Shown here piece by piece: positions 1 to 64,000 of a stretch of 64,000 nt of DNA. Within the stretch, counting starts at the first letter, position 1, and the number at the start of each line of letters is the position of its first letter. Position numbers and translations under genes: made by a program. A model generated the notes under the pieces. The model was not told the DNA's origin. It did no database searches and saw only the letters and a list, made by a program, of their open reading frames with translations. Source of the DNA: Leptospiraceae bacterium. Lineage in GTDB: Bacteria > Spirochaetota > Leptospiria > Leptospirales > Leptonemataceae. The DNA lies in NCBI GenBank assembly GCA_026418015.1, contig JAOACE010000013.1:372001-436000 (forward strand), read 5' to 3'.

Positions 1-542
1 ATGTTTGCTGTGCTACCTTTTTTTCCGATTTCTTTAGCAATACTTCTTGTAAATCCCTCTAATCCTTTTGAACACACAGCTCCTTCGATTGTTTTTTGAT
101 CTTCTTCTGCTTTTGCAATAATCAAGATTCGTCCGTTAGATGCAAGTTTTCGAATGTTGTTATGGAAAAAATAATAGATAGATTTTAATTCATCTGGATT
201 TTGTATTCCTGTTGCATCAAACACCAATGCATGATATTTTTCTTGTTCTTGTAAAAATATACCCCCTATGCCTTTTCTAATCTCTTCGTATATGGAACGT
301 ACTTGTTGTTCTATAGAAGGATCGATATAAATTTGAGCACCAGCTTTTAAAAGTGTAGTTGCTAATATATCTTGGACAATTGTTTTTCCATAACCACCAA
401 CGTTGATTTTTTTATCTTCTAATATTCTTTCTTTCCATGGTCCTTTATAGCGTTTTAAAATTGGTGGAAGTGGAATACCTATGGACGTTGCAATTTGTTT
501 TGTTAAGGGATTTTTTTCTAATTCTAGTAATATATCATTCAT
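1..542 (-). CDS. Long-type FabG-like 3-oxoacyl reductase, N-terminal part (runs off left edge)
   Basis: The reading frame starts at an ATG at 542 on the minus strand behind a clear AGGAGG and stays open to base 1, so the C-terminal half is missing. The 180 visible residues open with LLELEKNPLTKQIATSIGIP and include a stretch like the N-terminal flavodoxin-like half of high-molecular-weight FabG proteins (mycobacterial FabG4 type), ending where the SDR core would begin. It is the last visible gene of a run acyl-CoA dehydrogenase, MaoC hydratase, reductase with 12-13 bp gaps, so it is likely co-transcribed and acts on acyl thioesters. The catalytic Ser-Tyr-Lys region lies outside the window, so activity cannot be judged. 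Confidence 0.72.
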   Translation of the reverse strand, partial: MNDILLELEKNPLTKQIATSIGIPLPPILKRYKGPWKERILEDKKINVGGYGKTIVQDILATTLLKAGAQIYIDPSIEQQVRSIYEEIRKGIGGIFLQEQEKYHALVFDATGIQNPDELKSIYYFFHNNIRKLASNGRILIIAKAEEDQKTIEGAVCSKGLEGFTRSIAKEIGKKGSTAN

Positions 543-554
543 TTTAGTCCTCCT

Positions 555-1496
555 TTATTCTTTTGTTTTAAAATTTCCTACTAAATAAGCTCTTGCTAAT
601 TTTGCGTCTGCTAAATAAAAATGATTGTTTTCTCGTAGGTAATATAGTTTAGGTTTTGCTGGTAAGAGTAATGGTTTAGTAAATTTAATTTCTATTTCTT
701 TGATTTTAGAAACATTCCCAGCAAAAAGGTTATTATTGATTGCCTCTATACTAAATGCAGAAGATGCAAATCCATGTAAAATCACTCTTTTAAATCCCAT
801 CATGTTTGCATAAGGTTCTAACCAATGTACTGGATTAACATCACCGCTTAGAAGACTATAATTTAATCCAGTATTCGATGGGAAATTAAAGCTTGCTATT
901 TCTTTTGCTTCGAAAGGTACAACATATTCTTGTACTGTTTTTTTTTTCTTTTCTGATGTATTAGATTTCTCTTTTTTGGGTAATCGAAGTAATGTTGTTA
1001 GATATGCAATCAATGCTTCTTTCGAGGTTTCTGTTTCCGAAACCACTTTGGTAGTAAAATATAGTATATTGTTCTTTTCTTCTATTTTTTGTAATTGTGC
1101 TTTTACATAGATTTTTTCGTTTCTTGGGATTGGTCCATTGATTTCTGCTTTATAGCCAGCATTCATAATTTCTATAAAGTTAAAAGGTAAATCGCTTAAC
1201 GCCCTTTCTATAACAGGAAAAGCCCATTGGGGGAAGAAATGAAAAGGAACTTCCCCCTTATAAGCAGCAACATTCGCTTTTAGAAATTTTAAGTAATCAT
1301 CGATCAATTTGTTAGAACGCGACTGTAGAACTTGATAATATTCTGGAAATGTTTTTTGCAGCAATTCTTCGATGTTTACTTTTTTATCTCTTGATTGAGT
1401 TAATCCCTGAATCGCGGCATGTCCAATGGACTTCAACACATCAACTTGTTCTAACAAATATAATGGTGACACATTAGGTATTTTTATCAACTCCAT
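555..1496 (-). CDS. MaoC-family acyl thioester hydratase/dehydratase
   Basis: A 313-residue protein with a hot-dog hydratase signature near residue 217: GDVNPVHWLEPYA followed by RVILHGFASS, which matches the catalytic Asp-x4-His hydratase motif of MaoC/R-specific enoyl hydratases. The N-terminal half looks like the second, non-catalytic hot-dog fold of two-domain hydratases such as mycobacterial HtdX. It would hydrate or dehydrate enoyl/3-hydroxyacyl thioesters. It sits 13 bp after the acyl-CoA dehydrogenase stop and 12 bp before the FabG-like start, so an operon is very likely. CoA versus ACP substrate cannot be decided from sequence. Confidence 0.82.
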   Translation of the reverse strand: MELIKIPNVSPLYLLEQVDVLKSIGHAAIQGLTQSRDKKVNIEELLQKTFPEYYQVLQSRSNKLIDDYLKFLKANVAAYKGEVPFHFFPQWAFPVIERALSDLPFNFIEIMNAGYKAEINGPIPRNEKIYVKAQLQKIEEKNNILYFTTKVVSETETSKEALIAYLTTLLRLPKKEKSNTSEKKKKTVQEYVVPFEAKEIASFNFPSNTGLNYSLLSGDVNPVHWLEPYANMMGFKRVILHGFASSAFSIEAINNNLFAGNVSKIKEIEIKFTKPLLLPAKPKLYYLRENNHFYLADAKLARAYLVGNFKTKE

Positions 1497-1509
1497 AAAA
1501 AATACTCCT

Positions 1510-3423
1510 CTATGCTACTCTAATTCTATCCATATGGTTTGATAATTCTCTTAGAATTCTATCTCCCAATGTAGTTATTTCTCGATAGTTTGCTTCTACA
1601 CGTAATTCAGCTTTTTCTAAATACTTAAAGAATAATTCTTCTCTTTCTGGATATCTAATTGCTTGGCTTAATAAAATCTTACAGATTGCTTTATCTACAA
1701 GAATTTTTGTTAATCTTTCTGCATGCAGTAGAGAAGGAGCAAAATCTCTTTTTGGATCCCAATTAGAAGTTATAACATTTACCCATCTTTCTACGGGAAT
1801 ATCTTTTAATGTGGTGATTTTTAAAGCAGCTACCCTTGCTAACAATAAGAGTAATACATCATAAGCAATTATTTCTAGTTTTGCTACCCTTCTTACGCGT
1901 GGATCAGGATTGATTAATGCTTTGGATCTTGCAGCAATATATTTTTGTATAAAACTTTGTGGTTCTCTTATGATCTCCATCATTGAATCTTTCATAGCCA
2001 TCAAAGATTGAATTTGACTTGTTCCTTCGTAAATAGGGAAGATAATCGAATCTCTTAATAATTTTTCTACACCATATTCTTTGATGTATCCATATCCACC
2101 GTGTATTTGGATTGCTTTTCTTGCAATTTCTACGGATTTTTCTGCAGCAATATATTTTAACAATGGTGTTAATTCGCGGGATTTTTTTGCGTGATATTTT
2201 TGTTGTTTTCTGAACTCATCTTTACCGGGATATCCTTCTGGTAATGTTAATAGTAATATTTCTAAGCGTTGATTCATTTCTTCGTGATAAGCAGATCGCA
2301 TTGCAAGAGCTCTGATTGCTTGAATATCTGTTTGCATATCGTCTAAATATTCTGCAATCATTTCGTGTTTATCGATGGTTTTTCCCATACTTTCTCTTAA
2401 AGAGGCATACTCTTTTGCTTTTCTGTAAGCTGCTTCGCACAATCCTAATGCTTCAAATCCAACACTGATTCGCGCATTGTTCATCAATAAAAGCATTAGC
2501 TTAAAGCCTTGACCTCTTTTACCAATAAGTTGTGCTGGAGCTTTTTCGTAGTTTAATGCAACTGTTGCAGAAGCATGAATCCCCAATTTTTTCTCTAATC
2601 CCATGATTTCTATGTGTCTTTTTTTATTTCCATTTTCGTCTTCTTCCCATGCTGGTACATAAAACAAAGATAATCTGTCCAATCCATAAGCAAATTTATC
2701 ATCTCCGTCGAATTCTGTTTTTGCTATTACGATATGGTGTTTTCCATGCCCAGAAGTAATGAATATCTTTTGCCCAGTAACATACCATTGTCCATTTTTA
2801 TCCTGTTCAGCATAAGTACGAATTGCGGCCATATCACTACCAGCACTTGGTTCGGTAATATCCATACTACCCCATGCTTTTCCTTCGACAATTTCCTGAA
2901 TTTCTTTTTCGAAACGTGTTTTAATCAATCGAGGTGGTTCAACCTGAAATTCTGTTGTTCCTTCTTCGATTGAATATTTTAATAAAGCCAACGCGATACC
3001 TGTATGGAATCCATAATGATTCATTATAGAACTATCACCGCGAGCAATCATTTCTGCATTGATAAAATACATGATAAACGGACAGTTCATACCTCCTAAT
3101 TCTCTGGGTATAGACATGCCATATAAACCCATTTCTTTAAATCGTTCAAAAATTTTGTTGAACTCTTCTGGTGCATAAACCTCGCCATTTTTGAATTCCA
3201 AACCTTTTTCATCCAGTTTTTGAGATACAGGTGCAATTTCTTCTGCCGATAATCTACCTACTTCTCTAAAAATATCTTTATAAAATTCTTTTGCTTCTTC
3301 CGCGGAAGAAAATGCATCTAATGCTTTATAGTCAAATTCCACAATACGAACGATTTCGTCCCAAGGAATTTCTTTTTCTACATAAAACTGAAGGTCTTGA
3401 TTGTCTTCGTAAAAGTTAGCCAT
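1510..3423 (-). CDS. Acyl-CoA dehydrogenase, large FadE5-like form
   Basis: A 637-residue flavoprotein, much longer than the usual ~380-residue acyl-CoA dehydrogenase, with an added C-terminal helical region as in FadE5/AcdA-type enzymes. Visible family motifs include WGSMDITEPSAGSDMAAIRT (FAD/substrate loop), the KIFITSGHG segment and, towards the end, IQIHGGYGYIKEYGVEKLLRD followed by IIFPIYEGTSQIQ, which holds the expected catalytic Glu of the YEGTS motif. It would oxidise acyl-CoA to trans-2-enoyl-CoA using FAD. It heads the leftward lipid operon, 62 bp from a twin palindrome and divergent from a TetR regulator that probably controls it. Confidence 0.9.
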   Translation of the reverse strand: MANFYEDNQDLQFYVEKEIPWDEIVRIVEFDYKALDAFSSAEEAKEFYKDIFREVGRLSAEEIAPVSQKLDEKGLEFKNGEVYAPEEFNKIFERFKEMGLYGMSIPRELGGMNCPFIMYFINAEMIARGDSSIMNHYGFHTGIALALLKYSIEEGTTEFQVEPPRLIKTRFEKEIQEIVEGKAWGSMDITEPSAGSDMAAIRTYAEQDKNGQWYVTGQKIFITSGHGKHHIVIAKTEFDGDDKFAYGLDRLSLFYVPAWEEDENGNKKRHIEIMGLEKKLGIHASATVALNYEKAPAQLIGKRGQGFKLMLLLMNNARISVGFEALGLCEAAYRKAKEYASLRESMGKTIDKHEMIAEYLDDMQTDIQAIRALAMRSAYHEEMNQRLEILLLTLPEGYPGKDEFRKQQKYHAKKSRELTPLLKYIAAEKSVEIARKAIQIHGGYGYIKEYGVEKLLRDSIIFPIYEGTSQIQSLMAMKDSMMEIIREPQSFIQKYIAARSKALINPDPRVRRVAKLEIIAYDVLLLLLARVAALKITTLKDIPVERWVNVITSNWDPKRDFAPSLLHAERLTKILVDKAICKILLSQAIRYPEREELFFKYLEKAELRVEANYREITTLGDRILRELSNHMDRIRVA

Positions 3424-3449
3424 ATACTTCTCCTTTAAATAATTTAGTT

Positions 3450-3497
3450 ATGATGATTCATCATAAATTCTGAATAAAATTTATCATGAATCATCAT
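3450..3497. promoter_or_regulatory. Twin palindromic operator, probable TetR binding sites
   Basis: The gap between the divergent acyl-CoA dehydrogenase and TetR genes contains ATGATGATTCAT at 3450-3461 and its exact reverse complement ATGAATCATCAT at 3486-3497. Each arm is itself nearly palindromic: TGATGATTCATCA at 3451-3463 is a perfect odd-length palindrome, and a TGAATCA core sits at 3487-3493. Centre-to-centre spacing is about 33-34 bp, close to three helical turns. This fits two dimers binding on one DNA face and repressing both directions. Binding by the adjacent regulator is inference. Confidence 0.7.
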
Positions 3498-3644
3498 TCA
3501 TTTTCCATAAAACCTATTACCAAAAAAACGTCAATAAAAATAATAACAGTATTGTCATTTTTTTTGATAATTTTTTCAAAAATTTTAAATTCTAAAATAA
3601 GCTTGACCGAAATTAGATTAAAAAATTACTATTGGCATAATTAT

Positions 3645-4253
3645 ATGGGATTAAGAGAAGAAAAAAAGAAGTTCAACAGAGAAGCCATACTAAATTCTGC
3701 AAGAAAGGTGTTTATAGAAAAAGGATTTTATCATACCAGTATATCGGATATAATTAGAGAAACGGGATTATCTAGAAGTACGTTTTATTTATACTTTCAG
3801 AACAAAGAAGAAATCTTTTCGAAATTAGCAGCTCAACTCTACCAACATTTACTTTCAGACTTAATTCGACTCAACAAAGAAGCAAAAACAAGCAAAAATA
3901 ACTTTAAAAAAAACATGGAGCAAAGTTTAAAATCGCTTTTTAAAACGCTCTATCAACACCAAGATTTATTAAAAATTATTATTCAGTCTCCCATTGGATT
4001 AAACGAAGAATTTGATAAGATAGTATCAAAATATCAGAAAATTTTCTACCAAGCAGTATTAGATATCTTGCAAAGAGGAAAAGAATATAAAATCGTTAAA
4101 ATTGATAATACAGAGATAGCAGCTCATATTATTTTTGGTGCAATTAAAGAAATTATCAACAACTGGAACGAAAAGAAAATTTCAGAAGAAGAACTAGAAA
4201 AAGAAGTAGAAGAAATTGTAAAAATATTCGAACATGGCTTAGTAAATAAATAA
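3645..4253 (+). CDS. TetR-family transcriptional regulator
   Basis: 202 residues from the ATG at 3645. The open frame extends further upstream but crosses the twin palindrome, and only from MGLREEKKK does it look like TetR. The N-terminal helix-turn-helix is clear (ILNSARKVFIEKGFYHTSIS, then SRSTFYLYFQNKEEIF), followed by a variable ligand-binding helical domain. It is divergent from the acyl-CoA dehydrogenase operon, so it probably senses an acyl-CoA-type ligand and represses that operon and itself. A STAS/HATPase pair follows 17 bp downstream and may share its transcript. Confidence 0.85.
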   Translation: MGLREEKKKFNREAILNSARKVFIEKGFYHTSISDIIRETGLSRSTFYLYFQNKEEIFSKLAAQLYQHLLSDLIRLNKEAKTSKNNFKKNMEQSLKSLFKTLYQHQDLLKIIIQSPIGLNEEFDKIVSKYQKIFYQAVLDILQRGKEYKIVKIDNTEIAAHIIFGAIKEIINNWNEKKISEEELEKEVEEIVKIFEHGLVNK

Positions 4254-4270
4254 TTAACAAAGAGGATTAT

Positions 4271-4618
4271 ATGTCAAACTCTGATTTAAAAATTGCTCAA
4301 AACGTCCAAAACAATGTTTGCGTTTTAACCATAGAAGGAAAATTAGATGCAAAAACAGCTCCCGAATTAACATCAATACTTTCTACAACAATAACAAAAT
4401 ATCCAAAGATCGTTTGTAATTTAGAAAAGTTAAATTACATTGCATCGGCTGGTATTGGTGTTTTTTTAAAGTTTTTACAAGAAGCAAAAAGCAAAAAAGG
4501 GGATCTCGTTTTAGTTGGTCTACAAAAACAAGTAAAAGATGTGTTTGATTTATTAAAGTTTACGAATCTTTTTAAAATTTATTCTAAAACAGAAGATGCT
4601 ATTAAGGAATTATCATAA
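4271..4618 (+). CDS. STAS-domain anti-sigma factor antagonist
   Basis: 115 residues, a single STAS domain of SpoIIAA/RsbV type. The phosphorylation loop reads NYIASAGIGVFL with Ser59 at the conserved Ser position. The RBS AGAGGA lies 7 bases before the ATG. It is followed after 3 bp by a HATPase_c kinase-type protein, the classic partner-switching pair in which the kinase phosphorylates this Ser and the dephosphorylated form sequesters the kinase. The sigma factor or other output is not visible next to it. Confidence 0.9.
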   Translation: MSNSDLKIAQNVQNNVCVLTIEGKLDAKTAPELTSILSTTITKYPKIVCNLEKLNYIASAGIGVFLKFLQEAKSKKGDLVLVGLQKQVKDVFDLLKFTNLFKIYSKTEDAIKELS

Positions 4619-4621
4619 GCC

Positions 4622-5047
4622 TTGGATGAATCAAAAATCAACTTTAAAATTGTTGTAAAATCTGAACTTTCCGAACTGGATAGAATTCGAAGTGTTCTGG
4701 AAGACAAACTCCATTTTATCGAATTAATAGAACGAAATAGAATTGTCCTAGTAGTAGATGAAATACTATCGAATATTATTGAGCATGGTTACAAACTCAA
4801 CCCAAATAACTTAATAGAAATCGAAGTGGAGGTTCTAAACCAAGAAAAAATCATTATAAAAATATACGATGATGCACCTCATTTTGATTTATCAAAAACA
4901 TCTAATCCAAACTTGATGGAACATTCAACAGAAGGAAAACCAAGAGGCTTAGGTTTATTTTTAGTACGATCCATCGTAGACGAAATCCAATATCAACCTA
5001 AGTATCCTCAAGGAAATATAAATATTTTGATAAAAAAAATTAATTAA
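4622..5047 (+). CDS. Anti-sigma regulatory Ser/Thr kinase (RsbW/SpoIIAB-like HATPase)
   Basis: 141 residues starting at a TTG only 3 bp after the STAS gene stop; an AAGGA lies about 10 bases upstream inside that gene's end. The GHKL ATPase boxes are present: N-box VVDEILSNIIEHGY with Asn51, a G1-like IYDDAPHFD, and G2 PRGLGLFLVRSIVDE. In this family the protein phosphorylates its STAS partner and binds a target sigma factor or phosphatase. Its 3' end overlaps the convergent lipoprotein gene by 4 bases. Confidence 0.88.
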   Translation: MDESKINFKIVVKSELSELDRIRSVLEDKLHFIELIERNRIVLVVDEILSNIIEHGYKLNPNNLIEIEVEVLNQEKIIIKIYDDAPHFDLSKTSNPNLMEHSTEGKPRGLGLFLVRSIVDEIQYQPKYPQGNINILIKKIN

Positions 5048-6195
5048 TTTCTATAAGCATAAATTAAATTTGATAAACCACTTTTTCTTGCTTTTGCATA
5101 CCCAAAACTAAAGGGTAATTCTTTAGAATACTTTTTAATATCTTCTTCCAGATCTTTTTGGAAGGGATTAATAGTTTCTTTTAAAACCGTAGGATCTTTA
5201 TAAACTCCAAACAATTTTATTTGATAATGAGCATTTTTAATATAACTATATGGTATTCCTGAATCATCTTGTACAATTACATCAAAATTTTTTACTAAAT
5301 ATTCATTCGCTTTTTGATAATGCTTATAGTGTAGCAAATATACCGCAGCTTTTAAAAACAATCCTTTGTGTGTATAATTTTTAAAAAAAACATCCAATTC
5401 CGAATTTTCTTTTAAATCCTCTGGCGATAATTTTTTTGAAAAATAAAATAAATTTCTGATTTTTTGATTTTTATCGACGATTTGATATTTTAAACCAGGT
5501 ATAATACAGTTTTGTTCCTTATATGCTAAACACATTGATTGAACATCGATGATATCATAACCAAAATACCCAATAAAATAGAGTAATACTGGCAATGTTC
5601 CAGAAAAAATATTCGACTTATTTTTTATCATATACTGATACATGGTTCGCGAAAATAAATATCCCGAATGAGTTAAATTACTTAAAATATTTTGAACGTT
5701 GATGATTCCATATTTTAAGTCCTCTTCTTTATAGTTTTCATCAATAGCGCCAGTATTTTCCATCGCCAACATAATGTAATTTTCTGCATTAGGATAAAAT
5801 AAAATAAAATGATATAAATCTGCACCACTTAATAAATAAACAGCATTGTTTACAGAATTTGTTTCTTGTAAATATTCTCTATGCCATTTTTCTATCACAT
5901 CTTTTCTACGATCTAAGGACATTTGCATCGTTTGAATTGCTTTTATAGAATCAACATACCATTGTTTTTGTTGATATTCTCTTAATACTGGATCATCATT
6001 TACTTCTTTCCCGATAAAAAAGAATTTTAAATTATTCCATTTTTTCGAAACAACAATTACATTGTTTTTTTTATTTTCGATTTTTTTCTCTTCGAATTTT
6101 TGAACTTCGATATTCTTGTTTGCATCTGTACTGTAATATAAATTACAATGTATAAAACCAATTAAAAGAATTAAATAAATTAAAAAATTCTTCAT
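5044..6195 (-). CDS. Lipoprotein of unknown function
   Basis: 383 residues beginning with a signal peptide, MKNFLIYLILLIGFIHC, whose FIHC fits the relaxed spirochaete lipobox, so it is probably lipidated and exported. The remainder is hydrophilic and helix-rich, with tetratricopeptide-like spacing of aromatic and alanine residues near residues 230-310, though no repeat is convincing. I do not recognise the family. It is encoded opposite the partner-switch pair and its stop overlaps the HATPase stop. Confidence 0.7.
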   Translation of the reverse strand: MKNFLIYLILLIGFIHCNLYYSTDANKNIEVQKFEEKKIENKKNNVIVVSKKWNNLKFFFIGKEVNDDPVLREYQQKQWYVDSIKAIQTMQMSLDRRKDVIEKWHREYLQETNSVNNAVYLLSGADLYHFILFYPNAENYIMLAMENTGAIDENYKEEDLKYGIINVQNILSNLTHSGYLFSRTMYQYMIKNKSNIFSGTLPVLLYFIGYFGYDIIDVQSMCLAYKEQNCIIPGLKYQIVDKNQKIRNLFYFSKKLSPEDLKENSELDVFFKNYTHKGLFLKAAVYLLHYKHYQKANEYLVKNFDVIVQDDSGIPYSYIKNAHYQIKLFGVYKDPTVLKETINPFQKDLEEDIKKYSKELPFSFGYAKARKSGLSNLIYAYRN

Positions 6196-6288
6196 AGTAC
6201 CTAAATTTTATATAGAATTTTTTCGTAAAACCTATTTTCTTAAAAACTTTCTTGTTGCAAAGAACCAATAAAAAGAAAATTTAAGTAT

Positions 6289-7710
6289 ATGAAGCATAAT
6301 CATCCATTTTCTATACCAGAAGATTATCTTAAAAGAATTGAACAAGGTAATTTAATGATTTCCATCTCTGGAATAAGAGCAAAATTTCCTGATGGCATTT
6401 CTCCCAAAATGCTATTAGAAATCATAGAAGCTTTTTGCAAGAATTCAGGTACAACCATTCTATTAGGTAATGATGGAAGAAGCAGTTCACCTTTACTTAG
6501 CAATTTTATAGAAAATTTATTAAATTTTTATAATAAAAAGGTTTTGAACGTAGGAACAGCACCAACACCAACAATCAAAGCTTCTTGTTATTTTTCTAAA
6601 GCTGATGCTGGAATTATTATTACAGCAAGTCATAACCCACAAGAATGGAATGGGATAAAATTTTTAAAAAAGGGTGGTTTTTTTTACGATAAAGAAGATT
6701 ATATAAAACTTTTCGAAGGTTTAAGGACAGAATTACCCTTAGGATTTCCCTTAAAAATCAATTCTCAACCCTATAATGGAATCGAGAAACACGTTGAATC
6801 CATACTTAAAGAACTAACTAATTATAACGAAATCAAACAAAAGAAATATAAAGTAGTAATTGATCCCGTTAATAGCAGTGGTATTTATGCATTACCAATT
6901 TTATTAAAAGAATTAAACTGCGATATAATTCCTTTGAATTGTGAATCTTCTTTAAAATTTAATCGACCACCTGAACCAACACCTAAGGCATTAAATACAT
7001 TTTCGAAGATCATAAAAAAAGAAAGAGCTCATGTAGGCTTTGCATTAGACCCAGACGGAGATAGGCTTGTTTGTGGATCTCCTACCAAAGGTGCCATCAA
7101 CGAAGAATATACATTAGGATTAGCTTACTTAGGAAAAAAATTAACGTTAAAGAAAAAAGCAAACTTTGTTGTCAATTTTTCTACATCGAGAATTCTCGAA
7201 AAGATTTCTTCTAAAGAAGGACATAAAGTATTAAGAGCACCAGTGGGCGAAGTAAATGTTTTAAACAAGATGTTAGAAGTGGGAGGTAAATTCGGTGGTG
7301 AAGGAAATGGTGGTGTAATCGATCCGACAATACCTTCTATGGGCAGAGATTCTTTAACTGGTATAGCATACATTTTATCTGCAATGACTGCAATGAATTC
7401 ACAATCCATCGATGATCTACTTGCTTTAATGCCATCTCTCTACATGGAAAAACTAAAAATCCCTTATAAATTCGAAAATAAAGAAAAAATATTGAATGAT
7501 TGGATAGAAAAATTTTATTCTCTTTATTCAGAAGAAGAAATCGAAAGCATTAATCAAGAAGATGGTTTTTTTATTTCTTATAAAAATCAATCTTGGGTAC
7601 ATCTAAGAACAAGCAATACAGAACCTATTATAAGAATCATCTTCGAAGCAAACACAAAAAAAGAATTAAATTATATTAAACAATACATAGAAAAAAATCA
7701 ACACGAATGA
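6289..7710 (+). CDS. Phosphohexomutase (phosphoglucomutase/phosphomannomutase family)
   Basis: 473 residues with all four alpha-D-phosphohexomutase signatures: the active-site Ser loop ITASHNPQEWNG (Ser114), the metal-binding loop DPDGDR near residue 255, the sugar loop GGEGNGG near residue 344 and the phosphate-binding TSNTEP near the C-terminus. It interconverts hexose 1- and 6-phosphates. Whether glucose, mannose or glucosamine is the substrate is not resolvable; the length and short loops resemble GlmM/ManB-like enzymes. It overlaps the next ABC ATPase gene by 4 bases (ATGA), so the two are translationally coupled. Confidence 0.88.
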   Translation: MKHNHPFSIPEDYLKRIEQGNLMISISGIRAKFPDGISPKMLLEIIEAFCKNSGTTILLGNDGRSSSPLLSNFIENLLNFYNKKVLNVGTAPTPTIKASCYFSKADAGIIITASHNPQEWNGIKFLKKGGFFYDKEDYIKLFEGLRTELPLGFPLKINSQPYNGIEKHVESILKELTNYNEIKQKKYKVVIDPVNSSGIYALPILLKELNCDIIPLNCESSLKFNRPPEPTPKALNTFSKIIKKERAHVGFALDPDGDRLVCGSPTKGAINEEYTLGLAYLGKKLTLKKKANFVVNFSTSRILEKISSKEGHKVLRAPVGEVNVLNKMLEVGGKFGGEGNGGVIDPTIPSMGRDSLTGIAYILSAMTAMNSQSIDDLLALMPSLYMEKLKIPYKFENKEKILNDWIEKFYSLYSEEEIESINQEDGFFISYKNQSWVHLRTSNTEPIIRIIFEANTKKELNYIKQYIEKNQHE

Positions 7711-8498
7711 AGTTAATTTTAGATCACATTCATTATATACGAAATCAATCGATTTTATTAGATGATATAAACCTCGAACTAGAAGAAAATCATTATGTAT
7801 TAATAGGACCAAATGGTTCTGGAAAAACAACTTTATTAAGTATAATTACTGGATTGGATTGGCCAACAACAGGAAAATCGCAATTAGAAATCAATCATAA
7901 TCGATATTTTTCTGCGCACCAGAAACATTTATTTGGTTATTTTTTCCCGAAAATCGCTACATGGTTCGAAGCTTATCATCCAGAAATTAGTATACTAGAA
8001 ACACTATGCACAGGATTCTACGACCAATTGGGGTATTACACAGAAGCAACTCACAAACAAAAAGAAATTGCCATGTCGTTTTTAAAAGAGTACATACCTT
8101 CTGTATTGGAAAAAGATTATCATAAAAAATTTTTACATTTATCGACAGGCGAAAAATACAGAACCTTATTACTAAGAAGTATGATTAAAAACCCAAAAAT
8201 TCTTGTTTTAGATGAACCTTTTGATGGATTAGATATTAAAGGTCGGATTCAGTTCGAACAATTTATTCATCAGATTGCAAAAAAAATAAACTTTATCATA
8301 CTTGTTTTACATAGAATTGAAGAAATACCAAATTTTATCAAAAAAGCTATCTTGCTAAAAAATGGAAAAGTTTTTTTCTATGGTAATCTTGATGCTGCAT
8401 TAACATCAAAAAACTTTTCACAACTCTATGATATGGATCTAGAAATCCAAAAAATCCAGAAACGATATTATGCAATCATTAGAGAATCAACATATTGA
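7707..8498 (+). CDS. Stand-alone ABC transporter ATP-binding protein
   Basis: 263 residues with Walker A GPNGSGKT (about residues 34-41), signature LSTGEKYR in place of LSGGQ, Walker B ILVLDEPFDGLD and a late His in VLHRIEE. The general pattern resembles ModF/YlmA-type single ATPases. No permease or binding protein is adjacent: it lies between a phosphohexomutase and a DUF115 gene and overlaps both (4 and 29 bases). It may pair with a distant permease or act as a soluble ABC protein. Confidence 0.85.
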   Translation: MKLILDHIHYIRNQSILLDDINLELEENHYVLIGPNGSGKTTLLSIITGLDWPTTGKSQLEINHNRYFSAHQKHLFGYFFPKIATWFEAYHPEISILETLCTGFYDQLGYYTEATHKQKEIAMSFLKEYIPSVLEKDYHKKFLHLSTGEKYRTLLLRSMIKNPKILVLDEPFDGLDIKGRIQFEQFIHQIAKKINFIILVLHRIEEIPNFIKKAILLKNGKVFFYGNLDAALTSKNFSQLYDMDLEIQKIQKRYYAIIRESTY

Positions 8499-10182
8499 AA
8501 TAATTTATAAAAATAATTTACCTTTTAATATAAAAATAAATCATAAATTTTTACATAGTTATTATGATCCTATAAAAGAAGCAGAACGACAATTTTCGCA
8601 TTGGATCAAGAATATTTCGCAACAAGTTTCTATGATTCTATGCTATAAGGTTGGCATTGGATATATAGTTGAACAAATCTTAAAACATACAAATTTTAAT
8701 ATTTTATGGATTGAACCAGAAGAAATCATTCTACAAAAGGCAATAGAACGTCTTTCCGCTGTTTTTAATGAGTTTCACCAAAACTATTCTAAAAGAATTT
8801 CTTTTATTCCTTCTTTAAACATTGAATTTATTCATTCTTTAAAAAAAAATATCTTATCGTATGAATTGTTTTACCTAAAAAATGCAATCAACAAAGAGGA
8901 TCTTATTTTAATAGATTTATTCTACCGAAAACGATTCTATTATCAAGTAAATTATCATACTGCAAAAAAATTCGAAAAAATATGGGTTTCGAACTTTTAT
9001 AAAAATTTAATTTTTAGTAATAAATTTTTATCTATTAATTATTTAAATAATATTTATAAAAATTATTCAAGTTTTATCGTTTGTGGTGGTCCTTCGTTAG
9101 ATAAATGGATAAATAGCATAAAACAATATCAAGATCAAACAGTCATTATTTGTGTTGATACTGCATTAAATACGCTAATTTATCACAACATTATTCCAGA
9201 TTTTGTGATTTCCATCGATGCACAAGCAATCAATTATTTGCATCTAGAAAAGCATCTTGATAAGCCATTTCATTTAGTATGCGATCCCGTTGTATATTAT
9301 CTTACAATCAAAAATTATACCAAGTATTATTCGAATGTTTTTGTATTCAATAACACTTTACCCTATGTCTCTTATATATATAAAAAACTATTTCCCGATA
9401 TTTCTTTTCTTAAAAGTGGTGGTTCTGTTTCTACTTCTGCATTGGATTTTGCCAATTACTTAGGGTGTTCCAATATCTTTTTTGTCGGTCTGGATTTTGG
9501 CTTTCCGAATAGAGTAATTCATACAAAATTTTCTAGCATAGAATCGCGAATGATCTATTTTAGTAATCGTTTAAATTCATTAGAAAATTATAACTATAAG
9601 CAAATTATCTCTGCACCCAAGAAGATTTGTTTAAACCTAAAAAATCAGCCTGTGATTACAAACGATAAATTATTAATATTTAAAAAATGGTTCGAGAAAA
9701 ATTATATCAATTACCAACACTTAAACCTATACCTTTTGTATGGAGATGGTTGCTATATCGATAAATTCAAAATCATCCAAAACGAAGAAGAATTATCTAA
9801 AAGCATTATTCCCTTCAAAAAAAACAAACTAAATATTTCTTATAAAAATCATCATGATGTTAAAAAAATCTTAGAAACTAATAAAAATAAATTTATTTAT
9901 TTTATAGAAAAAATCAACTATATTTTACATACAATCGAAGATATACAAAAAAAAGTAGAGATAGAAATTCGGGATTTACAAGTTTTATCTAAGTTAGAAA
10001 ATGAGCTTTTTTTAGAAGAAGAATTGAATATGTTTCCATTGTTGGAATTACCAAAAGAACATAACGAAATCAAAGAAAATCTCGAAATTACGAAAGAAAT
10101 TTATTTATCTTTAAAAGAACACATTTTATTACATTTACGCTATCTATCTAAATCACTTGTTATACTACAACGATTAGAATAA
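8470..10182 (+). CDS. DUF115/Maf (motility-associated factor) family protein
   Basis: 570 residues. The core at about 200-330 has the DUF115 hallmark: SSFIVCGGPSLDKW, then IICVDTALNTLI and PDFVISIDAQ, and later KSGGSVSTSALDFA with IFFVGLDFGF. This fold is shared with MptE-type pterin kinases and with Maf proteins implicated in flagellin glycosylation in Campylobacter, Aeromonas and related bacteria. A flagellar sugar role is plausible given the flagellar genes in this window, but it is inferred. The gene starts inside the ABC ATPase gene and its 3' end overlaps a convergent lipoprotein gene by 43 bases. Confidence 0.8.
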   Translation: MQSLENQHIEIIYKNNLPFNIKINHKFLHSYYDPIKEAERQFSHWIKNISQQVSMILCYKVGIGYIVEQILKHTNFNILWIEPEEIILQKAIERLSAVFNEFHQNYSKRISFIPSLNIEFIHSLKKNILSYELFYLKNAINKEDLILIDLFYRKRFYYQVNYHTAKKFEKIWVSNFYKNLIFSNKFLSINYLNNIYKNYSSFIVCGGPSLDKWINSIKQYQDQTVIICVDTALNTLIYHNIIPDFVISIDAQAINYLHLEKHLDKPFHLVCDPVVYYLTIKNYTKYYSNVFVFNNTLPYVSYIYKKLFPDISFLKSGGSVSTSALDFANYLGCSNIFFVGLDFGFPNRVIHTKFSSIESRMIYFSNRLNSLENYNYKQIISAPKKICLNLKNQPVITNDKLLIFKKWFEKNYINYQHLNLYLLYGDGCYIDKFKIIQNEEELSKSIIPFKKNKLNISYKNHHDVKKILETNKNKFIYFIEKINYILHTIEDIQKKVEIEIRDLQVLSKLENELFLEEELNMFPLLELPKEHNEIKENLEITKEIYLSLKEHILLHLRYLSKSLVILQRLE

Positions 10183-11186
10183 ATTGTATATTGATTTAAT
10201 ATAATTTCTATACTATTTTTTTTAGGAATAGAAAAATAGAATAGATCAAAATAAGGATGATTGTTGATTAAATATTTTTCGAAATCAGTGTCTGTAAGTT
10301 TAAATTTTCTATCTTGCGCGATGGATTTTTCTGGAATAGAATAAACAAAAGATGGATTGTTAATAAAATTGTCTTGTTCATAACTCTTATAAATATGAAT
10401 ATATTTTTTGTTTAATAAAACTATAAATTTATTATTATAAAAAAACATATCATAAGGATATAAATCGAATTGAATTCTTTTGATTATGTTATATTGATCA
10501 TCTAGTTGAACAATTTCTTTGTTTTCTGGAATAAATGCATAAAGTTCATTATGGATCTTTTTAATCCTTTCTGCCTTTGTAATTTTTGATTTTATGGATT
10601 GAAATTGTTCGTTTTTTAATTCATAAAAAATGGTAGGATCGATTGCAAGAAAATTATCAAGATAATTTAATGCAATCAATTTATCTTTCCAAAAGGTAAT
10701 TGATACCAAATTTTGAAAGGTTTTTGATCTGTATCGATTTTTAAAAATTAATGTATCCTCTTTAAGAGAATAGATTTCGATAGAACGTTGCAAATTGAAT
10801 GCGATATTTAGCAAATAAAAGGTTTTTGATTTTTCGTCATATGCAAAAGAAATAGGTTTAAAGGGATAATCATCTCTGCCAATAATTTTTATGTCTTTAA
10901 AAAAAAGTTCTTCGCCTTTTAATTCTGCCATAATCAACCTTGTATCGTGTATGATTTCGTTTTTATAATCTCTATTTGAAATATTTAAGCTCACCAATAT
11001 CCATTTATTGGAATCAATGTTGATAGATTGCAAAATTTTATGAATGTTTTTATTTTCTTGGCAATAGGTATTTTTATAAACTGGTGTTCTGCAAGAAAAA
11101 ACAAAAATAAATAAAATCAAAAAGATAAATTTATAAAAGGTACTTTGGTAAACTTCCAGTGAAGGTTTCCGCTTTTTGATAAACAT
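10140..11186 (-). CDS. Lipoprotein, possible beta-propeller-like repeat protein
   Basis: I place the start at the ATG at 11186, which has GGGAG eight bases upstream; an in-frame TTG lies at 11201. The resulting 348-residue protein has a basic N-terminus and hydrophobic core ending FIFVFSC, a lipobox-like site. The mature part is rich in short beta-strand-like segments recurring about every 40 residues, which could form a propeller, but no motif is diagnostic. Its first 70 bases overlap the end of the upstream gene, so the two are likely coupled. Confidence 0.65.
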   Translation of the reverse strand: MFIKKRKPSLEVYQSTFYKFIFLILFIFVFSCRTPVYKNTYCQENKNIHKILQSINIDSNKWILVSLNISNRDYKNEIIHDTRLIMAELKGEELFFKDIKIIGRDDYPFKPISFAYDEKSKTFYLLNIAFNLQRSIEIYSLKEDTLIFKNRYRSKTFQNLVSITFWKDKLIALNYLDNFLAIDPTIFYELKNEQFQSIKSKITKAERIKKIHNELYAFIPENKEIVQLDDQYNIIKRIQFDLYPYDMFFYNNKFIVLLNKKYIHIYKSYEQDNFINNPSFVYSIPEKSIAQDRKFKLTDTDFEKYLINNHPYFDLFYFSIPKKNSIEIILNQYTIYSNRCSITSDLDR

Positions 11187-11923
11187 CGTTCTATCTCCCA
11201 ATCTAAAAAATAAACTTTGAATGTATCGGATTCAAACGTTTGATTGTTTATATTATAAATAAATTTTATAAAATCTTCTACTAAATATTCAAACTGATCT
11301 ATATGAATTAAATTTAACGCTAATGTTGCTCGTTCTATGGTAAATGGTTTTTTCCATACTTTCGCGTTCCATTCATAAGGAATTTTTTTTTCTATGTCTT
11401 TTATGAGCTCTTCGAATTCTAAATCGTCAAAAAGGTTTACGGTCCATGGTTCTACTTTAATATCGGTGTAAGGAATTCGGTAGTTTCTGATAAAATCGAT
11501 ATAATAAGATTCTATGCTTTTAAAAGTTTGATTTTCGTAAATATAGTTATCTATTGCATACATAAACAAAAAAAAATAGATTTTGTTTGTTCTAAAAGAT
11601 GGTGAATAATTCTGTATGGGATTATCTAAGAGCTCTTCTTTCGACGCACCACCTGCATAAGAAGAAAGAATTCTTAGTTCTAATCCTATATGAATTTTAT
11701 CAAAATTTTTAACTTTTAAAAAAGAATAATATTTTTTTTGTCCAATAATTTGATCTTGATGGATAATCTTAAAGTCCTCTGTAAATGAAGGAAAATAATC
11801 GATTAACAACTGATAAATTTTTTTTGCCTCAAGAGGTTCAAAGTTCACTAAGGAAACCGAAGGTAGAATGATTTCTTTTTCTAATTGCACATAAGGGTGC
11901 TTAAAACTATCGATATAGAACAT
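11117..11923 (-). CDS. Conserved-looking protein of unknown function
   Basis: 268 residues from the ATG at 11923, which shares one base with the TGA of the preceding gene. It has no signal peptide and no transmembrane segment. It is rich in Tyr, Phe, Ile and acidic residues and probably cytosolic. It sits between a small membrane protein gene and a lipoprotein gene downstream of ccmB-ccmC, and overlaps the latter by 70 bases. I do not recognise the family. Confidence 0.6.
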   Translation of the reverse strand: MFYIDSFKHPYVQLEKEIILPSVSLVNFEPLEAKKIYQLLIDYFPSFTEDFKIIHQDQIIGQKKYYSFLKVKNFDKIHIGLELRILSSYAGGASKEELLDNPIQNYSPSFRTNKIYFFLFMYAIDNYIYENQTFKSIESYYIDFIRNYRIPYTDIKVEPWTVNLFDDLEFEELIKDIEKKIPYEWNAKVWKKPFTIERATLALNLIHIDQFEYLVEDFIKFIYNINNQTFESDTFKVYFLDWEIERCLSKSGNLHWKFTKVPFINLSF

Positions 11924-12372
11924 CACCCTTTAAATACTTCGAAATTTTTGTTTGAACTTTTTGTATTAGAAATTTTAAACTCTTTTAACTCTTTGATGAT
12001 TTTATTTTGGCTAATTAGAATATAAGTTAGATAAACAGAAAAAAGAAGAAGAATAAACACAATTACGATCAATAATCGATTGAGTCTTTTTTGGGATAGT
12101 TCAATTGCATTCAAATTCGATATGTGATCATACATAGAAAAAACAATTCCCATTTCGGGATTTTCTTTAATGTATTTATATCTTAAATAACTTAAAATAC
12201 TTGCTGATGTTTCGTAATCTAACAATTCAATTTTTTCTTTTCGCGTTGCTGGATCGAGTTTTTTTAATTCTTCTATTTTATTTTCTAATATTTCTTTGGA
12301 TATAGGTTCAGCATGTAAATAAAAAGCTATAAACACATGAATAAGTATAAATATTTTTATTAGATGCTTCAT
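11923..12372 (-). CDS. Exported small protein with C-terminal membrane anchor
   Basis: 149 residues behind a good AAGGAG. It has a signal peptide (MKHLIKIFILIHVFIAFYLH, probable cleavage after AEP-proximal Ala), a charged helical region of about 70 residues, then a membrane helix LLIVIVFILLLFSVYLTYI at about 100-122 and a basic tail. It follows CcmC by 12 bp in the same operon. A role in cytochrome c maturation is possible by position, but no CxxC (CcmH) or CcmD/CcmE motif is present. Confidence 0.6.
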   Translation of the reverse strand: MKHLIKIFILIHVFIAFYLHAEPISKEILENKIEELKKLDPATRKEKIELLDYETSASILSYLRYKYIKENPEMGIVFSMYDHISNLNAIELSQKRLNRLLIVIVFILLLFSVYLTYILISQNKIIKELKEFKISNTKSSNKNFEVFKG

Positions 12373-12384
12373 TTGATTCTCCTT

Positions 12385-13044
12385 TTAGTGATGTTTTAGT
12401 TGTTGGTATAACTCTTGAATTTTTTCGTATTGATAAGTAAGATAAAACATTACAAGAAAAAAGAAATGATATCCTAATACAGATAGCCAAAAGGTTCTTT
12501 TGATTTCTGGAGACATCGTATGTAGAACTGGTCCTGGATGTGTATCGGGTGTTAATATTCTAATAGAAAACCAAGTAAATACAGAAGCAAATGTCGCGAG
12601 TATAGCCATTATCGCACTATACATATATTTTTTTTGAAGGTCATCTGTAAAATTTCTTACGACAAAAAAACTGCTGATAGTTAAGATCAAAATAAAAAAG
12701 CTCATCAATCTGGGATCTTTCCAATTCCAGAATGTTCCCCATTCGGTGGATGCCCAAAGGGGTCCTGTTATTACCACTCCTAATGCAAATATAAAAGCAA
12801 TCTTCATAGATGTTACTACAATTCGATCGTAAAATGACTTTTTAGTGATAAAATACAACATACCAGCAACAGAAGCGATAATCGGAGAATACATCGATAC
12901 CCAAGCTACTGGAACATGAATATAAAATATTCTATGAGCTTGTCCTTGCGACACAATTACTGGTGGATAAACCAACGCTAATATAGTTATAGGAATCAGA
13001 ATAAAAGCAAAAATTATGTTGATAATCAAAGTAATGTTTTTCAT
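12385..13044 (-). CDS. ccmC: Haem exporter permease CcmC
   Basis: 219 residues with six hydrophobic segments. The family's Trp-rich periplasmic loop is present as WGTFWNWKDPRLMSF and the haem-ligand His segment as HIPVAWVSMYS, with a second conserved His in LGYHFFFLV near the end. CcmC handles haem for attachment to CcmE during c-type cytochrome maturation. It is 12 bp downstream of ccmB. CcmA, CcmE and CcmF are not in this stretch. Confidence 0.85.
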   Translation of the reverse strand: MKNITLIINIIFAFILIPITILALVYPPVIVSQGQAHRIFYIHVPVAWVSMYSPIIASVAGMLYFITKKSFYDRIVVTSMKIAFIFALGVVITGPLWASTEWGTFWNWKDPRLMSFFILILTISSFFVVRNFTDDLQKKYMYSAIMAILATFASVFTWFSIRILTPDTHPGPVLHTMSPEIKRTFWLSVLGYHFFFLVMFYLTYQYEKIQELYQQLKHH

Positions 13045-13056
13045 AAGTTTTCCTTT

Positions 13057-13749
13057 TTAGCTTTCGTCTACGGATAAATAATTAAAAAATAAAACACCCA
13101 CTAGAACATAAATTATTGATAAGATTATAGGTAAAATAAAATTTCTCGTAAGTAAGAAATTTAATTTCATTTCGATTTGAACAAGCTCATTAATAATGGT
13201 TGCATATACAATAAAAATGGGTATTGCGAGAGGAAAAAACAAAGTTGGTAAAATCAATTCCCTCATACGATTACCCGAAGACAACAAAGAAACAATTTCG
13301 CCAATTGCTAATAAGTTCACAATGCAGGGATAAAAAAACAACACTATATATAAATCATTCTTAAAAAAATAAATTTGTCCTATTAATAAAATTTTATAAA
13401 TAAATTGAAATATTAAGATGATGAACATTATAATAATGGATTTTACAAAAATTCTATTTAGGTAGAATATCCATCTCGGAAGAGGGCTCATTAAAATAAT
13501 TTTATAAAATCCTGCTTCTTTTTCTCTTTGTAATCCTCGACCAGAGAGAAGAATTACCATAAAAAAAATAGAAAGCAAAAATAGACCATAGTAATTCTTT
13601 TCGTCTAAGAAAACATTCGATCGAAGGGAATAATAATAAATCACCGTTAACGATAAGGAAAAAAACAACAACATGAATATGATTTGTAACGAACGAAATT
13701 GTATTTTAAACTCCCATTTTAAGCAAATCCAAAGATACTTTATTGACAT
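13057..13749 (-). CDS. ccmB: Haem exporter permease CcmB
   Basis: 230 residues with about six membrane helices and the CcmB-like REKEAGFYKIILMSPLP loop after the second helix, which normally contacts the CcmA ATPase. An SLLSSGNRMRELILPTLFFP segment follows, also typical of CcmB. No CcmA gene flanks it. The upstream gap of 30 bp separates it from the divergent rhomboid-like gene, so both promoters must overlap there. Confidence 0.8.
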   Translation of the reverse strand: MSIKYLWICLKWEFKIQFRSLQIIFMLLFFSLSLTVIYYYSLRSNVFLDEKNYYGLFLLSIFFMVILLSGRGLQREKEAGFYKIILMSPLPRWIFYLNRIFVKSIIIMFIILIFQFIYKILLIGQIYFFKNDLYIVLFFYPCIVNLLAIGEIVSLLSSGNRMRELILPTLFFPLAIPIFIVYATIINELVQIEMKLNFLLTRNFILPIILSIIYVLVGVLFFNYLSVDES

Positions 13750-13779
13750 AGCAATTCCTTTGAATATTTTATAAATTCT

Positions 13780-14544
13780 ATGAACAAGAAATTTAAGTTG
13801 GAAAAATACACAATTGCAAACTTAACAAATGTATTAACATTGCTCATGGCTGTGGTAAATCTACTAGATATTATCACAAACACCTCTTATCCTTCCTTTC
13901 AGGTTCAAATGCTTTTTACAGAACAATGGTGGCAAATCTTTTTATTCCCTTTTCGCATTACAAATGATTTATTATCCCTTATTTTATTTTTGTATGTTTT
14001 TTGGTTATTCGGCAACATGTTAGAAAATGAATTAGGTACACTTAAATACAATTTATTTATTTTCAGTGGTTATATTTTCATTATTTTAGGTACGTATTTT
14101 TATCCACTAGATGCATACTATGTTTATCTTTCTGTTTTTTTTGCCATTGCTTTTCTATATCCCGACATGGAAATCTATTTATTTTTTATTTTGCCCATCA
14201 AGATGAAGTGGATTGGTATATTTACAGGTATATTTTTAGTATATAATGCTATAATGCTTTCTATGCAAATTGGTTCGATCTTACCGATACTAGGACCTGT
14301 TTTGGGTATACTCAATTTTCTGATTTTTATCGTATTTCCAAACTTAAAAAATCAAACTTTTAAAATACATCAAATCAAATATCAATTAAAACTAAAAGAT
14401 AAAAGTGAACCTATCCATCGTTGCGCTATCTGTGGAAAAACAGAACAAGATGATCCTTACATGGATTTTCGCTATTGCGTAGAATGTAAGGATCATGAAT
14501 ATTGTAGAGACCATTTGTATAATCATCAACATATAAAGGATTGA
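13780..14544 (+). CDS. Rhomboid-like membrane protein, probably inactive, with C-terminal zinc-binding motif
   Basis: 254 residues. Six hydrophobic segments precede a soluble tail. The FWLFGNMLENELGTLKYN segment matches the rhomboid L1/TM2 region. At the catalytic GxSG position the sequence reads YLSV, and the TM6 segment GPVLGILNFLIFIVFP lacks the catalytic His, so proteolysis is unlikely. The tail has CAICGKTE, CVEC and CRDH, a Cys/His pattern able to hold one or two zincs. It is divergent from ccmB and abuts parB tail-to-tail. Confidence 0.65.
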   Translation: MNKKFKLEKYTIANLTNVLTLLMAVVNLLDIITNTSYPSFQVQMLFTEQWWQIFLFPFRITNDLLSLILFLYVFWLFGNMLENELGTLKYNLFIFSGYIFIILGTYFYPLDAYYVYLSVFFAIAFLYPDMEIYLFFILPIKMKWIGIFTGIFLVYNAIMLSMQIGSILPILGPVLGILNFLIFIVFPNLKNQTFKIHQIKYQLKLKDKSEPIHRCAICGKTEQDDPYMDFRYCVECKDHEYCRDHLYNHQHIKD

Positions 14545-15414
14545 TTATATTTTTATTCCTAAGAGTTCTATAATACGATCAAATTCATCTAAATTTGCAT
14601 AATGAAGGACGATTTTTCCTGATCCATTGCTCTTATGAATTATGTCCACTTTTGTGGTAAATTTTGATCGGATCTTTTTTTCGACTTCTAATATAGATGG
14701 GTCTTTATCATTCCCTTCGCCTTTTGTTTTGGTGGATACAGGATTGGTGATTTTTGCTACTTCGTCTTCTACTTTCCGAGCATTCCATCCTTCTTGAACA
14801 ATTTTATTCGCTAAATGCACCATCATTTTTTTATCTGCAATAGAAAGCAAAGGACGAGCTTGCCCAGCTGTTAATTTTTTTTCTTCTACTAATTGTTGTA
14901 TTTCTTCAGGAAGTTTTAACAAACGAAGTAAATTAGAAATGGTAGAACGATCTTTCCCTACTCTATCTGCAATTTCTTTGATGTTCAAATTCGTTAATTT
15001 GATTAAACGATCGTACGCTCTTGCTTCTTCAATTGGTGTAAGGTCTTCTCTTTGAATATTTTCTATTATAGACAATTCTGCGCTTTTTATTTCATCAACA
15101 TTTTTTACAATAGCAGGGATTTTTTTAAAACCAGCAAGTTTTGTTGCTCTCCATCTTCGCTCACCAGAAATCAAAATATATTTATCGTTTTCTTTTCGAA
15201 CTATGATAGGTTCAATTACCCCAACGTTTTTGATGGTTTCGGAAAGCTCTTGTAGGACATTTTGTTGAAATCGTTTTCTAGGTTGTTCTGGGTTTGGCTC
15301 AATTTTATCGACATCAATGTATTGAAATTCATTCTGCGAAGATTCAACAGTATCAGTTAAATCTGGTAATAGGTTCGCAAGTCCTTTACCCAATCCTTTT
15401 CGTTTTGGTGTCAT
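14545..15414 (-). CDS. parB: Chromosome partitioning protein ParB
   Basis: 289 residues. The N-terminus KRKGLGKGLANLLPD is typical of chromosomal ParB. It is followed by the ParB/Srx CTPase domain with EPNPEQPRKRF and the GERRWRATKLAG box, a helix-turn-helix around IADRVGKDRSTISNLLRLL, and a C-terminal dimerisation region. It binds parS, slides as a CTP clamp and loads SMC. It is encoded 11 bp after parA, and a perfect parS palindrome lies 1.2 kb away inside rsmG. Confidence 0.95.
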   Translation of the reverse strand: MTPKRKGLGKGLANLLPDLTDTVESSQNEFQYIDVDKIEPNPEQPRKRFQQNVLQELSETIKNVGVIEPIIVRKENDKYILISGERRWRATKLAGFKKIPAIVKNVDEIKSAELSIIENIQREDLTPIEEARAYDRLIKLTNLNIKEIADRVGKDRSTISNLLRLLKLPEEIQQLVEEKKLTAGQARPLLSIADKKMMVHLANKIVQEGWNARKVEDEVAKITNPVSTKTKGEGNDKDPSILEVEKKIRSKFTTKVDIIHKSNGSGKIVLHYANLDEFDRIIELLGIKI

Positions 15415-15425
15415 AATAGCCTCTT

Positions 15426-16187
15426 TTAAGTTCGCTGAATTAATTCATCAACCACTTTTTCGTAAGCAATAGCGCCAGGACTCTCCGGAGCATAAACTGC
15501 TATACTTTGTCCAAAAGAGGGAGCTTCGGATAATTTTACATTTCTAGGAATGATGGTTTCGAATACTCTATCTTTAAAATGAGCTCGAACATCATCTACG
15601 ACCATCTTAGACAAATTTGTCCTTTGATCAAACATAGTCAATAATACCCCTGTTAAAACCAAAGAAGGATTTAATGATTTTTGAACACGATCAATGACGC
15701 GAATCAATTGTGTAATTCCTTCCAAAGCATAATATTCTGTTTGCAGAGGAATGATTACTCCATCCGCCGCACACAATGCATTGATTGTTAAAATACCTAA
15801 GTTCGGTGGACAATCAATCAATATATAATCATATTGATTTCGAATGGAATTCAAGGTTTTTTTTAATTGTTCATGCTTATCTTCTAATTCTAAAAGATCA
15901 ACTTCCAACCCAGCTAAATTTACATTGGATGGCAAAATAGAAACATTTTTTTCCTTTGTTGTAAGAATACATTCTCCAACAGAAAATTCTTCGATCAAAA
16001 CTTCGTAAATGGTTTTATTCAATTTGTGTATATCCAACCCAAAACCAGAAGATGCATTACCTTGGGGATCCATATCAACTACTAATACCTTCTTGTCTTT
16101 TTTGCCCAAATATGCCGCTAAATTAATTGTCGAAGTTGTTTTTCCTACTCCACCCTTTTGATTGGCTATTGCTATTATAATACTCAT
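15426..16187 (-). CDS. parA: Chromosome partitioning ATPase ParA (Soj)
   Basis: 253 residues with the deviant Walker [10 protein letters not shown] at residues 10-18, the A' box [15 protein letters not shown] and Walker [16 protein letters not shown]. The length and lack of an N-terminal helix-turn-helix fit the chromosomal Soj/ParA type. Its start lies 65 bases inside the end of rsmG, so translation is coupled. It works with ParB to move origins. Confidence 0.95.
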
Positions 16188-16893
16188 CCATTTCTCTCCT
16201 AAGTGTCTTCCAATTGATGGGTTTCATTTTTTTTTGTTTATCTATATGTGAAAGTAAAATCAACTGCCTTTCTCCCAAAAATTCTAATTCTGGAACACTA
16301 TAAACCTTTACGATTTTTAGATTATATCTTTTTAAATAATCATCAACAAAAGGTTCAGTAGGCAGGTTTGCAGAGAAAATTGCAATATACTTTTCGAAAA
16401 CATGACTCATAAGAACTGCACTAAATGGGAAAGGAATCAGTGCTCTTGTTAAACAAATATCATATCTCTGATACCACTCCTCTACTCTTTTGTATACAAT
16501 TTTTATATCTTTATATCCCATATCTCTAATAAAGTTTTCGAGAATCTTCAACCTTCTCTGAGAAGAATCTAAAAGAGTAATCTTAGGAGTTTCTTTTAAA
16601 CAATACAACAGAAAACCAGGTAGCCCTGGTCCTGTCCCTACATCTAAAAAAGACGTTTCACGTGAAACGCGCAAATTAGAATATAGGTAATAAATATATA
16701 CCATCGATTCGTACACATGCCTACTTGCGATTCTTAAACTATCTGCTTTGGAAAAAAAACCATAGGTTTCGTTGTTTTCTTTTAAGAATAGATAGTAGCG
16801 GTTTACGAAATCTAAATTATATATATCCAAAACCATCTCTAAAAAAGAATAGTTTTGAGGCAATTGTTGTTTTAATTCTTCTAAAAAAATCAC
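16123..16893 (-). CDS. rsmG: 16S rRNA m7G527 methyltransferase RsmG (GidB)
   Basis: 256 residues with the SAM-binding motif [16 protein letters not shown] near residue 76 and [15 protein letters not shown], as in RsmG. It methylates G527 of 16S rRNA with S-adenosylmethionine. The gene order rsmG-parA-parB is the common origin-proximal arrangement. The last ~21 residues are encoded in DNA that also encodes the start of ParA. The coding sequence carries a parS palindrome. Confidence 0.93.
16654..16669. promoter_or_regulatory. parS: parS centromere site
   Basis: CGTTTCACGTGAAACG is a perfect 16-bp palindrome matching the bacterial parS consensus TGTTTCACGTGAAACA at the 14 inner bases. Only the outermost pair differs (C-G for T-A). 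It lies inside rsmG, upstream of parA-parB, the same sort of position as in other bacteria where ParB nucleates on parS near the origin. Confidence 0.92.
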
Positions 16894-16946
16894 AAATACA
16901 GTTTTTATACTTTTCTTTATGTTAAAAGAAGAATTTATGTTATTTG

Positions 16947-17423
16947 ATGAAGTTGTATTTAAGAATGTGGATTTTGATTTTATTTATTAGCTGTAATCAA
17001 AGTTCTGTTTTTATTGTAAAATACATAGATTATAACATTCAAGATGAAGGTTTTTTGAATCATAATGTAATACAAACCATAGGCATTTCTGAACTAAGAA
17101 ATGATGCAGAAGACAAACCATCAATGCAAGAGAAATGTTTGATTCGAGCAGAAAATATTGCAAAAGAACGACTTGTTTCTGTGATGATTCATACACACCA
17201 ATCGATAAGAAGTAATGTAAAATCTAATGCTAAAACATTTAACGAAGACTATCCTGAAAAATTTTCTAAGGGTGAATTGATATTTTGGAGTTTATTTTTT
17301 CAACCTTTGTTGGAAAAGAGCAAAATTGTTTTCCAAGAGATTCATCAAAATAGTTGTAAGGTTGTGTTAAGACTTCAAGAGGAAGGTTTATTAAAGAAAA
17401 TAAGAAATTGGAAAGGAGATTAG
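16947..17423 (+). CDS. Short lipoprotein of unknown function
   Basis: 158 residues from the ATG at 16947 (a TTG three bases earlier is also in frame). The signal MKLYLRMWILILFISC ends in a lipobox-like FISC. The mature part has no recognised domain; residues 60-100 are mixed charged. It is divergent from rsmG and convergent with the ATP-grasp/FMN fusion gene, overlapping it by 4 bases. Confidence 0.6.
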   Translation: MKLYLRMWILILFISCNQSSVFIVKYIDYNIQDEGFLNHNVIQTIGISELRNDAEDKPSMQEKCLIRAENIAKERLVSVMIHTHQSIRSNVKSNAKTFNEDYPEKFSKGELIFWSLFFQPLLEKSKIVFQEIHQNSCKVVLRLQEEGLLKKIRNWKGD

Positions 17424-19663
17424 AATCTCCTTATATAATCCATGTTTAAATGTGATATTTTTTCTACACCACATAACTTCATAATTTTGATCAATTCTTC
17501 GTTGTATTGTTTAAACAAATGTCGAATTGCTAAATCGCCTCCTCCTACAGCAGCAATTAAAAATGGACGACCCACCAATACACCTTCTGCTCCTAAACAC
17601 AACATTTTGAATACATCATTTCCGGATCTGATACCTCCATCTGCTAAAATGGTAACTTTACCCATTACTTCTTTTGAAATTTCTGGCAGAACCCTCGCTA
17701 CTCCAGGAATTGCATCCAAAATTCTTCCTCCATGATTAGAAACGACAATTGCTTTTGCTCCAGCTTCTACTGCTGCAATTGCATCTTGAACAGAAATAAT
17801 TCCTTTTAAGATAAAGGGTAATTTCGTAGAAGAAATGATTTCTTTTAATTCTTGAATACTACGAGCTCTTCCTCTTTGGTTTCTTAATGCTAATGTCTTA
17901 AATTGAATTGCATCGATATCCATTCCAACAGCAACAAAACCCATTTCCTCAGCTATTTGAATGCGTTTAATAATTTCTTCTGTATCTTCTCTTGGTTTAA
18001 ATATAGCAATACAATTTCCAAAGAATTTTTTTACACTGGAAAAAATTAGTTTATATTTATCGATAGAAGCACCATCTCCCACCCAAGTAATGCTATTTTC
18101 GCTATTGGTAGCTTTTAGAAAAAATTCAATCATTTCTTCTTCGGTTATTGCATCTTTTAAGTTTGTAGAAGCTCCTGTCATTGGTGCAATCATAATAGGT
18201 GTATTTAAAACTTTTCCAAAAAGTTCTATTCTTATATCTGGTTGTATTTGGGGATGAATATATCTTGGAATGATTTTATATTCTTGTAAAGATCGTATGT
18301 TATCGATAAAAGAATTTTGATTTCCTACTCCCCCCATACCTGGGACATTGCTAGCACAATTGGTTCCATCACATACTTTACAGACCCAACATACATCCTT
18401 AGAAAATTTCTTTCGAGCATTATCTTCTATTTGTTTCCAATCAATTCCTTCTAATTCATCAATTTGTATTTGAATAAGACTTCTTGCTTTCTCTGCAGTT
18501 GCGATAGCTTCTTCTAATGTTTTTCCTCGTGCAATAATATGTCCTATTTTATCGATATTACTTGTTGGGTAGTTTAAAATAGAACCAATCTTTTTCGTGA
18601 TGATAATATCGCATACTCCCGGAATCTTTTTTGCCTCTTCTATTCCATCAATTGCGATAAGTTTTCCTTGGCGACTTAATATGCCACGTTCTATACATAC
18701 ATATTGAAAATCTTCTTTTATTGGCTCTGGTTCTTCTCCTAAGGCAATTTGAAGCGCTCTTTTATACAAGTTTACGCCCGAAGATAAGGGATAAGTATGA
18801 GAAGACATAAAACCACCCGATAGTCGAGCGGCAATCTCTCCAACATATATTCCATTTTTTGTAACTTTTATATCCCCTTTCGCAGCACCTAAGGTGATTC
18901 CAATTGCCTTAATTGCATCGATCATGATTTTAGAAGCCATATCTAATATTTCTTTTGGCATAGATGATGGCATATTGTGTCCAATTTCTAAAAAATAAGG
19001 TTCACCAATAATGATTCTGTCTGCAATACCTGTAATTTGATAATGATTATTCCAAACCAATGCGTCGATGGATAATTCATGTCCTTCTAAGTATTCTTCT
19101 ACAATAAGTTCTCCCGTTGGTGAAAATCTTTTACTATGATGGTATGCACTAGGAATTTCGTCTCTCTTACTGATTTTGATTACTCCTCTTGCTCCCATGT
19201 TTTCTGCTGGTTTTAATACAACAGGAAGACCAATTTCATCGATGGCTTTGTATGTTTCTTGTAGGTTCCATATCGATTTGAATTTAGGAACTGGTACATG
19301 ATGTTTTGCTAGTGTCGTTCGCATCAAGACCTTATTGGTTGCTGCCTCTGCTGAAGAATATCTTATACCAGGTAAGTTTAATGCATTTGCAATTGCAGCT
19401 ACCGATTTACTTGCGTCTGTTCCTGCGGTTATTACACCATCAATCTTTCGTAGATAAGATAACTTTACAGCTTCTCGAACACAACCTTCTACATCTTTGG
19501 TGCTCATTACTACGGGATGATCTGCCAACTGCATTCCTGGTGCAGAAGGATCCATATCAAATACAATGGTAAACAATTGCATCGATTTAGCAGTTTGAAT
19601 TAGAGGAACTTGTAAGATTCCACCACCTATTACGATAATAGTTTTATTTTGATATTGATTCAT
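17420..19663 (-). CDS. ATP-grasp / FMN-dependent alpha-hydroxy-acid oxidoreductase fusion
   Basis: 747 residues from the ATG at 19663 (GAGGT just upstream); the frame extends 16 codons further without a good start. Residues ~1-410 form a carbamoyl-phosphate-synthase-like ATP-grasp enzyme: [14 protein letters not shown] at the start, [40 protein letters not shown] and [12 protein letters not shown] Cys cluster follows (Cys425, 428, 431, 436). The rest is an FMN-dependent alpha-hydroxy-acid oxidase/dehydrogenase domain with SNHGGRILD (catalytic His644, Arg647) and [10 protein letters not shown]. One half would ligate using ATP and the other would oxidise a 2-hydroxy acid; the shared substrate is unknown. 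Confidence 0.85.
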
Positions 19664-19771
19664 ACATACCTCATAAAAGGATTTCGAGATCATGATTTTT
19701 TGTATTGCCAATTAGAGATAAAATACTTTTTTTCTACATTAATAAAAATTATTTGTCTATGTAGCGAAATT

Positions 19772-21664
19772 ATGTCAGCAAAATATCCTATTCCGAATAA
19801 ATTTGATGTAATTGTTGTTGGTGGTGGCCACGCAGGTAGTGAGGCAGCTCATATCACTGCGAAAGGCGGAATGAAAACTTTACTACTCACAATGAACTTA
19901 GACACGATTGGACAAATGTCTTGTAATCCAGCGATTGGTGGAATTGCGAAAGGTCAGATCGTTAAAGAGATTGATGCGCTTGGTGGTATAATGGGAAAGA
20001 TTATCGATAAAACTGGTATCCACTTTAAAATGCTCAATCGTTCTAAAGGACCAGCAGTGTGGGCTCCACGCGCACAAGCAGAAAAAAAAGCCTACCAAAA
20101 TCATGTTAAGTGGTACTTAGAAGCAACCCCAAACCTTACATTAAGACAAGATATAGCAGAATCATTATTAATAGAAAATGATACGGTAAAAGGTGTAATC
20201 ACAAGCAGAGGTCATACCATTTATGCTGACTATGTAATACTAACAACAGGAACATTCCTTCGAGGCTTGATTCACATTGGAGAATTCAAAACTCGCGGCG
20301 GAAGGATTTCTGAATTAGCTGCAATGGGACTTTCGGAATGTCTAATGCATTATGGATTTAAAGTTGGCAGACTAAAAACTGGAACACCTCCAAGAGTACT
20401 AAAAAAAACTATTGATTTTAGTAAAATGGAAATTCAACCACCAGACGAAGATCCTATTCCATTTTCGTATAGCACAGAAAAAATTACTCAACAACAGATT
20501 AATTGTTATATAACCTATACAAACGAAGACGTACATAAAATCATTTTACAAAATCTACATCGCGCGCCCATGTATTCTGGACAAATTCAGAGTGTTGGTC
20601 CGCGATATTGTCCCAGCATAGAAGATAAAGTTGTTCGATTTGCAGACAAACCACAACACAGAATATTTGTAGAACCAGAAGGGGTCGATACAGGCGAAGT
20701 CTATCTTAATGGTATTTCGACGAGTTTGCCCGAAGATGTTCAATGGGAAATTTTAAGAAAAATTCCCGGTCTAGAAGAAGCAGAAATCATGAAGCCAGGT
20801 TATGCAATAGAGTATGATTATGTAGATCCACGCGAATTAACACCAGACTTACAAACCAAAAAGATCAAAAACCTATATTTCGCTGGTCAAATCAACGGAA
20901 CTACTGGGTACGAAGAAGCTGCAGCACAAGGCATTATGGCTGGAATCAACGTGTTATGTGCATTCAGAAAAGAAGAGCCTTTGATTCTTTCGCGTTCCGA
21001 AGCTTACATCGGTGTTTTAATAGACGATCTTGTTTACAAAGGAGTTGATGATCCATATAGAATGTTTACAAGTAGAGCAGAACATCGATTACTATTAAGA
21101 CAAGACAATGCAGATTATCGTTTGATGAAATACGCATATAAGCTCAATTTAATCAGCGAAGATGAATATAAACAAATGCAAGACAAATACGAAAAAATCC
21201 ATGGAATTAAAAAGAAATTATTTAGCATAGGAATAAAACCTACGCAAGAATTCAAAGATTTGTTGAACAAAAAAAATATAGAAGATATTCCACAACATTA
21301 TGGTAAAACAATAGGTGAATTTTTAAGAAGACCAGATATATTCATCGAAGATTTAGAAATATTTATGGAAGATTTAAAATCTCTTCGGGATGATATAAAA
21401 AAAGTCATAGAACTAGAAATCAAATACGAGGGATATGTAAAAAAAGAATTAGAACTTATAGAACGAAGAGAAAAATACAAAAAGATCAAAATTCCTGAAA
21501 ATTTCGAATACGAAAAAGTCATAGGTCTTAAAAAAGAAGCCATCGACAAACTAAAAAAATACCAGCCAAAAGATTTAGAATCTGCATCGAGAATTTCGGG
21601 TATCGATCCACCAGATATTGATTTATTATACATTCGAATTCAACAACTTGCTAATAAAAATTAA
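19772..21664 (+). CDS. mnmG: tRNA uridine 5-carboxymethylaminomethyl modification enzyme MnmG (GidA)
   Basis: 630 residues, the normal family length, from the ATG at 19772. FAD binding is shown by [14 protein letters not shown], and MnmG signatures follow: [13 protein letters not shown], the [20 protein letters not shown] segment, and [18 protein letters not shown]. It acts with MnmE, also in this window, on U34 of tRNAs. The next gene's ATG overlaps its TAA by one base. Confidence 0.96.
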
Positions 21665-22482
21665 TGATAACATTTTTTAAATTAATTTTTTTATTTATTT
21701 TTTTTATATATATTTTCTATGGTTGTACCTTATATTTTTTTCAAGAAAACATTATCTTTTACCCTGTTCCATACAATAAAGAAGAAATCGCATATATTGA
21801 AAAGATTGATCCTCGTTTTCGTTTTAAAAAAATCAACATTGATAAAGAGATCTTAACCTACTGGGAGCATAAAACCACATCCGATATAGTAATACTTTAT
21901 TTTGGTGGTAATGCAGAAAATACCGTTTACACCATAATGGAACTAAAAGAACATCCTCAAATCTTACAATACAATTGGTTCCTACTAAATTATCCAGGTT
22001 ATAACGGAAGTAGTGGTAAGCCTTCGGAAAAAACCTTTTATCAATCTTCGGAATGGTTATACCAAGAAATCCAAAAAGAGTTTAACAACAAAAAAATGAT
22101 TCTTATGGGTAGGAGTATTGGTAGTGGTGTTGCAAGTTATTTAGCAACCAAAGTAAAATGCGATAAATTGATTCTTATAACACCATTCGATAGTATAGAA
22201 AATGTTGCAAAAAAATTCTATCCTATCTATCCCACTTCTATACTTTTAAAGCATAAATTCCCTTCTTACAAATATATTCAAAATGTAAAGATTCCTATAT
22301 TGATTTTGGCTGCGGAATATGACGAAGTGATACCAAAAGATTCCACAGAAAATTTAGTAAAATTTATAAAAAATCGTGAATTCCTGAACTATTATATTAT
22401 TCCCAATACAGGTCACAATACGATTAGTGATCATCCTATGTATTGGGAATATTTAGATAATTTTATAAAAAAATCATTTTAA
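21664..22482 (+). CDS. Membrane-anchored alpha/beta hydrolase
   Basis: 272 residues. The N-terminus is a signal-anchor helix (FFKLIFLFIFFIYIFYGC), followed by an alpha/beta-hydrolase fold: oxyanion segment ILYFGGNAEN, nucleophile elbow MGRSIGSGVAS, acid in AAEYDEVIPKD and His in PNTGHNTI. It resembles the ABHD13/YqkD-like serine hydrolases. The substrate is unknown. It is coupled to mnmG by a 1-base overlap and meets argG tail-to-tail with a 9-base overlap. Confidence 0.82.
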   Translation: MITFFKLIFLFIFFIYIFYGCTLYFFQENIIFYPVPYNKEEIAYIEKIDPRFRFKKINIDKEILTYWEHKTTSDIVILYFGGNAENTVYTIMELKEHPQILQYNWFLLNYPGYNGSSGKPSEKTFYQSSEWLYQEIQKEFNNKKMILMGRSIGSGVASYLATKVKCDKLILITPFDSIENVAKKFYPIYPTSILLKHKFPSYKYIQNVKIPILILAAEYDEVIPKDSTENLVKFIKNREFLNYYIIPNTGHNTISDHPMYWEYLDNFIKKSF

Positions 22483-23745
22483 TAGATTTAAGAGTTCCAA
22501 TAAGTTTCTGTTATTAGCAATACTTAAATTTTGAACCTCTAACTGTCCAATACGATCCTCTTCTGTGAATGATGAATGTGTTTTTTCCATGGATAAAGCT
22601 TCTGGGTTATAATTTCCTTTTTCTGCTTCTGTATTAAGTATAATATAATTATTTCCTTTTTCTAATTCGATGGTAACTTTACCAGAGATCATCGAAGAAA
22701 TCTTCAACAATGCTTCTTTAATGGCAACTGTTTCTAAATCATACCATCTACCTTCGTATAAAAGTCTACCAAGTTTTCGACCTAATGTATAATACAAATC
22801 TAATGTATTTTCGTTCCAATATACTTGCAGTAATCGTTCATAGACAATATGTAATAAAGCCATACCAGGTGCTTCGTAAATTCCTCTACTCTTTGCTTCT
22901 ATTACGCGATTCTCGATCATATCGCATATACCTAAACCATGTCGTCCAGCAATCTGATTCGCGTGCTTCATTAATTGATACATTGATGGATATACTTTTC
23001 CATTGATGGAATATGGTTTACCATTTCGAAATTCGACTTCGATTATTTCTGGATCAATTTGCATTTTCCAAAACGGTACTCCCATGATAGGTTCTACAAT
23101 TTTTAAAGAACGATCTAAATATTCTAAATCTTTTGCTTCGTGGGTTGCACCCAATAAATTCGAATCTGTGCTATATGCTTTTTCTACGCTGGATTTATAA
23201 GGTTTTCCAATTTTTTCCAAGTACTCTGCCATTTCTTTTCTTCCACCAAATTGATTTACAAAGGCTGGGTCCAACCAAGGCTTATAGATTTGTATTTCTG
23301 GATAGAACAACTTTGCGTATCGAAAAAAACGTTGAATATCATTGCCTCTATATGTACTACCATCACCAAAGATTTTTACGTTATCTTTCTTCATTTGTTG
23401 AATAATTGCTTTTGTTGTTACTGCTCTACCAATTGGCGTTGTGTTATAATATTTTAATCCACCAGATGTGATATGAAATGCCCCACACTGAATAGCGATT
23501 ACTCCTTCTTGTGCTATTTCTTCTTTACAATCAATCAAGATGGCTTTTTTTGCTCCATATAGAGAAGCGATCTTAGGAATTTCTTCTACATTATCTTCGT
23601 CTGGTTGAGCTAAATCTGCTGTATAACAATAAACCTCTACACCATTTTCTGTCATCCAAGCAACTGCTGTTCGCGTATCTAAACCACCAGAAAATGCCAG
23701 TGCAACCTTTTCGTTTTTTGGAAGTGATTTTAAAATCGATTTCAT
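22474..23745 (-). CDS. argG: Argininosuccinate synthase
   Basis: 423 residues of the E. coli-type (class II) ArgG: PP-loop FSGGLDTR near the start, then YTADLAQPDEDNVEEIP, the TPIGRAVTT block, TYRGNDIQRFFRYAKLF and IYKPWLDPAFVNQFGGR. It condenses citrulline and aspartate with ATP. The residue after the SGGLDT loop is Arg rather than the usual Ser. It stands alone, with argH not in view. Confidence 0.92.
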   Translation of the reverse strand: MKSILKSLPKNEKVALAFSGGLDTRTAVAWMTENGVEVYCYTADLAQPDEDNVEEIPKIASLYGAKKAILIDCKEEIAQEGVIAIQCGAFHITSGGLKYYNTTPIGRAVTTKAIIQQMKKDNVKIFGDGSTYRGNDIQRFFRYAKLFYPEIQIYKPWLDPAFVNQFGGRKEMAEYLEKIGKPYKSSVEKAYSTDSNLLGATHEAKDLEYLDRSLKIVEPIMGVPFWKMQIDPEIIEVEFRNGKPYSINGKVYPSMYQLMKHANQIAGRHGLGICDMIENRVIEAKSRGIYEAPGMALLHIVYERLLQVYWNENTLDLYYTLGRKLGRLLYEGRWYDLETVAIKEALLKISSMISGKVTIELEKGNNYIILNTEAEKGNYNPEALSMEKTHSSFTEEDRIGQLEVQNLSIANNRNLLELLNLLK

Positions 23746-23877
23746 AAATCCAAATTATTGAAAAAAAAGACTATGTAAATGATTTCTTAAAAAGAAATAA
23801 TGCGTTTTATGTTTGAATTTTATTTAGATGAATAGAATAATTTTTAGTAATATAATTTTATAATATTTCTATTATAT

Positions 23878-24582
23878 TTATATGCCCAAATATGCTTCTT
23901 TAATTCTCGAATCATGCATAAGTTCGGAAGATTTACCGTTAATGGTAATACTTCCAACCTCGATAACATAAGCTCTATGAGTTATTTCTAAAATCATCTG
24001 TACATCTTGTTCTACAATCAAAATACTAACACCTTCCCGATTGATATCGCTAATTATTTTAATTAATGATTCTACTACGGCTGGTGCAAGACCAAGAGAA
24101 AATTCATCTATTAATAATAATTTTGGTTCATTCATTAAAGCTCTACCAATTGCTAACATTTGCTGTTCTCCACCAGATAAATCGCCAGCTAAATGATTTC
24201 TTCTTTCGAAAAGTCTCGGGAAAAGATCAAATATCTTCTGAATTTTTATTTCTATGTTTTTTCTGTTAACGTAAGCACCCATAGTAAGATTTTCTGTTAC
24301 TGTCATTCCAGCAAAAAGTCTTCTACCTTCTGGAACAATACTTATTCCTTTTTTAACAATGAATTCTGATGGTGCATTTGTGATATCTATTCCATCAAAA
24401 ATGATCTTTCCACTCCAAACTCTATTAAGTCCAATGATAGTTCTAAATAAAGTGGTTTTACCTGCACCATTGGATCCTAATAGAGCAACTATTTCGCCTT
24501 CGTTTATCTCCATCGAAACATCTCTTAAAACCTGAACATCACCATAACCAGAATTCAAGTTTTTTACTTCTAATAATGCCAT
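23878..24582 (-). CDS. livF: Branched-chain amino acid ABC transporter ATPase LivF
   Basis: 234 residues with Walker A LGSNGAGKTTLF, signature LSGGEQQMLAIGRAL and Walker B LLLIDEFSLGLAP, and the short C-terminal tail typical of LivF. It is the last gene of the livKHMGF operon, 2 bp after livG. Substrates of this family include branched-chain amino acids, amides and urea; the true substrate here is unproven. Confidence 0.92.
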   Translation of the reverse strand: MALLEVKNLNSGYGDVQVLRDVSMEINEGEIVALLGSNGAGKTTLFRTIIGLNRVWSGKIIFDGIDITNAPSEFIVKKGISIVPEGRRLFAGMTVTENLTMGAYVNRKNIEIKIQKIFDLFPRLFERRNHLAGDLSGGEQQMLAIGRALMNEPKLLLIDEFSLGLAPAVVESLIKIISDINREGVSILIVEQDVQMILEITHRAYVIEVGSITINGKSSELMHDSRIKEAYLGI

Positions 24583-24584
24583 TT

Positions 24585-25322
24585 TTATTCCTCCATTTTA
24601 TATTTGCTTCCTAAATAAGCTTCGATTACTTGGGGATTTCTAACAATCTCTTCTGGTTTACCTTCTGCTATTTTTTTTCCTAAATGGAGTACAACAATTC
24701 TTTCAGAAATTTCCATTATTGCTTTCATCACATGTTCAATAGCAATGATTGTAATACCCTTTTCTTTTAATTTTTTTATTTCTAATAGCATTTCATCTAA
24801 TTCTTTAGGATTAAGACCAGCCATTACTTCATCCAGTAACAACAATTCTGGTCCCATTGCTAAAGCTCGCGCTACTTCCAACTTTTTTCTTTTAGCAAGT
24901 GGTAAGATACGTGGATCTTTATCTTTAAATTCCGAAAGTCCTACGATTTCTAAGGATTCTTCGGCAATTTTTATCGCATCTTTTTTGGAATTTACCTGAT
25001 TTTTTCCATAAAAGGCTCCTACCATTACATTTTCTAACACGGTTAATCCAGTAAAAGGTTTTACTATCTGAAAGGTTCTTGCAATTCCTAATTTTGCTAT
25101 TTCATAAGGTTTTTTATTGTTGATTACTTCCCCTTTATATTTTATTACTCCGCCTGTAATAGGTGTAAGACAAGATATTAAATTCATAAAAGTTGTTTTA
25201 CCTGCACCGTTAGGACCTATAATTCCCAAAATTTCACCTTTGTTGACTTGAAAATTTACATCTGTTAAAACTTTAAGTCCTCCATAGCTTTTCGCTACAT
25301 TGATTGCTTCTAATATTACCAT
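24585..25322 (-). CDS. livG: Branched-chain amino acid ABC transporter ATPase LivG
   Basis: 245 residues with Walker A IIGPNGAGKTTFMN, the LivG-like IARTFQIVKPFTGLTVLENV and Walker B LLLLDEVMAGLNPKE. The family signature LSGGQ is replaced by ILPLAKRKKLEVARAL, as in many LivG proteins (LPYGxQRRLE type). It pairs with LivF on the membrane components LivH and LivM. Confidence 0.92.
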   Translation of the reverse strand: MVILEAINVAKSYGGLKVLTDVNFQVNKGEILGIIGPNGAGKTTFMNLISCLTPITGGVIKYKGEVINNKKPYEIAKLGIARTFQIVKPFTGLTVLENVMVGAFYGKNQVNSKKDAIKIAEESLEIVGLSEFKDKDPRILPLAKRKKLEVARALAMGPELLLLDEVMAGLNPKELDEMLLEIKKLKEKGITIIAIEHVMKAIMEISERIVVLHLGKKIAEGKPEEIVRNPQVIEAYLGSKYKMEE

Positions 25323-25337
25323 TTTTTTACCTCTTTA

Positions 25338-26297
25338 TCAAAGCTTATTTTCTTTTAAATTGTTAATTAACCTTTTAATAGAGAATCCACCTTTAAAAGT
25401 TTCGAAAATTCCTTTTGGTAAAAACAATATGATAAATACAATCAAAAGTCCCAAAACCATTCCATGAATTTCAATGAATTTACTCCAAACTAATTCTGAA
25501 ATAATTTCTAGAATAAATGCACCTACCATAGGACCAATAACGCTCGTACTACCACCTAAAAGTATCATCGCGAACATTTTTACTGGATAAGTACCACCAA
25601 AAACTGTTGTTGGATCTATATAACTAATCCAATATGCATAAATCCCTCCTGTTATTGCTACAAGTCCAGCACTTATTGCCCAAGCAAAGGTTTTATAAAG
25701 GGAAGTATGAATTCCTATTACACTTGCTGCATCTTCGTCTACTCTTATAGCACGTAAAGCAAATCCTTGTTTTATCTTAGAAATGATATACACAATCAAA
25801 AGAGAAAACAGAAGAGAAAGTAGCATAGTATAATAAAAAAATTTATATATATATTCTGGTTCTCCTTGCATAATGGGCAAAGTAAGACCAAGCCCTCCAC
25901 CTGTTATTTCTGTCATGTTATCAACAATTTCTTTTATAGTCTCCATCACTCCAACTGTTGCAATTGCAAAATAATGTCCTTTAAGTCGTAAAATAGGTAA
26001 TCCCAATAATGTGGCTATCAAGATACCAAATAGAGAAGCAATAGGTAATGTAGTAAAAAAGGAAAAAGAATAATTTGTCATTAAAACTCCTGTCACATAA
26101 GCTCCAACACCGAAAAAAGCAATGTTTCCGAAAGCAGGATAACCAGTAAAACCTATAATGATATTACTACCAGTTGCAATAGCAGCAAAAAGAAATGTTT
26201 GCGTCAATACCCTAAGCCAGTATCCGCTTACCAAAAAAGGTAGTACAATCAAAATAACGATAAATCCAATGAATAATAATAATTTTTTGCTAATCAA
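25338..26297 (-). CDS. livM: Branched-chain amino acid ABC transporter permease LivM
   Basis: 319 residues with about nine membrane segments. The LivM-typical NIAFFGVGAYVTGVL, the GHYFAIATVGVMETIKEIVDN stretch and the cytoplasmic coupling loop RAIRVDEDAASVIGIH are present. Its start overlaps the livH stop by 4 bases. Confidence 0.92.
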   Translation of the reverse strand: MISKKLLLFIGFIVILIVLPFLVSGYWLRVLTQTFLFAAIATGSNIIIGFTGYPAFGNIAFFGVGAYVTGVLMTNYSFSFFTTLPIASLFGILIATLLGLPILRLKGHYFAIATVGVMETIKEIVDNMTEITGGGLGLTLPIMQGEPEYIYKFFYYTMLLSLLFSLLIVYIISKIKQGFALRAIRVDEDAASVIGIHTSLYKTFAWAISAGLVAITGGIYAYWISYIDPTTVFGGTYPVKMFAMILLGGSTSVIGPMVGAFILEIISELVWSKFIEIHGMVLGLLIVFIILFLPKGIFETFKGGFSIKRLINNLKENKL

Positions 26298-27169
26298 TGT
26301 TTTACCTCCGCGTAATATTTTCTACCTAAAAGTCCAGAAGGTTTTACAATCAGCATAAATACCATTAATCCAAAAGCAATAGCGTTTTTATAACTTTCTC
26401 CAATATAGTATGAACTTACTGTTTCGATGATTCCTAAAATTAAACCACCCAAAAAAGCACCTTCTATCCTTCCTAATCCTCCAAGAATTGCAACAATAAA
26501 TGCTCTTAAAGTAAGACCACTTGCTATACTTGGCGAAAAAGCCTGAGTTAATGAAAGTAAACTACCTGCCAATCCAGCTAATCCAACACCCATTGCGAAT
26601 GTAATCGCGTAGATATTTTTTGGACTTATACCTACCATCATTGCTGCTTCTAAATCTAATGATGTAGCTCTTATTGCTTTCCCAACCCAAGTCTTTTCGA
26701 GCACAAAACTTATAGCAATTGTAATGATTAAGCATAAACTAAATACACCAAGTTTTATATAAGGTATGATTACATTACCAATTTCTAAACTGCTACCAGC
26801 ATAGGTTGGTGTAACAGATCGAAAGTCAGCAGAAAAGAAAGTGGTCATAAAATTCACAAGGAAAATTTCGATTCCATAAGTAAGAATTAGAAGCATAAAT
26901 ATCTGTGCTTTTACAACATAATTCATCACATACCATTGAAGTAAATATCCAAAGATAAACAAAATAATAAAACTAAATGGTAGAGTTAAAAAAGGATCGA
27001 TATGAAATGCTTGAAACATAAAATAAGTTATGTAAGCACCTAATAATGCAAAAGCTCCATGCGATAGATTAATTATATTCGTCACACCCCATACTAACGA
27101 AAAACCAAGACCAATTAATGCATAAAATCCCCCTAATAGAATACCATTAACAATAATTTGAAATAGCAT
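26294..27169 (-). CDS. livH: Branched-chain amino acid ABC transporter permease LivH
   Basis: 291 residues, eight or so membrane segments, with the LivH N-terminal signature GFYALIGLGFSLVWGVTNII, NLSHGAFALLGAY, and the coupling loop GKAIRATSLDLEAAMMVGI. It partners LivM. A short hairpin lies between it and the upstream binding-protein gene. Confidence 0.92.
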   Translation of the reverse strand: MLFQIIVNGILLGGFYALIGLGFSLVWGVTNIINLSHGAFALLGAYITYFMFQAFHIDPFLTLPFSFIILFIFGYLLQWYVMNYVVKAQIFMLLILTYGIEIFLVNFMTTFFSADFRSVTPTYAGSSLEIGNVIIPYIKLGVFSLCLIITIAISFVLEKTWVGKAIRATSLDLEAAMMVGISPKNIYAITFAMGVGLAGLAGSLLSLTQAFSPSIASGLTLRAFIVAILGGLGRIEGAFLGGLILGIIETVSSYYIGESYKNAIAFGLMVFMLIVKPSGLLGRKYYAEVKH

Positions 27170-27200
27170 ATTTTAGCTCCTTTCTGATGGATAAAAGATA

Positions 27201-27221
27201 GGCGAGTTTATAAAGCTCGCC
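27201..27221 (-). terminator. Intra-operon hairpin between livK and livH
   Basis: GGCGAG and CTCGCC form a 6-bp G+C-rich stem with a 9-base loop, 8 bases after the livK stop. On the minus-strand transcript it is followed by TATCTTTTATC, only weakly U-rich, so it is more likely a partial terminator or mRNA-stabilising hairpin. Such elements usually raise binding-protein expression relative to the downstream permease genes. Confidence 0.55.
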
Positions 27222-27229
27222 AGAAAATT

Positions 27230-28426
27230 TTATTTCCAATCGGGTTTGGGATAGATAAGCTTACCTTCCGCAGCAGATTCAGGGTATACAGTGACATGTT
27301 TGCCATTGATGATTTGAATAATAGCCATCCCTTTTTGTATAACTTTTCCAGTAGAATCAAAACGAATTTTACCAAATAATGTTTCTTCGTTAAAATTCGC
27401 GAGGGCTTCCCTAATTTTTTGTATGTCGGTAAATGTTCCAGCTTTTTCTATTGCTCTTTGGAATACAACAGCTGCTGCTGCACCACCAGCTGAATGATAA
27501 TTCGGATCTTCTTTATATTTTTGTTGGTACAATTTAACAAATTCTGCATTGCTGCCAAAAACTGGATCTTTATATTTAAGATTTTTGGTCCATTGAGCAG
27601 TACCAATAATATATTCAGCATCTCGTTTTAATGAATCTATAAAATCTGGTAAGGTTGGACCTACGGAAAAAACAAATGCTTTGGGATTTATTTTGTAATC
27701 TTTTGATTGTTTTACAATCACAACTGAATCTTGAAAATGACCACTACCAATAATAATATCTGGATTTTTTTCTTTTAATTGGACAATTACCGTTGATAAA
27801 TCTTGTGTACCTTTGGGATAATCTTGATATGCTACCACATTATATCCAAGCTTTTGAGCAGTTTCTTTTGCGCCTTGTGCTACTTGTGTAGAAAAAAGAT
27901 CATTAGAATAAATAATAGCTATCTTGGATGGTTTTGGATTTTTATCTTTTAGATAAGATAAAGCATCTGCCATATATTCACTTGCCACAGTGTAAATTCC
28001 AAATAAGTTTTTAAAACCCCTTGTATAAAGTTTATTAGCCGCTGCTCCACCTTGTACCATTAGAGCACCATATTTTTCTGTAATAGCAGAAGTAGAAAAA
28101 ACAGAATCGCTGCCATAAGGACCAAGAATTAGTTTGACTTTATCCTCTGTAATTAACTTTTCGATAAGTTTAGCAGCTCTATTAGGATCACTTTCGTCAT
28201 CGTAATATATAATTTCAACTAGATACTTTTTGCCACCAATATTGATTCCACCTTTTTTATTTACTACTTCTTTCCAAAGTTCATACCCATTTTTGACTAA
28301 ATTTCCTTCTTTGGCTAGCTTACCAGTAAGAGAAAGAGCAGCACCAAATTTAATCTTTTCTTGGGAATAAACACTTGTCGTAACAATTCCAAGCAAAATC
28401 CAAAAAAACAAAAATAGTTTTTTCAT
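27230..28426 (-). CDS. livK: Branched-chain amino acid ABC transporter substrate-binding protein
   Basis: 398 residues with a signal peptide (MKKLFLFFWILLGIVTTSVYSQ) and a type I periplasmic binding fold: IKFGAALSLTGKLAKEGNLV, INIGGKKYLVEIIYYDDESD, RAAKLIEKLITEDKVKLILGP split around the hinge, and FGKIRFDSTGKVIQKGMAI near the end. AAAGGAGG precedes the ATG, the strongest RBS in the operon. It is first in the operon. Ligand identity is not determinable; amide or urea binders share the fold. Confidence 0.88.
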   Translation of the reverse strand: MKKLFLFFWILLGIVTTSVYSQEKIKFGAALSLTGKLAKEGNLVKNGYELWKEVVNKKGGINIGGKKYLVEIIYYDDESDPNRAAKLIEKLITEDKVKLILGPYGSDSVFSTSAITEKYGALMVQGGAAANKLYTRGFKNLFGIYTVASEYMADALSYLKDKNPKPSKIAIIYSNDLFSTQVAQGAKETAQKLGYNVVAYQDYPKGTQDLSTVIVQLKEKNPDIIIGSGHFQDSVVIVKQSKDYKINPKAFVFSVGPTLPDFIDSLKRDAEYIIGTAQWTKNLKYKDPVFGSNAEFVKLYQQKYKEDPNYHSAGGAAAAVVFQRAIEKAGTFTDIQKIREALANFNEETLFGKIRFDSTGKVIQKGMAIIQIINGKHVTVYPESAAEGKLIYPKPDWK

Positions 28427-28565
28427 ACTACCTCCTTTAACCTTAAATTAATTTTATACGAATATTTTGAAAAAATCAAACAATTTTTCTGTTTATATTA
28501 AAAAATATTTTATAAATTTATTATAATAGAATTCAATTAGTTTTTATCTATATTTTTAAAAATTC

Positions 28566-29567
28566 TTAATATGCTACTTGATTTACTAAATTTTTGTTAT
28601 AAAAATATTCATATATATTATTTAATGTTACCTTTGCAATTTCGTTCATTGCTGTGTCGGTAAAGAATGCTTGATGTGCGGTGATCAATACATTTGGAAA
28701 CGTAATCAACCTTGCAATTAAATCATCTTCTATGATTTCGTAAGAGTGATCTTTAAAAAATAATTTTTCTTCTTGTTCGTATACATCAATGCCTAAATAT
28801 CCAATCTTTCTTTTTTTTAGACCATTGATTACGGCTTTTGTATCTATTAAAGCTCCTCTTCCCGTATTGATTATCATTACGCCATCCTTCATCATTTGAA
28901 TAGAATTTTCGTTTATGATATATTTTGTCTTTGGTGTTAATGGACAGTGTAAAGATATAATTTCTGATTTTGAAAAAATTTCGTTCAGTTCAACATATTT
29001 TAAAAGATTTCTTTCTACAAGTTCTTGGTTAGGAAATGGATCGTAAGCAATGATTTCTGTACCAAATCCTTTCATGATTTCGGCGAAGACTGATCCAATT
29101 TTTCCTGTTCCGATGATGCCTACTACTTTGTCTTTAAGATCAAAGCCCATTAGACCATTCAGAGAAAAATTCATTTCTCGAATGCGATTATAAGCCTTAT
29201 GGGTTTTTCGGTTTAAAGTTAAAATTAAACTTACTGCATGTTCTGCAACTGCATGAGGAGAATATGCTGGTACTCTTACTACTTTTATATCGTATTTTTT
29301 TGTAATTTCCAGATCTACGTTGTTAAAACCAGCACATCGTAAAGCAATCATTTTGATCTTATTTTCGCTTAATGTTTTAGCAACTTCTGAATCCACTTTA
29401 TCGTTAACGAAAATACAAATCGCATCATAACCGTTAGATAAATGTACCGTTTTTTGATTTAACAGAATATCTAAATAATCAATCTGAAAATCATAATTTT
29501 TATTCCATTTGTTAAAAAACTCTATGTCATAGGGTTGAGCACTGTAAAACAATATTTTTGTCTTCAT
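28566..29567 (-). CDS. ldhA: D-2-hydroxyacid dehydrogenase (D-lactate dehydrogenase-like)
   Basis: 333 residues from the ATG at 29567; an ATG at 29576 is also possible and neither has a clear RBS. The NAD-binding motif VVGIIGTGKIGSVFAEIMKG is intact. The catalytic Arg lies in NTGRGALIDT-type surroundings (first in ALRCAGFNNVDL), and the family His is in ITAHQAFFTDTAMNEIA. This pattern and the VPAYSPHAVAEHAV block match fermentative D-lactate dehydrogenases. It would reduce pyruvate to D-lactate with NADH. Confidence 0.85.
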   Translation of the reverse strand: MKTKILFYSAQPYDIEFFNKWNKNYDFQIDYLDILLNQKTVHLSNGYDAICIFVNDKVDSEVAKTLSENKIKMIALRCAGFNNVDLEITKKYDIKVVRVPAYSPHAVAEHAVSLILTLNRKTHKAYNRIREMNFSLNGLMGFDLKDKVVGIIGTGKIGSVFAEIMKGFGTEIIAYDPFPNQELVERNLLKYVELNEIFSKSEIISLHCPLTPKTKYIINENSIQMMKDGVMIINTGRGALIDTKAVINGLKKRKIGYLGIDVYEQEEKLFFKDHSYEIIEDDLIARLITFPNVLITAHQAFFTDTAMNEIAKVTLNNIYEYFYNKNLVNQVAY

Positions 29568-29591
29568 AGAAATCATGAATTCAAAAAACAT

Positions 29592-29926
29592 TGTATTGTC
29601 AAAAAGTTAAGTAAATAAAATATTACAATTTAATTAATTTTTTGTAAGTTTATTTTAAATTTTGTGAACAAAAACTTTATAAAATATCATTCATTGAATT
29701 TTAATATAAAAATTAAGATTTAACAAAAAAATTTCTGACGATTTTGTTGTTATAAATTTGTGTTTCTTTATGTTTAAAGAAATTTATAAAATTTATTAAT
29801 ATGCAAATTCAAAGCTATAATCTTTAATTTTTCCCAAAATTTAAAAGAGAAAAAGAGCATTCGTAGTATGAATACAAAAAACTCAAAAAGAATTTATCTC
29901 TCTAACTTTGCAAAAGAAAGAAGAAA
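29592..29926. other. AT-rich intergenic stretch with no gene seen
   Basis: This is almost wholly A+T (long TTTAAT/AAATTTT runs). It holds the upstream side of the D-2-hydroxyacid dehydrogenase gene, so that gene's leftward promoter must lie here, but I cannot pick a -35/-10 pair with confidence among the many TATAAA-like words. No RNA gene is apparent. Confidence 0.5.
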
Positions 29927-29955
29927 GAGAGCCCAAGAAGAGCTCCCTTTTTTAG
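29927..29955. terminator. Bidirectional rho-independent terminator
   Basis: GAGAGC (29927-29932) and GCTCCC (29942-29947) pair around a 9-base loop. The plus strand continues with CTTTTTTAG and the minus strand with TTTCTTCTTTC. On the minus strand the pairing has one G-U wobble and no mismatch. It directly follows the stop of the decayed iron-sulfur gene and was probably its terminator. Confidence 0.7.
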
Positions 29956-29959
29956 CCTT

Positions 29960-30544
29960 TTAAACCTTAACTATCTTTACGTTTCCGCTAGAGAAAGCTA
30001 CGCCTCCACCAAACCATTCCATCATAGGATAGACTACTCCCGTTGGAAGTTTTGCAAATTGATTTGCGGTTGCATATGGTGCACCTGTATCTCTTTTAGG
30101 ATCAGAGAGAATTCTATCTCTGAAGAACAAGTCCATCCTTTTCGTCTCTGAATGTAGCATGAACGGGACACACCTTCACACAGGGTGGATTTTCGCAGTG
30201 ATTGCAGAGTTTGGGAACGTTCAAAACTTTTACTTTTGTCTCTCCCGTTGCGGGATCTGTATAACCTATTTCCCACTTTTCCACCCCAGTGTTAAAACTC
30301 CCAAGGGAGTATTCCTTTCTGCTTTACACGCAGCAACACAAGCATCACAGCCTATGCATTTTCTAACATCCACCACAAAAACATAGCGGTTCTTCCCTTT
30401 CTGAGATGGGAAGTTACGCTCCGCTCTTAAAGGTTTAAAGACTGAACTCGTGCAGGTGGCAACAGCACCTACCCCAATGGCCTTTAAAAAACTATTTCTT
30501 GGGGTTTTTTCTGAACTTGATTCATAATTTATGCCATACCACAA
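29960..30544 (-). pseudogene. Decayed Tat-type iron-sulfur oxidoreductase subunit (DmsB/NrfC-like)
   Basis: Three pieces in different frames. The first (from 30544) has a Tat-like leader PRNSFLKAIGVGAVA lacking the second Arg, then [20 protein letters not shown], a [4Fe-4S] motif. Inserting one base in the A-run at 30294-30297 (plus strand) restores [10 protein letters not shown] and continues into [20 protein letters not shown], a second cluster motif, until a TAG near 30139. A third frame (to 29960) ends ANQFAKLPTGVVYP...GNVKIVKV, which does not fit the same subunit and may come from a partner subunit after a deletion. Sampled 60-base lines count 45-47% G+C against about 30% around it, suggesting foreign origin. 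Confidence 0.82.
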
Positions 30545-30893
30545 TTTTAAAAAATTGTCAATCCATTTTCGATTTTTAATACTCCATAATTTTTATTTTT
30601 TTTGAACTTATGCCATTTTTTTATTTTTTCTAAAACATTATTAACGATATAGGTATAAAAAATGTGCATGCTTATAGAATGTTAATGACTAAATGCATAA
30701 TAAATAAACGTAAATAATCAAACATTAAGTGGATAAAAAGTTTTTTGCAATTTTAAAAAAGTTCGAAATATTGTAGAAAGATTGAATAAATCTCTAAATT
30801 TACGATTTTTATAATCCTAGTTTTGATTTTATCTTAATAAATCCCCAATAAAATTATATTGGCTATTAGTTGGATATAAAAATTTTGAACCTA
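30545..30893. other. AT-rich intergenic stretch with no gene seen
   Basis: Between the start of the decayed iron-sulfur gene and argS. It is strongly A+T-rich with scattered TATAAT-like words, for example around 30650-30660 and 30776-30790, but no convincing promoter pair, hairpin terminator or RNA gene. The argS promoter should lie in its right half. Confidence 0.45.
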
Positions 30894-32861
30894 ATGATTG
30901 CCTTAAAAAATATCGTAGAAAATATTTTTTATCATAGTTTAATGGAATTAGCCAAAGAAAAACAAATTGATCCGAATCAACTAAAAGATGTTGTAATAAG
31001 AATAGAAAAGGCACGAGAAGAAAAATTCGGCGATTATGCATGTACATCTGCAATGGATAAAAATCTTCGCGAAATTTTTCAAACAAAAAATCCACGGCAG
31101 TTAGCAGAGCTATTGGTAGAAAAAATCAAAAATATAGTAATAAACAAAGAACAATTAGGAATTACAAAAAATATTCCTTTTATGCAAAATTCATTAAGGT
31201 TTGATGATCTAATCGAAGAAATCAATATAGCTGGTGCAGGTTTTATTAATGTATTTATAAGCAAAAAATTACTTTTTCTATACCTTCTTGATGCTTTAGA
31301 AAAACAAGAGTATTATGGAAATCAAAAAAAAGAAAACCCTCGACGAATTATTTTTGAATTTGTGTCTGCAAACCCAACAGGTCCATTAAACATTGTATCT
31401 GCCCGTGCAGCAGCATTAGGTGATAGTTGCTCTAACCTTCTGGAAGCAATTGGAGAGAATGTATACAGAGAATATTATGTAAACGATTATGGCAATCAGG
31501 TAGAGCTTCTAGGAATAAGTTGCTTGTTTCGTTTACTCGAACAAAAAGGAATAAAATTAAAATTTTCCATCAAAGAAAAAAATCAAGTTTTTTATCGCGA
31601 AGAAGAAGGTTTACCCTTTCCTTCTGAAGCTTATCATGGTGAATACATTATCGATGCTTTAAACGAAATACAAAAAATTCAACCAATCGAAATACCAGAA
31701 AACGAAATCCATCGCTTAGAGGAAATAAGCAAAAGAAAAGACTTAACAGAAGATCATCTGGACGAAATTTTAAACGAACCAATAACAGAAATTGCTCGTA
31801 AACTTTCGGAATTAGCAATACAATATTTTTTGAATACCCATAAGGAAGATCTAAAAAATTTTCGCGTACACTTTGATAATTTTTTCTTAGAAAGCAGTTT
31901 ACATAAATCCGGTAAAGTTCAAGAAGTAACAAAATATTTAGAAAATTTTATCTACACAAAAGACAATAAAGTATTTTTTAAAAGTACAGATTTCGGAGAT
32001 GATCAAGATAGAGTGATAATTCGCGACAATGGTAAGCCGACATATTTGCTAGCAGATATTGCTTATCATAGATCCAAAATAGATCGAGGTTTTACAGATA
32101 TAATCAATATTTGGGGACCAGATCATCATGGCTACATCGCACGACTAAAAGGTGCAGTAGAAGCAATGGGATTTCCTAAGGATCGTTTTAGAATATTGAT
32201 AGCACAACAAGTAACTCTATTAGAAGACGGCAAACCAGTAGTTATGAGTAAGCGTTTAGGAAAAATCATTCGTATGAAAGAATTAATCGAAGAAGTTCCC
32301 ATAGACGTTGCAAGATATTTCTTTGTTATGCGATCCTTCGATGCTCACCTTGATTTTGATTTAAACGAAGCAAAAGATACTTCCGAAAAAAATCCATATT
32401 ACTATGTTGCTTATGCTCATGCTCGTATACAATCTATTTTCCGTAAGATAGAAGAAGAAAAAAGATTTTCTTTTACTCAGAAAGATTTACTTTCTTTAAA
32501 AGAAATCGATGACATTTATTCTTTCATAAGTCAATTCGAAATCACCTATAAAAAAATGGTTTCTGATTCAAACGATTACAAAAGAAATTTATTGTTGAAT
32601 ATTGCACGTTTTATCGAAGAAGTCTACGAATCTGCCATTAACTATGAACCTCATCGATTGGTTTTCTTTTTGTATCAAATCGCTAACGATTTATCAAAAT
32701 TCTATTCCCAAAAAGAAAACAAAATTATAGAAAAAAACGAAAGCGAAGCAAAATTCTTGTTAACAATTCTTTTAGGCGTTAAGATTTGCCTAAAAAAAGG
32801 ACTCAACCTGTTAGGAATGGAAGCACCAGACAGATTAGAAAGAGAAGATCATTCTTCGTAA
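30894..32861 (+). CDS. argS: Arginyl-tRNA synthetase with altered HIGH motif
   Basis: 655 residues from the ATG at 30894 (a TTG 24 bases earlier is possible). Family blocks: N-terminal tRNA D-loop domain with EKFGDYACTSAM, catalytic SANPTGPLNIVSARAAALGD, REYYVNDYGNQVELLG, IWGPDHHGYIARLKGAVEAM, VVMSKRLGKIIRM (KMSKS-like) and a C-terminal DALR anticodon domain. The class I HIGH tetrapeptide, normally HVGH after TGPL, reads NIVS at residues 166-169. It charges tRNA-Arg. Its 3' end overlaps the opposite-strand gene by 13 bases. Confidence 0.92.
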   Translation: MIALKNIVENIFYHSLMELAKEKQIDPNQLKDVVIRIEKAREEKFGDYACTSAMDKNLREIFQTKNPRQLAELLVEKIKNIVINKEQLGITKNIPFMQNSLRFDDLIEEINIAGAGFINVFISKKLLFLYLLDALEKQEYYGNQKKENPRRIIFEFVSANPTGPLNIVSARAAALGDSCSNLLEAIGENVYREYYVNDYGNQVELLGISCLFRLLEQKGIKLKFSIKEKNQVFYREEEGLPFPSEAYHGEYIIDALNEIQKIQPIEIPENEIHRLEEISKRKDLTEDHLDEILNEPITEIARKLSELAIQYFLNTHKEDLKNFRVHFDNFFLESSLHKSGKVQEVTKYLENFIYTKDNKVFFKSTDFGDDQDRVIIRDNGKPTYLLADIAYHRSKIDRGFTDIINIWGPDHHGYIARLKGAVEAMGFPKDRFRILIAQQVTLLEDGKPVVMSKRLGKIIRMKELIEEVPIDVARYFFVMRSFDAHLDFDLNEAKDTSEKNPYYYVAYAHARIQSIFRKIEEEKRFSFTQKDLLSLKEIDDIYSFISQFEITYKKMVSDSNDYKRNLLLNIARFIEEVYESAINYEPHRLVFFLYQIANDLSKFYSQKENKIIEKNESEAKFLLTILLGVKICLKKGLNLLGMEAPDRLEREDHSS

Positions 32862-33118
32862 TATAGATATTGGTCTATAGGAAAATGATATTGATAATAA
32901 AGATTTGTTAGAATCTCTAATTGCTCTTCTTTTTGATCATTTCTATGTACAAAGCCCCATATAGATAAAGAAATTAATAAAATAAATGAAGCTATTTTTA
33001 TATTATTTTTTAATTTATAAATATAATATTTTTTGTTAACTTTTTTAGCAATTTCTAAATCCCATAATTCGCTTTTTATTCTTTTATCGATTTCGTATTC
33101 TATTTGTTGATTTCCCAT
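32849..33118 (-). CDS. Small single-pass membrane protein, probable anti-sigma factor
   Basis: 89 residues. There is a charged N-terminal ~45 residues, one membrane helix IASFILLISLSIWGFVH at about 45-62 and a short periplasmic tail. It lies 9 bp after the ECF sigma gene in the same operon, the usual place for an anti-sigma factor. No zinc-binding HxxxCxxC motif is present, so it resembles the small CnrY-like type by layout only. Confidence 0.6.
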   Translation of the reverse strand: MGNQQIEYEIDKRIKSELWDLEIAKKVNKKYYIYKLKNNIKIASFILLISLSIWGFVHRNDQKEEQLEILTNLYYQYHFPIDQYLYYEE

Positions 33119-33127
33119 AAAACCTCT

Positions 33128-33631
33128 TTATGCTTCGTATTTTTTTATTTTATTTTTTATGCGAAATATATTAGATTTTACTGTACCTTCCTGCAATTTT
33201 AGTTTTTCTGCAATTTCTTGTAGTTTATAACCCTGCAGGTATAAATCCAGGATTTCTTTTTGAGTAGAACTTAGATATTTGGAATTTAACAAAATTTTTT
33301 CCTTTAACAAAACTGTCTGATAATTTTCCAGATAAAAAAGCTCTTTGGTTGTTTGCCAAAATTGGTTTATTTTTTCTTTTTTCTGGTTTTCTTTTATGAT
33401 CTTCTCGTTAACGCGAAGTGTTTCGTTTTTTGCAATTTGATATAAATATGTTGTCAATTTGCTTTTATTTTTAAACTGACCTTTTTTTAGAGAAACGATC
33501 AGTCTTAGATAAACTTCTTGCACAATATCATCAATGTAGCTGATTGCTTCTCCAATTATATACTTTTTGATAGTTGTTAAAACTAATTTCTTTGTTTTGC
33601 TTATTAAATCCTCTATTTCTTTTTGATCCAT
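33128..33631 (-). CDS. ECF-type RNA polymerase sigma factor
   Basis: 167 residues with sigma region 2 around YIDDIVQEVYLRLIVSLKKG followed by KLTTYLYQIAKNETLR, and region 4 LSSTQKEILDLYLQGYKLQE then GTVKSNIFRIKNKI. There is no region 1 or 3. It is co-transcribed with a Spy/CpxP-like lipoprotein (6 bp upstream) and a small membrane protein, so it probably answers an envelope signal. Confidence 0.88.
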   Translation of the reverse strand: MDQKEIEDLISKTKKLVLTTIKKYIIGEAISYIDDIVQEVYLRLIVSLKKGQFKNKSKLTTYLYQIAKNETLRVNEKIIKENQKKEKINQFWQTTKELFYLENYQTVLLKEKILLNSKYLSSTQKEILDLYLQGYKLQEIAEKLKLQEGTVKSNIFRIKNKIKKYEA

Positions 33632-33637
33632 AATACC

Positions 33638-34081
33638 TTATTGCATATGATGTTTTTTAAAATGTTCCCTATGTTCGCGTACCAAATCAGCCAATTTTTT
33701 TCTTTGATCTGGCGTCAATGTATTAACAAATGAAGAAATATCGTCAATATCTTTTAAGCGATTCTCTAACATCACATTATGAAATTCTTTTACCTCTTTT
33801 TTTACTTGTTCTTTATCTACCGTGCCTTTTTCCAACTGAGATAAAAAATCATCACTAAACCAAAATGGTGGCTTCTTAATAGATTTATATCTTTGTAGAA
33901 TATTCTCTTTAACTGATTGTAATTGCTTGTATTGTGCATCTGTTAAGTCTAATTCGCTTTTTAAATATTCTACCATTTTTTCCATCCTTTTTTCTGGCGG
34001 CATGTGATGGAATCTATAACAGTTAGCCCAACCTACTCCTAAAATGAGCATCAAAATTATGTTGATAGTTTTTTGCTTCAT
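33638..34081 (-). CDS. Spy/CpxP-like (LTxxQ) lipoprotein, probable periplasmic sensor
   Basis: 147 residues with a signal peptide ending VGWANC (lipobox), then a His/Met-rich start RFHHMPPEKRMEKM and a four-helix pattern with two LTxxQ signatures, LTDAQYKQLQ and LTPDQRKKL, and a His-rich C-terminus (HREHFKKHH). LTxxQ proteins include Spy, CpxP, ZraP and the CnrX metal sensor. First gene of the sigma operon; its His-rich ends suggest metal binding. Confidence 0.78.
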   Translation of the reverse strand: MKQKTINIILMLILGVGWANCYRFHHMPPEKRMEKMVEYLKSELDLTDAQYKQLQSVKENILQRYKSIKKPPFWFSDDFLSQLEKGTVDKEQVKKEVKEFHNVMLENRLKDIDDISSFVNTLTPDQRKKLADLVREHREHFKKHHMQ

Positions 34082-34232
34082 AACCTATTAGACCGATATA
34101 TTTATCATATAGTTTCTTGGTGGAATTTTATTGAAAAAAAATCGTTCAACTATTTGATTTCGCAAAAAAAATCTTTTATCAATCATAATAAATAGAATCT
34201 AAAAATATCAATTTAGGTTAAATAAATGTTTT

Positions 34233-34260
34233 TAAAAAATTATTTTATAAAAACCGATAA
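34233..34260 (+). promoter_or_regulatory. Sigma-28 (FliA)-like promoter of the ParA-like gene
   Basis: TAAA at 34233-34236, a 16-base spacer, and ACCGATAA at 34253-34260, against the flagellar consensus TAAA-N15-GCCGATAA. The same spacing and seven of the same eight -10 bases recur before flaA2. The -10 ends only 9 bases before the ATG, so the transcript would be almost leaderless. Confidence 0.6.
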
Positions 34261-34269
34261 TGTTTTATA

Positions 34270-35130
34270 ATGTCTATTGTAATTTCTATTATCAATTATA
34301 AAGGTGGAGTAGGAAAAACTACCCTAACACTCAATATAGCTTATGGATTGTCCAATCTCTTAAACAAAAAAGTTTTAATGATTGATTTGGATCCACAATG
34401 TAGTTTATCAATAAGCGCATTAAAAGAAATCGATTGGATCGATCATATCGAAAACAAGGGTTCTATCACAAATATCATAGAGCAATTCTACAAAGGAAAA
34501 TGGGATTTTGATGATTCTTGGATTTGTCCAATTAAACAATCTTCCAATACGTTTTTAATTCCAGGTCATTTAAACTTACCAGAATTCGAAATGAAGCTTG
34601 TAGCAAATAAACCCATCCTTTTATCCGTAGAAGAATTCGAAAAACAACGTTATTTAATATTAAAAAATTTTATAAAAAAAATTGAAAATCAATTTGATGT
34701 TATATTACTAGACTGTGCCCCCAATATTTATATTTTATCAAGAAATGCTATTTTAGCCAGTGATTATTATATTATCCCCACTATACCAGATTTTATTTCT
34801 AGTTTTGGTATTCCTTTTATTTTTCATCATATAGAAAATTTTGTAAATAGTTGGTTTGGAAATACTAAATTTCTAGGGATTGTCTTAAACAAAGTAAAAC
34901 AACAAAAACAACAACTCATTAAAGAACATCAAATAGAATACGAAAAACTAAAACAGCAATTCCCTAACAAGATTTTTCAACAATTTATCAGTGATCGTAT
35001 CGTTATTTCGAGTATAATGAGAAAAAAAATCAATATATTCGAAGAAAGTTCTAAAAAATATTCAATTGTTAGAGAAGAATTTTCAAAATTGGTCTACGAA
35101 ATAAACGACCGAATGCTACATTTTAGCTAA
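34270..35130 (+). CDS. Orphan ParA/MinD-like ATPase, probably flagellar or chemotaxis regulon
   Basis: 286 residues with deviant Walker [14 protein letters not shown] (residues 10-22), MIDLDPQCSLSISAL and Walker B VILLDCAPNIYILS. It has no N-terminal DNA-binding part and no ParB partner beside it, and differs clearly from the chromosomal ParA at 15426-16187. It has no recognisable RBS and sits 9 bases behind a sigma-28-like promoter, just upstream of flaA2. Orphan ParA proteins often position flagella or chemosensory arrays (FlhG, ParC), which is the likely role here. Confidence 0.85.
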   Translation: MSIVISIINYKGGVGKTTLTLNIAYGLSNLLNKKVLMIDLDPQCSLSISALKEIDWIDHIENKGSITNIIEQFYKGKWDFDDSWICPIKQSSNTFLIPGHLNLPEFEMKLVANKPILLSVEEFEKQRYLILKNFIKKIENQFDVILLDCAPNIYILSRNAILASDYYIIPTIPDFISSFGIPFIFHHIENFVNSWFGNTKFLGIVLNKVKQQKQQLIKEHQIEYEKLKQQFPNKIFQQFISDRIVISSIMRKKINIFEESSKKYSIVREEFSKLVYEINDRMLHFS

Positions 35131-35209
35131 AATCAAAAAATAAATTTTGTTGATCAAGAGAAAAAAATGCATTTTCTTTATTAAAAATTCAAATTAATAG
35201 GTTAATACA

Positions 35210-35237
35210 TAAAAGTTTTATTTTAATTTTCCGATAA
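35210..35237 (+). promoter_or_regulatory. Sigma-28 (FliA)-like promoter of flaA2
   Basis: TAAA at 35210-35213, 16-base spacer, TCCGATAA at 35230-35237, matching seven of eight bases of the flagellar GCCGATAA element. Its downstream edge is 8 bases from the GAGGT ribosome-binding site of flaA2, giving a very short leader. Class-late flagellar filament genes are the expected targets. Confidence 0.7.
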
Positions 35238-35255
35238 AAAACAATGAGGTGTATT

Positions 35256-35999
35256 ATGATTCGTTACCAAAAAATAGTTAGCATTATTTTGTTACTCTTA
35301 TCTTATGGTTTGTTCTCTCAACAACCAGCAGAACAACCTACTCAACCAACCCAACCTCCACGGCAAGATGTTTCTAGCGAAAGTCCTCTTGTCCAAATTG
35401 ATTTAGAAGATTTCGAAGAAGCAGAGGATTGGCATGCAAAAGCAACATCACCTTTGGGAGATACAAAAACCTTAAAATTGGTTCAACGTGGAGAGATTCG
35501 TGCAACAGATGACGAAAATATGAGGCCACCAGAAGGAGAAGCTCTTTCTGTGGAAGTTGATCCCAACAACCCCAATCACATATTAGGAGTTAAAACCTAT
35601 TTTATAGATAGAGGTTTTGACAGAGTAGAAGTTAAACCACCACACCCCTATGTATTAAAAGGAAAAGTTCGACAATTCTCTATATGGGTATTAGGAAGAA
35701 ATTATCGTCATACGATGTATTTAAAGATACGCGATTATAGAGGTGGGATACACAAAATACGATTGGGTAGATTGGATTTCTTTGGATGGAGAAAATTTAC
35801 TGTTGCAGTTCCTGGATGGATACCACAAAGTACACGATTTGCACTAATCGATAAGAATTTACAATTTATCAGTATTTTTGTTGTAAGTGATGTACATGAA
35901 GTTGGTGGAGAATTCTATTTCTATGTTGATGGATTAAAAGCTTTGGTAGATAGATCAGAACTTGTTTATCCTGGTTCAGAAATCAAAGATAATTGGTAA
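35256..35999 (+). CDS. flaA2: Flagellar filament sheath protein FlaA2
   Basis: 247 residues from the ATG at 35256, 6 bases after GAGGT; an ATG at 35244 overlaps that RBS and is unlikely to be used. A signal peptide (VSIILLLLSYGLFSQ) is followed by a Pro/Gln/Thr-rich stretch QQPAEQPTQPTQPPRQ and the FlaA domain with RQFSIWVLGRNYRHTMYLKI and RLDFFGWRKFTVAVPGWIPQ. FlaA forms the sheath of spirochaete periplasmic flagella; Leptospira carries flaA2-flaA1 in this order. The assignment to FlaA2 rests on order and length. Confidence 0.88.
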   Translation: MIRYQKIVSIILLLLSYGLFSQQPAEQPTQPTQPPRQDVSSESPLVQIDLEDFEEAEDWHAKATSPLGDTKTLKLVQRGEIRATDDENMRPPEGEALSVEVDPNNPNHILGVKTYFIDRGFDRVEVKPPHPYVLKGKVRQFSIWVLGRNYRHTMYLKIRDYRGGIHKIRLGRLDFFGWRKFTVAVPGWIPQSTRFALIDKNLQFISIFVVSDVHEVGGEFYFYVDGLKALVDRSELVYPGSEIKDNW

Positions 36000-36023
36000 T
36001 AATATTTGTATAGATTCCGATAT
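35997..36023 (+). promoter_or_regulatory. Possible weak sigma-28-like promoter of flaA1
   Basis: TAAT at 35997-36000, 15-base spacer and TCCGATAT at 36016-36023. The -10 keeps CCGATA and the -35 has one mismatch. It overlaps the flaA2 stop codon, so it could give extra flaA1 transcript beyond readthrough from the flaA2 promoter. Confidence 0.35.
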
Positions 36024-36046
36024 TAATTTAATAAAGAGGTTGAGTT

Positions 36047-37093
36047 ATGAATTTTAAAAAATATATTTTCCCTACATTGATAATATTAGGTGCAATTTCC
36101 TTATCAATCATGATAGATGGTGTAAGAGCAGGCATAGAGACAGCAATCGGAAACGACGTATCTGCGAACGAATTACGAGCAATCACTGTGGAAAGCTGGG
36201 ACAGAGACTATTCTGGTGGTGGATATGGATGGGAGGTTATAACAGATAAAGATACTAAAACAAGAGGTCCATACCAACCATCTGCATCGAATTTACAAGC
36301 AGAAAGAGAAGTAAAACTTATTAAAGGTTCACCAGCAGATATTAAATACAACGTTGGTAGAGACGATGTTCGAATTCTTGGAGTAAAATTTGCGTTTACA
36401 TTTCCAGGCTACAATGTTGTTACAATAAGACCACCTGCGGTAGATCATTATATAATCGAAAGACCTAGACCTTATTTAAACGAAATTGCATTAGCAGAAA
36501 ATTATAAAGCCCGATCTTGTTATCAAAATCCGGCACTTTCGAATGTTTTTAGAACACAAAGAGCACAAATGATCGATTGTATAGTAGGCGTAGAATTACC
36601 TGGTATGGTACATCAAATCTCCGTATGGGTTCTTGGACGTGGGAATGAATATACATTAGAAGGATGGGTCGAAGACTGGAAAGGCGACACCCATATATTT
36701 AAATTTGGTTCAATAGACTTCGTTGGTTGGCGACCTATGACAATTACTATACCAAAATATATTCCACAAGAAGTAGATTCCTTTCCGCAAATCAAAACAC
36801 TTGTATTTAAACAATTTAAAATACGTTCAACACCTCAAACTTCATTAGAAACAGTGTATGTATTTTTTGATGAATTAAGAATCCTCACAAATATTTTTGA
36901 ACCATTTTTTGATGGTGCCCAAGTTGACTTTGACAAAGCAGATTGCGAAACAAAAAATCGCTTGATAAAAGTATTGCGTCAACATGCAAGAAGACCAGAA
37001 ATCTACGAATTAAGAGATTGTTCTCAGGCACCTGGTCCAGCACAACCAATTGCAGAAGAACAACCAACTCAACCTCAACAACCAGCAAGATAA
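36047..37093 (+). CDS. flaA1: Flagellar filament sheath protein FlaA1
   Basis: 348 residues with AAGAGG 9 bases upstream. A signal peptide or anchor ([20 protein letters not shown]) is followed by the FlaA domain: [39 protein letters not shown] and [11 protein letters not shown], parallel to FlaA2. The C-terminus ends in another Pro/Gln-rich tail, [16 protein letters not shown]. It is longer than FlaA2 by about 100 residues, mostly an insertion near residues 100-190. It coats the periplasmic flagellum. Confidence 0.88.
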
Positions 37094-37101
37094 TCAAAAC
37101 A

Positions 37102-37135
37102 AAGATCCAGTTAGTAGCTGGATCTTCTTATTTTT
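37102..37135. terminator. Rho-independent terminator after flaA1
   Basis: AAGATCCAG (37102-37110) and CTGGATCTT (37118-37126) form a 9-bp stem with a 7-base loop, followed by CTTATTTTTTT on the plus strand. It ends the flaA2-flaA1 transcript 8 bases after the stop. The stem is symmetric and the minus strand beyond it reads TGTTTTGATT, so it may also stop the opposing DJ-1-like gene, whose stop codon lies at 37128-37130. Confidence 0.85.
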
Positions 37136-37679
37136 TTACAAACATTGGGGCTTCTACTTTTTCTCTCGTTTCTTTACCACATAACTCTTCTACAATAGCA
37201 AGAGCAAATTCAAAAGCAGTTCCCGGACCTTTACTCGTAAATATATGATTGTTTTTGACAACCCTATCGTCTACAAACTGACCAGGGTATTTTTCGGGTA
37301 AGGTATTGGGATGTAAAGTAAACTTATCGTTATCTTTTATTATGTTATGTTTTAACAAAACATTGGGAGCTGCACAAATAGCACCGATGAGTTTATTTTT
37401 TTCGTTCAAATCCTCGATGATCTTTTTAATTCTTTCGTCGTTTGCTAATCGCTTTGCCCCTTCTGAACCGCCTGGTAAAACGATTGCATCGAATTCCCAA
37501 CCTTTTACTTCTTCTAAAAGATAATCTGCTATATGTTTTGTATTTCTCGAAGCAACAATTTCTTTTTTATCTACTCCAGCTACAATAACTTCTAACCCAG
37601 CTCTACGTAACACATCTATAATAATAATCCCTTCCATTTCTTCGAAACCATCTGCTAAAGGAACTAATACTCTTTTCAT
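37128..37679 (-). CDS. DJ-1/PfpI-family protein (YajL-like)
   Basis: 183 residues, the DJ-1 length, with the acidic FEEMEGIIIIDVLRRAG (Glu near residue 14) and the nucleophile elbow LIGAICAAPNVL, whose Cys is the redox-active residue of the family. VLPGGSEGAKRL and FTSKGPGTAFEFAL complete the signature. Members act as chaperones or glyoxalase/deglycase-type repair enzymes; the role here is not decidable. Confidence 0.9.
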   Translation of the reverse strand: MKRVLVPLADGFEEMEGIIIIDVLRRAGLEVIVAGVDKKEIVASRNTKHIADYLLEEVKGWEFDAIVLPGGSEGAKRLANDERIKKIIEDLNEKNKLIGAICAAPNVLLKHNIIKDNDKFTLHPNTLPEKYPGQFVDDRVVKNNHIFTSKGPGTAFEFALAIVEELCGKETREKVEAPMFVKK

Positions 37680-37777
37680 ACTTAATTTTATAATTTATTT
37701 TAATTCTATTGTCAACAAGATTCAATTTTTAATTATTTTAATTGAATTTAATACAAGTTTAAATAAATTAGATTTAA

Positions 37778-38812
37778 ATGAAAATACTTGAATGGCCAGA
37801 ATTTCAGATTGTTCATGTTTGGATATTACTTATCGTTTTAATTGTTATTATATTGATATTTAATACCATTTATTATTTTAAATACCTCGAAAAAAAGAAC
37901 TATTTATTTTTTTTAACAATATCAAAACAAAAGAAGTTAAGCGTTAAAGAAATAGAATTATTATTAGATTTTTATAATTATTATAAACAAAATTATTCTA
38001 TTTTTACGCGAAATAGAGAAATAAAAAATTCTAAGTTATTAAAAAAGCGATTGTTGGAATGGTATATAAAAGTTTTACAGAATGATAAACACAGTAATCA
38101 GCTATTTTTACACATTCTTCGAAATCTTTTTTTTGAATTAGGAACCTTTGCTATCTCTTCCATAAAGGATTTAGACATATACGAACCAGTGCTTGTATTA
38201 ACAAGTAGTTTTTTTACTATAGGTTTTGTCGAATCCGTAGAAGAAAAACCAATTCCTAAAATTAGGATAAATTTGCTAAAAAGCGAAAATCTTTTATCCA
38301 AAAAAATCGAAATGATATTTTATAGATCCTCTTCTGGAGATTATAAAACCATAGGAGAAATTATCGGAGTAGAAGATCATACTATCAATGTTATAATTAA
38401 AACAGATTTTGAACCTTTATCCTTCAATCTAATGACATTAGCAAAAGTATCGGGAAAAATAAAATTCAAACATATAAATTTAGGAATAGAAACAAATGAA
38501 ATCGATTTTATTAGCGAAAAGTTATCTTTAAGAGGAATCAAGATTTATTCACTGGTTGATATTAAAAAACTTTTACGCGATTTGTTAAAAGAACATAACA
38601 TACCAAATATTATTTGGGAAGACTTTAGAGTAGAAATACAATTAAATTTAGAAGATCAAACATTCTTTTTAACAGGTAAAATCAAAGATATATATAAGTC
38701 AGAAAAAAATCGCTATTTAGTGGTTTTTGAATTTCAAGAAGATAACAGCAACATGAAAAAAATTCTAATTTCTTTTATTAAAAACAATTTTCCTATTCCC
38801 GAGAAATTGTAA
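37778..38812 (+). CDS. Membrane-anchored protein with possible PilZ-like C-terminus
   Basis: 344 residues with one N-terminal membrane helix (VWILLIVLIVIILIFNTIYYF), a helical region to about 120, and a beta-rich C-terminal two-thirds. The architecture (N-terminal helix then paired beta-barrel-like segments such as KIRINLLKSENLLSKKIEMI) recalls the PilZ/YcgR-like proteins abundant in spirochaetes. The RxxxR and DxSxxG c-di-GMP motifs are not visible, so PilZ identity is a guess. Confidence 0.5.
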   Translation: MKILEWPEFQIVHVWILLIVLIVIILIFNTIYYFKYLEKKNYLFFLTISKQKKLSVKEIELLLDFYNYYKQNYSIFTRNREIKNSKLLKKRLLEWYIKVLQNDKHSNQLFLHILRNLFFELGTFAISSIKDLDIYEPVLVLTSSFFTIGFVESVEEKPIPKIRINLLKSENLLSKKIEMIFYRSSSGDYKTIGEIIGVEDHTINVIIKTDFEPLSFNLMTLAKVSGKIKFKHINLGIETNEIDFISEKLSLRGIKIYSLVDIKKLLRDLLKEHNIPNIIWEDFRVEIQLNLEDQTFFLTGKIKDIYKSEKNRYLVVFEFQEDNSNMKKILISFIKNNFPIPEKL

Positions 38813-38907
38813 AAGTAATATTGCAAAAACTCGAATCAATGTGTTTTTATATAATAGAACAAAAAAAATGACATTGTAGACTTTTTTTCTTTTCGATTCG
38901 AAATTAA

Positions 38908-38939
38908 AATATTAAAAAAATTTATATTTTTTTAATATT
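38908..38939. repeat. AT-only inverted repeat, 13-bp arms
   Basis: AATATTAAAAAAA (38908-38920) and its exact reverse complement (38927-38939) flank a 6-base TTTATA loop. It contains no G or C. It lies between the preceding gene and the membrane cyclase gene. It may act as a weak terminator, since its own 3' arm supplies the U-run, or it may be a promoter-side AT element. Confidence 0.5.
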
Positions 38940-38991
38940 CAAATAAAAAACCTATTTGACAATTAGAATTCTACTACAAAAATAAATTCAA

Positions 38992-40317
38992 ATGAAAAAT
39001 TTTTTTAAAATCATTTCGGATTTCTTCTATCCAGAAAAATTATTAGATGACCAAGTCGAGAAAGTATTTTTTTATTACGATATCGCCAATACAAACATTT
39101 CCCGATTAATCATCTTTAACTATGTTTTATCTATTGGGTTAATAGGAATTCTTACTTTTGATGCCACAAGATATTTAAATAATACCCTTGATGTTTATGC
39201 AAAAGAATTAGCAATTACACATATAGTATTTTTGTTTTATTGTGCGATTACGATTATTTCTTCGAAGTTAATAGCTCGTAGAATTCAGAATCAACTTATT
39301 TTTAGGTTCTTTTTTTTACTCATTGCTTTCTTTTTATTTTTAATATTGATCTGGACTACATTAATTGATCAAAAAGCAAATGGCCAAATTACTGTTATAA
39401 TCATGGGATATTTTGGAGTATCGGTACTTTTATATCTATTTCCTATCGATAGCTTAATCCTCTACATAATAGTTTCTGTAATTTTATTCTACTTTTTACC
39501 TCAGTATCAAACAAACCCTCAGGTTCTAACATCCCATTATATCAATATTCCTATTTTAATATTAATATCTTATTTTATTTCTGTAATTTTTTTTAAAAGC
39601 AAACTCAATGATTTTATCAAAAGCAAAAAAATTGAGCAAACAACATCAGAATTAGACGAGTTAATACAAAAAATTTTACCAATACATGTGGCTTATAAAC
39701 TTCGTAAAGAAAATCGCTTTGAACCTTTTATTAACGAGAATGTTACGATTGTCTTTATTGATTTTGTCTCTTTTAGCACTATTATGGAAAAAACAAACGT
39801 TAACATCGTTTTTAGTGTTCTAGACGAATTATTTAATAAATTTGATAAAGTTATTAAAAAATATAATTTAGAAAAAATTAAAACTATTGGTGATAGCTAC
39901 ATGTTTGCAGGTGGATTATTCTCTGAATATTCGCAAGCAAAAGAATGTGTAGATGCTTGCTTAGAAATCATTGATTTATTAAATAACGAACAAAGTCATT
40001 TATTAGAGAAAACAGGTCATAATTGGTATATTCGAGCAGGAATAGATAAAGGAAAAGTTATCAGTGGAGTAATTGGAGATTGGAGATTTGTTTTTGATAT
40101 ATGGGGAAATTCTGTAAATATTGCATCACGTTTACAAAGTATTTCATTACCCCAAAAAATAAGCATTTCTCGAAATGTATTCGAAGAGATCCGACTTTAT
40201 AATGAATATCATTTTGAACCAAGAGGAAAGTTACCGATTAAAAACCTTCAGCCCATAGAAATATTTTTTGTAGAAAGAACAAAAAAAATGTTGTCAAATG
40301 ATTGGACAAAAAAATAA
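38992..40317 (+). CDS. Membrane-bound class III adenylate cyclase
   Basis: 441 residues. Six hydrophobic segments fill residues ~30-200, then a class III cyclase domain: VTIVFIDFVSFSTIME (first metal Asp), KTIGDSYMFAGGL (substrate Lys and second metal Asp), and FVFDIWGNSVNIASRLQSI (Asp, Asn and Arg of the active site). The Lys/Asp pair points to ATP rather than GTP. No light, PAS or HAMP domain is seen; the membrane part resembles the six-helix module of stand-alone cyclases. A cAMP output fits the cNMP-binding protein at 60824-62602. Confidence 0.88.
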   Translation: MKNFFKIISDFFYPEKLLDDQVEKVFFYYDIANTNISRLIIFNYVLSIGLIGILTFDATRYLNNTLDVYAKELAITHIVFLFYCAITIISSKLIARRIQNQLIFRFFFLLIAFFLFLILIWTTLIDQKANGQITVIIMGYFGVSVLLYLFPIDSLILYIIVSVILFYFLPQYQTNPQVLTSHYINIPILILISYFISVIFFKSKLNDFIKSKKIEQTTSELDELIQKILPIHVAYKLRKENRFEPFINENVTIVFIDFVSFSTIMEKTNVNIVFSVLDELFNKFDKVIKKYNLEKIKTIGDSYMFAGGLFSEYSQAKECVDACLEIIDLLNNEQSHLLEKTGHNWYIRAGIDKGKVISGVIGDWRFVFDIWGNSVNIASRLQSISLPQKISISRNVFEEIRLYNEYHFEPRGKLPIKNLQPIEIFFVERTKKMLSNDWTKK

Positions 40318-40348
40318 TCTTTAACAAAAAAATTTAGGGGGGTTTATA

Positions 40349-41539
40349 ATGTGGAAAAAAACATTGTTTATTTTTTTATTTTTTGTGTTAAGCTTACAAG
40401 CCCAAGAAAATGCACCTTTTAATAACTTTGATATAGAATCCATCAATCACTGGAATTTTAAAATTTCTACGGTCAATTGGGAATCTGCAACAATAAAAAA
40501 TGCATTAGATATACCATATACTACTTTTATAAGCGATATAATCAAAGGGAAATATAATTTATTTTTAAACGATTCTCCCAAAAAAATTAAAGGTGTTTCT
40601 TATCAGTTTGCCACACCAAAATGTAGTAAAAACCAATGTTCTGATTTCTATATAAATATTATCACATCAAAATCCAATTATTTTCCAGCGTATAAAAATA
40701 ACATAGAATCAGCAAATACTACTTTTAAAACACAAACAGATACCATCACTACAACCATTGTTAATAATTCAGATGGTATTCTTTCTAGCTCAAAACAAGA
40801 TCTAAAAAATATCTTTTTCGGCTACCAGAACGATTATTATTTACTGCAAAATCATCCCTACTTTAAAAATGTAGGTTTTCGCTTTGGTTTGGGTTTAGAT
40901 ATTTATCAATACAAAGCAACAATTTCTGGAATCGAAGCCCTAAACTCTTTATACATAGAAATTCATCAAAACAATCCATCCCAAAATAAAACGTTGGTAA
41001 ATACTGCAAATATTTACGTAACAAACCAATTAGATTATTTAGAAGCTGCGTTAAAATTAAAAGCTGGCGTTAATTATATTTATGAATTTTTAGAAAAAAA
41101 CTTAGTTTTTATCGGTATAGATCTTCATTACGGTTATGGTGCTGTCAGCTATAAACTAAAAGAAAATCGTATTAATACAGATTTTATTAATATTCTAAAT
41201 AGCGGGACGATTAATCCCCTTGCTATTTCGGCTATTCTTCCTCAATCCAAATTAACCGATGGTCCAGCATTTTTAGAAATTCCAGGTTATGAATATTATC
41301 TTTCTTATGGCTATAAAATTGACCCAAATCAAATTGTTCGCGTAGTTTATAGATACAAACAAGAATATCATAACCTAAAATTACCAAAAATTGAACCAGA
41401 CGAAAACATAAACCTATCTGCTGTCTCGCAAGGAGATCTTACACCTGTTTTACTGTCACAGATCAAGCCTACGGGATTATTACCCAAAAACAGCGAATTT
41501 GTAAGAGAACTTGGCATTGAATATATGTATAAATTCTAA
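40349..41539 (+). CDS. Probable outer-membrane beta-barrel protein
   Basis: 396 residues behind an unusually strong GGGGGG-type RBS. A signal peptide (WKKTLFIFLFFVLSLQAQ) is followed by alternating amphipathic strands with Tyr/Phe, for example NVGFRFGLGLDIYQYKA and YYLSYGYKIDPNQIVRVVYR, and a terminal ...ELGIEYMYKF ending in Phe, as in outer-membrane proteins. Function unknown. Its stop abuts the PPK2 gene start (1 base apart). Confidence 0.65.
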   Translation: MWKKTLFIFLFFVLSLQAQENAPFNNFDIESINHWNFKISTVNWESATIKNALDIPYTTFISDIIKGKYNLFLNDSPKKIKGVSYQFATPKCSKNQCSDFYINIITSKSNYFPAYKNNIESANTTFKTQTDTITTTIVNNSDGILSSSKQDLKNIFFGYQNDYYLLQNHPYFKNVGFRFGLGLDIYQYKATISGIEALNSLYIEIHQNNPSQNKTLVNTANIYVTNQLDYLEAALKLKAGVNYIYEFLEKNLVFIGIDLHYGYGAVSYKLKENRINTDFINILNSGTINPLAISAILPQSKLTDGPAFLEIPGYEYYLSYGYKIDPNQIVRVVYRYKQEYHNLKLPKIEPDENINLSAVSQGDLTPVLLSQIKPTGLLPKNSEFVRELGIEYMYKF

Positions 41540-41540
41540 T

Positions 41541-42815
41541 ATGGCAAATGATCAAGAACTAGATTTATTAAAATTAGAGGTTTCGAACCTACAAAGAAAA
41601 GCAAAAGATAACAAAATACCTATATTGATATTCATCGAGGGGAAAAATTCAAAAAACAAAAAGGAGCTTATAACCAAATTTTTAGACCCCCTCGAACCAA
41701 GAGGATATCATTTTATTTCTGTTAATAAGAGCATTTTTAAATGCAATGGTAAACCAAAAATACTTCTCTTTTTGGAAAAAACACCTTCTTTTGATCAAAT
41801 CTATCTCTTAGACAAAAGCTGGTATAGTTTAAACATCTCCTTAGAAGAAATCGAAATAATAGAAAAGATTCTATCTTCTTATGTTTTAATTATAAAATTT
41901 CTAATAAATAATCAAAAACCATCTAAAATATATAAAAAAATTTATAAATTTAATTTATTAAAAGAATGGAATATTCTCAACAATACGAATAAATTTGAAT
42001 CTCTTAAAAACATTTTTTTAGTCTTTAAAAATAAGGTAGAACAAATAGTAAAAGAAAAGAGCGAAAAACCAATAATTTATGATCCCAAAATCAATGTAAA
42101 TAGCCCTAGCATTTTAGACACCATTGATTTAAATAAATCTCTTACAGAAACAGAATACAAAGAACAATTAGAATATTACCAAAAAGAGTTATCGAGTTTA
42201 CAAAAAAAACTAAAGAAAAAAAAGAAACCGGTTATTATCTTATTAGAAGGGTGGGATGCTGCAGGGAAAGGTGGTTCTATCAGAAGAATTGTTAAAAAAT
42301 TAGATCCACGCTATTATCGAATTATTTCTGTAAGTGCACCAAACGAAAGAGAAAAGAAACATCATTATCTATGGAGATTTTGGACACATCTACCCAAATA
42401 TGGTCAGATTACGATTTTCGATAGAACGTGGTATGGTCGTTTACTTGTAGAAAGAATCGAAGGATTTTGCACTGTGGGAGAATGGCAAAATGCTTTCGAA
42501 GAGATAGCATTATTCGAATCATTACTGACAAAATGGGACTATATATTAATCAAATGTTGGCTACATGTAGATAAAGAAACACAACTAAAACGATTCGAAG
42601 AACGACAAAACAATCCTTACAAACAATGGAAAATAACCGAGGAAGACTGGAGAAATAGAGAAAAATGGGATTTATACAGAGTAGCCTTCGATGAACTTTA
42701 TAAAAAAACCAATACTGATTATGCACCTTGGCATATTATTGAATTCAACTATAAGTGGTTTGGTAGGATCAAGTTACTAAAAGTTATTACAGAAACTATA
42801 AAAAATAATTTATAA
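41541..42815 (+). CDS. Tandem PPK2-family polyphosphate kinase with degenerate first domain
   Basis: 424 residues from the ATG at 41541. The C-terminal half is an intact PPK2 domain: Walker A LLEGWDAAGKGGSIRR (about residue 235), the HYLWRFWTHLPKYGQITIFDRTW-like lid and FDRTWYGRLLVERIE. The N-terminal half keeps the fold (ILIFIEGKNSKNKKELITKF, FLDPLEPRGYHFIS, DKSWYS) but has lost the Walker A Gly-Lys and the FDRTWY Arg. Two-domain PPK2 proteins are usually polyphosphate:AMP phosphotransferases (Pap). It would use polyphosphate to phosphorylate a nucleotide. Confidence 0.85.
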   Translation: MANDQELDLLKLEVSNLQRKAKDNKIPILIFIEGKNSKNKKELITKFLDPLEPRGYHFISVNKSIFKCNGKPKILLFLEKTPSFDQIYLLDKSWYSLNISLEEIEIIEKILSSYVLIIKFLINNQKPSKIYKKIYKFNLLKEWNILNNTNKFESLKNIFLVFKNKVEQIVKEKSEKPIIYDPKINVNSPSILDTIDLNKSLTETEYKEQLEYYQKELSSLQKKLKKKKKPVIILLEGWDAAGKGGSIRRIVKKLDPRYYRIISVSAPNEREKKHHYLWRFWTHLPKYGQITIFDRTWYGRLLVERIEGFCTVGEWQNAFEEIALFESLLTKWDYILIKCWLHVDKETQLKRFEERQNNPYKQWKITEEDWRNREKWDLYRVAFDELYKKTNTDYAPWHIIEFNYKWFGRIKLLKVITETIKNNL

Positions 42816-42956
42816 TAAAATTATATAATCTGATATTGAATTAATTTTAAAAAATTTTTACTAATTTAACTAAATAAAATTCATATATAAATTTTGTTTT
42901 AATTATTAATAAAAATTGATTGATTTATGATTCAAATATTGTATATTATACTTATT

Positions 42957-43226
42957 ATGAAAAGAGTCACATATATAAGTCATTTCGCTAAAACCCTTAC
43001 AAAAGAAGAGATTAATCAAATTGGAGAAATATCTGTAAGAAATAACCAAAGAGATGGACTAACAGGTGTTCTTTTTACTTACAAGAATATATTTTATCAA
43101 ATTATCGAAGGTCCAGAAGACAAATTAGATGCACGATTAGAAAAGATTTTGCAAGACCCTAGACATAGAGATATTTATATTCTAAAAGTAGAAAAAAATA
43201 TTCCCGAAAGAAAATATTCCAATTGA
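42957..43226 (+). CDS. BLUF photoreceptor domain ending at an in-frame TGA (split PAC, N-terminal part)
   Basis: 89 residues from the ATG at 42957. BLUF markers are in place: Tyr6 in RVTYISHF, Asn30 in RNNQRDGLTGVL and Gln48 in FYQIIEGPE, so FAD binding and the Tyr/Gln photocycle network look intact. It lines up with bPAC/OaPAC-type photoactivated cyclases but stops at codon 90 with TGA exactly where those have the BLUF Trp (RKYSN then stop then AM; bPAC has PNWAM). The last beta strand is therefore missing from this polypeptide. The cyclase half continues in the same frame four bases after the stop. Confidence 0.85.
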   Translation: MKRVTYISHFAKTLTKEEINQIGEISVRNNQRDGLTGVLFTYKNIFYQIIEGPEDKLDARLEKILQDPRHRDIYILKVEKNIPERKYSN

Positions 43227-43229
43227 GCA

Positions 43230-44006
43230 ATGAATACTGTTATTCTCGAAGAAGCACAAGAATATCTAATTGAACTAATATCCGAAATGCTCGATGCCAT
43301 TACACAAGGTGCAATAATTTTTGAAAAATACATACCAGAACATGTGATAAAATCCCTCCGATTAGGCAACAATCCCTTAGAAGAAACCGTAAAACAAGTA
43401 GAAAAGGTAATTGTTTTTGGAGATCTTTTCTGCTCTTCCACTTTTGGAGAAAAACTAAAAGAAGAAACTTTTTACAATTTATTAGAATCATTCTTTACAA
43501 TATCTATCGATAAAATTCATGAATCTGGTGGAGAAGTTCTTCGTTTAATGGGAGATGGTTTTATAGCAATTTTTGATTCGAATCAAGTTAGTCCTGCTGT
43601 AGAATCCATTCGAAATATTTCTACGCAACTAAAGGAGTTACGCGAATCTTACGAATCAAAAAGTCCATTTTCCCTAGTCTTCGCAGGATTTGGTATGAGT
43701 AAAGGTAAAGTGCTACAAGGTAATTTAGGTTCAAAATACAAAAAAGATTACACTGTTATCGGAGATCCAGTAAATACCGCAGCAAGACTACAATCAGTTT
43801 CTAGAAAGATTCAACATACCCTTGTTTTTGACGAAAATGTTGCAAAAGAATTACCAAAGAACAACCTAAAATATATTGGAAGGTATACACCCAAAGGCAA
43901 ACTAACGAAAGTTCCTCTTTACACATTAAAGGATAAAGAAATGCAAATCGAATTAAGCTACAACGAAATTTACGAAAGAATCAAAGCTTTAGAAACAAAT
44001 AAATAA
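43230..44006 (+). CDS. Class III nucleotidyl cyclase domain (split PAC, C-terminal part)
   Basis: 258 residues from an ATG in the same frame as the BLUF gene, one codon (GCA) after its TGA; there is no good RBS, so reinitiation is likely. Residues ~6-60 match the coiled linker of bacterial photoactivated cyclases. The cyclase core has metal ligands Asp65 (VFGDLF) and Asp109 (LMGDGF), and Thr175, Asn182 and Arg186 in YTVIGDPVNTAARL. The adenine-specifying Lys is Arg105 here (EVLRLMGD against EVTKFIGD in bPAC). Read through the TGA the product would be 349 residues, the usual PAC length. It would make cAMP if active. Confidence 0.85.
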   Translation: MNTVILEEAQEYLIELISEMLDAITQGAIIFEKYIPEHVIKSLRLGNNPLEETVKQVEKVIVFGDLFCSSTFGEKLKEETFYNLLESFFTISIDKIHESGGEVLRLMGDGFIAIFDSNQVSPAVESIRNISTQLKELRESYESKSPFSLVFAGFGMSKGKVLQGNLGSKYKKDYTVIGDPVNTAARLQSVSRKIQHTLVFDENVAKELPKNNLKYIGRYTPKGKLTKVPLYTLKDKEMQIELSYNEIYERIKALETNK

Positions 44007-44017
44007 CATTTATAAAA

Positions 44018-44854
44018 TTATTCAACAATAACATAAGCATTTATAACTAAACGTTTATACCATTCCTCAGGAATCCAGGTATAGCCGTTTTTTCCCCAAT
44101 CTTTGCCAGCAGAGTTCTGAATATAATAGGCTCTTTTTTTTAAATCATAACCCACGACTGCAATTGTATGTTTACCAATAAATTTACCTTCGGGCTCATA
44201 AAGATCTTTGGATAAATTGATAAAATTTTCAGAAATATAAATAGTAGAAATAACAATTTTTTTGTTGTAGAGAAATGTAGCGATTTGATAGATATCAAGT
44301 GGATCAATACGTGCGAATTGTTGAATTTTATATTGTTGAGCAGATTTTACTACATATGGACTCGGTTGTATCTTAAAGTCAAATTCTTTATAAGGCATTA
44401 AACTTATAGGTGGACAACCAGAATCTTTCATTAAATTTAGTGCATCGAGGATTTCTATTCCTTCGTCTTTACCATTGTTGAGTAAATTATAAATAAAAGA
44501 TGGAGAACAATAATAATTCTTGGTATTTTTAAATTTTTGATAATAATAACTCAAAGCTAAATATCCTGCTGCAAATGCTGTGCTAGATGCCTGTCTTCCT
44601 TGATTCATTACTGGTGGTAAATCCTTTAAAATATATTGATCTGGTAATTCATAATCGCGCGGAATGATTAGAATAGCTATCTCTTTTTCTTTTTCTAACC
44701 AGCGAGGACCTAAGGAAACTTCGTTCAATCGCCATTTTTTTGTTTCTTGATCTTTGATTAAAAATTTAGGTCCACTGATAATTCTACCCGATTCATCAAC
44801 AGTAACACAATTTAGAAAGAATATAAAAACCAAGCTATAAACAAAAAATTTCAT
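44018..44854 (-). CDS. Papain-like (C1) lipoprotein with Ser in place of the catalytic Cys
   Basis: 278 residues with a lipobox-like signal ending FFLNC. The C1 fold is recognisable: LPPVMNQGRQASSTAFAAGY corresponds to the papain QGxCGSCWAF block, with Ser91 at the Cys position and Thr92 for Trp. His229 (GKHTIAVVGYD) and Asn247 (QNSAGKDWGKNGY) are kept. A short pro-like segment precedes. Likely a surface or periplasmic pseudo-peptidase, or a Ser-type variant. It is convergent with the cyclase gene. Confidence 0.78.
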   Translation of the reverse strand: MKFFVYSLVFIFFLNCVTVDESGRIISGPKFLIKDQETKKWRLNEVSLGPRWLEKEKEIAILIIPRDYELPDQYILKDLPPVMNQGRQASSTAFAAGYLALSYYYQKFKNTKNYYCSPSFIYNLLNNGKDEGIEILDALNLMKDSGCPPISLMPYKEFDFKIQPSPYVVKSAQQYKIQQFARIDPLDIYQIATFLYNKKIVISTIYISENFINLSKDLYEPEGKFIGKHTIAVVGYDLKKRAYYIQNSAGKDWGKNGYTWIPEEWYKRLVINAYVIVE

Positions 44855-44907
44855 GATTTCATTTTTATTTAATTGCTAAGAACTAAAACCAAAAAAAATC
44901 ATCAATA

Positions 44908-46590
44908 GTGAAAAAAATAAGGATTGCGACACGTGGTTCTCATTTAGCACTTGCCCAAGCAAAATATGTAGAAGAACAATTATTAAACCTTGGCTATAAT
45001 ACAGAAATTGTTATCATTAAAACAACGGGAGATGTTAACTATGCTTCTTTTTCCGAAATCGCAAAAAAAGGTGACGAAACTAAAGGCTTATTTACAAAAG
45101 AAATAGAAGAAGCGTTAATCCATGGAAGTGCAGATATTGCAGTTCATTCTTTAAAAGATTTACCAACGAAATCCCCAGACGAATTGATGATTGCAGCTTT
45201 ACCCCAACGACTTGATTTTCGAGATTATTGGATATTTCCTAAAAGCAAAAAATATCAAGAAAATTTTCCTTACATTCATCACGATGGAAAAGTAGGAACA
45301 TCGTCTTTTCGAAGAAAATCCCTTCTAAAATATTTATGCCCTTCATTGAATTTTATCGACATACGAGGAAATGTTCCAACAAGAATTAAAAAGCTTTTCC
45401 AAGAAGAAGGACCAGATGCCATATTACTTTCTGGTGCTGGTATAGAAAGATTATCTTTACAAAACGATTGGATAGAAAAAGAATTTTTAGAAAACATAGA
45501 AATCATTCCCTTAGATCCAGAATGGTTTCCTCCAGCACCAGGGCAGGGAACACTTGCTGTCCAATGCAGAAAAGATGATTTAGAAATAATCAAAGCTTTA
45601 AAAAAGATTCATAATCAAGAAGTAGAAGATATAATTTCTATAGAAAGAGGAATTCTTTCGCGTTTAGAAGGTGGTTGCCATTTACCATTAGGAACTTATG
45701 CTAAATTCGATAAGCAAAATAATATTTATCAACTGAAAGTATTTGTTGGGAAAGATTATCCATATAGTAAAAAACAAAAAAACTTTTATATAAATCGATT
45801 CCATAAATCCAAAGAAAAATTAGTTGATTTTGTTTACGATGAACTGACAAAAGATTTACCTATCGTAGTATTTGGCAAAAAACAAAAAAACGACGTCTTA
45901 AAAAATAAATTTATCAACCACAATATATATTTCGTAAATATAATCGATACTAAATATTATGATAATTTTATAATAAATATTATAAACAAAACTAATTTAA
46001 ATAATAATATAAATATTTATACTATTTTTAGTGCAGAAGGAATAAGAAGTTTAAAAAACATCAACCATTCATTTAATTCAAACGATGTTATTTTTCTTAA
46101 CGGAAAGAAATCATTAGAAGTCTTTAATACGACTTTTCCAGAAAATAAAGATAATCGCATAATTTTGAGTGATGATGGGACAGCATTAGGAATTGCAAAA
46201 AAGATTGAATTAAATTTTTCTCCAAGCGAAGTAAAGATAATTTCTGTTACTGCCAAAGAGAGTCAAAAAGAGTTTTTTGATTTTTTAAAAGAAAAGAATT
46301 ACTGCATTGAACAATGGATTGGATACGAAACTCAAACAAGAATATTAGAAAAAAACGAAATCGATTCATTACCAAAAAAAGCTTATTTTATCTTTGGTAG
46401 TCCTTCGATTTTTGATGCATTTTATCGTTCCCTAAACCATCATCAAACAGAATTAAAAAATTTTGTAGAAGAAGGTCGCTTTATATGTTTAGGTAAAACA
46501 ACCTTTCAGCATATTCTAAATTGTGGCATTCCAGTATATGCAGTTGCACAAGAACCAGATTACGAAATGGTCATTAATGAATTTTTATAA
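44908..46590 (+). CDS. hemCD: HemC-HemD fusion: porphobilinogen deaminase / uroporphyrinogen-III synthase
   Basis: 560 residues starting at GTG 44908. Residues 1-310 are hydroxymethylbilane synthase: IRIATRGSHLALAQA, HSLKDLPT, GTSSFRRKSLLK, FIDIRGNVPTRIKKL and the dipyrromethane Cys in LEGGCHLPLG. The rest is a diverged uroporphyrinogen-III synthase with VIFLNGKKSLEVF and AYFIFGSPSIFDAFY. It makes the tetrapyrrole ring for haem. Such fused HemC/D is established in Leptospira, so this supports the placement. Confidence 0.92.
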   Translation: MKKIRIATRGSHLALAQAKYVEEQLLNLGYNTEIVIIKTTGDVNYASFSEIAKKGDETKGLFTKEIEEALIHGSADIAVHSLKDLPTKSPDELMIAALPQRLDFRDYWIFPKSKKYQENFPYIHHDGKVGTSSFRRKSLLKYLCPSLNFIDIRGNVPTRIKKLFQEEGPDAILLSGAGIERLSLQNDWIEKEFLENIEIIPLDPEWFPPAPGQGTLAVQCRKDDLEIIKALKKIHNQEVEDIISIERGILSRLEGGCHLPLGTYAKFDKQNNIYQLKVFVGKDYPYSKKQKNFYINRFHKSKEKLVDFVYDELTKDLPIVVFGKKQKNDVLKNKFINHNIYFVNIIDTKYYDNFIINIINKTNLNNNINIYTIFSAEGIRSLKNINHSFNSNDVIFLNGKKSLEVFNTTFPENKDNRIILSDDGTALGIAKKIELNFSPSEVKIISVTAKESQKEFFDFLKEKNYCIEQWIGYETQTRILEKNEIDSLPKKAYFIFGSPSIFDAFYRSLNHHQTELKNFVEEGRFICLGKTTFQHILNCGIPVYAVAQEPDYEMVINEFL

Positions 46591-46595
46591 ATATT

Positions 46596-46955
46596 TTAGT
46601 AAATTCTATAATCTTTTAATTTTTCTTTTTTATCACTCAAAATATGATTTTGAATAATTTCCTCTATTACCGAAGGCGTACAATTTTTATACCAAACGCC
46701 TTCTGGATAGATACACATAATTGGACCCTCAGAACAAACCCTTAAACAATTTGCCTTGGTTCTAAATACGATTCCTTCTTCGGATAGTTTTAATTCGCTC
46801 AACCGTTTTTTTAAATATTCCCAAGATTCTAATCCTACCTCTTTACTACAACACTTCGGTTTTGTTTGATCAGCACAAAGAAAAATATGATATTTTAAGT
46901 TTTTTATTTTTAAATTTTCTAATATTTCTTTAGCTGGTATAGATTTTTGTTCCAT
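46596..46955 (-). CDS. Thioredoxin-fold [2Fe-2S] ferredoxin
   Basis: 119 residues with the four-Cys pattern of NuoE/thioredoxin-like 2Fe-2S ferredoxins: HIFLCADQTKPKCCSK near the start and ANCLRVCSEGPIMCIYPEGVWY further on. It abuts the epimerase gene (2 bp) in an operon and meets hemCD tail-to-tail. An electron-transfer or cluster-sensing role is likely; the partner is unknown. Confidence 0.85.
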   Translation of the reverse strand: MEQKSIPAKEILENLKIKNLKYHIFLCADQTKPKCCSKEVGLESWEYLKKRLSELKLSEEGIVFRTKANCLRVCSEGPIMCIYPEGVWYKNCTPSVIEEIIQNHILSDKKEKLKDYRIY

Positions 46956-46957
46956 TG

Positions 46958-47872
46958 TTATTCTACTAGTAATTGTTTTAATGCATCGTCAATGGTTTTA
47001 TAACGAAATTCAAAACCATCTTCGAGTAATCTCTTAGGTAAAACATTCTGACTACTTAAAACTAATTCTGCCATCTCTCCCATTATTAGTTGAATGATAA
47101 ATTCTGGTATGTTTGGTAATATCAATGGTCGATTTAAATAATGAGCTGATTTTCTTAAAATTTCTTCTAATCTTACAGGATGGGGTGCTGTACCATTATA
47201 AATTCCTTTTGTATTGGGATTATTGATAAAAAATTCAAATACGCGAAGTAAATCTTCAATATGTATCCAACTTACGTATTGTTTTCCTGAACCTGGTATT
47301 GCACCAACAAATAACTTAATCGGTAAGATCATTTTAGGGAAACCACCTTCTACACTATCTAACACAAAACCTATTCGCAACTGAATTTTTCTGATTTCTG
47401 GATGAAGACCAATAGATGCTTGTTCCCATTGAATACCAGTCTCTGCCAAAAATCCTTTTCCAGGCAAACTGGATTCGGTTAAAACTTCGTCATTTCTATT
47501 TCCATAATAACCAATTGCAGAGGCAAGAATTGCAACTTCTGGCCTTTTTTCTAAATGATTATGGTTTAATAGTTCGCACAAAAACGAAGTACTATTTACT
47601 CTACTTTGTATGATTATATTTTTATATTGATCATCCCATCTTCTTTCGGCTATGTTAGCACCAGATAAATTTATAATCACATCTGCATTTTGGATGGCTT
47701 TTTTTCCTTCTTCTGAAACCGTTTTTTTGTTGGGATCCCATTTGTAGCATGGTATATCTTTGTAAGCTCTTCCACTCTGAGATATATGAATAATTTTATA
47801 ATTATTTTTTAGATAATCAGATAGCCTTCTTCCTATAAAACCTGTCCCACCAGTTATTACGATTGTCTTCAT
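46958..47872 (-). CDS. TIGR01777-type NAD-dependent epimerase (SDR family, YfcH-like)
   Basis: 304 residues with the Rossmann start VITGGTGFIGRRLSDYL, NADVIINLSGANIAERRW, LASAIGYYGNRND in place of the usual YxxxK active-site neighbourhood, and the conserved C-terminal block ending KRLLEDGFEFRYKTIDDALKQ. Members have no agreed reaction. It is co-transcribed with the downstream ferredoxin gene. Confidence 0.88.
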   Translation of the reverse strand: MKTIVITGGTGFIGRRLSDYLKNNYKIIHISQSGRAYKDIPCYKWDPNKKTVSEEGKKAIQNADVIINLSGANIAERRWDDQYKNIIIQSRVNSTSFLCELLNHNHLEKRPEVAILASAIGYYGNRNDEVLTESSLPGKGFLAETGIQWEQASIGLHPEIRKIQLRIGFVLDSVEGGFPKMILPIKLFVGAIPGSGKQYVSWIHIEDLLRVFEFFINNPNTKGIYNGTAPHPVRLEEILRKSAHYLNRPLILPNIPEFIIQLIMGEMAELVLSSQNVLPKRLLEDGFEFRYKTIDDALKQLLVE

Positions 47873-47938
47873 ATAATAAATAATTTTATATTTTTGTATT
47901 TTGACTATAATTTTTTAAGTTTTCCATCTAAATTTTGA

Positions 47939-48307
47939 TCAACTTAATTGAGAAGGATCGATTTTTCCTTTTGTTTTTAACACACCATCATTTGTTATAC
48001 AATAGGGACATCCATAGATATGAACTTTTCTTTTTTTCGTCGGATCTTTTACTTCGTCAAATGCTGCAATTAAATAATCTGTTTGATTCAATATAGTTCC
48101 ACATATAGGGCATATTCTTAAACGTTTCTCTATTTCTTTTTGTTGGTTTTCTTTTAACGTTTTTTTTATCGCTCTTTGTAAACTTTCTGGTGTCTTTGGT
48201 TCATTTCTTACAATATTTTGATTTTTTGTTTTATCGAATAGATCAAAGATATAGAGAATCAACACTGCACTAGCAAGTAGTCCTATGATAGATGCTATTA
48301 AAGACAT
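47939..48307 (-). CDS. Small membrane protein with zinc-ribbon-like CPxC pairs
   Basis: 122 residues. An N-terminal membrane helix (SLIASIIGLLASAVLILYIF) is followed by a charged linker and a cytoplasmic-type ribbon with CPICG (about 67-71) and CPYC (about 101-104), enough to bind one zinc. It lies directly after the DciA-like gene, 1 bp apart, in the dnaN-recF operon. Function unknown. Confidence 0.6.
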   Translation of the reverse strand: MSLIASIIGLLASAVLILYIFDLFDKTKNQNIVRNEPKTPESLQRAIKKTLKENQQKEIEKRLRICPICGTILNQTDYLIAAFDEVKDPTKKRKVHIYGCPYCITNDGVLKTKGKIDPSQLS

Positions 48308-48308
48308 A

Positions 48309-48755
48309 TTATCTTTCGCCTAATATTTTTTTTATATCTTCGATCAGTTTTTGATTGATTGTCTCTTTTTTTTCTGGAGCAAAAGAATTTTTTTTAATAG
48401 CTGTATGTTCGTCTTTTTGTTTTTTTAATTTTTGATAAGAGATCATTTTAATCGATTTGATATTTTCTCCTGTTGTTAAATATAACTTTTGATTAATCTG
48501 GGGCAACAAAAATAAAACTTCTTGATACACCACAGAAGAATCCACCTCTAAATACAATATCTTGTTTTTTACATAAACTAATTCTATTCGGTTTTGAAAT
48601 TTTCCAAAAAAGTTATCCCAATTATGGTATAAAAAATATTCGATTTTTTTATCTACATCCTGGCTAAACCTAAATACAAGCTCTAAAACCTTTTCTCCTT
48701 CTTTTTTCGATAATCTAACAGGTTTTTTTGATGTATAAAATAAATCAAAATTCAT
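48309..48755 (-). CDS. DUF721/DciA-like protein
   Basis: 148 residues. The pattern YFLYHNWDNFFGKFQNRIEL, then ILYLEVDSSVVYQEVLFLLP and LPQINQKLYLTTGENIKSI fits the W...V...L.V.v.SS.W.qEL...LN architecture of DUF721. DciA loads the DnaB helicase in many bacteria, and the position after recF is the usual one. It overlaps the recF end by 11 bases. Confidence 0.68.
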   Translation of the reverse strand: MNFDLFYTSKKPVRLSKKEGEKVLELVFRFSQDVDKKIEYFLYHNWDNFFGKFQNRIELVYVKNKILYLEVDSSVVYQEVLFLLPQINQKLYLTTGENIKSIKMISYQKLKKQKDEHTAIKKNSFAPEKKETINQKLIEDIKKILGER

Positions 48756-49848
48756 TTTTTACGTTACCATTTTCTATTTCGAAAATCTTGCAATTATTTC
48801 CTTTTAGTTCTTTAAACATTCTCATATCATCCTCGAAATTTGGTGTTGTAAAAAATGCCTGACCACAATCCAACAACAAATCCAAAAAATATTTTCTACG
48901 ATATTGATCTAATTCTCTTATTACATCATCTATAAACAATATAGGTTTAATTTTGAAATTTTCCAACAAAAGATCATATTGAGCTAATTTTAGTGATAAG
49001 GCAACTGTGCGTTTTTGACCTTGACTAAAAAACGATCCAATATCCTTATTATCTTTATCTAAGAAAAAAAATTTATCTCGATGAATCCCAATGGTAGTAG
49101 TTCCCGCGTAAATATCCTTGTATCGATTTTCTAAAAACATTTTTTTAAAAGTACCTAAATCATTTTGCTCTAATTTTACAAAAATCTCATCATTTTGATT
49201 CGAAATCTCTTTTGCTCTTTTGTGAAAAAAATTATTATAGATTTGTATATATTGTTCTCGTTTTTTCATAATCACCAGAGAAAGCTCGATGATTTTGTTA
49301 TCCCAAAAATCCAACTCATTTGTGGTTGATTTTTTTTCTAGAATCCTTTTTAACAATTCATTTCTCTGTTTTAAACATTTTTGGAATTCAACAAGTGCAT
49401 TTAAATATTCAACATCGATTAGAGAGAAAAGATAATCAAAAAAATTTCTGCGCTTCGAGGTAGATTCAACATACTCCAAATCGTCGGGAACAAAAAAAAC
49501 ACCAATGATGTCAGAAATAATATCCGAAAGTTTGTTTACCTTTTTTCCGTTTTTCTTGATTTTTTTTCGATATTGTTGATTTATTTTCTCTACACCCACT
49601 TCGTAGGTTGACTCGTATGAATTTATGAGTTCCAACCTTAAATAAAAAAAATTGCTATTCCAATTGATTAGTTCGGGATCCGATATGCCTCGAAAAGAAC
49701 GGTACAAAACAAAATAACCGATTGCTTCGATTAAATTTGTTTTGCCCGAAGCATTTCTTCCTATAAAAAAATTCAAAGAATTAGAAAAAATCAAATCTTC
49801 TTGGGTGTAATTTCTAAAATTCTCTATGTGAAGAGATTTTATAATCAC
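48745..49848 (-). CDS. recF: DNA replication/repair protein RecF
   Basis: 367 residues with an SMC/ABC-type ATPase: Walker A FIGRNASGKTNLIEAIGYF, signature FFSQGQKRTVALSLKLAQY and Walker B PILFIDDVIRELD, all in the RecF order. It loads RecA at gaps. It lies 16 bp after dnaN. Confidence 0.93.
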   Translation of the reverse strand: MIIKSLHIENFRNYTQEDLIFSNSLNFFIGRNASGKTNLIEAIGYFVLYRSFRGISDPELINWNSNFFYLRLELINSYESTYEVGVEKINQQYRKKIKKNGKKVNKLSDIISDIIGVFFVPDDLEYVESTSKRRNFFDYLFSLIDVEYLNALVEFQKCLKQRNELLKRILEKKSTTNELDFWDNKIIELSLVIMKKREQYIQIYNNFFHKRAKEISNQNDEIFVKLEQNDLGTFKKMFLENRYKDIYAGTTTIGIHRDKFFFLDKDNKDIGSFFSQGQKRTVALSLKLAQYDLLLENFKIKPILFIDDVIRELDQYRRKYFLDLLLDCGQAFFTTPNFEDDMRMFKELKGNNCKIFEIENGNVKNEF

Positions 49849-49864
49849 TTGTTTCTTTATGTTT

Positions 49865-50989
49865 TTAAATTTTCATTGGCATAACAATGGATAAAAACTC
49901 TTTATCAGTTGGATCAAAAAACATCGCTGGTGCATCAGGAGAAAGAAAGGTCATCAATACTTTATCGCAAGTTAAAGATTCCAACACATCGAGTAAATAA
50001 TTAGAATTAAACCCAATTGCAATTGGTTCTCCAGAATAATTGCATTCTAATCCATCTTCTACTTTACCTAAATCTGGTGTCGCAGAAACCACCATCAATA
50101 AACCATCTTTAAAATGTAATTGAACTTGCTTATTGGGATCTGGTGCAAATACCATTGCTTGTTTTATCGCATCGATAAGATCTTCGCGATAGATTTCTAC
50201 TTTATGAGGTTGATCTTTGGGGATAACTAAATTATAATCGGGAAAAGTTCCTTCGATGAGCTTTGTTGTAAAATATATATCGCCAGTTTTAATATAAATC
50301 TGATGGTTCTCTTCGTCATGAGCAATTTGCATTTCTGATGCGTTCGACAATAACTTTTGTATTTCCTTTACAGATCGCGAAGGAATAATAATCGAGCTAC
50401 TTTTTAAGAAATTATTTTCAATTCTTTTGATCAAAGAAAGTCTTCTTCCATCTGTTGCTACAAAATGGAGTAAATCATTTTTATGCTCAACAAATATACC
50501 ATTGAACACCACTCTTGCATCATCTACAGCAGCTGCATACAATACCTTTTTAAACATTTCTAAAAAGATAACAGGGTTAACAGAAAAAAAATCCAAACCA
50601 TTTAACTGAAAAGGCATAGGAAATTCTTCTGCATTTTTTCCCATTATTTCTATGTTTGTCTTGAATTTTTTTTCCTGTTCTTCGTTACCGTTTTGGATTA
50701 TTACTTTGTCTGAATCTTCTACAAGAAACTTCATTGTATCGTAGCGAAAGCCTTTTACAAGATCAGCTAATTTTTTTCCTGGTAATAAAATGCTTCCCTG
50801 TTTTATGACATTTGCAGGAACTTTATCCCGTAGAGATCTTTCTAAATCCGTTGCTGTGATAGATATTGCACCATCTTCTGTTTCTATTAAAACATTGCTA
50901 ACAACATCGTTGATTTCTTTTGATGATGTAATGGATGTTACTGTGCTTAAAGCTTTTGACAGTTCATTTTTGCTTATGATAAATTCCAT
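49865..50989 (-). CDS. dnaN: DNA polymerase III sliding clamp, beta subunit
   Basis: 374 residues with three clamp repeats. Visible DnaN motifs: ISITATDLERSLRDKVPA, FVATDGRRLSLIKR, and the C-terminal end FLSIVMPMKI. It tethers Pol III to DNA. It is the first gene left of the candidate origin; dnaA, normally beside it, is absent here. Confidence 0.95.
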   Translation of the reverse strand: MEFIISKNELSKALSTVTSITSSKEINDVVSNVLIETEDGAISITATDLERSLRDKVPANVIKQGSILLPGKKLADLVKGFRYDTMKFLVEDSDKVIIQNGNEEQEKKFKTNIEIMGKNAEEFPMPFQLNGLDFFSVNPVIFLEMFKKVLYAAAVDDARVVFNGIFVEHKNDLLHFVATDGRRLSLIKRIENNFLKSSSIIIPSRSVKEIQKLLSNASEMQIAHDEENHQIYIKTGDIYFTTKLIEGTFPDYNLVIPKDQPHKVEIYREDLIDAIKQAMVFAPDPNKQVQLHFKDGLLMVVSATPDLGKVEDGLECNYSGEPIAIGFNSNYLLDVLESLTCDKVLMTFLSPDAPAMFFDPTDKEFLSIVMPMKI

Positions 50990-51413
50990 CTTTTTTCTCC
51001 TTAAAAAACATTTATATCTTATTGTTTAATATTATTGTTTTATACGTGTGATTTTGTGACATTTTTTTGTTTGTTGCTTTTTCATAAAATTCATTTTGTT
51101 CTAAATTTTCGGTTTTTTTTGGATATTTCGAAATAAATTTCTTAGATTTCTATTAAACCAATGTGGTCAACTTTTTTGTGAAATGAATGTGAGTAACTTT
51201 TTAAATTACTCACACTTATGTTAAGTGTCCGAAATGAATTTCACAATAATGGCTCAGTTATTCACATTCAATATTTACAATAAAATAAAAAAAAATTTGA
51301 ATGCTACATAACGAAAACAACAAAATGAAATATTTGACCGTATATTATAGTTAAAAAAAATAGTGATTTATATAAAGAGTAAAGCGTAATTTTATTTTTT
51401 ATAGGAGTTTGTG
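50990..51413. other. Candidate chromosomal replication origin (oriC), dnaN-rpmH gap
   Basis: A 424-bp, strongly AT-rich gap between divergent dnaN and rpmH. Three DnaA-box-like 9-mers lie in it: TGTGAGTAA (51188-51196), TTACTCACA (51206-51214) and TTATTCACA (51258-51266). The first two form a perfect inverted repeat with a 9-base gap. An outer pair, TTGTGAAAT (51176-51184) and ATTTCACAA (51238-51246), brackets them. Flanks contain long A/T tracts suitable for unwinding, including 51284-51300. Promoters of dnaN and rpmH must also lie here. Confidence 0.72.
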
Positions 51414-51569
51414 ATGAAGAGAACTTATCAGCCTTCAAAGATATCTAGGTTAAGAACCCATGGTTTTAGAAAAAGAATGTCGACAAAAAATGGAAGAAAG
51501 GTATTATCCAATAGAAGAAAAAAAGGAAGATGGAAGCTTACCGTATCCGACGAAGTCTTCAGAAAGTAA
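51414..51569 (+). CDS. rpmH: 50S ribosomal protein L34
   Basis: 51 residues starting [20 protein letters not shown] and ending [17 protein letters not shown], a standard bL34 with the [13 protein letters not shown] core. RBS TAGGAG lies 8 bases upstream of the ATG. Its 3' half overlaps the rnpA reading frame. Confidence 0.96.
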
Positions 51570-51933
51570 AAAAAGATTTATTCTTAAAAACAAAAAAGAA
51601 ATTTCTGAATTATTCGAAGAAAATAATGTATTTTACACCCCAGATTTAAAGATAATTTATAAAAAAAATTTATTAAAAGAAATTAGGTTTATTCCTTGTG
51701 TTTCTAAAAAATGGGGTAGAGGGCACGAAAGAAATCGGTTTAAAAGGTTGGTACGGGAAGCTATGTGGAAAACCATAGAAGAATTAGAAAAAAATGATCA
51801 GTTAAAATTCTTTACTTATAACATTGCAATCTTACCACGTACCCAAAGAATAAAAAATAAAGATTACAAAATGGATAATATTTTAAGTCAAATCAAGATC
51901 TTTTTAAAGAAGATTAATAAAAATAACTCGTAA
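51490..51933 (+). CDS. rnpA: RNase P protein component RnpA, start nested inside rpmH
   Basis: The RnpA core ([17 protein letters not shown] through the RNR-type [16 protein letters not shown]) begins past rpmH, but there is no ATG, GTG or TTG in frame between the core and the ATG at 51490, which lies inside rpmH; another ATG is at 51460. So RnpA is read from within rpmH in the second frame, with an acidic extension of about 27 (or 37) residues. I list the 51490 start (147 residues); 157 residues result from 51460. RnpA partners the M1 RNA for tRNA 5' maturation. Confidence 0.9.
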
Positions 51934-51944
51934 AGGAATTTTAT

Positions 51945-53885
51945 ATGGAAGAACAAAATAAAAATCAGAATCCGGTAAGTTCACTTATTCCTATTTTAAT
52001 CATAGGTGTATTAACCATTATTTTATTTCAATATCTTGAGCTATCAAAACCTCCCAGCAAAATAAGTGAGGCAAATAAAACCGAAGAATTACAAAATAAT
52101 CCTTTATCGAATCAAACCGCAGAAAAACAAAATGATTTTAACTTTAAAAATATTGATAGCAACCCAAAACAAATCGTAATAGAAAACGAAAAAAATATTT
52201 TTATCTTGAATAGCTTGGGCGGAAGAATAGAAAGAATTTATCTAAAAGGTGGAGAGAATGTAAAGATTCCTAGTAGTGTTATTGATCAATCAAAAGATGA
52301 GTTCGAAAAGAAATATCAAGCATTGGAAATAACGCGATATAAAGGAATGGATTTTCAACCACATCTTTATAAAAATCAGATGGTTAAACCAATTCTAAAC
52401 GATGCTTTATTCCAAAGCGAAGTAAAAAACATAAATGACAATCTTACTCAGGTAGTTTTTTCGAAAGATATTGAATTTAACGATTATAAGTTTACAATCT
52501 ATAAGATTTATCGATTCTTAAAAAAAGAGAATTTTTTTCATCAGATAACTATCATTAAAAACCAGACGGATAAAGATTTTATTCTTAATGGAGATTTGTT
52601 CTATAAAACATTTACTGCATTAGGACCAGAACCAGAAGATACAGAAAATTCAAGGATCATGTATACCTATGGAAGATTTTATAATTATGATAATAGTTTA
52701 CAAGTTCTTCATGGTTTCGAAGTTTCAAGTGGAGGATTTTTAGGTTGTGGGGCTTCTCCTAAGGGTAAGTATACCATAAAAACAGAAAAATTGGATAGCT
52801 TAAAATACGTTGGTGTTAATAGTCGATATTTTATTTCTTATTCTGAGTTTCTACCTTCTTCTAATGGGGTACATTTTCCTGATGGAATAGTCTTAGAAAA
52901 TAGAGCACCAATGGATGGAAGTTCTTCTTATACAGTGGTTTTCTTGGACTTAAAACTATCCAAAAAAGAATCCGACGAATTAAGAACTTTGCTATATTTA
53001 AATTCAGATACAACAGAATCTACAAAAGGAATAAATGGCTATTTAACAGAAGATAAAAAAAGAAATGATGCTTTAATTATCGATCAAATAGTTTATACGG
53101 GACTTCGAAGTGATGAGGAACATAAATTCTTTAACAAAGATATCGCCAAACTTGAATTTGGATTAGATGAACCAGAATCGAGTATTAGGGATGTGATTTA
53201 TTCTTCTGGATTTTTGGCATTATTTTCTAAACTAAGAGATGGAATCATTCTAATGATGAAGTTTATCAACAAATACGTAAATAATTATGGTGTATCGATC
53301 ATTCTTATTGCATTGTTTTTTAAATTAATCACATACCCTCTAAACCAGGTTCAAGCAAAAACCATGAAAAAAATCCATCAACTTAAGCCAGAGCTCGATC
53401 GAATAAACGAAAAATATCAAGATCCGACAGAAAGGCAAAAGAAAGTTATGGATCTTTATAAAAAGCATAAAATAAATCCAGCGATGGGTTGTTTGCCTAT
53501 TTTAATACAAATACCTATTTTTATTGCTCTGTATAGTGCTTTCTCTGATTCTATAGAATTATGGAAAAGTCCCTTTATTCTTTGGATGAAGGATTTATCT
53601 CAGCCAGATACTATATATGTTATAAAAGATTTGTTCGTTGTAAAAAATTTACACATAAATGTTTTACCATTATTGATGGTGGGGTCTCAATTATTACTTC
53701 AAAAAATGACCACAGTCACAACTGATCCTCAACAACAATTTTTAATGTATTTTATGCCTATAATAATGATTTTTTTCTTTTGGAGTATGCCAAGTGGAGT
53801 TACACTCTACTGGACTGTTCAAAATATCATTTCGGTAGTTTGGCAATTAGCGGTAGAAAAATTCTCGAAAGAAGAAAAAGCATGA
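51945..53885 (+). CDS. yidC: Membrane protein insertase YidC (Oxa1 family)
   Basis: 646 residues. An N-terminal helix (LIPILIIGVLTIILFQYLEL) and a large periplasmic beta domain (to about 420) precede the conserved insertase core: ALFFKLITYPLNQVQAKTMK, NPAMGCLPILIQIPIFIALY and FFFWSMPSGVTLYWTVQNI. Length is of the long, Gram-negative type. It inserts membrane proteins with or without Sec. It follows rnpA by 11 bp. Confidence 0.95.
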   Translation: MEEQNKNQNPVSSLIPILIIGVLTIILFQYLELSKPPSKISEANKTEELQNNPLSNQTAEKQNDFNFKNIDSNPKQIVIENEKNIFILNSLGGRIERIYLKGGENVKIPSSVIDQSKDEFEKKYQALEITRYKGMDFQPHLYKNQMVKPILNDALFQSEVKNINDNLTQVVFSKDIEFNDYKFTIYKIYRFLKKENFFHQITIIKNQTDKDFILNGDLFYKTFTALGPEPEDTENSRIMYTYGRFYNYDNSLQVLHGFEVSSGGFLGCGASPKGKYTIKTEKLDSLKYVGVNSRYFISYSEFLPSSNGVHFPDGIVLENRAPMDGSSSYTVVFLDLKLSKKESDELRTLLYLNSDTTESTKGINGYLTEDKKRNDALIIDQIVYTGLRSDEEHKFFNKDIAKLEFGLDEPESSIRDVIYSSGFLALFSKLRDGIILMMKFINKYVNNYGVSIILIALFFKLITYPLNQVQAKTMKKIHQLKPELDRINEKYQDPTERQKKVMDLYKKHKINPAMGCLPILIQIPIFIALYSAFSDSIELWKSPFILWMKDLSQPDTIYVIKDLFVVKNLHINVLPLLMVGSQLLLQKMTTVTTDPQQQFLMYFMPIIMIFFFWSMPSGVTLYWTVQNIISVVWQLAVEKFSKEEKA

Positions 53886-53951
53886 GGACCTCACTATTTT
53901 CAATCCCTTTAAAATTGAATCAAAATATTTATCTAAATAAAGAGGTGGAAT

Positions 53952-54629
53952 ATGTATATTCTCGAAATCGAAGGAAAATCAAAATCAGAAGCCTTGCAAA
54001 AGGCTTCTCGCATTTTAGATATTGACGAAAAAAAATTAGAATATGAATACGAAGGTAGTTTGTTAGGAATTTTATCCAGAAAAACCAGTTTCCTTAAAGT
54101 AAAATATACCAAAGAACTTCCAGATTTTACTTTAATAAGAGGTATAACTTATACTTCTTTTAATAAACTAGGTATCGAAATAGAAATAGAATATGTAAAG
54201 GAAACACACGAAAACTATATAATTTCCATAAATTCCGAAGATTCTGGTTTTATAATTGGAAAACAAGGAAAACACTTGGATGCTTTTCAGTTTTTGATTA
54301 ACTTAATTCTTAATAAAATATTAAGTAAAAACAAAAGGGTTCTTGTTGATGTTGCAAATTATCGAGAAAAAAGAAAGATATTTTTACAAAAATTAGCAAG
54401 AAACTTAGCAAATAAAGTAAGTAGTACAGGACGTTCTTATTTGATGTCTCCTCTAAATCCTTACGAAAGAAGAATTATTCATCTTGAGCTGGAAAAAGAT
54501 AAAAGGGTTACAACAGAATCGGAAGGAAATGGTTTGTATAAAAGAGTAAGAATTATAAAAATAGAATCCAAAGAATATAATAAAAAATACGAAGATGATT
54601 TCGAAGAAGATATTTTCAATGATATCTAG
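53952..54629 (+). CDS. jag: Jag/KhpB (SpoIIIJ-associated) RNA-binding protein
   Basis: 225 residues. An N-terminal Jag domain (MYILEIEGKSKSEALQKASR) is followed by a KH domain with IIGKQGKHLDAFQFLINLI and a C-terminal R3H domain, with RKIFLQKLARNLANKV before it and MSPLNPYERRIIHLELEKD. RNA-binding partner of the YidC/RnpA cluster in many bacteria. GAGGT lies 6 bases before the ATG. Confidence 0.93.
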   Translation: MYILEIEGKSKSEALQKASRILDIDEKKLEYEYEGSLLGILSRKTSFLKVKYTKELPDFTLIRGITYTSFNKLGIEIEIEYVKETHENYIISINSEDSGFIIGKQGKHLDAFQFLINLILNKILSKNKRVLVDVANYREKRKIFLQKLARNLANKVSSTGRSYLMSPLNPYERRIIHLELEKDKRVTTESEGNGLYKRVRIIKIESKEYNKKYEDDFEEDIFNDI

Positions 54630-54635
54630 TACTCT

Positions 54636-56051
54636 ATGCATAACATCGATACCATTATTGCCCTTTCCACACCAGTAGGAAGGGGCGCTATTGCTGTTAT
54701 TCGAATCAGTGGATCAAATACTACACAGATTTTAAAACAAATCATACTAAAGCCTTCTTCAAAAGAAAAGATCGACGAAGAATATCTTTTTAAAAATGCA
54801 AGAAAGTTTCTGCGAGCAATCATATCTTTTAACGATGAAATTATTGATGATGGAATGATTGTTTTTTTTCAATCGCCTAATACATATACTGGCGAAGACA
54901 TGGCAGAAATCCATATTCATGGCAATCCATTGATAGCAAAAAAAATCATCAATGTTGTTAGTAATTTAGGATTAGCACGTCCCTCTTTACCAGGTGAATT
55001 TACTCGAAGAGCATTTATCAACGGTAAGATGGATTTAACGAAAGCAGAATCGATTCATCGTATTATAACTGCAAAATCCGAATACGAGTTAAATGCAGTA
55101 AAAAAAATTTATTTTGGTGATTTATATAAATTGATCAATAGAATTCGCTCCGAGTTGATCTTACTAAAAGCACAAGTCGAAGCAGAAGTGGATTTTTCCG
55201 ATCAAGACATTGATTACTCAGAAAAAGAAAAGCTAAAACAAAAGATTGTTCAAATTATTAACATGATAGATGATGTCTTAAAAAAAAGCAAGATAGCTTC
55301 CCATATTTCGCAAGGGTTTCAAATCGCGTTAGTGGGAAAAACCAACGCTGGAAAATCATCCTTGATGAATAAAATATTAGGTTGGGATCGTTCTATTGTC
55401 TCGGATATCGAAGGAACAACAAGAGATTATATATCCGAAGAGATAGAATTAGCTGGAATGTTGGTAAGAATTATCGATACTGCTGGTTTAAGAGAGACAA
55501 AAGATCATATAGAAAAAGAAGGGATAAGAAGATCTAAGGAAGCAATGGAAAAAAGCCAGATGATTTTGCATGTAATAGATGGTTCCATAAAAGAATATTC
55601 TTTTGTTCCAGAGTTGGAAGAATATATAAAAAATTATAAAGATAATTATAAAAAAATTATACATATTATCAATAAAAAAGATTCTTTGCATCCAGATTCT
55701 TGGAACGAAGAAAAACTAAAAAAATATATTCACGATGATATTGTTGTAAAATATATTTCTTGTAAAACGGGAGAAGGAATCGAAGATTTAAAACAATCCA
55801 TAGAATCTGCAATTAAAAGTCAGTTCCAAGTTCCTGATCCATTTCTTTTAGAAGAAAGACATAATTATCATTTTAATAAAATCAAAGAATCTTTAACTAA
55901 GGTTCAATCGCTTTGGGACGAAGGTGCACCAGATGAAATTGTTGCAATCGAATTACAAGAAGCATTAAATCATATTGCAGAACTCACTGGCGAAATAACG
56001 ACAGAAGATATACTAGGAAGAATTTTTTCCATGTTCTGTATTGGAAAATGA
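54636..56051 (+). CDS. mnmE: tRNA modification GTPase MnmE (TrmE)
   Basis: 471 residues. The N-terminal formyl-THF-binding domain has IALSTPVGRGAIAVIRISG, then helical segments and an embedded G domain (GKTNAGKSSLMN, GTTRDY, DTAGLRE, NKKD). The C-terminus ends MFCIGK, the conserved CxGK motif, directly before TGA. It works with MnmG (19772-21664) on U34. It is the right end of the rpmH-rnpA-yidC-jag-mnmE run. Confidence 0.95.
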   Translation: MHNIDTIIALSTPVGRGAIAVIRISGSNTTQILKQIILKPSSKEKIDEEYLFKNARKFLRAIISFNDEIIDDGMIVFFQSPNTYTGEDMAEIHIHGNPLIAKKIINVVSNLGLARPSLPGEFTRRAFINGKMDLTKAESIHRIITAKSEYELNAVKKIYFGDLYKLINRIRSELILLKAQVEAEVDFSDQDIDYSEKEKLKQKIVQIINMIDDVLKKSKIASHISQGFQIALVGKTNAGKSSLMNKILGWDRSIVSDIEGTTRDYISEEIELAGMLVRIIDTAGLRETKDHIEKEGIRRSKEAMEKSQMILHVIDGSIKEYSFVPELEEYIKNYKDNYKKIIHIINKKDSLHPDSWNEEKLKKYIHDDIVVKYISCKTGEGIEDLKQSIESAIKSQFQVPDPFLLEERHNYHFNKIKESLTKVQSLWDEGAPDEIVAIELQEALNHIAELTGEITTEDILGRIFSMFCIGK

Positions 56052-56147
56052 TCTTTTATTCGAATCAATAATCAAAATAAAATAAAAAAATGATTATACA
56101 AAAAAATGGAATTGACCATTTATAAATAATTTAAAAATTAAATAGCT

Positions 56148-56747
56148 ATGAATGCGAAAACATTAAAAATAATTTTTATAAGCCTGTGGCTTATAGTTTT
56201 TTTTAATTGTAAAAATCTGGTTCGATCTGATGTAGATCAACCTCGGGAAGACTATAATTTATTAGCTTTGTTGAACCAAAAGGTGTTAAACGGATTCTTT
56301 TGGGAAGGTATAATGGAATACAGTACTTGCGATACACCTTCTACTGATCCAGTACAAGATTTAACAGCGTGTAGTGTATATCAAACTAACTATAATAACC
56401 TTTTATCTTTAAGAGATAAAAATCTTTTTGTGATAGTGGATTCATTAACATCAACAGGTAAAATTTCTATCGAAATTACAAATCCAAGTACCTACTTGCC
56501 TTTAAAAGTTGAAATACCTGTTTCCGCTTCTGTTAGTGTTGGACCAGAAACAGGAAATGGTTACGCGAGAATTCTAAAATTAGTCAATCCTAGTCCAATA
56601 ACTCAGGATTCAGCTACAATTACTCTTAGAAGTTTCCAAGCTGACGTTCTTGAAGATGGATTACGTGGTACTTTAAGTATAGATGTGCAGTCAGGAAGTT
56701 CTTTGTTAAGTCTAACATTTTCGTTTAGAATTAAAAAGGTATATTAG
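56148..56747 (+). CDS. Lipoprotein of unknown function
   Basis: 199 residues with a signal ending VFFNC (lipobox-like). The mature part is beta-rich, Ser/Thr-rich and has one possible disulfide pair in CDTPSTDPVQDLTAC. It lies 9 bp before an outer-membrane barrel gene with which it probably forms an operon. Not recognised. Confidence 0.65.
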   Translation: MNAKTLKIIFISLWLIVFFNCKNLVRSDVDQPREDYNLLALLNQKVLNGFFWEGIMEYSTCDTPSTDPVQDLTACSVYQTNYNNLLSLRDKNLFVIVDSLTSTGKISIEITNPSTYLPLKVEIPVSASVSVGPETGNGYARILKLVNPSPITQDSATITLRSFQADVLEDGLRGTLSIDVQSGSSLLSLTFSFRIKKVY

Positions 56748-56756
56748 GAGGGGGAT

Positions 56757-58136
56757 ATGAAAAACAAAATTATTAGTATTGTTTTATTTTTTATAGCATT
56801 GAGTTTATTCGCGCAGGAAAATCAAGATGAATTAAAAGGCTTAAAATTTACTGGTTTACCTTTAATTAGCTTTAGCACTGATGATGGTTTTGGTTATGGT
56901 GTAAGAATTTATGGAACCTATTACGAAGAAGGTTATGCGCCGTTTAAATACCAATCCTATGGTCAATTTTACCGAACTACAAAAGGTTTTGAATATCATG
57001 AGTTTTCTTTGGATAGTTTAAAATTTTTAGGAACACCCTTCCGTGTAAGAATGAACGTTGGAATTGAAAGATATTTAAACGCTCAATATTATGGTTATAG
57101 CAACTATCAAGATCTTCCAAGACAAAAGAAAATCAAAGCTGGAGAATTACCTATCAACGAAAACATTCAATCTACTCCAACTTTATACAAAATAAACGAA
57201 TATTTAACGTTAAATGCAAATTATTTGAACAACAACAATCTACTCGACCCAAATAACTATAATAAAAGCGAAAAAGAATTAAAAGAATCACAAGATAAAT
57301 ATTTTAATTACGATAGCATAAAACCTTTCTTTACGATTACAACAGAGGATTTTATTGGAGATACAAATTTCAAGTGGTTTGCAGGTGTTCGTCTACAAAG
57401 ATATAGAATTCAATCTTATAAAGGAGATGTTGATAAAGGACAAACCTATCCCAATATTGAAACACTCATTGATCATGAAAAACCTGTTGGTTATGATGCA
57501 ACAGAAAAACCACGTTACGTTAATACAATTCGGTTGGCGTTTGCTTATGATTCTCGTCCAAGAATAAGAGAATTAAACCCAAATGATGGGATTTTTGCAG
57601 ATATCCATTACGAAGGTGCAGGAAAATCAACAGGATCAAATTATACGTTTAATCGATATACACTAACTTATCGACAATACATAGAAATTTTATCTGGTAT
57701 TTTTAAACCAATGAACCAAGAATTGGTTTTTGCTTATAGAATTCAGACTCAAAAAACTGATGGAGATGTACCATTTTTCGAAGCTGGAAGAATCTACACA
57801 ATGAGAGAAAGTGCACTTGGATTGGGTGGAAATAATGGAATTAGAGGATATCCAGCAAATCAGTTCGTAGATAGAGTGATGGGCGTATTTAATACAGAAT
57901 TGCGATTAACTGCGTTCAGGGTAAAAGCATTAGGTGGTATAGATTTTGTTCTATTAGGTTATTATGATGTAGGACGTGTTGCTCCTTCTTATAAAGAATT
58001 TGCTATGAAGGATTTCCATCGCGCAATGGGTGGTGGTATAAGATTCGTATGGCAAAGAAACACAATTATCAACATAAGCTATGGTAGATCTGAATACGAA
58101 TCAAATGGGAATTTTTCTTTCAACCACATGTTTTAA
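56757..58136 (+). CDS. Omp85/BamA-like outer-membrane beta-barrel protein
   Basis: 459 residues with a GGAGGGG RBS and a signal peptide (IISIVLFFIALSLFAQ). Barrel features include GLPLISFSTDDGFGYGVRIY near the start (a surface-antigen-type first strand), LGLGGNNGIRGYPANQFVDR (the RGY element of Omp85 lid loops) and GGGIRFVWQRNTIINISYGR near the end, with a final FNHMF. No POTRA domains are present, so it is a short Omp85-type barrel, possibly anchored with the lipoprotein upstream. Confidence 0.75.
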   Translation: MKNKIISIVLFFIALSLFAQENQDELKGLKFTGLPLISFSTDDGFGYGVRIYGTYYEEGYAPFKYQSYGQFYRTTKGFEYHEFSLDSLKFLGTPFRVRMNVGIERYLNAQYYGYSNYQDLPRQKKIKAGELPINENIQSTPTLYKINEYLTLNANYLNNNNLLDPNNYNKSEKELKESQDKYFNYDSIKPFFTITTEDFIGDTNFKWFAGVRLQRYRIQSYKGDVDKGQTYPNIETLIDHEKPVGYDATEKPRYVNTIRLAFAYDSRPRIRELNPNDGIFADIHYEGAGKSTGSNYTFNRYTLTYRQYIEILSGIFKPMNQELVFAYRIQTQKTDGDVPFFEAGRIYTMRESALGLGGNNGIRGYPANQFVDRVMGVFNTELRLTAFRVKALGGIDFVLLGYYDVGRVAPSYKEFAMKDFHRAMGGGIRFVWQRNTIINISYGRSEYESNGNFSFNHMF

Positions 58137-58177
58137 AAAATTTGAACAAATTTTAGCTTAACATTGTCAATATATTA

Positions 58178-58675
58178 GTGAAAATTCAAATAATAATACA
58201 CCCATTAGTGTTACTTATAGTAGGTAGCTTTATACTGCCTACTTTTTTATTTTCTAATGATAAGATCATAATTTTAAATAACAGAGCCATCGAAACAATT
58301 CAAAAAAAAGAAGGTGTTTATTTTTATACTTACCCAGAAACTCTTGAATCTATTGATCCTTACAAGGATTATACAAAAAAATATAGAATCTATAAAGAAG
58401 ATATAATAACAAATTTACAAAGGTTGATAATAGAAAATCGAGAATATACGCCTGCATTTAGAGCTAAGTGTTTACCTATATGGGATTATGGTCTTGAATT
58501 TCGACAAAAACAAGAATCTCATTTCTTTTTGTTTTCTTTTAGGTGTCGCACGATAAAATATGTAAACGAAAATATCTTTAAAGATTTTACTCCCCAAAGT
58601 CTTGAATTTTATAAAATCTTTAAATACGAAATAGACGAAAGTTCTGCTTATTTAATAGACAAAAAAAATAATTGA
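58178..58675 (+). CDS. Exported protein of unknown function
   Basis: 165 residues from a GTG start. The N-terminus holds a hydrophobic signal (IHPLVLLIVGSFILPTFLFS) followed by a mixed alpha/beta body with no recognised motif. It lies between the Omp85-like gene and the CsgG-like gene on the same strand, with 41 and 32 bp gaps. Confidence 0.55.
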   Translation: MKIQIIIHPLVLLIVGSFILPTFLFSNDKIIILNNRAIETIQKKEGVYFYTYPETLESIDPYKDYTKKYRIYKEDIITNLQRLIIENREYTPAFRAKCLPIWDYGLEFRQKQESHFFLFSFRCRTIKYVNENIFKDFTPQSLEFYKIFKYEIDESSAYLIDKKNN

Positions 58676-58707
58676 AAATTTTTTAACAAAAAATATTTCA
58701 TTACAAT

Positions 58708-59643
58708 GTGAAGATACTTTTAAAAAAAATCATTTTAGTATTGATTTTTAACATATCGTTATTAAATGCAAACACAATTGCAGTAGTTTCTGATACACAG
58801 AAATCAGAGTTATCCAATAAATTTGGAAAAGATATGATTGCTATTTTAGATTCTCAGAAAAGATACGAAATCGTAGAACAAGAAAAAATAGAGGATATTT
58901 ACAAAGAGCTACAAAAAAGTCAAACAGGATTGGTAAACCAAGAAGAAGCAGCAAAATTAGGATATTTAAAAGGAATTCATTATTTTATTTATTACAACAT
59001 CAACAAACAAGAAAATAACATCTATGTTGGTAATTTTCGGATCGTTAAAACAGAAACAGGAACTATCATAGGGGCAGGTCGATCCAAAGGCGATTACGAA
59101 AATACACTGAACGATTTATCTCAACAAATCATTCATCAATTAGATATTTATTTAAACTTAAACAATCCACTAAGCCCTTATACAATTCTATTAAAACTCA
59201 ACAAAGAAAAACCTCAATATAGAGTAGGAGAAACTCTCCAAATAAAATTTAAAGTGGTAGCACACAAACATGCTCAATCAAAAAAAGTGTACATACAACT
59301 CTTTTCTATCGATGCAACGGGCAAAATTACGATGATTTATCCGAATAAATATTCTGGCTTTGAACCCGTAGAAATTGATCAAGAGTATATCTTTCCTTCG
59401 CCAAAGGACGATTTTGAGTGGGAATTAACACCACCAACAGGCACTGAATATATTCAAGCTTTTGTTTCCGAGAGACCGATTGATATTTTTCAGACATGGA
59501 ACAAAGCAAAAGAAGAATTATTTCCAGAATCGAAAGAAAACGGAAATTTACTAACAACCTATCGAGGAATACAAACAAAACTCAAAAAAGAAAAAATAGA
59601 AAATTGGTCAGCAATGAGAGTAGCATATGAACTACTTGAATGA
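58708..59643 (+). CDS. Periplasmic CsgG/TolB-N-like and DUF4384 protein
   Basis: 311 residues from a GTG start with a signal peptide (IILVLIFNISLLNA). The N-terminal half resembles the CsgG/FlgO fold: TIAVVSDTQKSELSNKFGKD, then YEIVEQEKIEDIYKELQ and a GRSKGDYENTLNDLSQQI region. The C-terminal half is DUF4384, with YRVGETLQIKFKVVAHKHAQ and KITMIYPNKYSGFEPV. CsgG-like proteins report or assist outer-membrane assembly. It overlaps the nitrilase gene by 17 bases. Confidence 0.7.
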   Translation: MKILLKKIILVLIFNISLLNANTIAVVSDTQKSELSNKFGKDMIAILDSQKRYEIVEQEKIEDIYKELQKSQTGLVNQEEAAKLGYLKGIHYFIYYNINKQENNIYVGNFRIVKTETGTIIGAGRSKGDYENTLNDLSQQIIHQLDIYLNLNNPLSPYTILLKLNKEKPQYRVGETLQIKFKVVAHKHAQSKKVYIQLFSIDATGKITMIYPNKYSGFEPVEIDQEYIFPSPKDDFEWELTPPTGTEYIQAFVSERPIDIFQTWNKAKEELFPESKENGNLLTTYRGIQTKLKKEKIENWSAMRVAYELLE

Positions 59644-60445
59644 ACAAAAAGAAAAAATAACCATTGGATTGATGCAATTTGAAATCGATCCAAAAGAACC
59701 AACAAAAAACATAGAAAAGATAGCAGATTTTTTGTCTAAAAAAAATGACGATATTGTCGTATTACCAGAAATGTCTATTACTGGGTTTAATTTAAAATAT
59801 TTAGAAAATTTTTTAAAAGAAGTTGATAAATATTTATATATATTACAAGAGCTTTCAAAATCTAACAAAACAGCAATCTGTACGACATTACCTTATAGAG
59901 AAGGAGATTTTATCTATAATCGTTTATTTTTTATTCTTCCAAATGGAGAAATGTATTGGTACGATAAACATTATTTAATTGATTGGGGTGGTTTTAATGA
60001 GGGAAAATATTTTACAAATGGAAATTTTTATTTAGTGATCAAGTATTATGGATGGATTATTGGTTTTGCTATTTGTTATGATATAAGATTTCCCGAATTG
60101 TTTTATTATATGAATAAATATTCTTGGGAAAACTATCATGATTTCATTAAATTGTTTTTAATTCCTGTCCAGTGGCCAACAAGAAGAATACAACATTTTA
60201 CGCTACTTTCTAAAGCAAGGGCAATAGAAAACTTAGCTTATGTTGCAGCAACAAATTGTATTGGTAAATTAGGAGATTTAGAGTTTAACGGAAAAAGTGC
60301 AATTCTTAATCCCGATGGAGAAGAATTAATTTTTCTAGAAGATCAAGAAATATTAAAAGATTATACAATTGATCTTAAACTCGTAGAAGCAATACAAAAA
60401 GAAAGGCCTATTTTAGTTGATCGATACAAAAAATATTATTATTGA
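59627..60445 (+). CDS. Carbon-nitrogen hydrolase (nitrilase family, omega-amidase-like)
   Basis: 272 residues with the Glu-Lys-Cys triad in the expected order: IVVLPEMSITGF (Glu), YDKHYLIDWGGF (Lys) and GFAICYDIRFPELF (Cys). RPILVDRYKKY ends the protein. The motif spacing and length fit YafV/Nit2-type omega-amidases. It is cytosolic and would hydrolyse an amide such as alpha-ketoglutaramate. It is translationally coupled to the CsgG-like gene. Confidence 0.88.
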   Translation: MNYLNEQKEKITIGLMQFEIDPKEPTKNIEKIADFLSKKNDDIVVLPEMSITGFNLKYLENFLKEVDKYLYILQELSKSNKTAICTTLPYREGDFIYNRLFFILPNGEMYWYDKHYLIDWGGFNEGKYFTNGNFYLVIKYYGWIIGFAICYDIRFPELFYYMNKYSWENYHDFIKLFLIPVQWPTRRIQHFTLLSKARAIENLAYVAATNCIGKLGDLEFNGKSAILNPDGEELIFLEDQEILKDYTIDLKLVEAIQKERPILVDRYKKYYY

Positions 60446-60481
60446 CAATCAATGAATTTTGATTTATGAATAAAACATTGT

Positions 60482-60793
60482 ATGAAGCATAAGATAGAAA
60501 TATCCAAAGAGCTTGAAGATTTAATTCCACTTTTTAAACAAGAAACACAAAAGAATTTAGAATTATTAAAGCAAGCAATTCAAAATAAAGATTTTGAAGG
60601 TATACGATTTATTTCTCATAAGATAAAAGGATCGTGTGGTTCGTATGGTTTTGATTATATGTCAAAATTGGCAAAACAAATCGAAGATAATTCAAAAAAT
60701 GAACGTTCTATAGAAACTATCAATAAAATCTTCGATGAATTATATAACTATTACTTAAATACAGAAATAATTTTTGTAGACAAACCTTTATAG
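60482..60793 (+). CDS. Histidine phosphotransfer (Hpt) domain protein
   Basis: 103 residues, a stand-alone Hpt domain. RFISHKIKGSCGSYGFDYMS carries the His-x-x-Lys-Gly motif with the phospho-accepting His at about residue 43. It would relay phosphate between a histidine kinase and a response regulator, neither of which is adjacent. Confidence 0.88.
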   Translation: MKHKIEISKELEDLIPLFKQETQKNLELLKQAIQNKDFEGIRFISHKIKGSCGSYGFDYMSKLAKQIEDNSKNERSIETINKIFDELYNYYLNTEIIFVDKPL

Positions 60794-60823
60794 TAGGGTA
60801 TTTTGATCGATAATTAAAAAAAC

Positions 60824-62602
60824 ATGAGTATTAATTTTTATTACTTCAATTTAATACAATTTATATTTTTGATTTTTTATTTAATTTACTATGGAAAGAT
60901 CAAACCATTTTTAGAATTTTTACAGGCATTTTTAACAGGTTTATTAGGTGGATTTTTGATCTTACTACTTGCACCTTGGTTTTTAAAACTTTTTCATCCT
61001 TCATTAGAAGGTTTAGATATTTTTTTTAAGGCAGCTACCATAGAAAAACTCATGTCTTTTTTGTTGATATTAACATTGATTTATTCTTTCGAAAGAAAAG
61101 AGAGTTTAGTTAAAATTATTGTAGCGGGGATACAGTATGCTGCTGGATTTGCGTTTTTAGAAAATATTATTTATCTAATTCGTTTCGAACCACAACTAAC
61201 ATATTTGCGTTTAATTTCTTCTGTGCCGATGCATCTATCTACTTGTGGTATTCAATCTTATTATATGGGATTAGCAATTTTTTATTCGTTAAGAAGAAAT
61301 AAAATCATCAATTTTTTTAAAGCATTGTTGATTCCAATTGTTTTACACGGACTTTATGATTTTTTAACATTACAGCGAGAAGAAACATATTTTTATTATA
61401 TTGGTTTTGTGATTGTAGTATCTGTATTTATATTAGAAGTATTTTTTTCAAAAATTCTAATATATCCTGATGGAAAAAATTTACAAAAAGAAAGCTTACG
61501 ATTGGAAGATTGGATTACGCTACAAATTCAAAAAGGACATTCAAAATGGATTTTATATTCTTCGGGAACCAAAAATTTACCACGAATATCTTTTTTTAGG
61601 TTCCAAAAAGATTACATTAAATTGTTCATTGCTTTTGCGATGTTGATACCAGTAGGCTTATATTTGTATAAACCGGATTTTTATTTAAATTATATTAATA
61701 TTCCCGTACAATATCGATTCACATTATTGTTTATCATGCCTTTGTCGTTTTTTTTCATGTTTTTGACACTTGGTAGCGTAAACCCAGAATATTTTAAAAA
61801 TAAAAAAATTCGTATACCAGTAGTATTAGATGTAGAAATATTATTACCAAATCGAAGTGTTACAACAGCAATTTGTTATGAATTAAATCCTTATTCCACG
61901 TTTTTACATTCAGAAGAACAATTTGTAGAAAAGGAATCTGTGCTATTAATATTTAGCTATAAAAATCACACTTCTTATCCAATAAATGCGCGGATTATAA
62001 AATATATTCCTAACCAACATCCAGAGTATCCATCAGGAATTATTGTATCTTTAAATCGATTTTCGAAACAATTTAATTTTTTTTACTATCGATATTTATT
62101 ATATCGATTGATAAAAGGAATTATCTTTTTATTGAACTTACCAGGAAGTAAAGCAATAAGGGCTTTATTTGTTAGACCATTAACTGTAATGCAAAACGAA
62201 AGACTTTATAGAAAAGGGGAATTTATTTTTCATCAAGGAGATACTGGAAGGCATTTTTATTTAATAAAAAAAGGTAAAGTGGGTATATTTAAAGAATTTG
62301 ATAATGGAAGAATGCAAAAAATAGCTGAGTTAGGAACAGGAGAAATTTTTGGAGAGATGGCAGTTGTATCAGATGCACCGCGTTCTGCCTCTGCACAATG
62401 TTTAGAAGATACCATAGTTGCTGTTGCACACAAAGATCATTTAGAGGCATTAGTTCAGTCCAACCCGCAATTTACGATGGAATTGTTGAATCACTTAATT
62501 AAGATGGTTCACAAAAGAGAAGAACAACTAGAAGAATACAGAAAACTCCAAGAGATTTATTTGAAAACATTAGAACAGTTAAATTCTACAAAAAAATCCT
62601 AG
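60824..62602 (+). CDS. PrsW-like membrane protein fused to PilZ-like and cNMP-binding domains
   Basis: 592 residues. Residues ~1-210 are about seven membrane helices with PrsW-like motifs: FxxxE in AGFAFLENIIY and HxxxD in VLHGLYDFL, but the first EExxK motif is degenerate (TIEKLMSF). Two more helices lie at ~270-325. A beta-rich segment at ~345-420 (IRIPVVLDVEILLPNRSVTT) is PilZ-like. The C-terminal ~460-570 is a cNMP-binding domain with the phosphate-binding cassette GEIFGEMAVVSDAPRSASAQ, whose Arg favours cAMP. Two cyclases in the window could supply the ligand. Confidence 0.8.
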   Translation: MSINFYYFNLIQFIFLIFYLIYYGKIKPFLEFLQAFLTGLLGGFLILLLAPWFLKLFHPSLEGLDIFFKAATIEKLMSFLLILTLIYSFERKESLVKIIVAGIQYAAGFAFLENIIYLIRFEPQLTYLRLISSVPMHLSTCGIQSYYMGLAIFYSLRRNKIINFFKALLIPIVLHGLYDFLTLQREETYFYYIGFVIVVSVFILEVFFSKILIYPDGKNLQKESLRLEDWITLQIQKGHSKWILYSSGTKNLPRISFFRFQKDYIKLFIAFAMLIPVGLYLYKPDFYLNYINIPVQYRFTLLFIMPLSFFFMFLTLGSVNPEYFKNKKIRIPVVLDVEILLPNRSVTTAICYELNPYSTFLHSEEQFVEKESVLLIFSYKNHTSYPINARIIKYIPNQHPEYPSGIIVSLNRFSKQFNFFYYRYLLYRLIKGIIFLLNLPGSKAIRALFVRPLTVMQNERLYRKGEFIFHQGDTGRHFYLIKKGKVGIFKEFDNGRMQKIAELGTGEIFGEMAVVSDAPRSASAQCLEDTIVAVAHKDHLEALVQSNPQFTMELLNHLIKMVHKREEQLEEYRKLQEIYLKTLEQLNSTKKS

Positions 62603-62603
62603 G

Positions 62604-63692
62604 TTAATCGAAAAATTCTTCTTTTTCTTTTTTTATTATAATGATTCCTTCTTCGTCTAAAAGTTTGGCTTGTTTTAATATGTAGTTTCTTGCTTCTTGG
62701 ATTTTTTTTACTGGTATGTTCGAGAGAATATCCATTTCGAATAAAACATCCGAAGCTTTGTTCTGAGATAATGCGTTAAAAAAGCTCCTTTTAAAATCGT
62801 CTGGCATACCTAGTAGTGCAGTTGCAATGATTTTTGCATCAATTTTTGATAATAAAATGCGAAGCTCTTCGACTTCTAATTTTTCTAATTCTTCGAAAGT
62901 ATATAAACGAGATTTGATTCTTTCTAATAGTTCTGGATCTGTTTCTTCTAAAAATTCCAATAGTTCGTTTTCGTATTTTCGATCGAGATGATTCAAAATC
63001 GAAACAACTGTTTGTATACCACCTGATTCGGAATATATTTCGTTTGTTTTTTTTGTAAGTTTATACTTTAATTGTTCGATTGCCTTTTCTAGAATGTCGG
63101 GAATAAAAGATGCAGAATGAGCAATGCGAAAAACAATTTCTTTTCTTAATTCAGGAGAGAATAATTTTATTAATTGTGCAGTAAAAGCGGGTCTTAGTAA
63201 TGATAATATTGCTGCAATAATTTGAGGATGTTCGTCTTGTAATAAAGATACGACAATCTTGGGATCATAGTTTTCTAAGAATTGAAGTTCTTTTTGTAAA
63301 TCTCGATTTTCTGCTTTTTTGATGATCTCTTCTATCTTTTGAGGGCTGTTATTAAAGGTTTTTTCTAATATTTTTGTTGCTTCTTCTTTTCCTGTTGTAT
63401 AGATAGATTCGTCGTTGAGGCTTTCGTAAAATTCTTTTAATATTTCCTTTTTTTCTTTTTCGGAAATTCGCTTTATTTTTAACATCTCTTCTACTAAAAT
63501 TTGAATTTCTTCTTCTGATAATTCTTTTAAGATTAAAGAAGCTTGCTCTGGTCCAAGCGCGATAAGTAATTTGGCAGCTCTTTCTTTACCTTGTTTATTG
63601 ATGGAGTTTTTATTGATGGTTTTTGGCTTTTCTTTATTATCAATGATTTCTTCTCCAACTGTAAAATCGATCTTGTTTTTTTTATTCTTCAT
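62604..63692 (-). CDS. fliG: Flagellar motor switch protein FliG
   Basis: 362 residues with FliG N, M and C domains: RAAKLLIALGPEQASLILKE, the EHPQ motif in LLQDEHPQIIAAILSLLRP, GGIQTVVSILNHLDRKYENE and the C-terminal torque helix with LLSKIDAKIIATALLGMPDD. Charged residues of the torque helix are kept. Spirochaetes often have two FliG paralogues; which one this is cannot be said. It abuts the PrsW-like gene tail-to-tail. Confidence 0.9.
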   Translation of the reverse strand: MKNKKNKIDFTVGEEIIDNKEKPKTINKNSINKQGKERAAKLLIALGPEQASLILKELSEEEIQILVEEMLKIKRISEKEKKEILKEFYESLNDESIYTTGKEEATKILEKTFNNSPQKIEEIIKKAENRDLQKELQFLENYDPKIVVSLLQDEHPQIIAAILSLLRPAFTAQLIKLFSPELRKEIVFRIAHSASFIPDILEKAIEQLKYKLTKKTNEIYSESGGIQTVVSILNHLDRKYENELLEFLEETDPELLERIKSRLYTFEELEKLEVEELRILLSKIDAKIIATALLGMPDDFKRSFFNALSQNKASDVLFEMDILSNIPVKKIQEARNYILKQAKLLDEEGIIIIKKEKEEFFD

Positions 63693-63839
63693 TGAATATA
63701 AACAAAATTATGAATAAGAAAAAAGAGCAAGAGTTTTTTTTGATCTTAATACAAAAAATGATTGATGTAAGAATTTTATCCATACGACAATAATTTAGAA
63801 GTTGTATTTTATTTCAATCCTCTTAAAATGGTATATGCT

Positions 63840-64000
63840 ATGGAAATCGAAGGAATAAAAAATGTATACAAAAGAATTGGAGAAATTCAAAATAAAATCA
63901 ATTCTATTCAAACTAGGTTTGTACCAAAAAGTTTTTTAGAACAAGTAAATACTTTAAACAAAGAAAAGATTGAATCAGAATCAAAAGATAAAATTAATCC
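63840..64000 (+). CDS. Start of a protein, possibly a flagella-associated lytic transglycosylase (runs off right edge)
   Basis: The frame opens at the ATG at 63840 and stays open to the edge (53 codons). The start EIEGIKNVYKRIGEIQNKIN then SIQTRF resembles the N-terminal leader of spirochaete transglycosylase/flagellar proteins near fliG, but no catalytic segment is visible. It is divergent from fliG. The call is a guess from the leader and the position. Confidence 0.35.
   Translation, partial: MEIEGIKNVYKRIGEIQNKINSIQTRFVPKSFLEQVNTLNKEKIESESKDKIN

Follow-up and report, generated by a model that had tools for sequence, protein, structure and literature searches.

Photoactivated adenylyl cyclases (PACs), in which a BLUF domain and a class III cyclase domain are carried on one continuous polypeptide, are known from Oscillatoria acuminata (OaPAC) and Beggiatoa (bPAC). 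In OaPAC, replacement of the BLUF tryptophan by alanine (W90A) leaves the dark structure in place, but light no longer alters the structure and the enzyme is inactive (PMC10634658); the W90F variant still forms the light state (PMC9486806). In bPAC, the K197A and R278A variants of the cyclase domain can still be photoactivated, at a reduced level (PMC8522238). Among spirochaete enzymes, TpPAC is reported to be light-active, whereas for LiPAC no cyclase activity was detected, either in the dark or in the light (PMC8522238); the first-pass annotation of the locus described here, which took PACs to be established in both Leptonema and Turneriella, was therefore not quite right for Leptonema. The literature searched contained no description of a natural split PAC.

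A PAC gene from a Leptospiraceae bacterium, an uncultured spirochaete related to Leptonema, resembles OaPAC and bPAC in domain order, length, the flavin-pocket residues Tyr6, Asn30, Gln48 and Met92, the metal-binding aspartates and the predicted fold. It differs from them in having an in-frame stop at the codon for Trp90 and an arginine at the base-recognition position Lys196.

Architecture of the interrupted PAC gene

The window is the whole stretch of DNA that was analysed, 64,000 nucleotides of contig JAOACE010000013.1 (assembly GCA_026418015.1, positions 372,001 to 436,000), and positions given without a contig refer to it. On the plus strand, a single frame at 42957-44006 runs through 89 codons, a TGA and a further 259 codons to a TAA at 44004-44006. 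The first 89 codons (42957-43223) encode strands beta1 to beta4 of a BLUF domain (Pfam PF04940, 83.9 bits), including Tyr6, Asn30 and Gln48. The TGA (43224-43226) is followed by GCA and by an ATG (43230-43232), which in the alignment is the codon of Met92, invariant across the aligned PACs, and which could serve as a restart codon. From this ATG, an ORF of 258 residues (43230-44006) encodes the rest of the BLUF domain (beta5), the connector helices and the class III cyclase domain (Pfam Guanylate_cyc, 37.7 bits on 43230-44003). The longest ORF on the BLUF side (42927-43226, 99 residues) uses an alternative in-frame ATG at 42927, although the homologues begin at the MKR encoded from 42957.

When the TGA is read as tryptophan, the product has 349 residues and aligns with OaPAC and bPAC over almost its whole length and with no large gaps (E about 1e-73), in agreement with the PAC-like length proposed in the annotation. 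An AlphaFold model in which the TGA is read as a residue has a pLDDT of 87, and Foldseek gives TM-scores of up to 0.82 against the bPAC and OaPAC structures. No second stop or frameshift is present across the 349 codons. The arrangement of a BLUF domain, a TGA and a class III cyclase in one frame was confirmed by the sequence and by Pfam; it is real and well beyond chance.

Together with a PPK2 gene, the interrupted gene occupies 41511-44006, at a synteny break point. Within the genus, one genome (G002) has neither the PPK2 gene nor a PAC gene between the same flanks, and in another (G003) these flanks lie about 18-20 kb apart, so that neither provides an orthologous allele for comparison. The single scan of named species genomes had one match, the G003 copy, which is of the type of the second PAC gene discussed below (PAC2), and no plasmid match was found. 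Another class III cyclase gene (38992-40317; PF00211, 140 bits) is located about 2.6 kb upstream of it.

Conservation of Trp90 and of the catalytic residues

The position of the TGA is strictly conserved in related proteins. The column is tryptophan throughout the rest of a 16-row alignment, in each of the other 20 PACs from the class and in OaPAC, and the codon is TGG in all relatives extracted at the codon level. This agrees with the annotation, in which the TGA was placed at the BLUF tryptophan. Trp90 would be the sole tryptophan encoded by the gene, and the stop falls exactly on this codon. The codon is considered critical because the light response of OaPAC is lost in W90A (PMC10634658). 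The gene has the Tyr, Asn and Gln residues expected of the BLUF domain of a PAC, lacks the conserved Trp90 and, under the standard code, does not encode one continuous polypeptide.

The interrupted gene departs from its relatives at six highly conserved columns, none of which lies in the BLUF half. The cyclase part retains the metal-binding Asp156 and Asp200 as well as Asp270 and the transition-state residues Asn273 and Arg277, and the adenine-specifying Lys196 is replaced by arginine (Arg105 of the ORF starting at 43230). This replacement was already pointed out in the annotation, and at no other column that is otherwise invariant does the gene have a change of its own. The accompanying statement that everything else is conserved thus holds for the BLUF half and is weakened for the cyclase by K196R. 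Neither K196R nor the R277K change found in PAC2 proves inactivity on its own, since the corresponding bPAC variants K197A and R278A stay photoactivatable (PMC8522238).

Decoding of TGA in the genome

TGA is an ordinary stop codon in this genome. The RF2 gene (prfB) is encoded, and TGA is the stop codon of 15 other ORFs of at least 110 residues in the window, where reading through it would add no more than 41 codons. One tRNA-Trp is present, with the anticodon CCA and a normal anticodon stem in which the top 27-43 pair is intact, and a UCA anticodon is absent from all 36 tRNA genes found and read. Variants of tRNA-Trp with a short, 4-bp stem have been linked to UGA readthrough (PMC13092985). 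With a single normal tRNA-Trp(CCA) and no UCA tRNA, there is no sign here of such a short-stem form or of UGA reassignment, and a change of the genetic code (UGA as tryptophan) is ruled out by RF2, the tRNA set and TGA usage. Background misreading of UGA, or a restart, could leave traces of product, although there is no sign that the cell makes use of this.

Signals for recoding or restart were also searched for around the stop. The RNA fold is no better than that of shuffled sequence (z = -0.39), giving no recoding structure, and no Shine-Dalgarno sequence precedes 43230. The latter is weak evidence, because about half of the sampled genes in this genome start without one too. Among the relatives in the 48 genomes of the class and in 393 genomes of the phylum, no gene split at the Trp90 point was found. 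The ATG follows the stop after three bases, as in a termination-reinitiation pair, but the Shine-Dalgarno sequence, notable fold and split relatives that would go with such a pair are missing. The ATG was not gained for restart either, since the same codon specifies the invariant Met92. Nothing in these features marks a built two-polypeptide design.

Related PACs and a lesioned subclade

In the 48 genomes of the class, 20 full-length PACs (the interrupted gene counted) were found in addition to LiPAC, and the 393 genomes of the phylum contain 23 BLUF domains above the Pfam cut-off. Only two of these 23 domains have an in-frame stop. One is the interrupted gene and the other is L015 (1501-2538), a PAC gene on contig C314 of genome G035 with a TGA at BLUF codon 11, which may be a true lesion or may have arisen in assembly. 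In a maximum-likelihood tree, the interrupted gene, L015, L018 and the pair L001/L010 form one clade (support 100/99). All of these lineages are altered: by the TGA at Trp90, by the TGA at codon 11, by a deletion of 88 residues in the cyclase and by catalytic substitutions, respectively. Lesions are present in four of four lineages of this subclade and in none of the 16 other PACs of the class (Fisher p = 0.0002; p = 0.0035 when only nonsense mutations and the deletion are counted), and as the comparison was set up post hoc with a loose definition of a lesion, these p-values are indicative only.

L007, which we take to be TpPAC of Turneriella parva, belongs to the same bacterial class, has the same architecture and is 41% identical to the interrupted gene. 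Unlike the latter, it is intact and falls outside the lesioned subclade. The most similar relative is LiPAC (L018, 994-1779 on the minus strand), at 56% identity, which is located in the genome of Leptonema illini 3055T (G008) and is the sole BLUF gene of that genome. LiPAC shares the subclade and is also lesioned, but in a different way: its BLUF domain is intact, and an in-frame deletion has taken out about 88 cyclase residues, among them the first metal-binding aspartate (Asp156) and Lys196. As judged from the residues removed, this deletion probably explains the published inactivity of LiPAC.

A second PAC gene in the same genome

The same genome (G000) encodes a second BLUF-PAC, PAC2 (L001), at 76012-77049 of contig C17. 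PAC2 and its orthologue in G003 (L010) share the subclade and the architecture of the interrupted gene, with 50% identity to it. In contrast to the interrupted gene, they have an intact BLUF domain with Trp90 and changed catalytic residues: Asp270 is replaced by tyrosine or histidine, Arg277 by lysine and Lys315 by glutamine. Between PAC2 and the G003 copy, 8 synonymous and 5 non-synonymous changes were counted (dN/dS 0.15), a departure from neutrality with a binomial p of about 0.001. This ratio indicates that PAC2 is maintained despite its changed active site and suggests a light sensor kept with a degraded active site. On these patterns, a subclade holding light sensors that are kept without normal catalysis appears likelier than a working split or readthrough PAC.

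PAC2 lies in a light-response island (L033; contig C17, about 65-80.5 kb), most of which has a GC content of about 22%. The island encodes a photolyase, two cyclopropane synthase-like proteins, DUF1365 and DUF1295 proteins, an amine oxidase and a MerR regulator with a weak match to a B12-binding domain (LitR-like), and a class III cyclase with a DUF5939 domain adjoins PAC2. The stretch with PAC2 is about 91% identical to G003 (dS about 0.1), against 75-81% for its flanks (downstream dS about 1.6), and this difference indicates a recent exchange between species of the genus. Contamination was rejected as the source of PAC2, since synteny between the contig and G003 continues on either side of the 91% block (75-79% and about 81% identity). 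A heterodimer of PAC2 and the product of the interrupted gene, whose active-site losses are complementary, was also considered but gained no support, as G003 carries PAC2 without the interrupted gene.

Origin and consequences of the stop at Trp90

The TGA is most likely the result of a recent TGG-to-TGA nonsense mutation in a PAC type that has been lost repeatedly in this group. This was the first of three options in the first-pass annotation, and it is supported by the TGG in every relative, by the lack of any other stop or frameshift and by the independent damage in the sister genes. As expected of a nonsense pseudogene, the premature stop interrupts a frame that is conserved in all other respects, and the homologues do not share it. 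The mutation would have hit a gene for a BLUF domain and a class III cyclase at the tryptophan that relays the BLUF light signal. The main product would be a BLUF fragment of 89 residues that lacks beta5 and the cyclase, and light-driven cAMP synthesis from this gene would be lost or nearly so. The arginine in place of the catalytic Lys196 fits this reading too. Such a loss was probably tolerated through weak selection on this PAC type, as indicated by the different kinds of damage in the sister genes, and through the presence of the second BLUF-PAC in the light-response island.

The age of the lesion was approached with a rough neutral simulation. In this simulation, a frame free of further stops has a 12% chance when neutral divergence is 5.7% and a 3% chance when it is 9.6%, which suggests that divergence above about 6-10% would in most cases have produced a further stop. 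As a long-dead gene is expected to gain a second lesion, the single stop fits only a young mutation or continued function. The single stop and the lack of departures at highly conserved columns of the BLUF half both point either to a young stop or to a gene that is still of use.

Another explanation is an assembly error or a minority allele, with TGG as the true or majority form. The assembly is a draft of 28 contigs and a single G-to-A transition would be sufficient. Against this, the contig is 506 kb long, the completeness is 97.9% with 0.56% contamination, and none of the other genes in the window stood out as interrupted. In addition, the independent lesions in the subclade, one of them in the genome of the Leptonema illini type strain, make a real lesion less surprising, and an error is considered unlikely.

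It is slightly less likely still that the gene yields a working light-controlled cyclase, whether from two chains or by low-level readthrough of UGA as tryptophan, with the stop setting the dose of full-length enzyme. The annotation had offered both routes; neither gained support, as no reassignment, suppressor tRNA, odd tRNA-Trp stem, Shine-Dalgarno sequence or unusual fold was found and the ATG is that of Met92.

In the readthrough route, tRNA-Trp(CCA) would misread UGA at a useful rate, giving some full-length native PAC and an excess of the BLUF fragment. The position of the stop counts against the nonsense mutation in this respect, since Trp90 is where misreading by tRNA-Trp would reinsert the exact native residue. 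The intact frame on either side, the fully conserved BLUF half and the fact that the second nonsense case of the subclade (L015) is likewise a TGA also fit this route. However, the TGA of L015 replaces a residue that is not tryptophan in any relative, and no relative has a TGA at the Trp90 site. The normal tRNA-Trp stem, with its intact 27-43 pair, differs from the 4-bp-stem variants (PMC13092985), RF2 is present and the downstream RNA structure is not unusual. Useful readthrough is therefore regarded as very unlikely.

The least credible route, given hardly any weight, is that the BLUF fragment and a restarted, beta5-bearing cyclase reassemble into a light-controlled enzyme: the in-frame ATG three bases past the stop, its counterpart in L015 (where Met92 is again the first in-frame start codon past the TGA), the retained metal-binding aspartates, Asp270, Asn273 and Arg277, and the many genes here that start without a Shine-Dalgarno sequence would allow it, but the ATG encodes the Met92 that every PAC shares and has no such sequence, Trp90 would be lost (W90A abolishes the light response of OaPAC; PMC10634658), Lys196 is arginine, and the split would cut beta5, which the AlphaFold model places at residues 93-96, from the BLUF sheet.

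Implications for spirochaete PACs

Taken alone, the interrupted gene is an ordinary young nonsense lesion, strikingly placed at the residue that relays the BLUF signal. Were a functional split or readthrough PAC to exist, it would offer a new means of building a light-gated cyclase or of setting its dose. In the wider family, every lineage seen in one branch of the spirochaete PACs carries damage. This pattern would account simply, at the level of sequence, for the reported inactivity of LiPAC, and it makes PAC2 a candidate light sensor that is kept although its active site is degraded.
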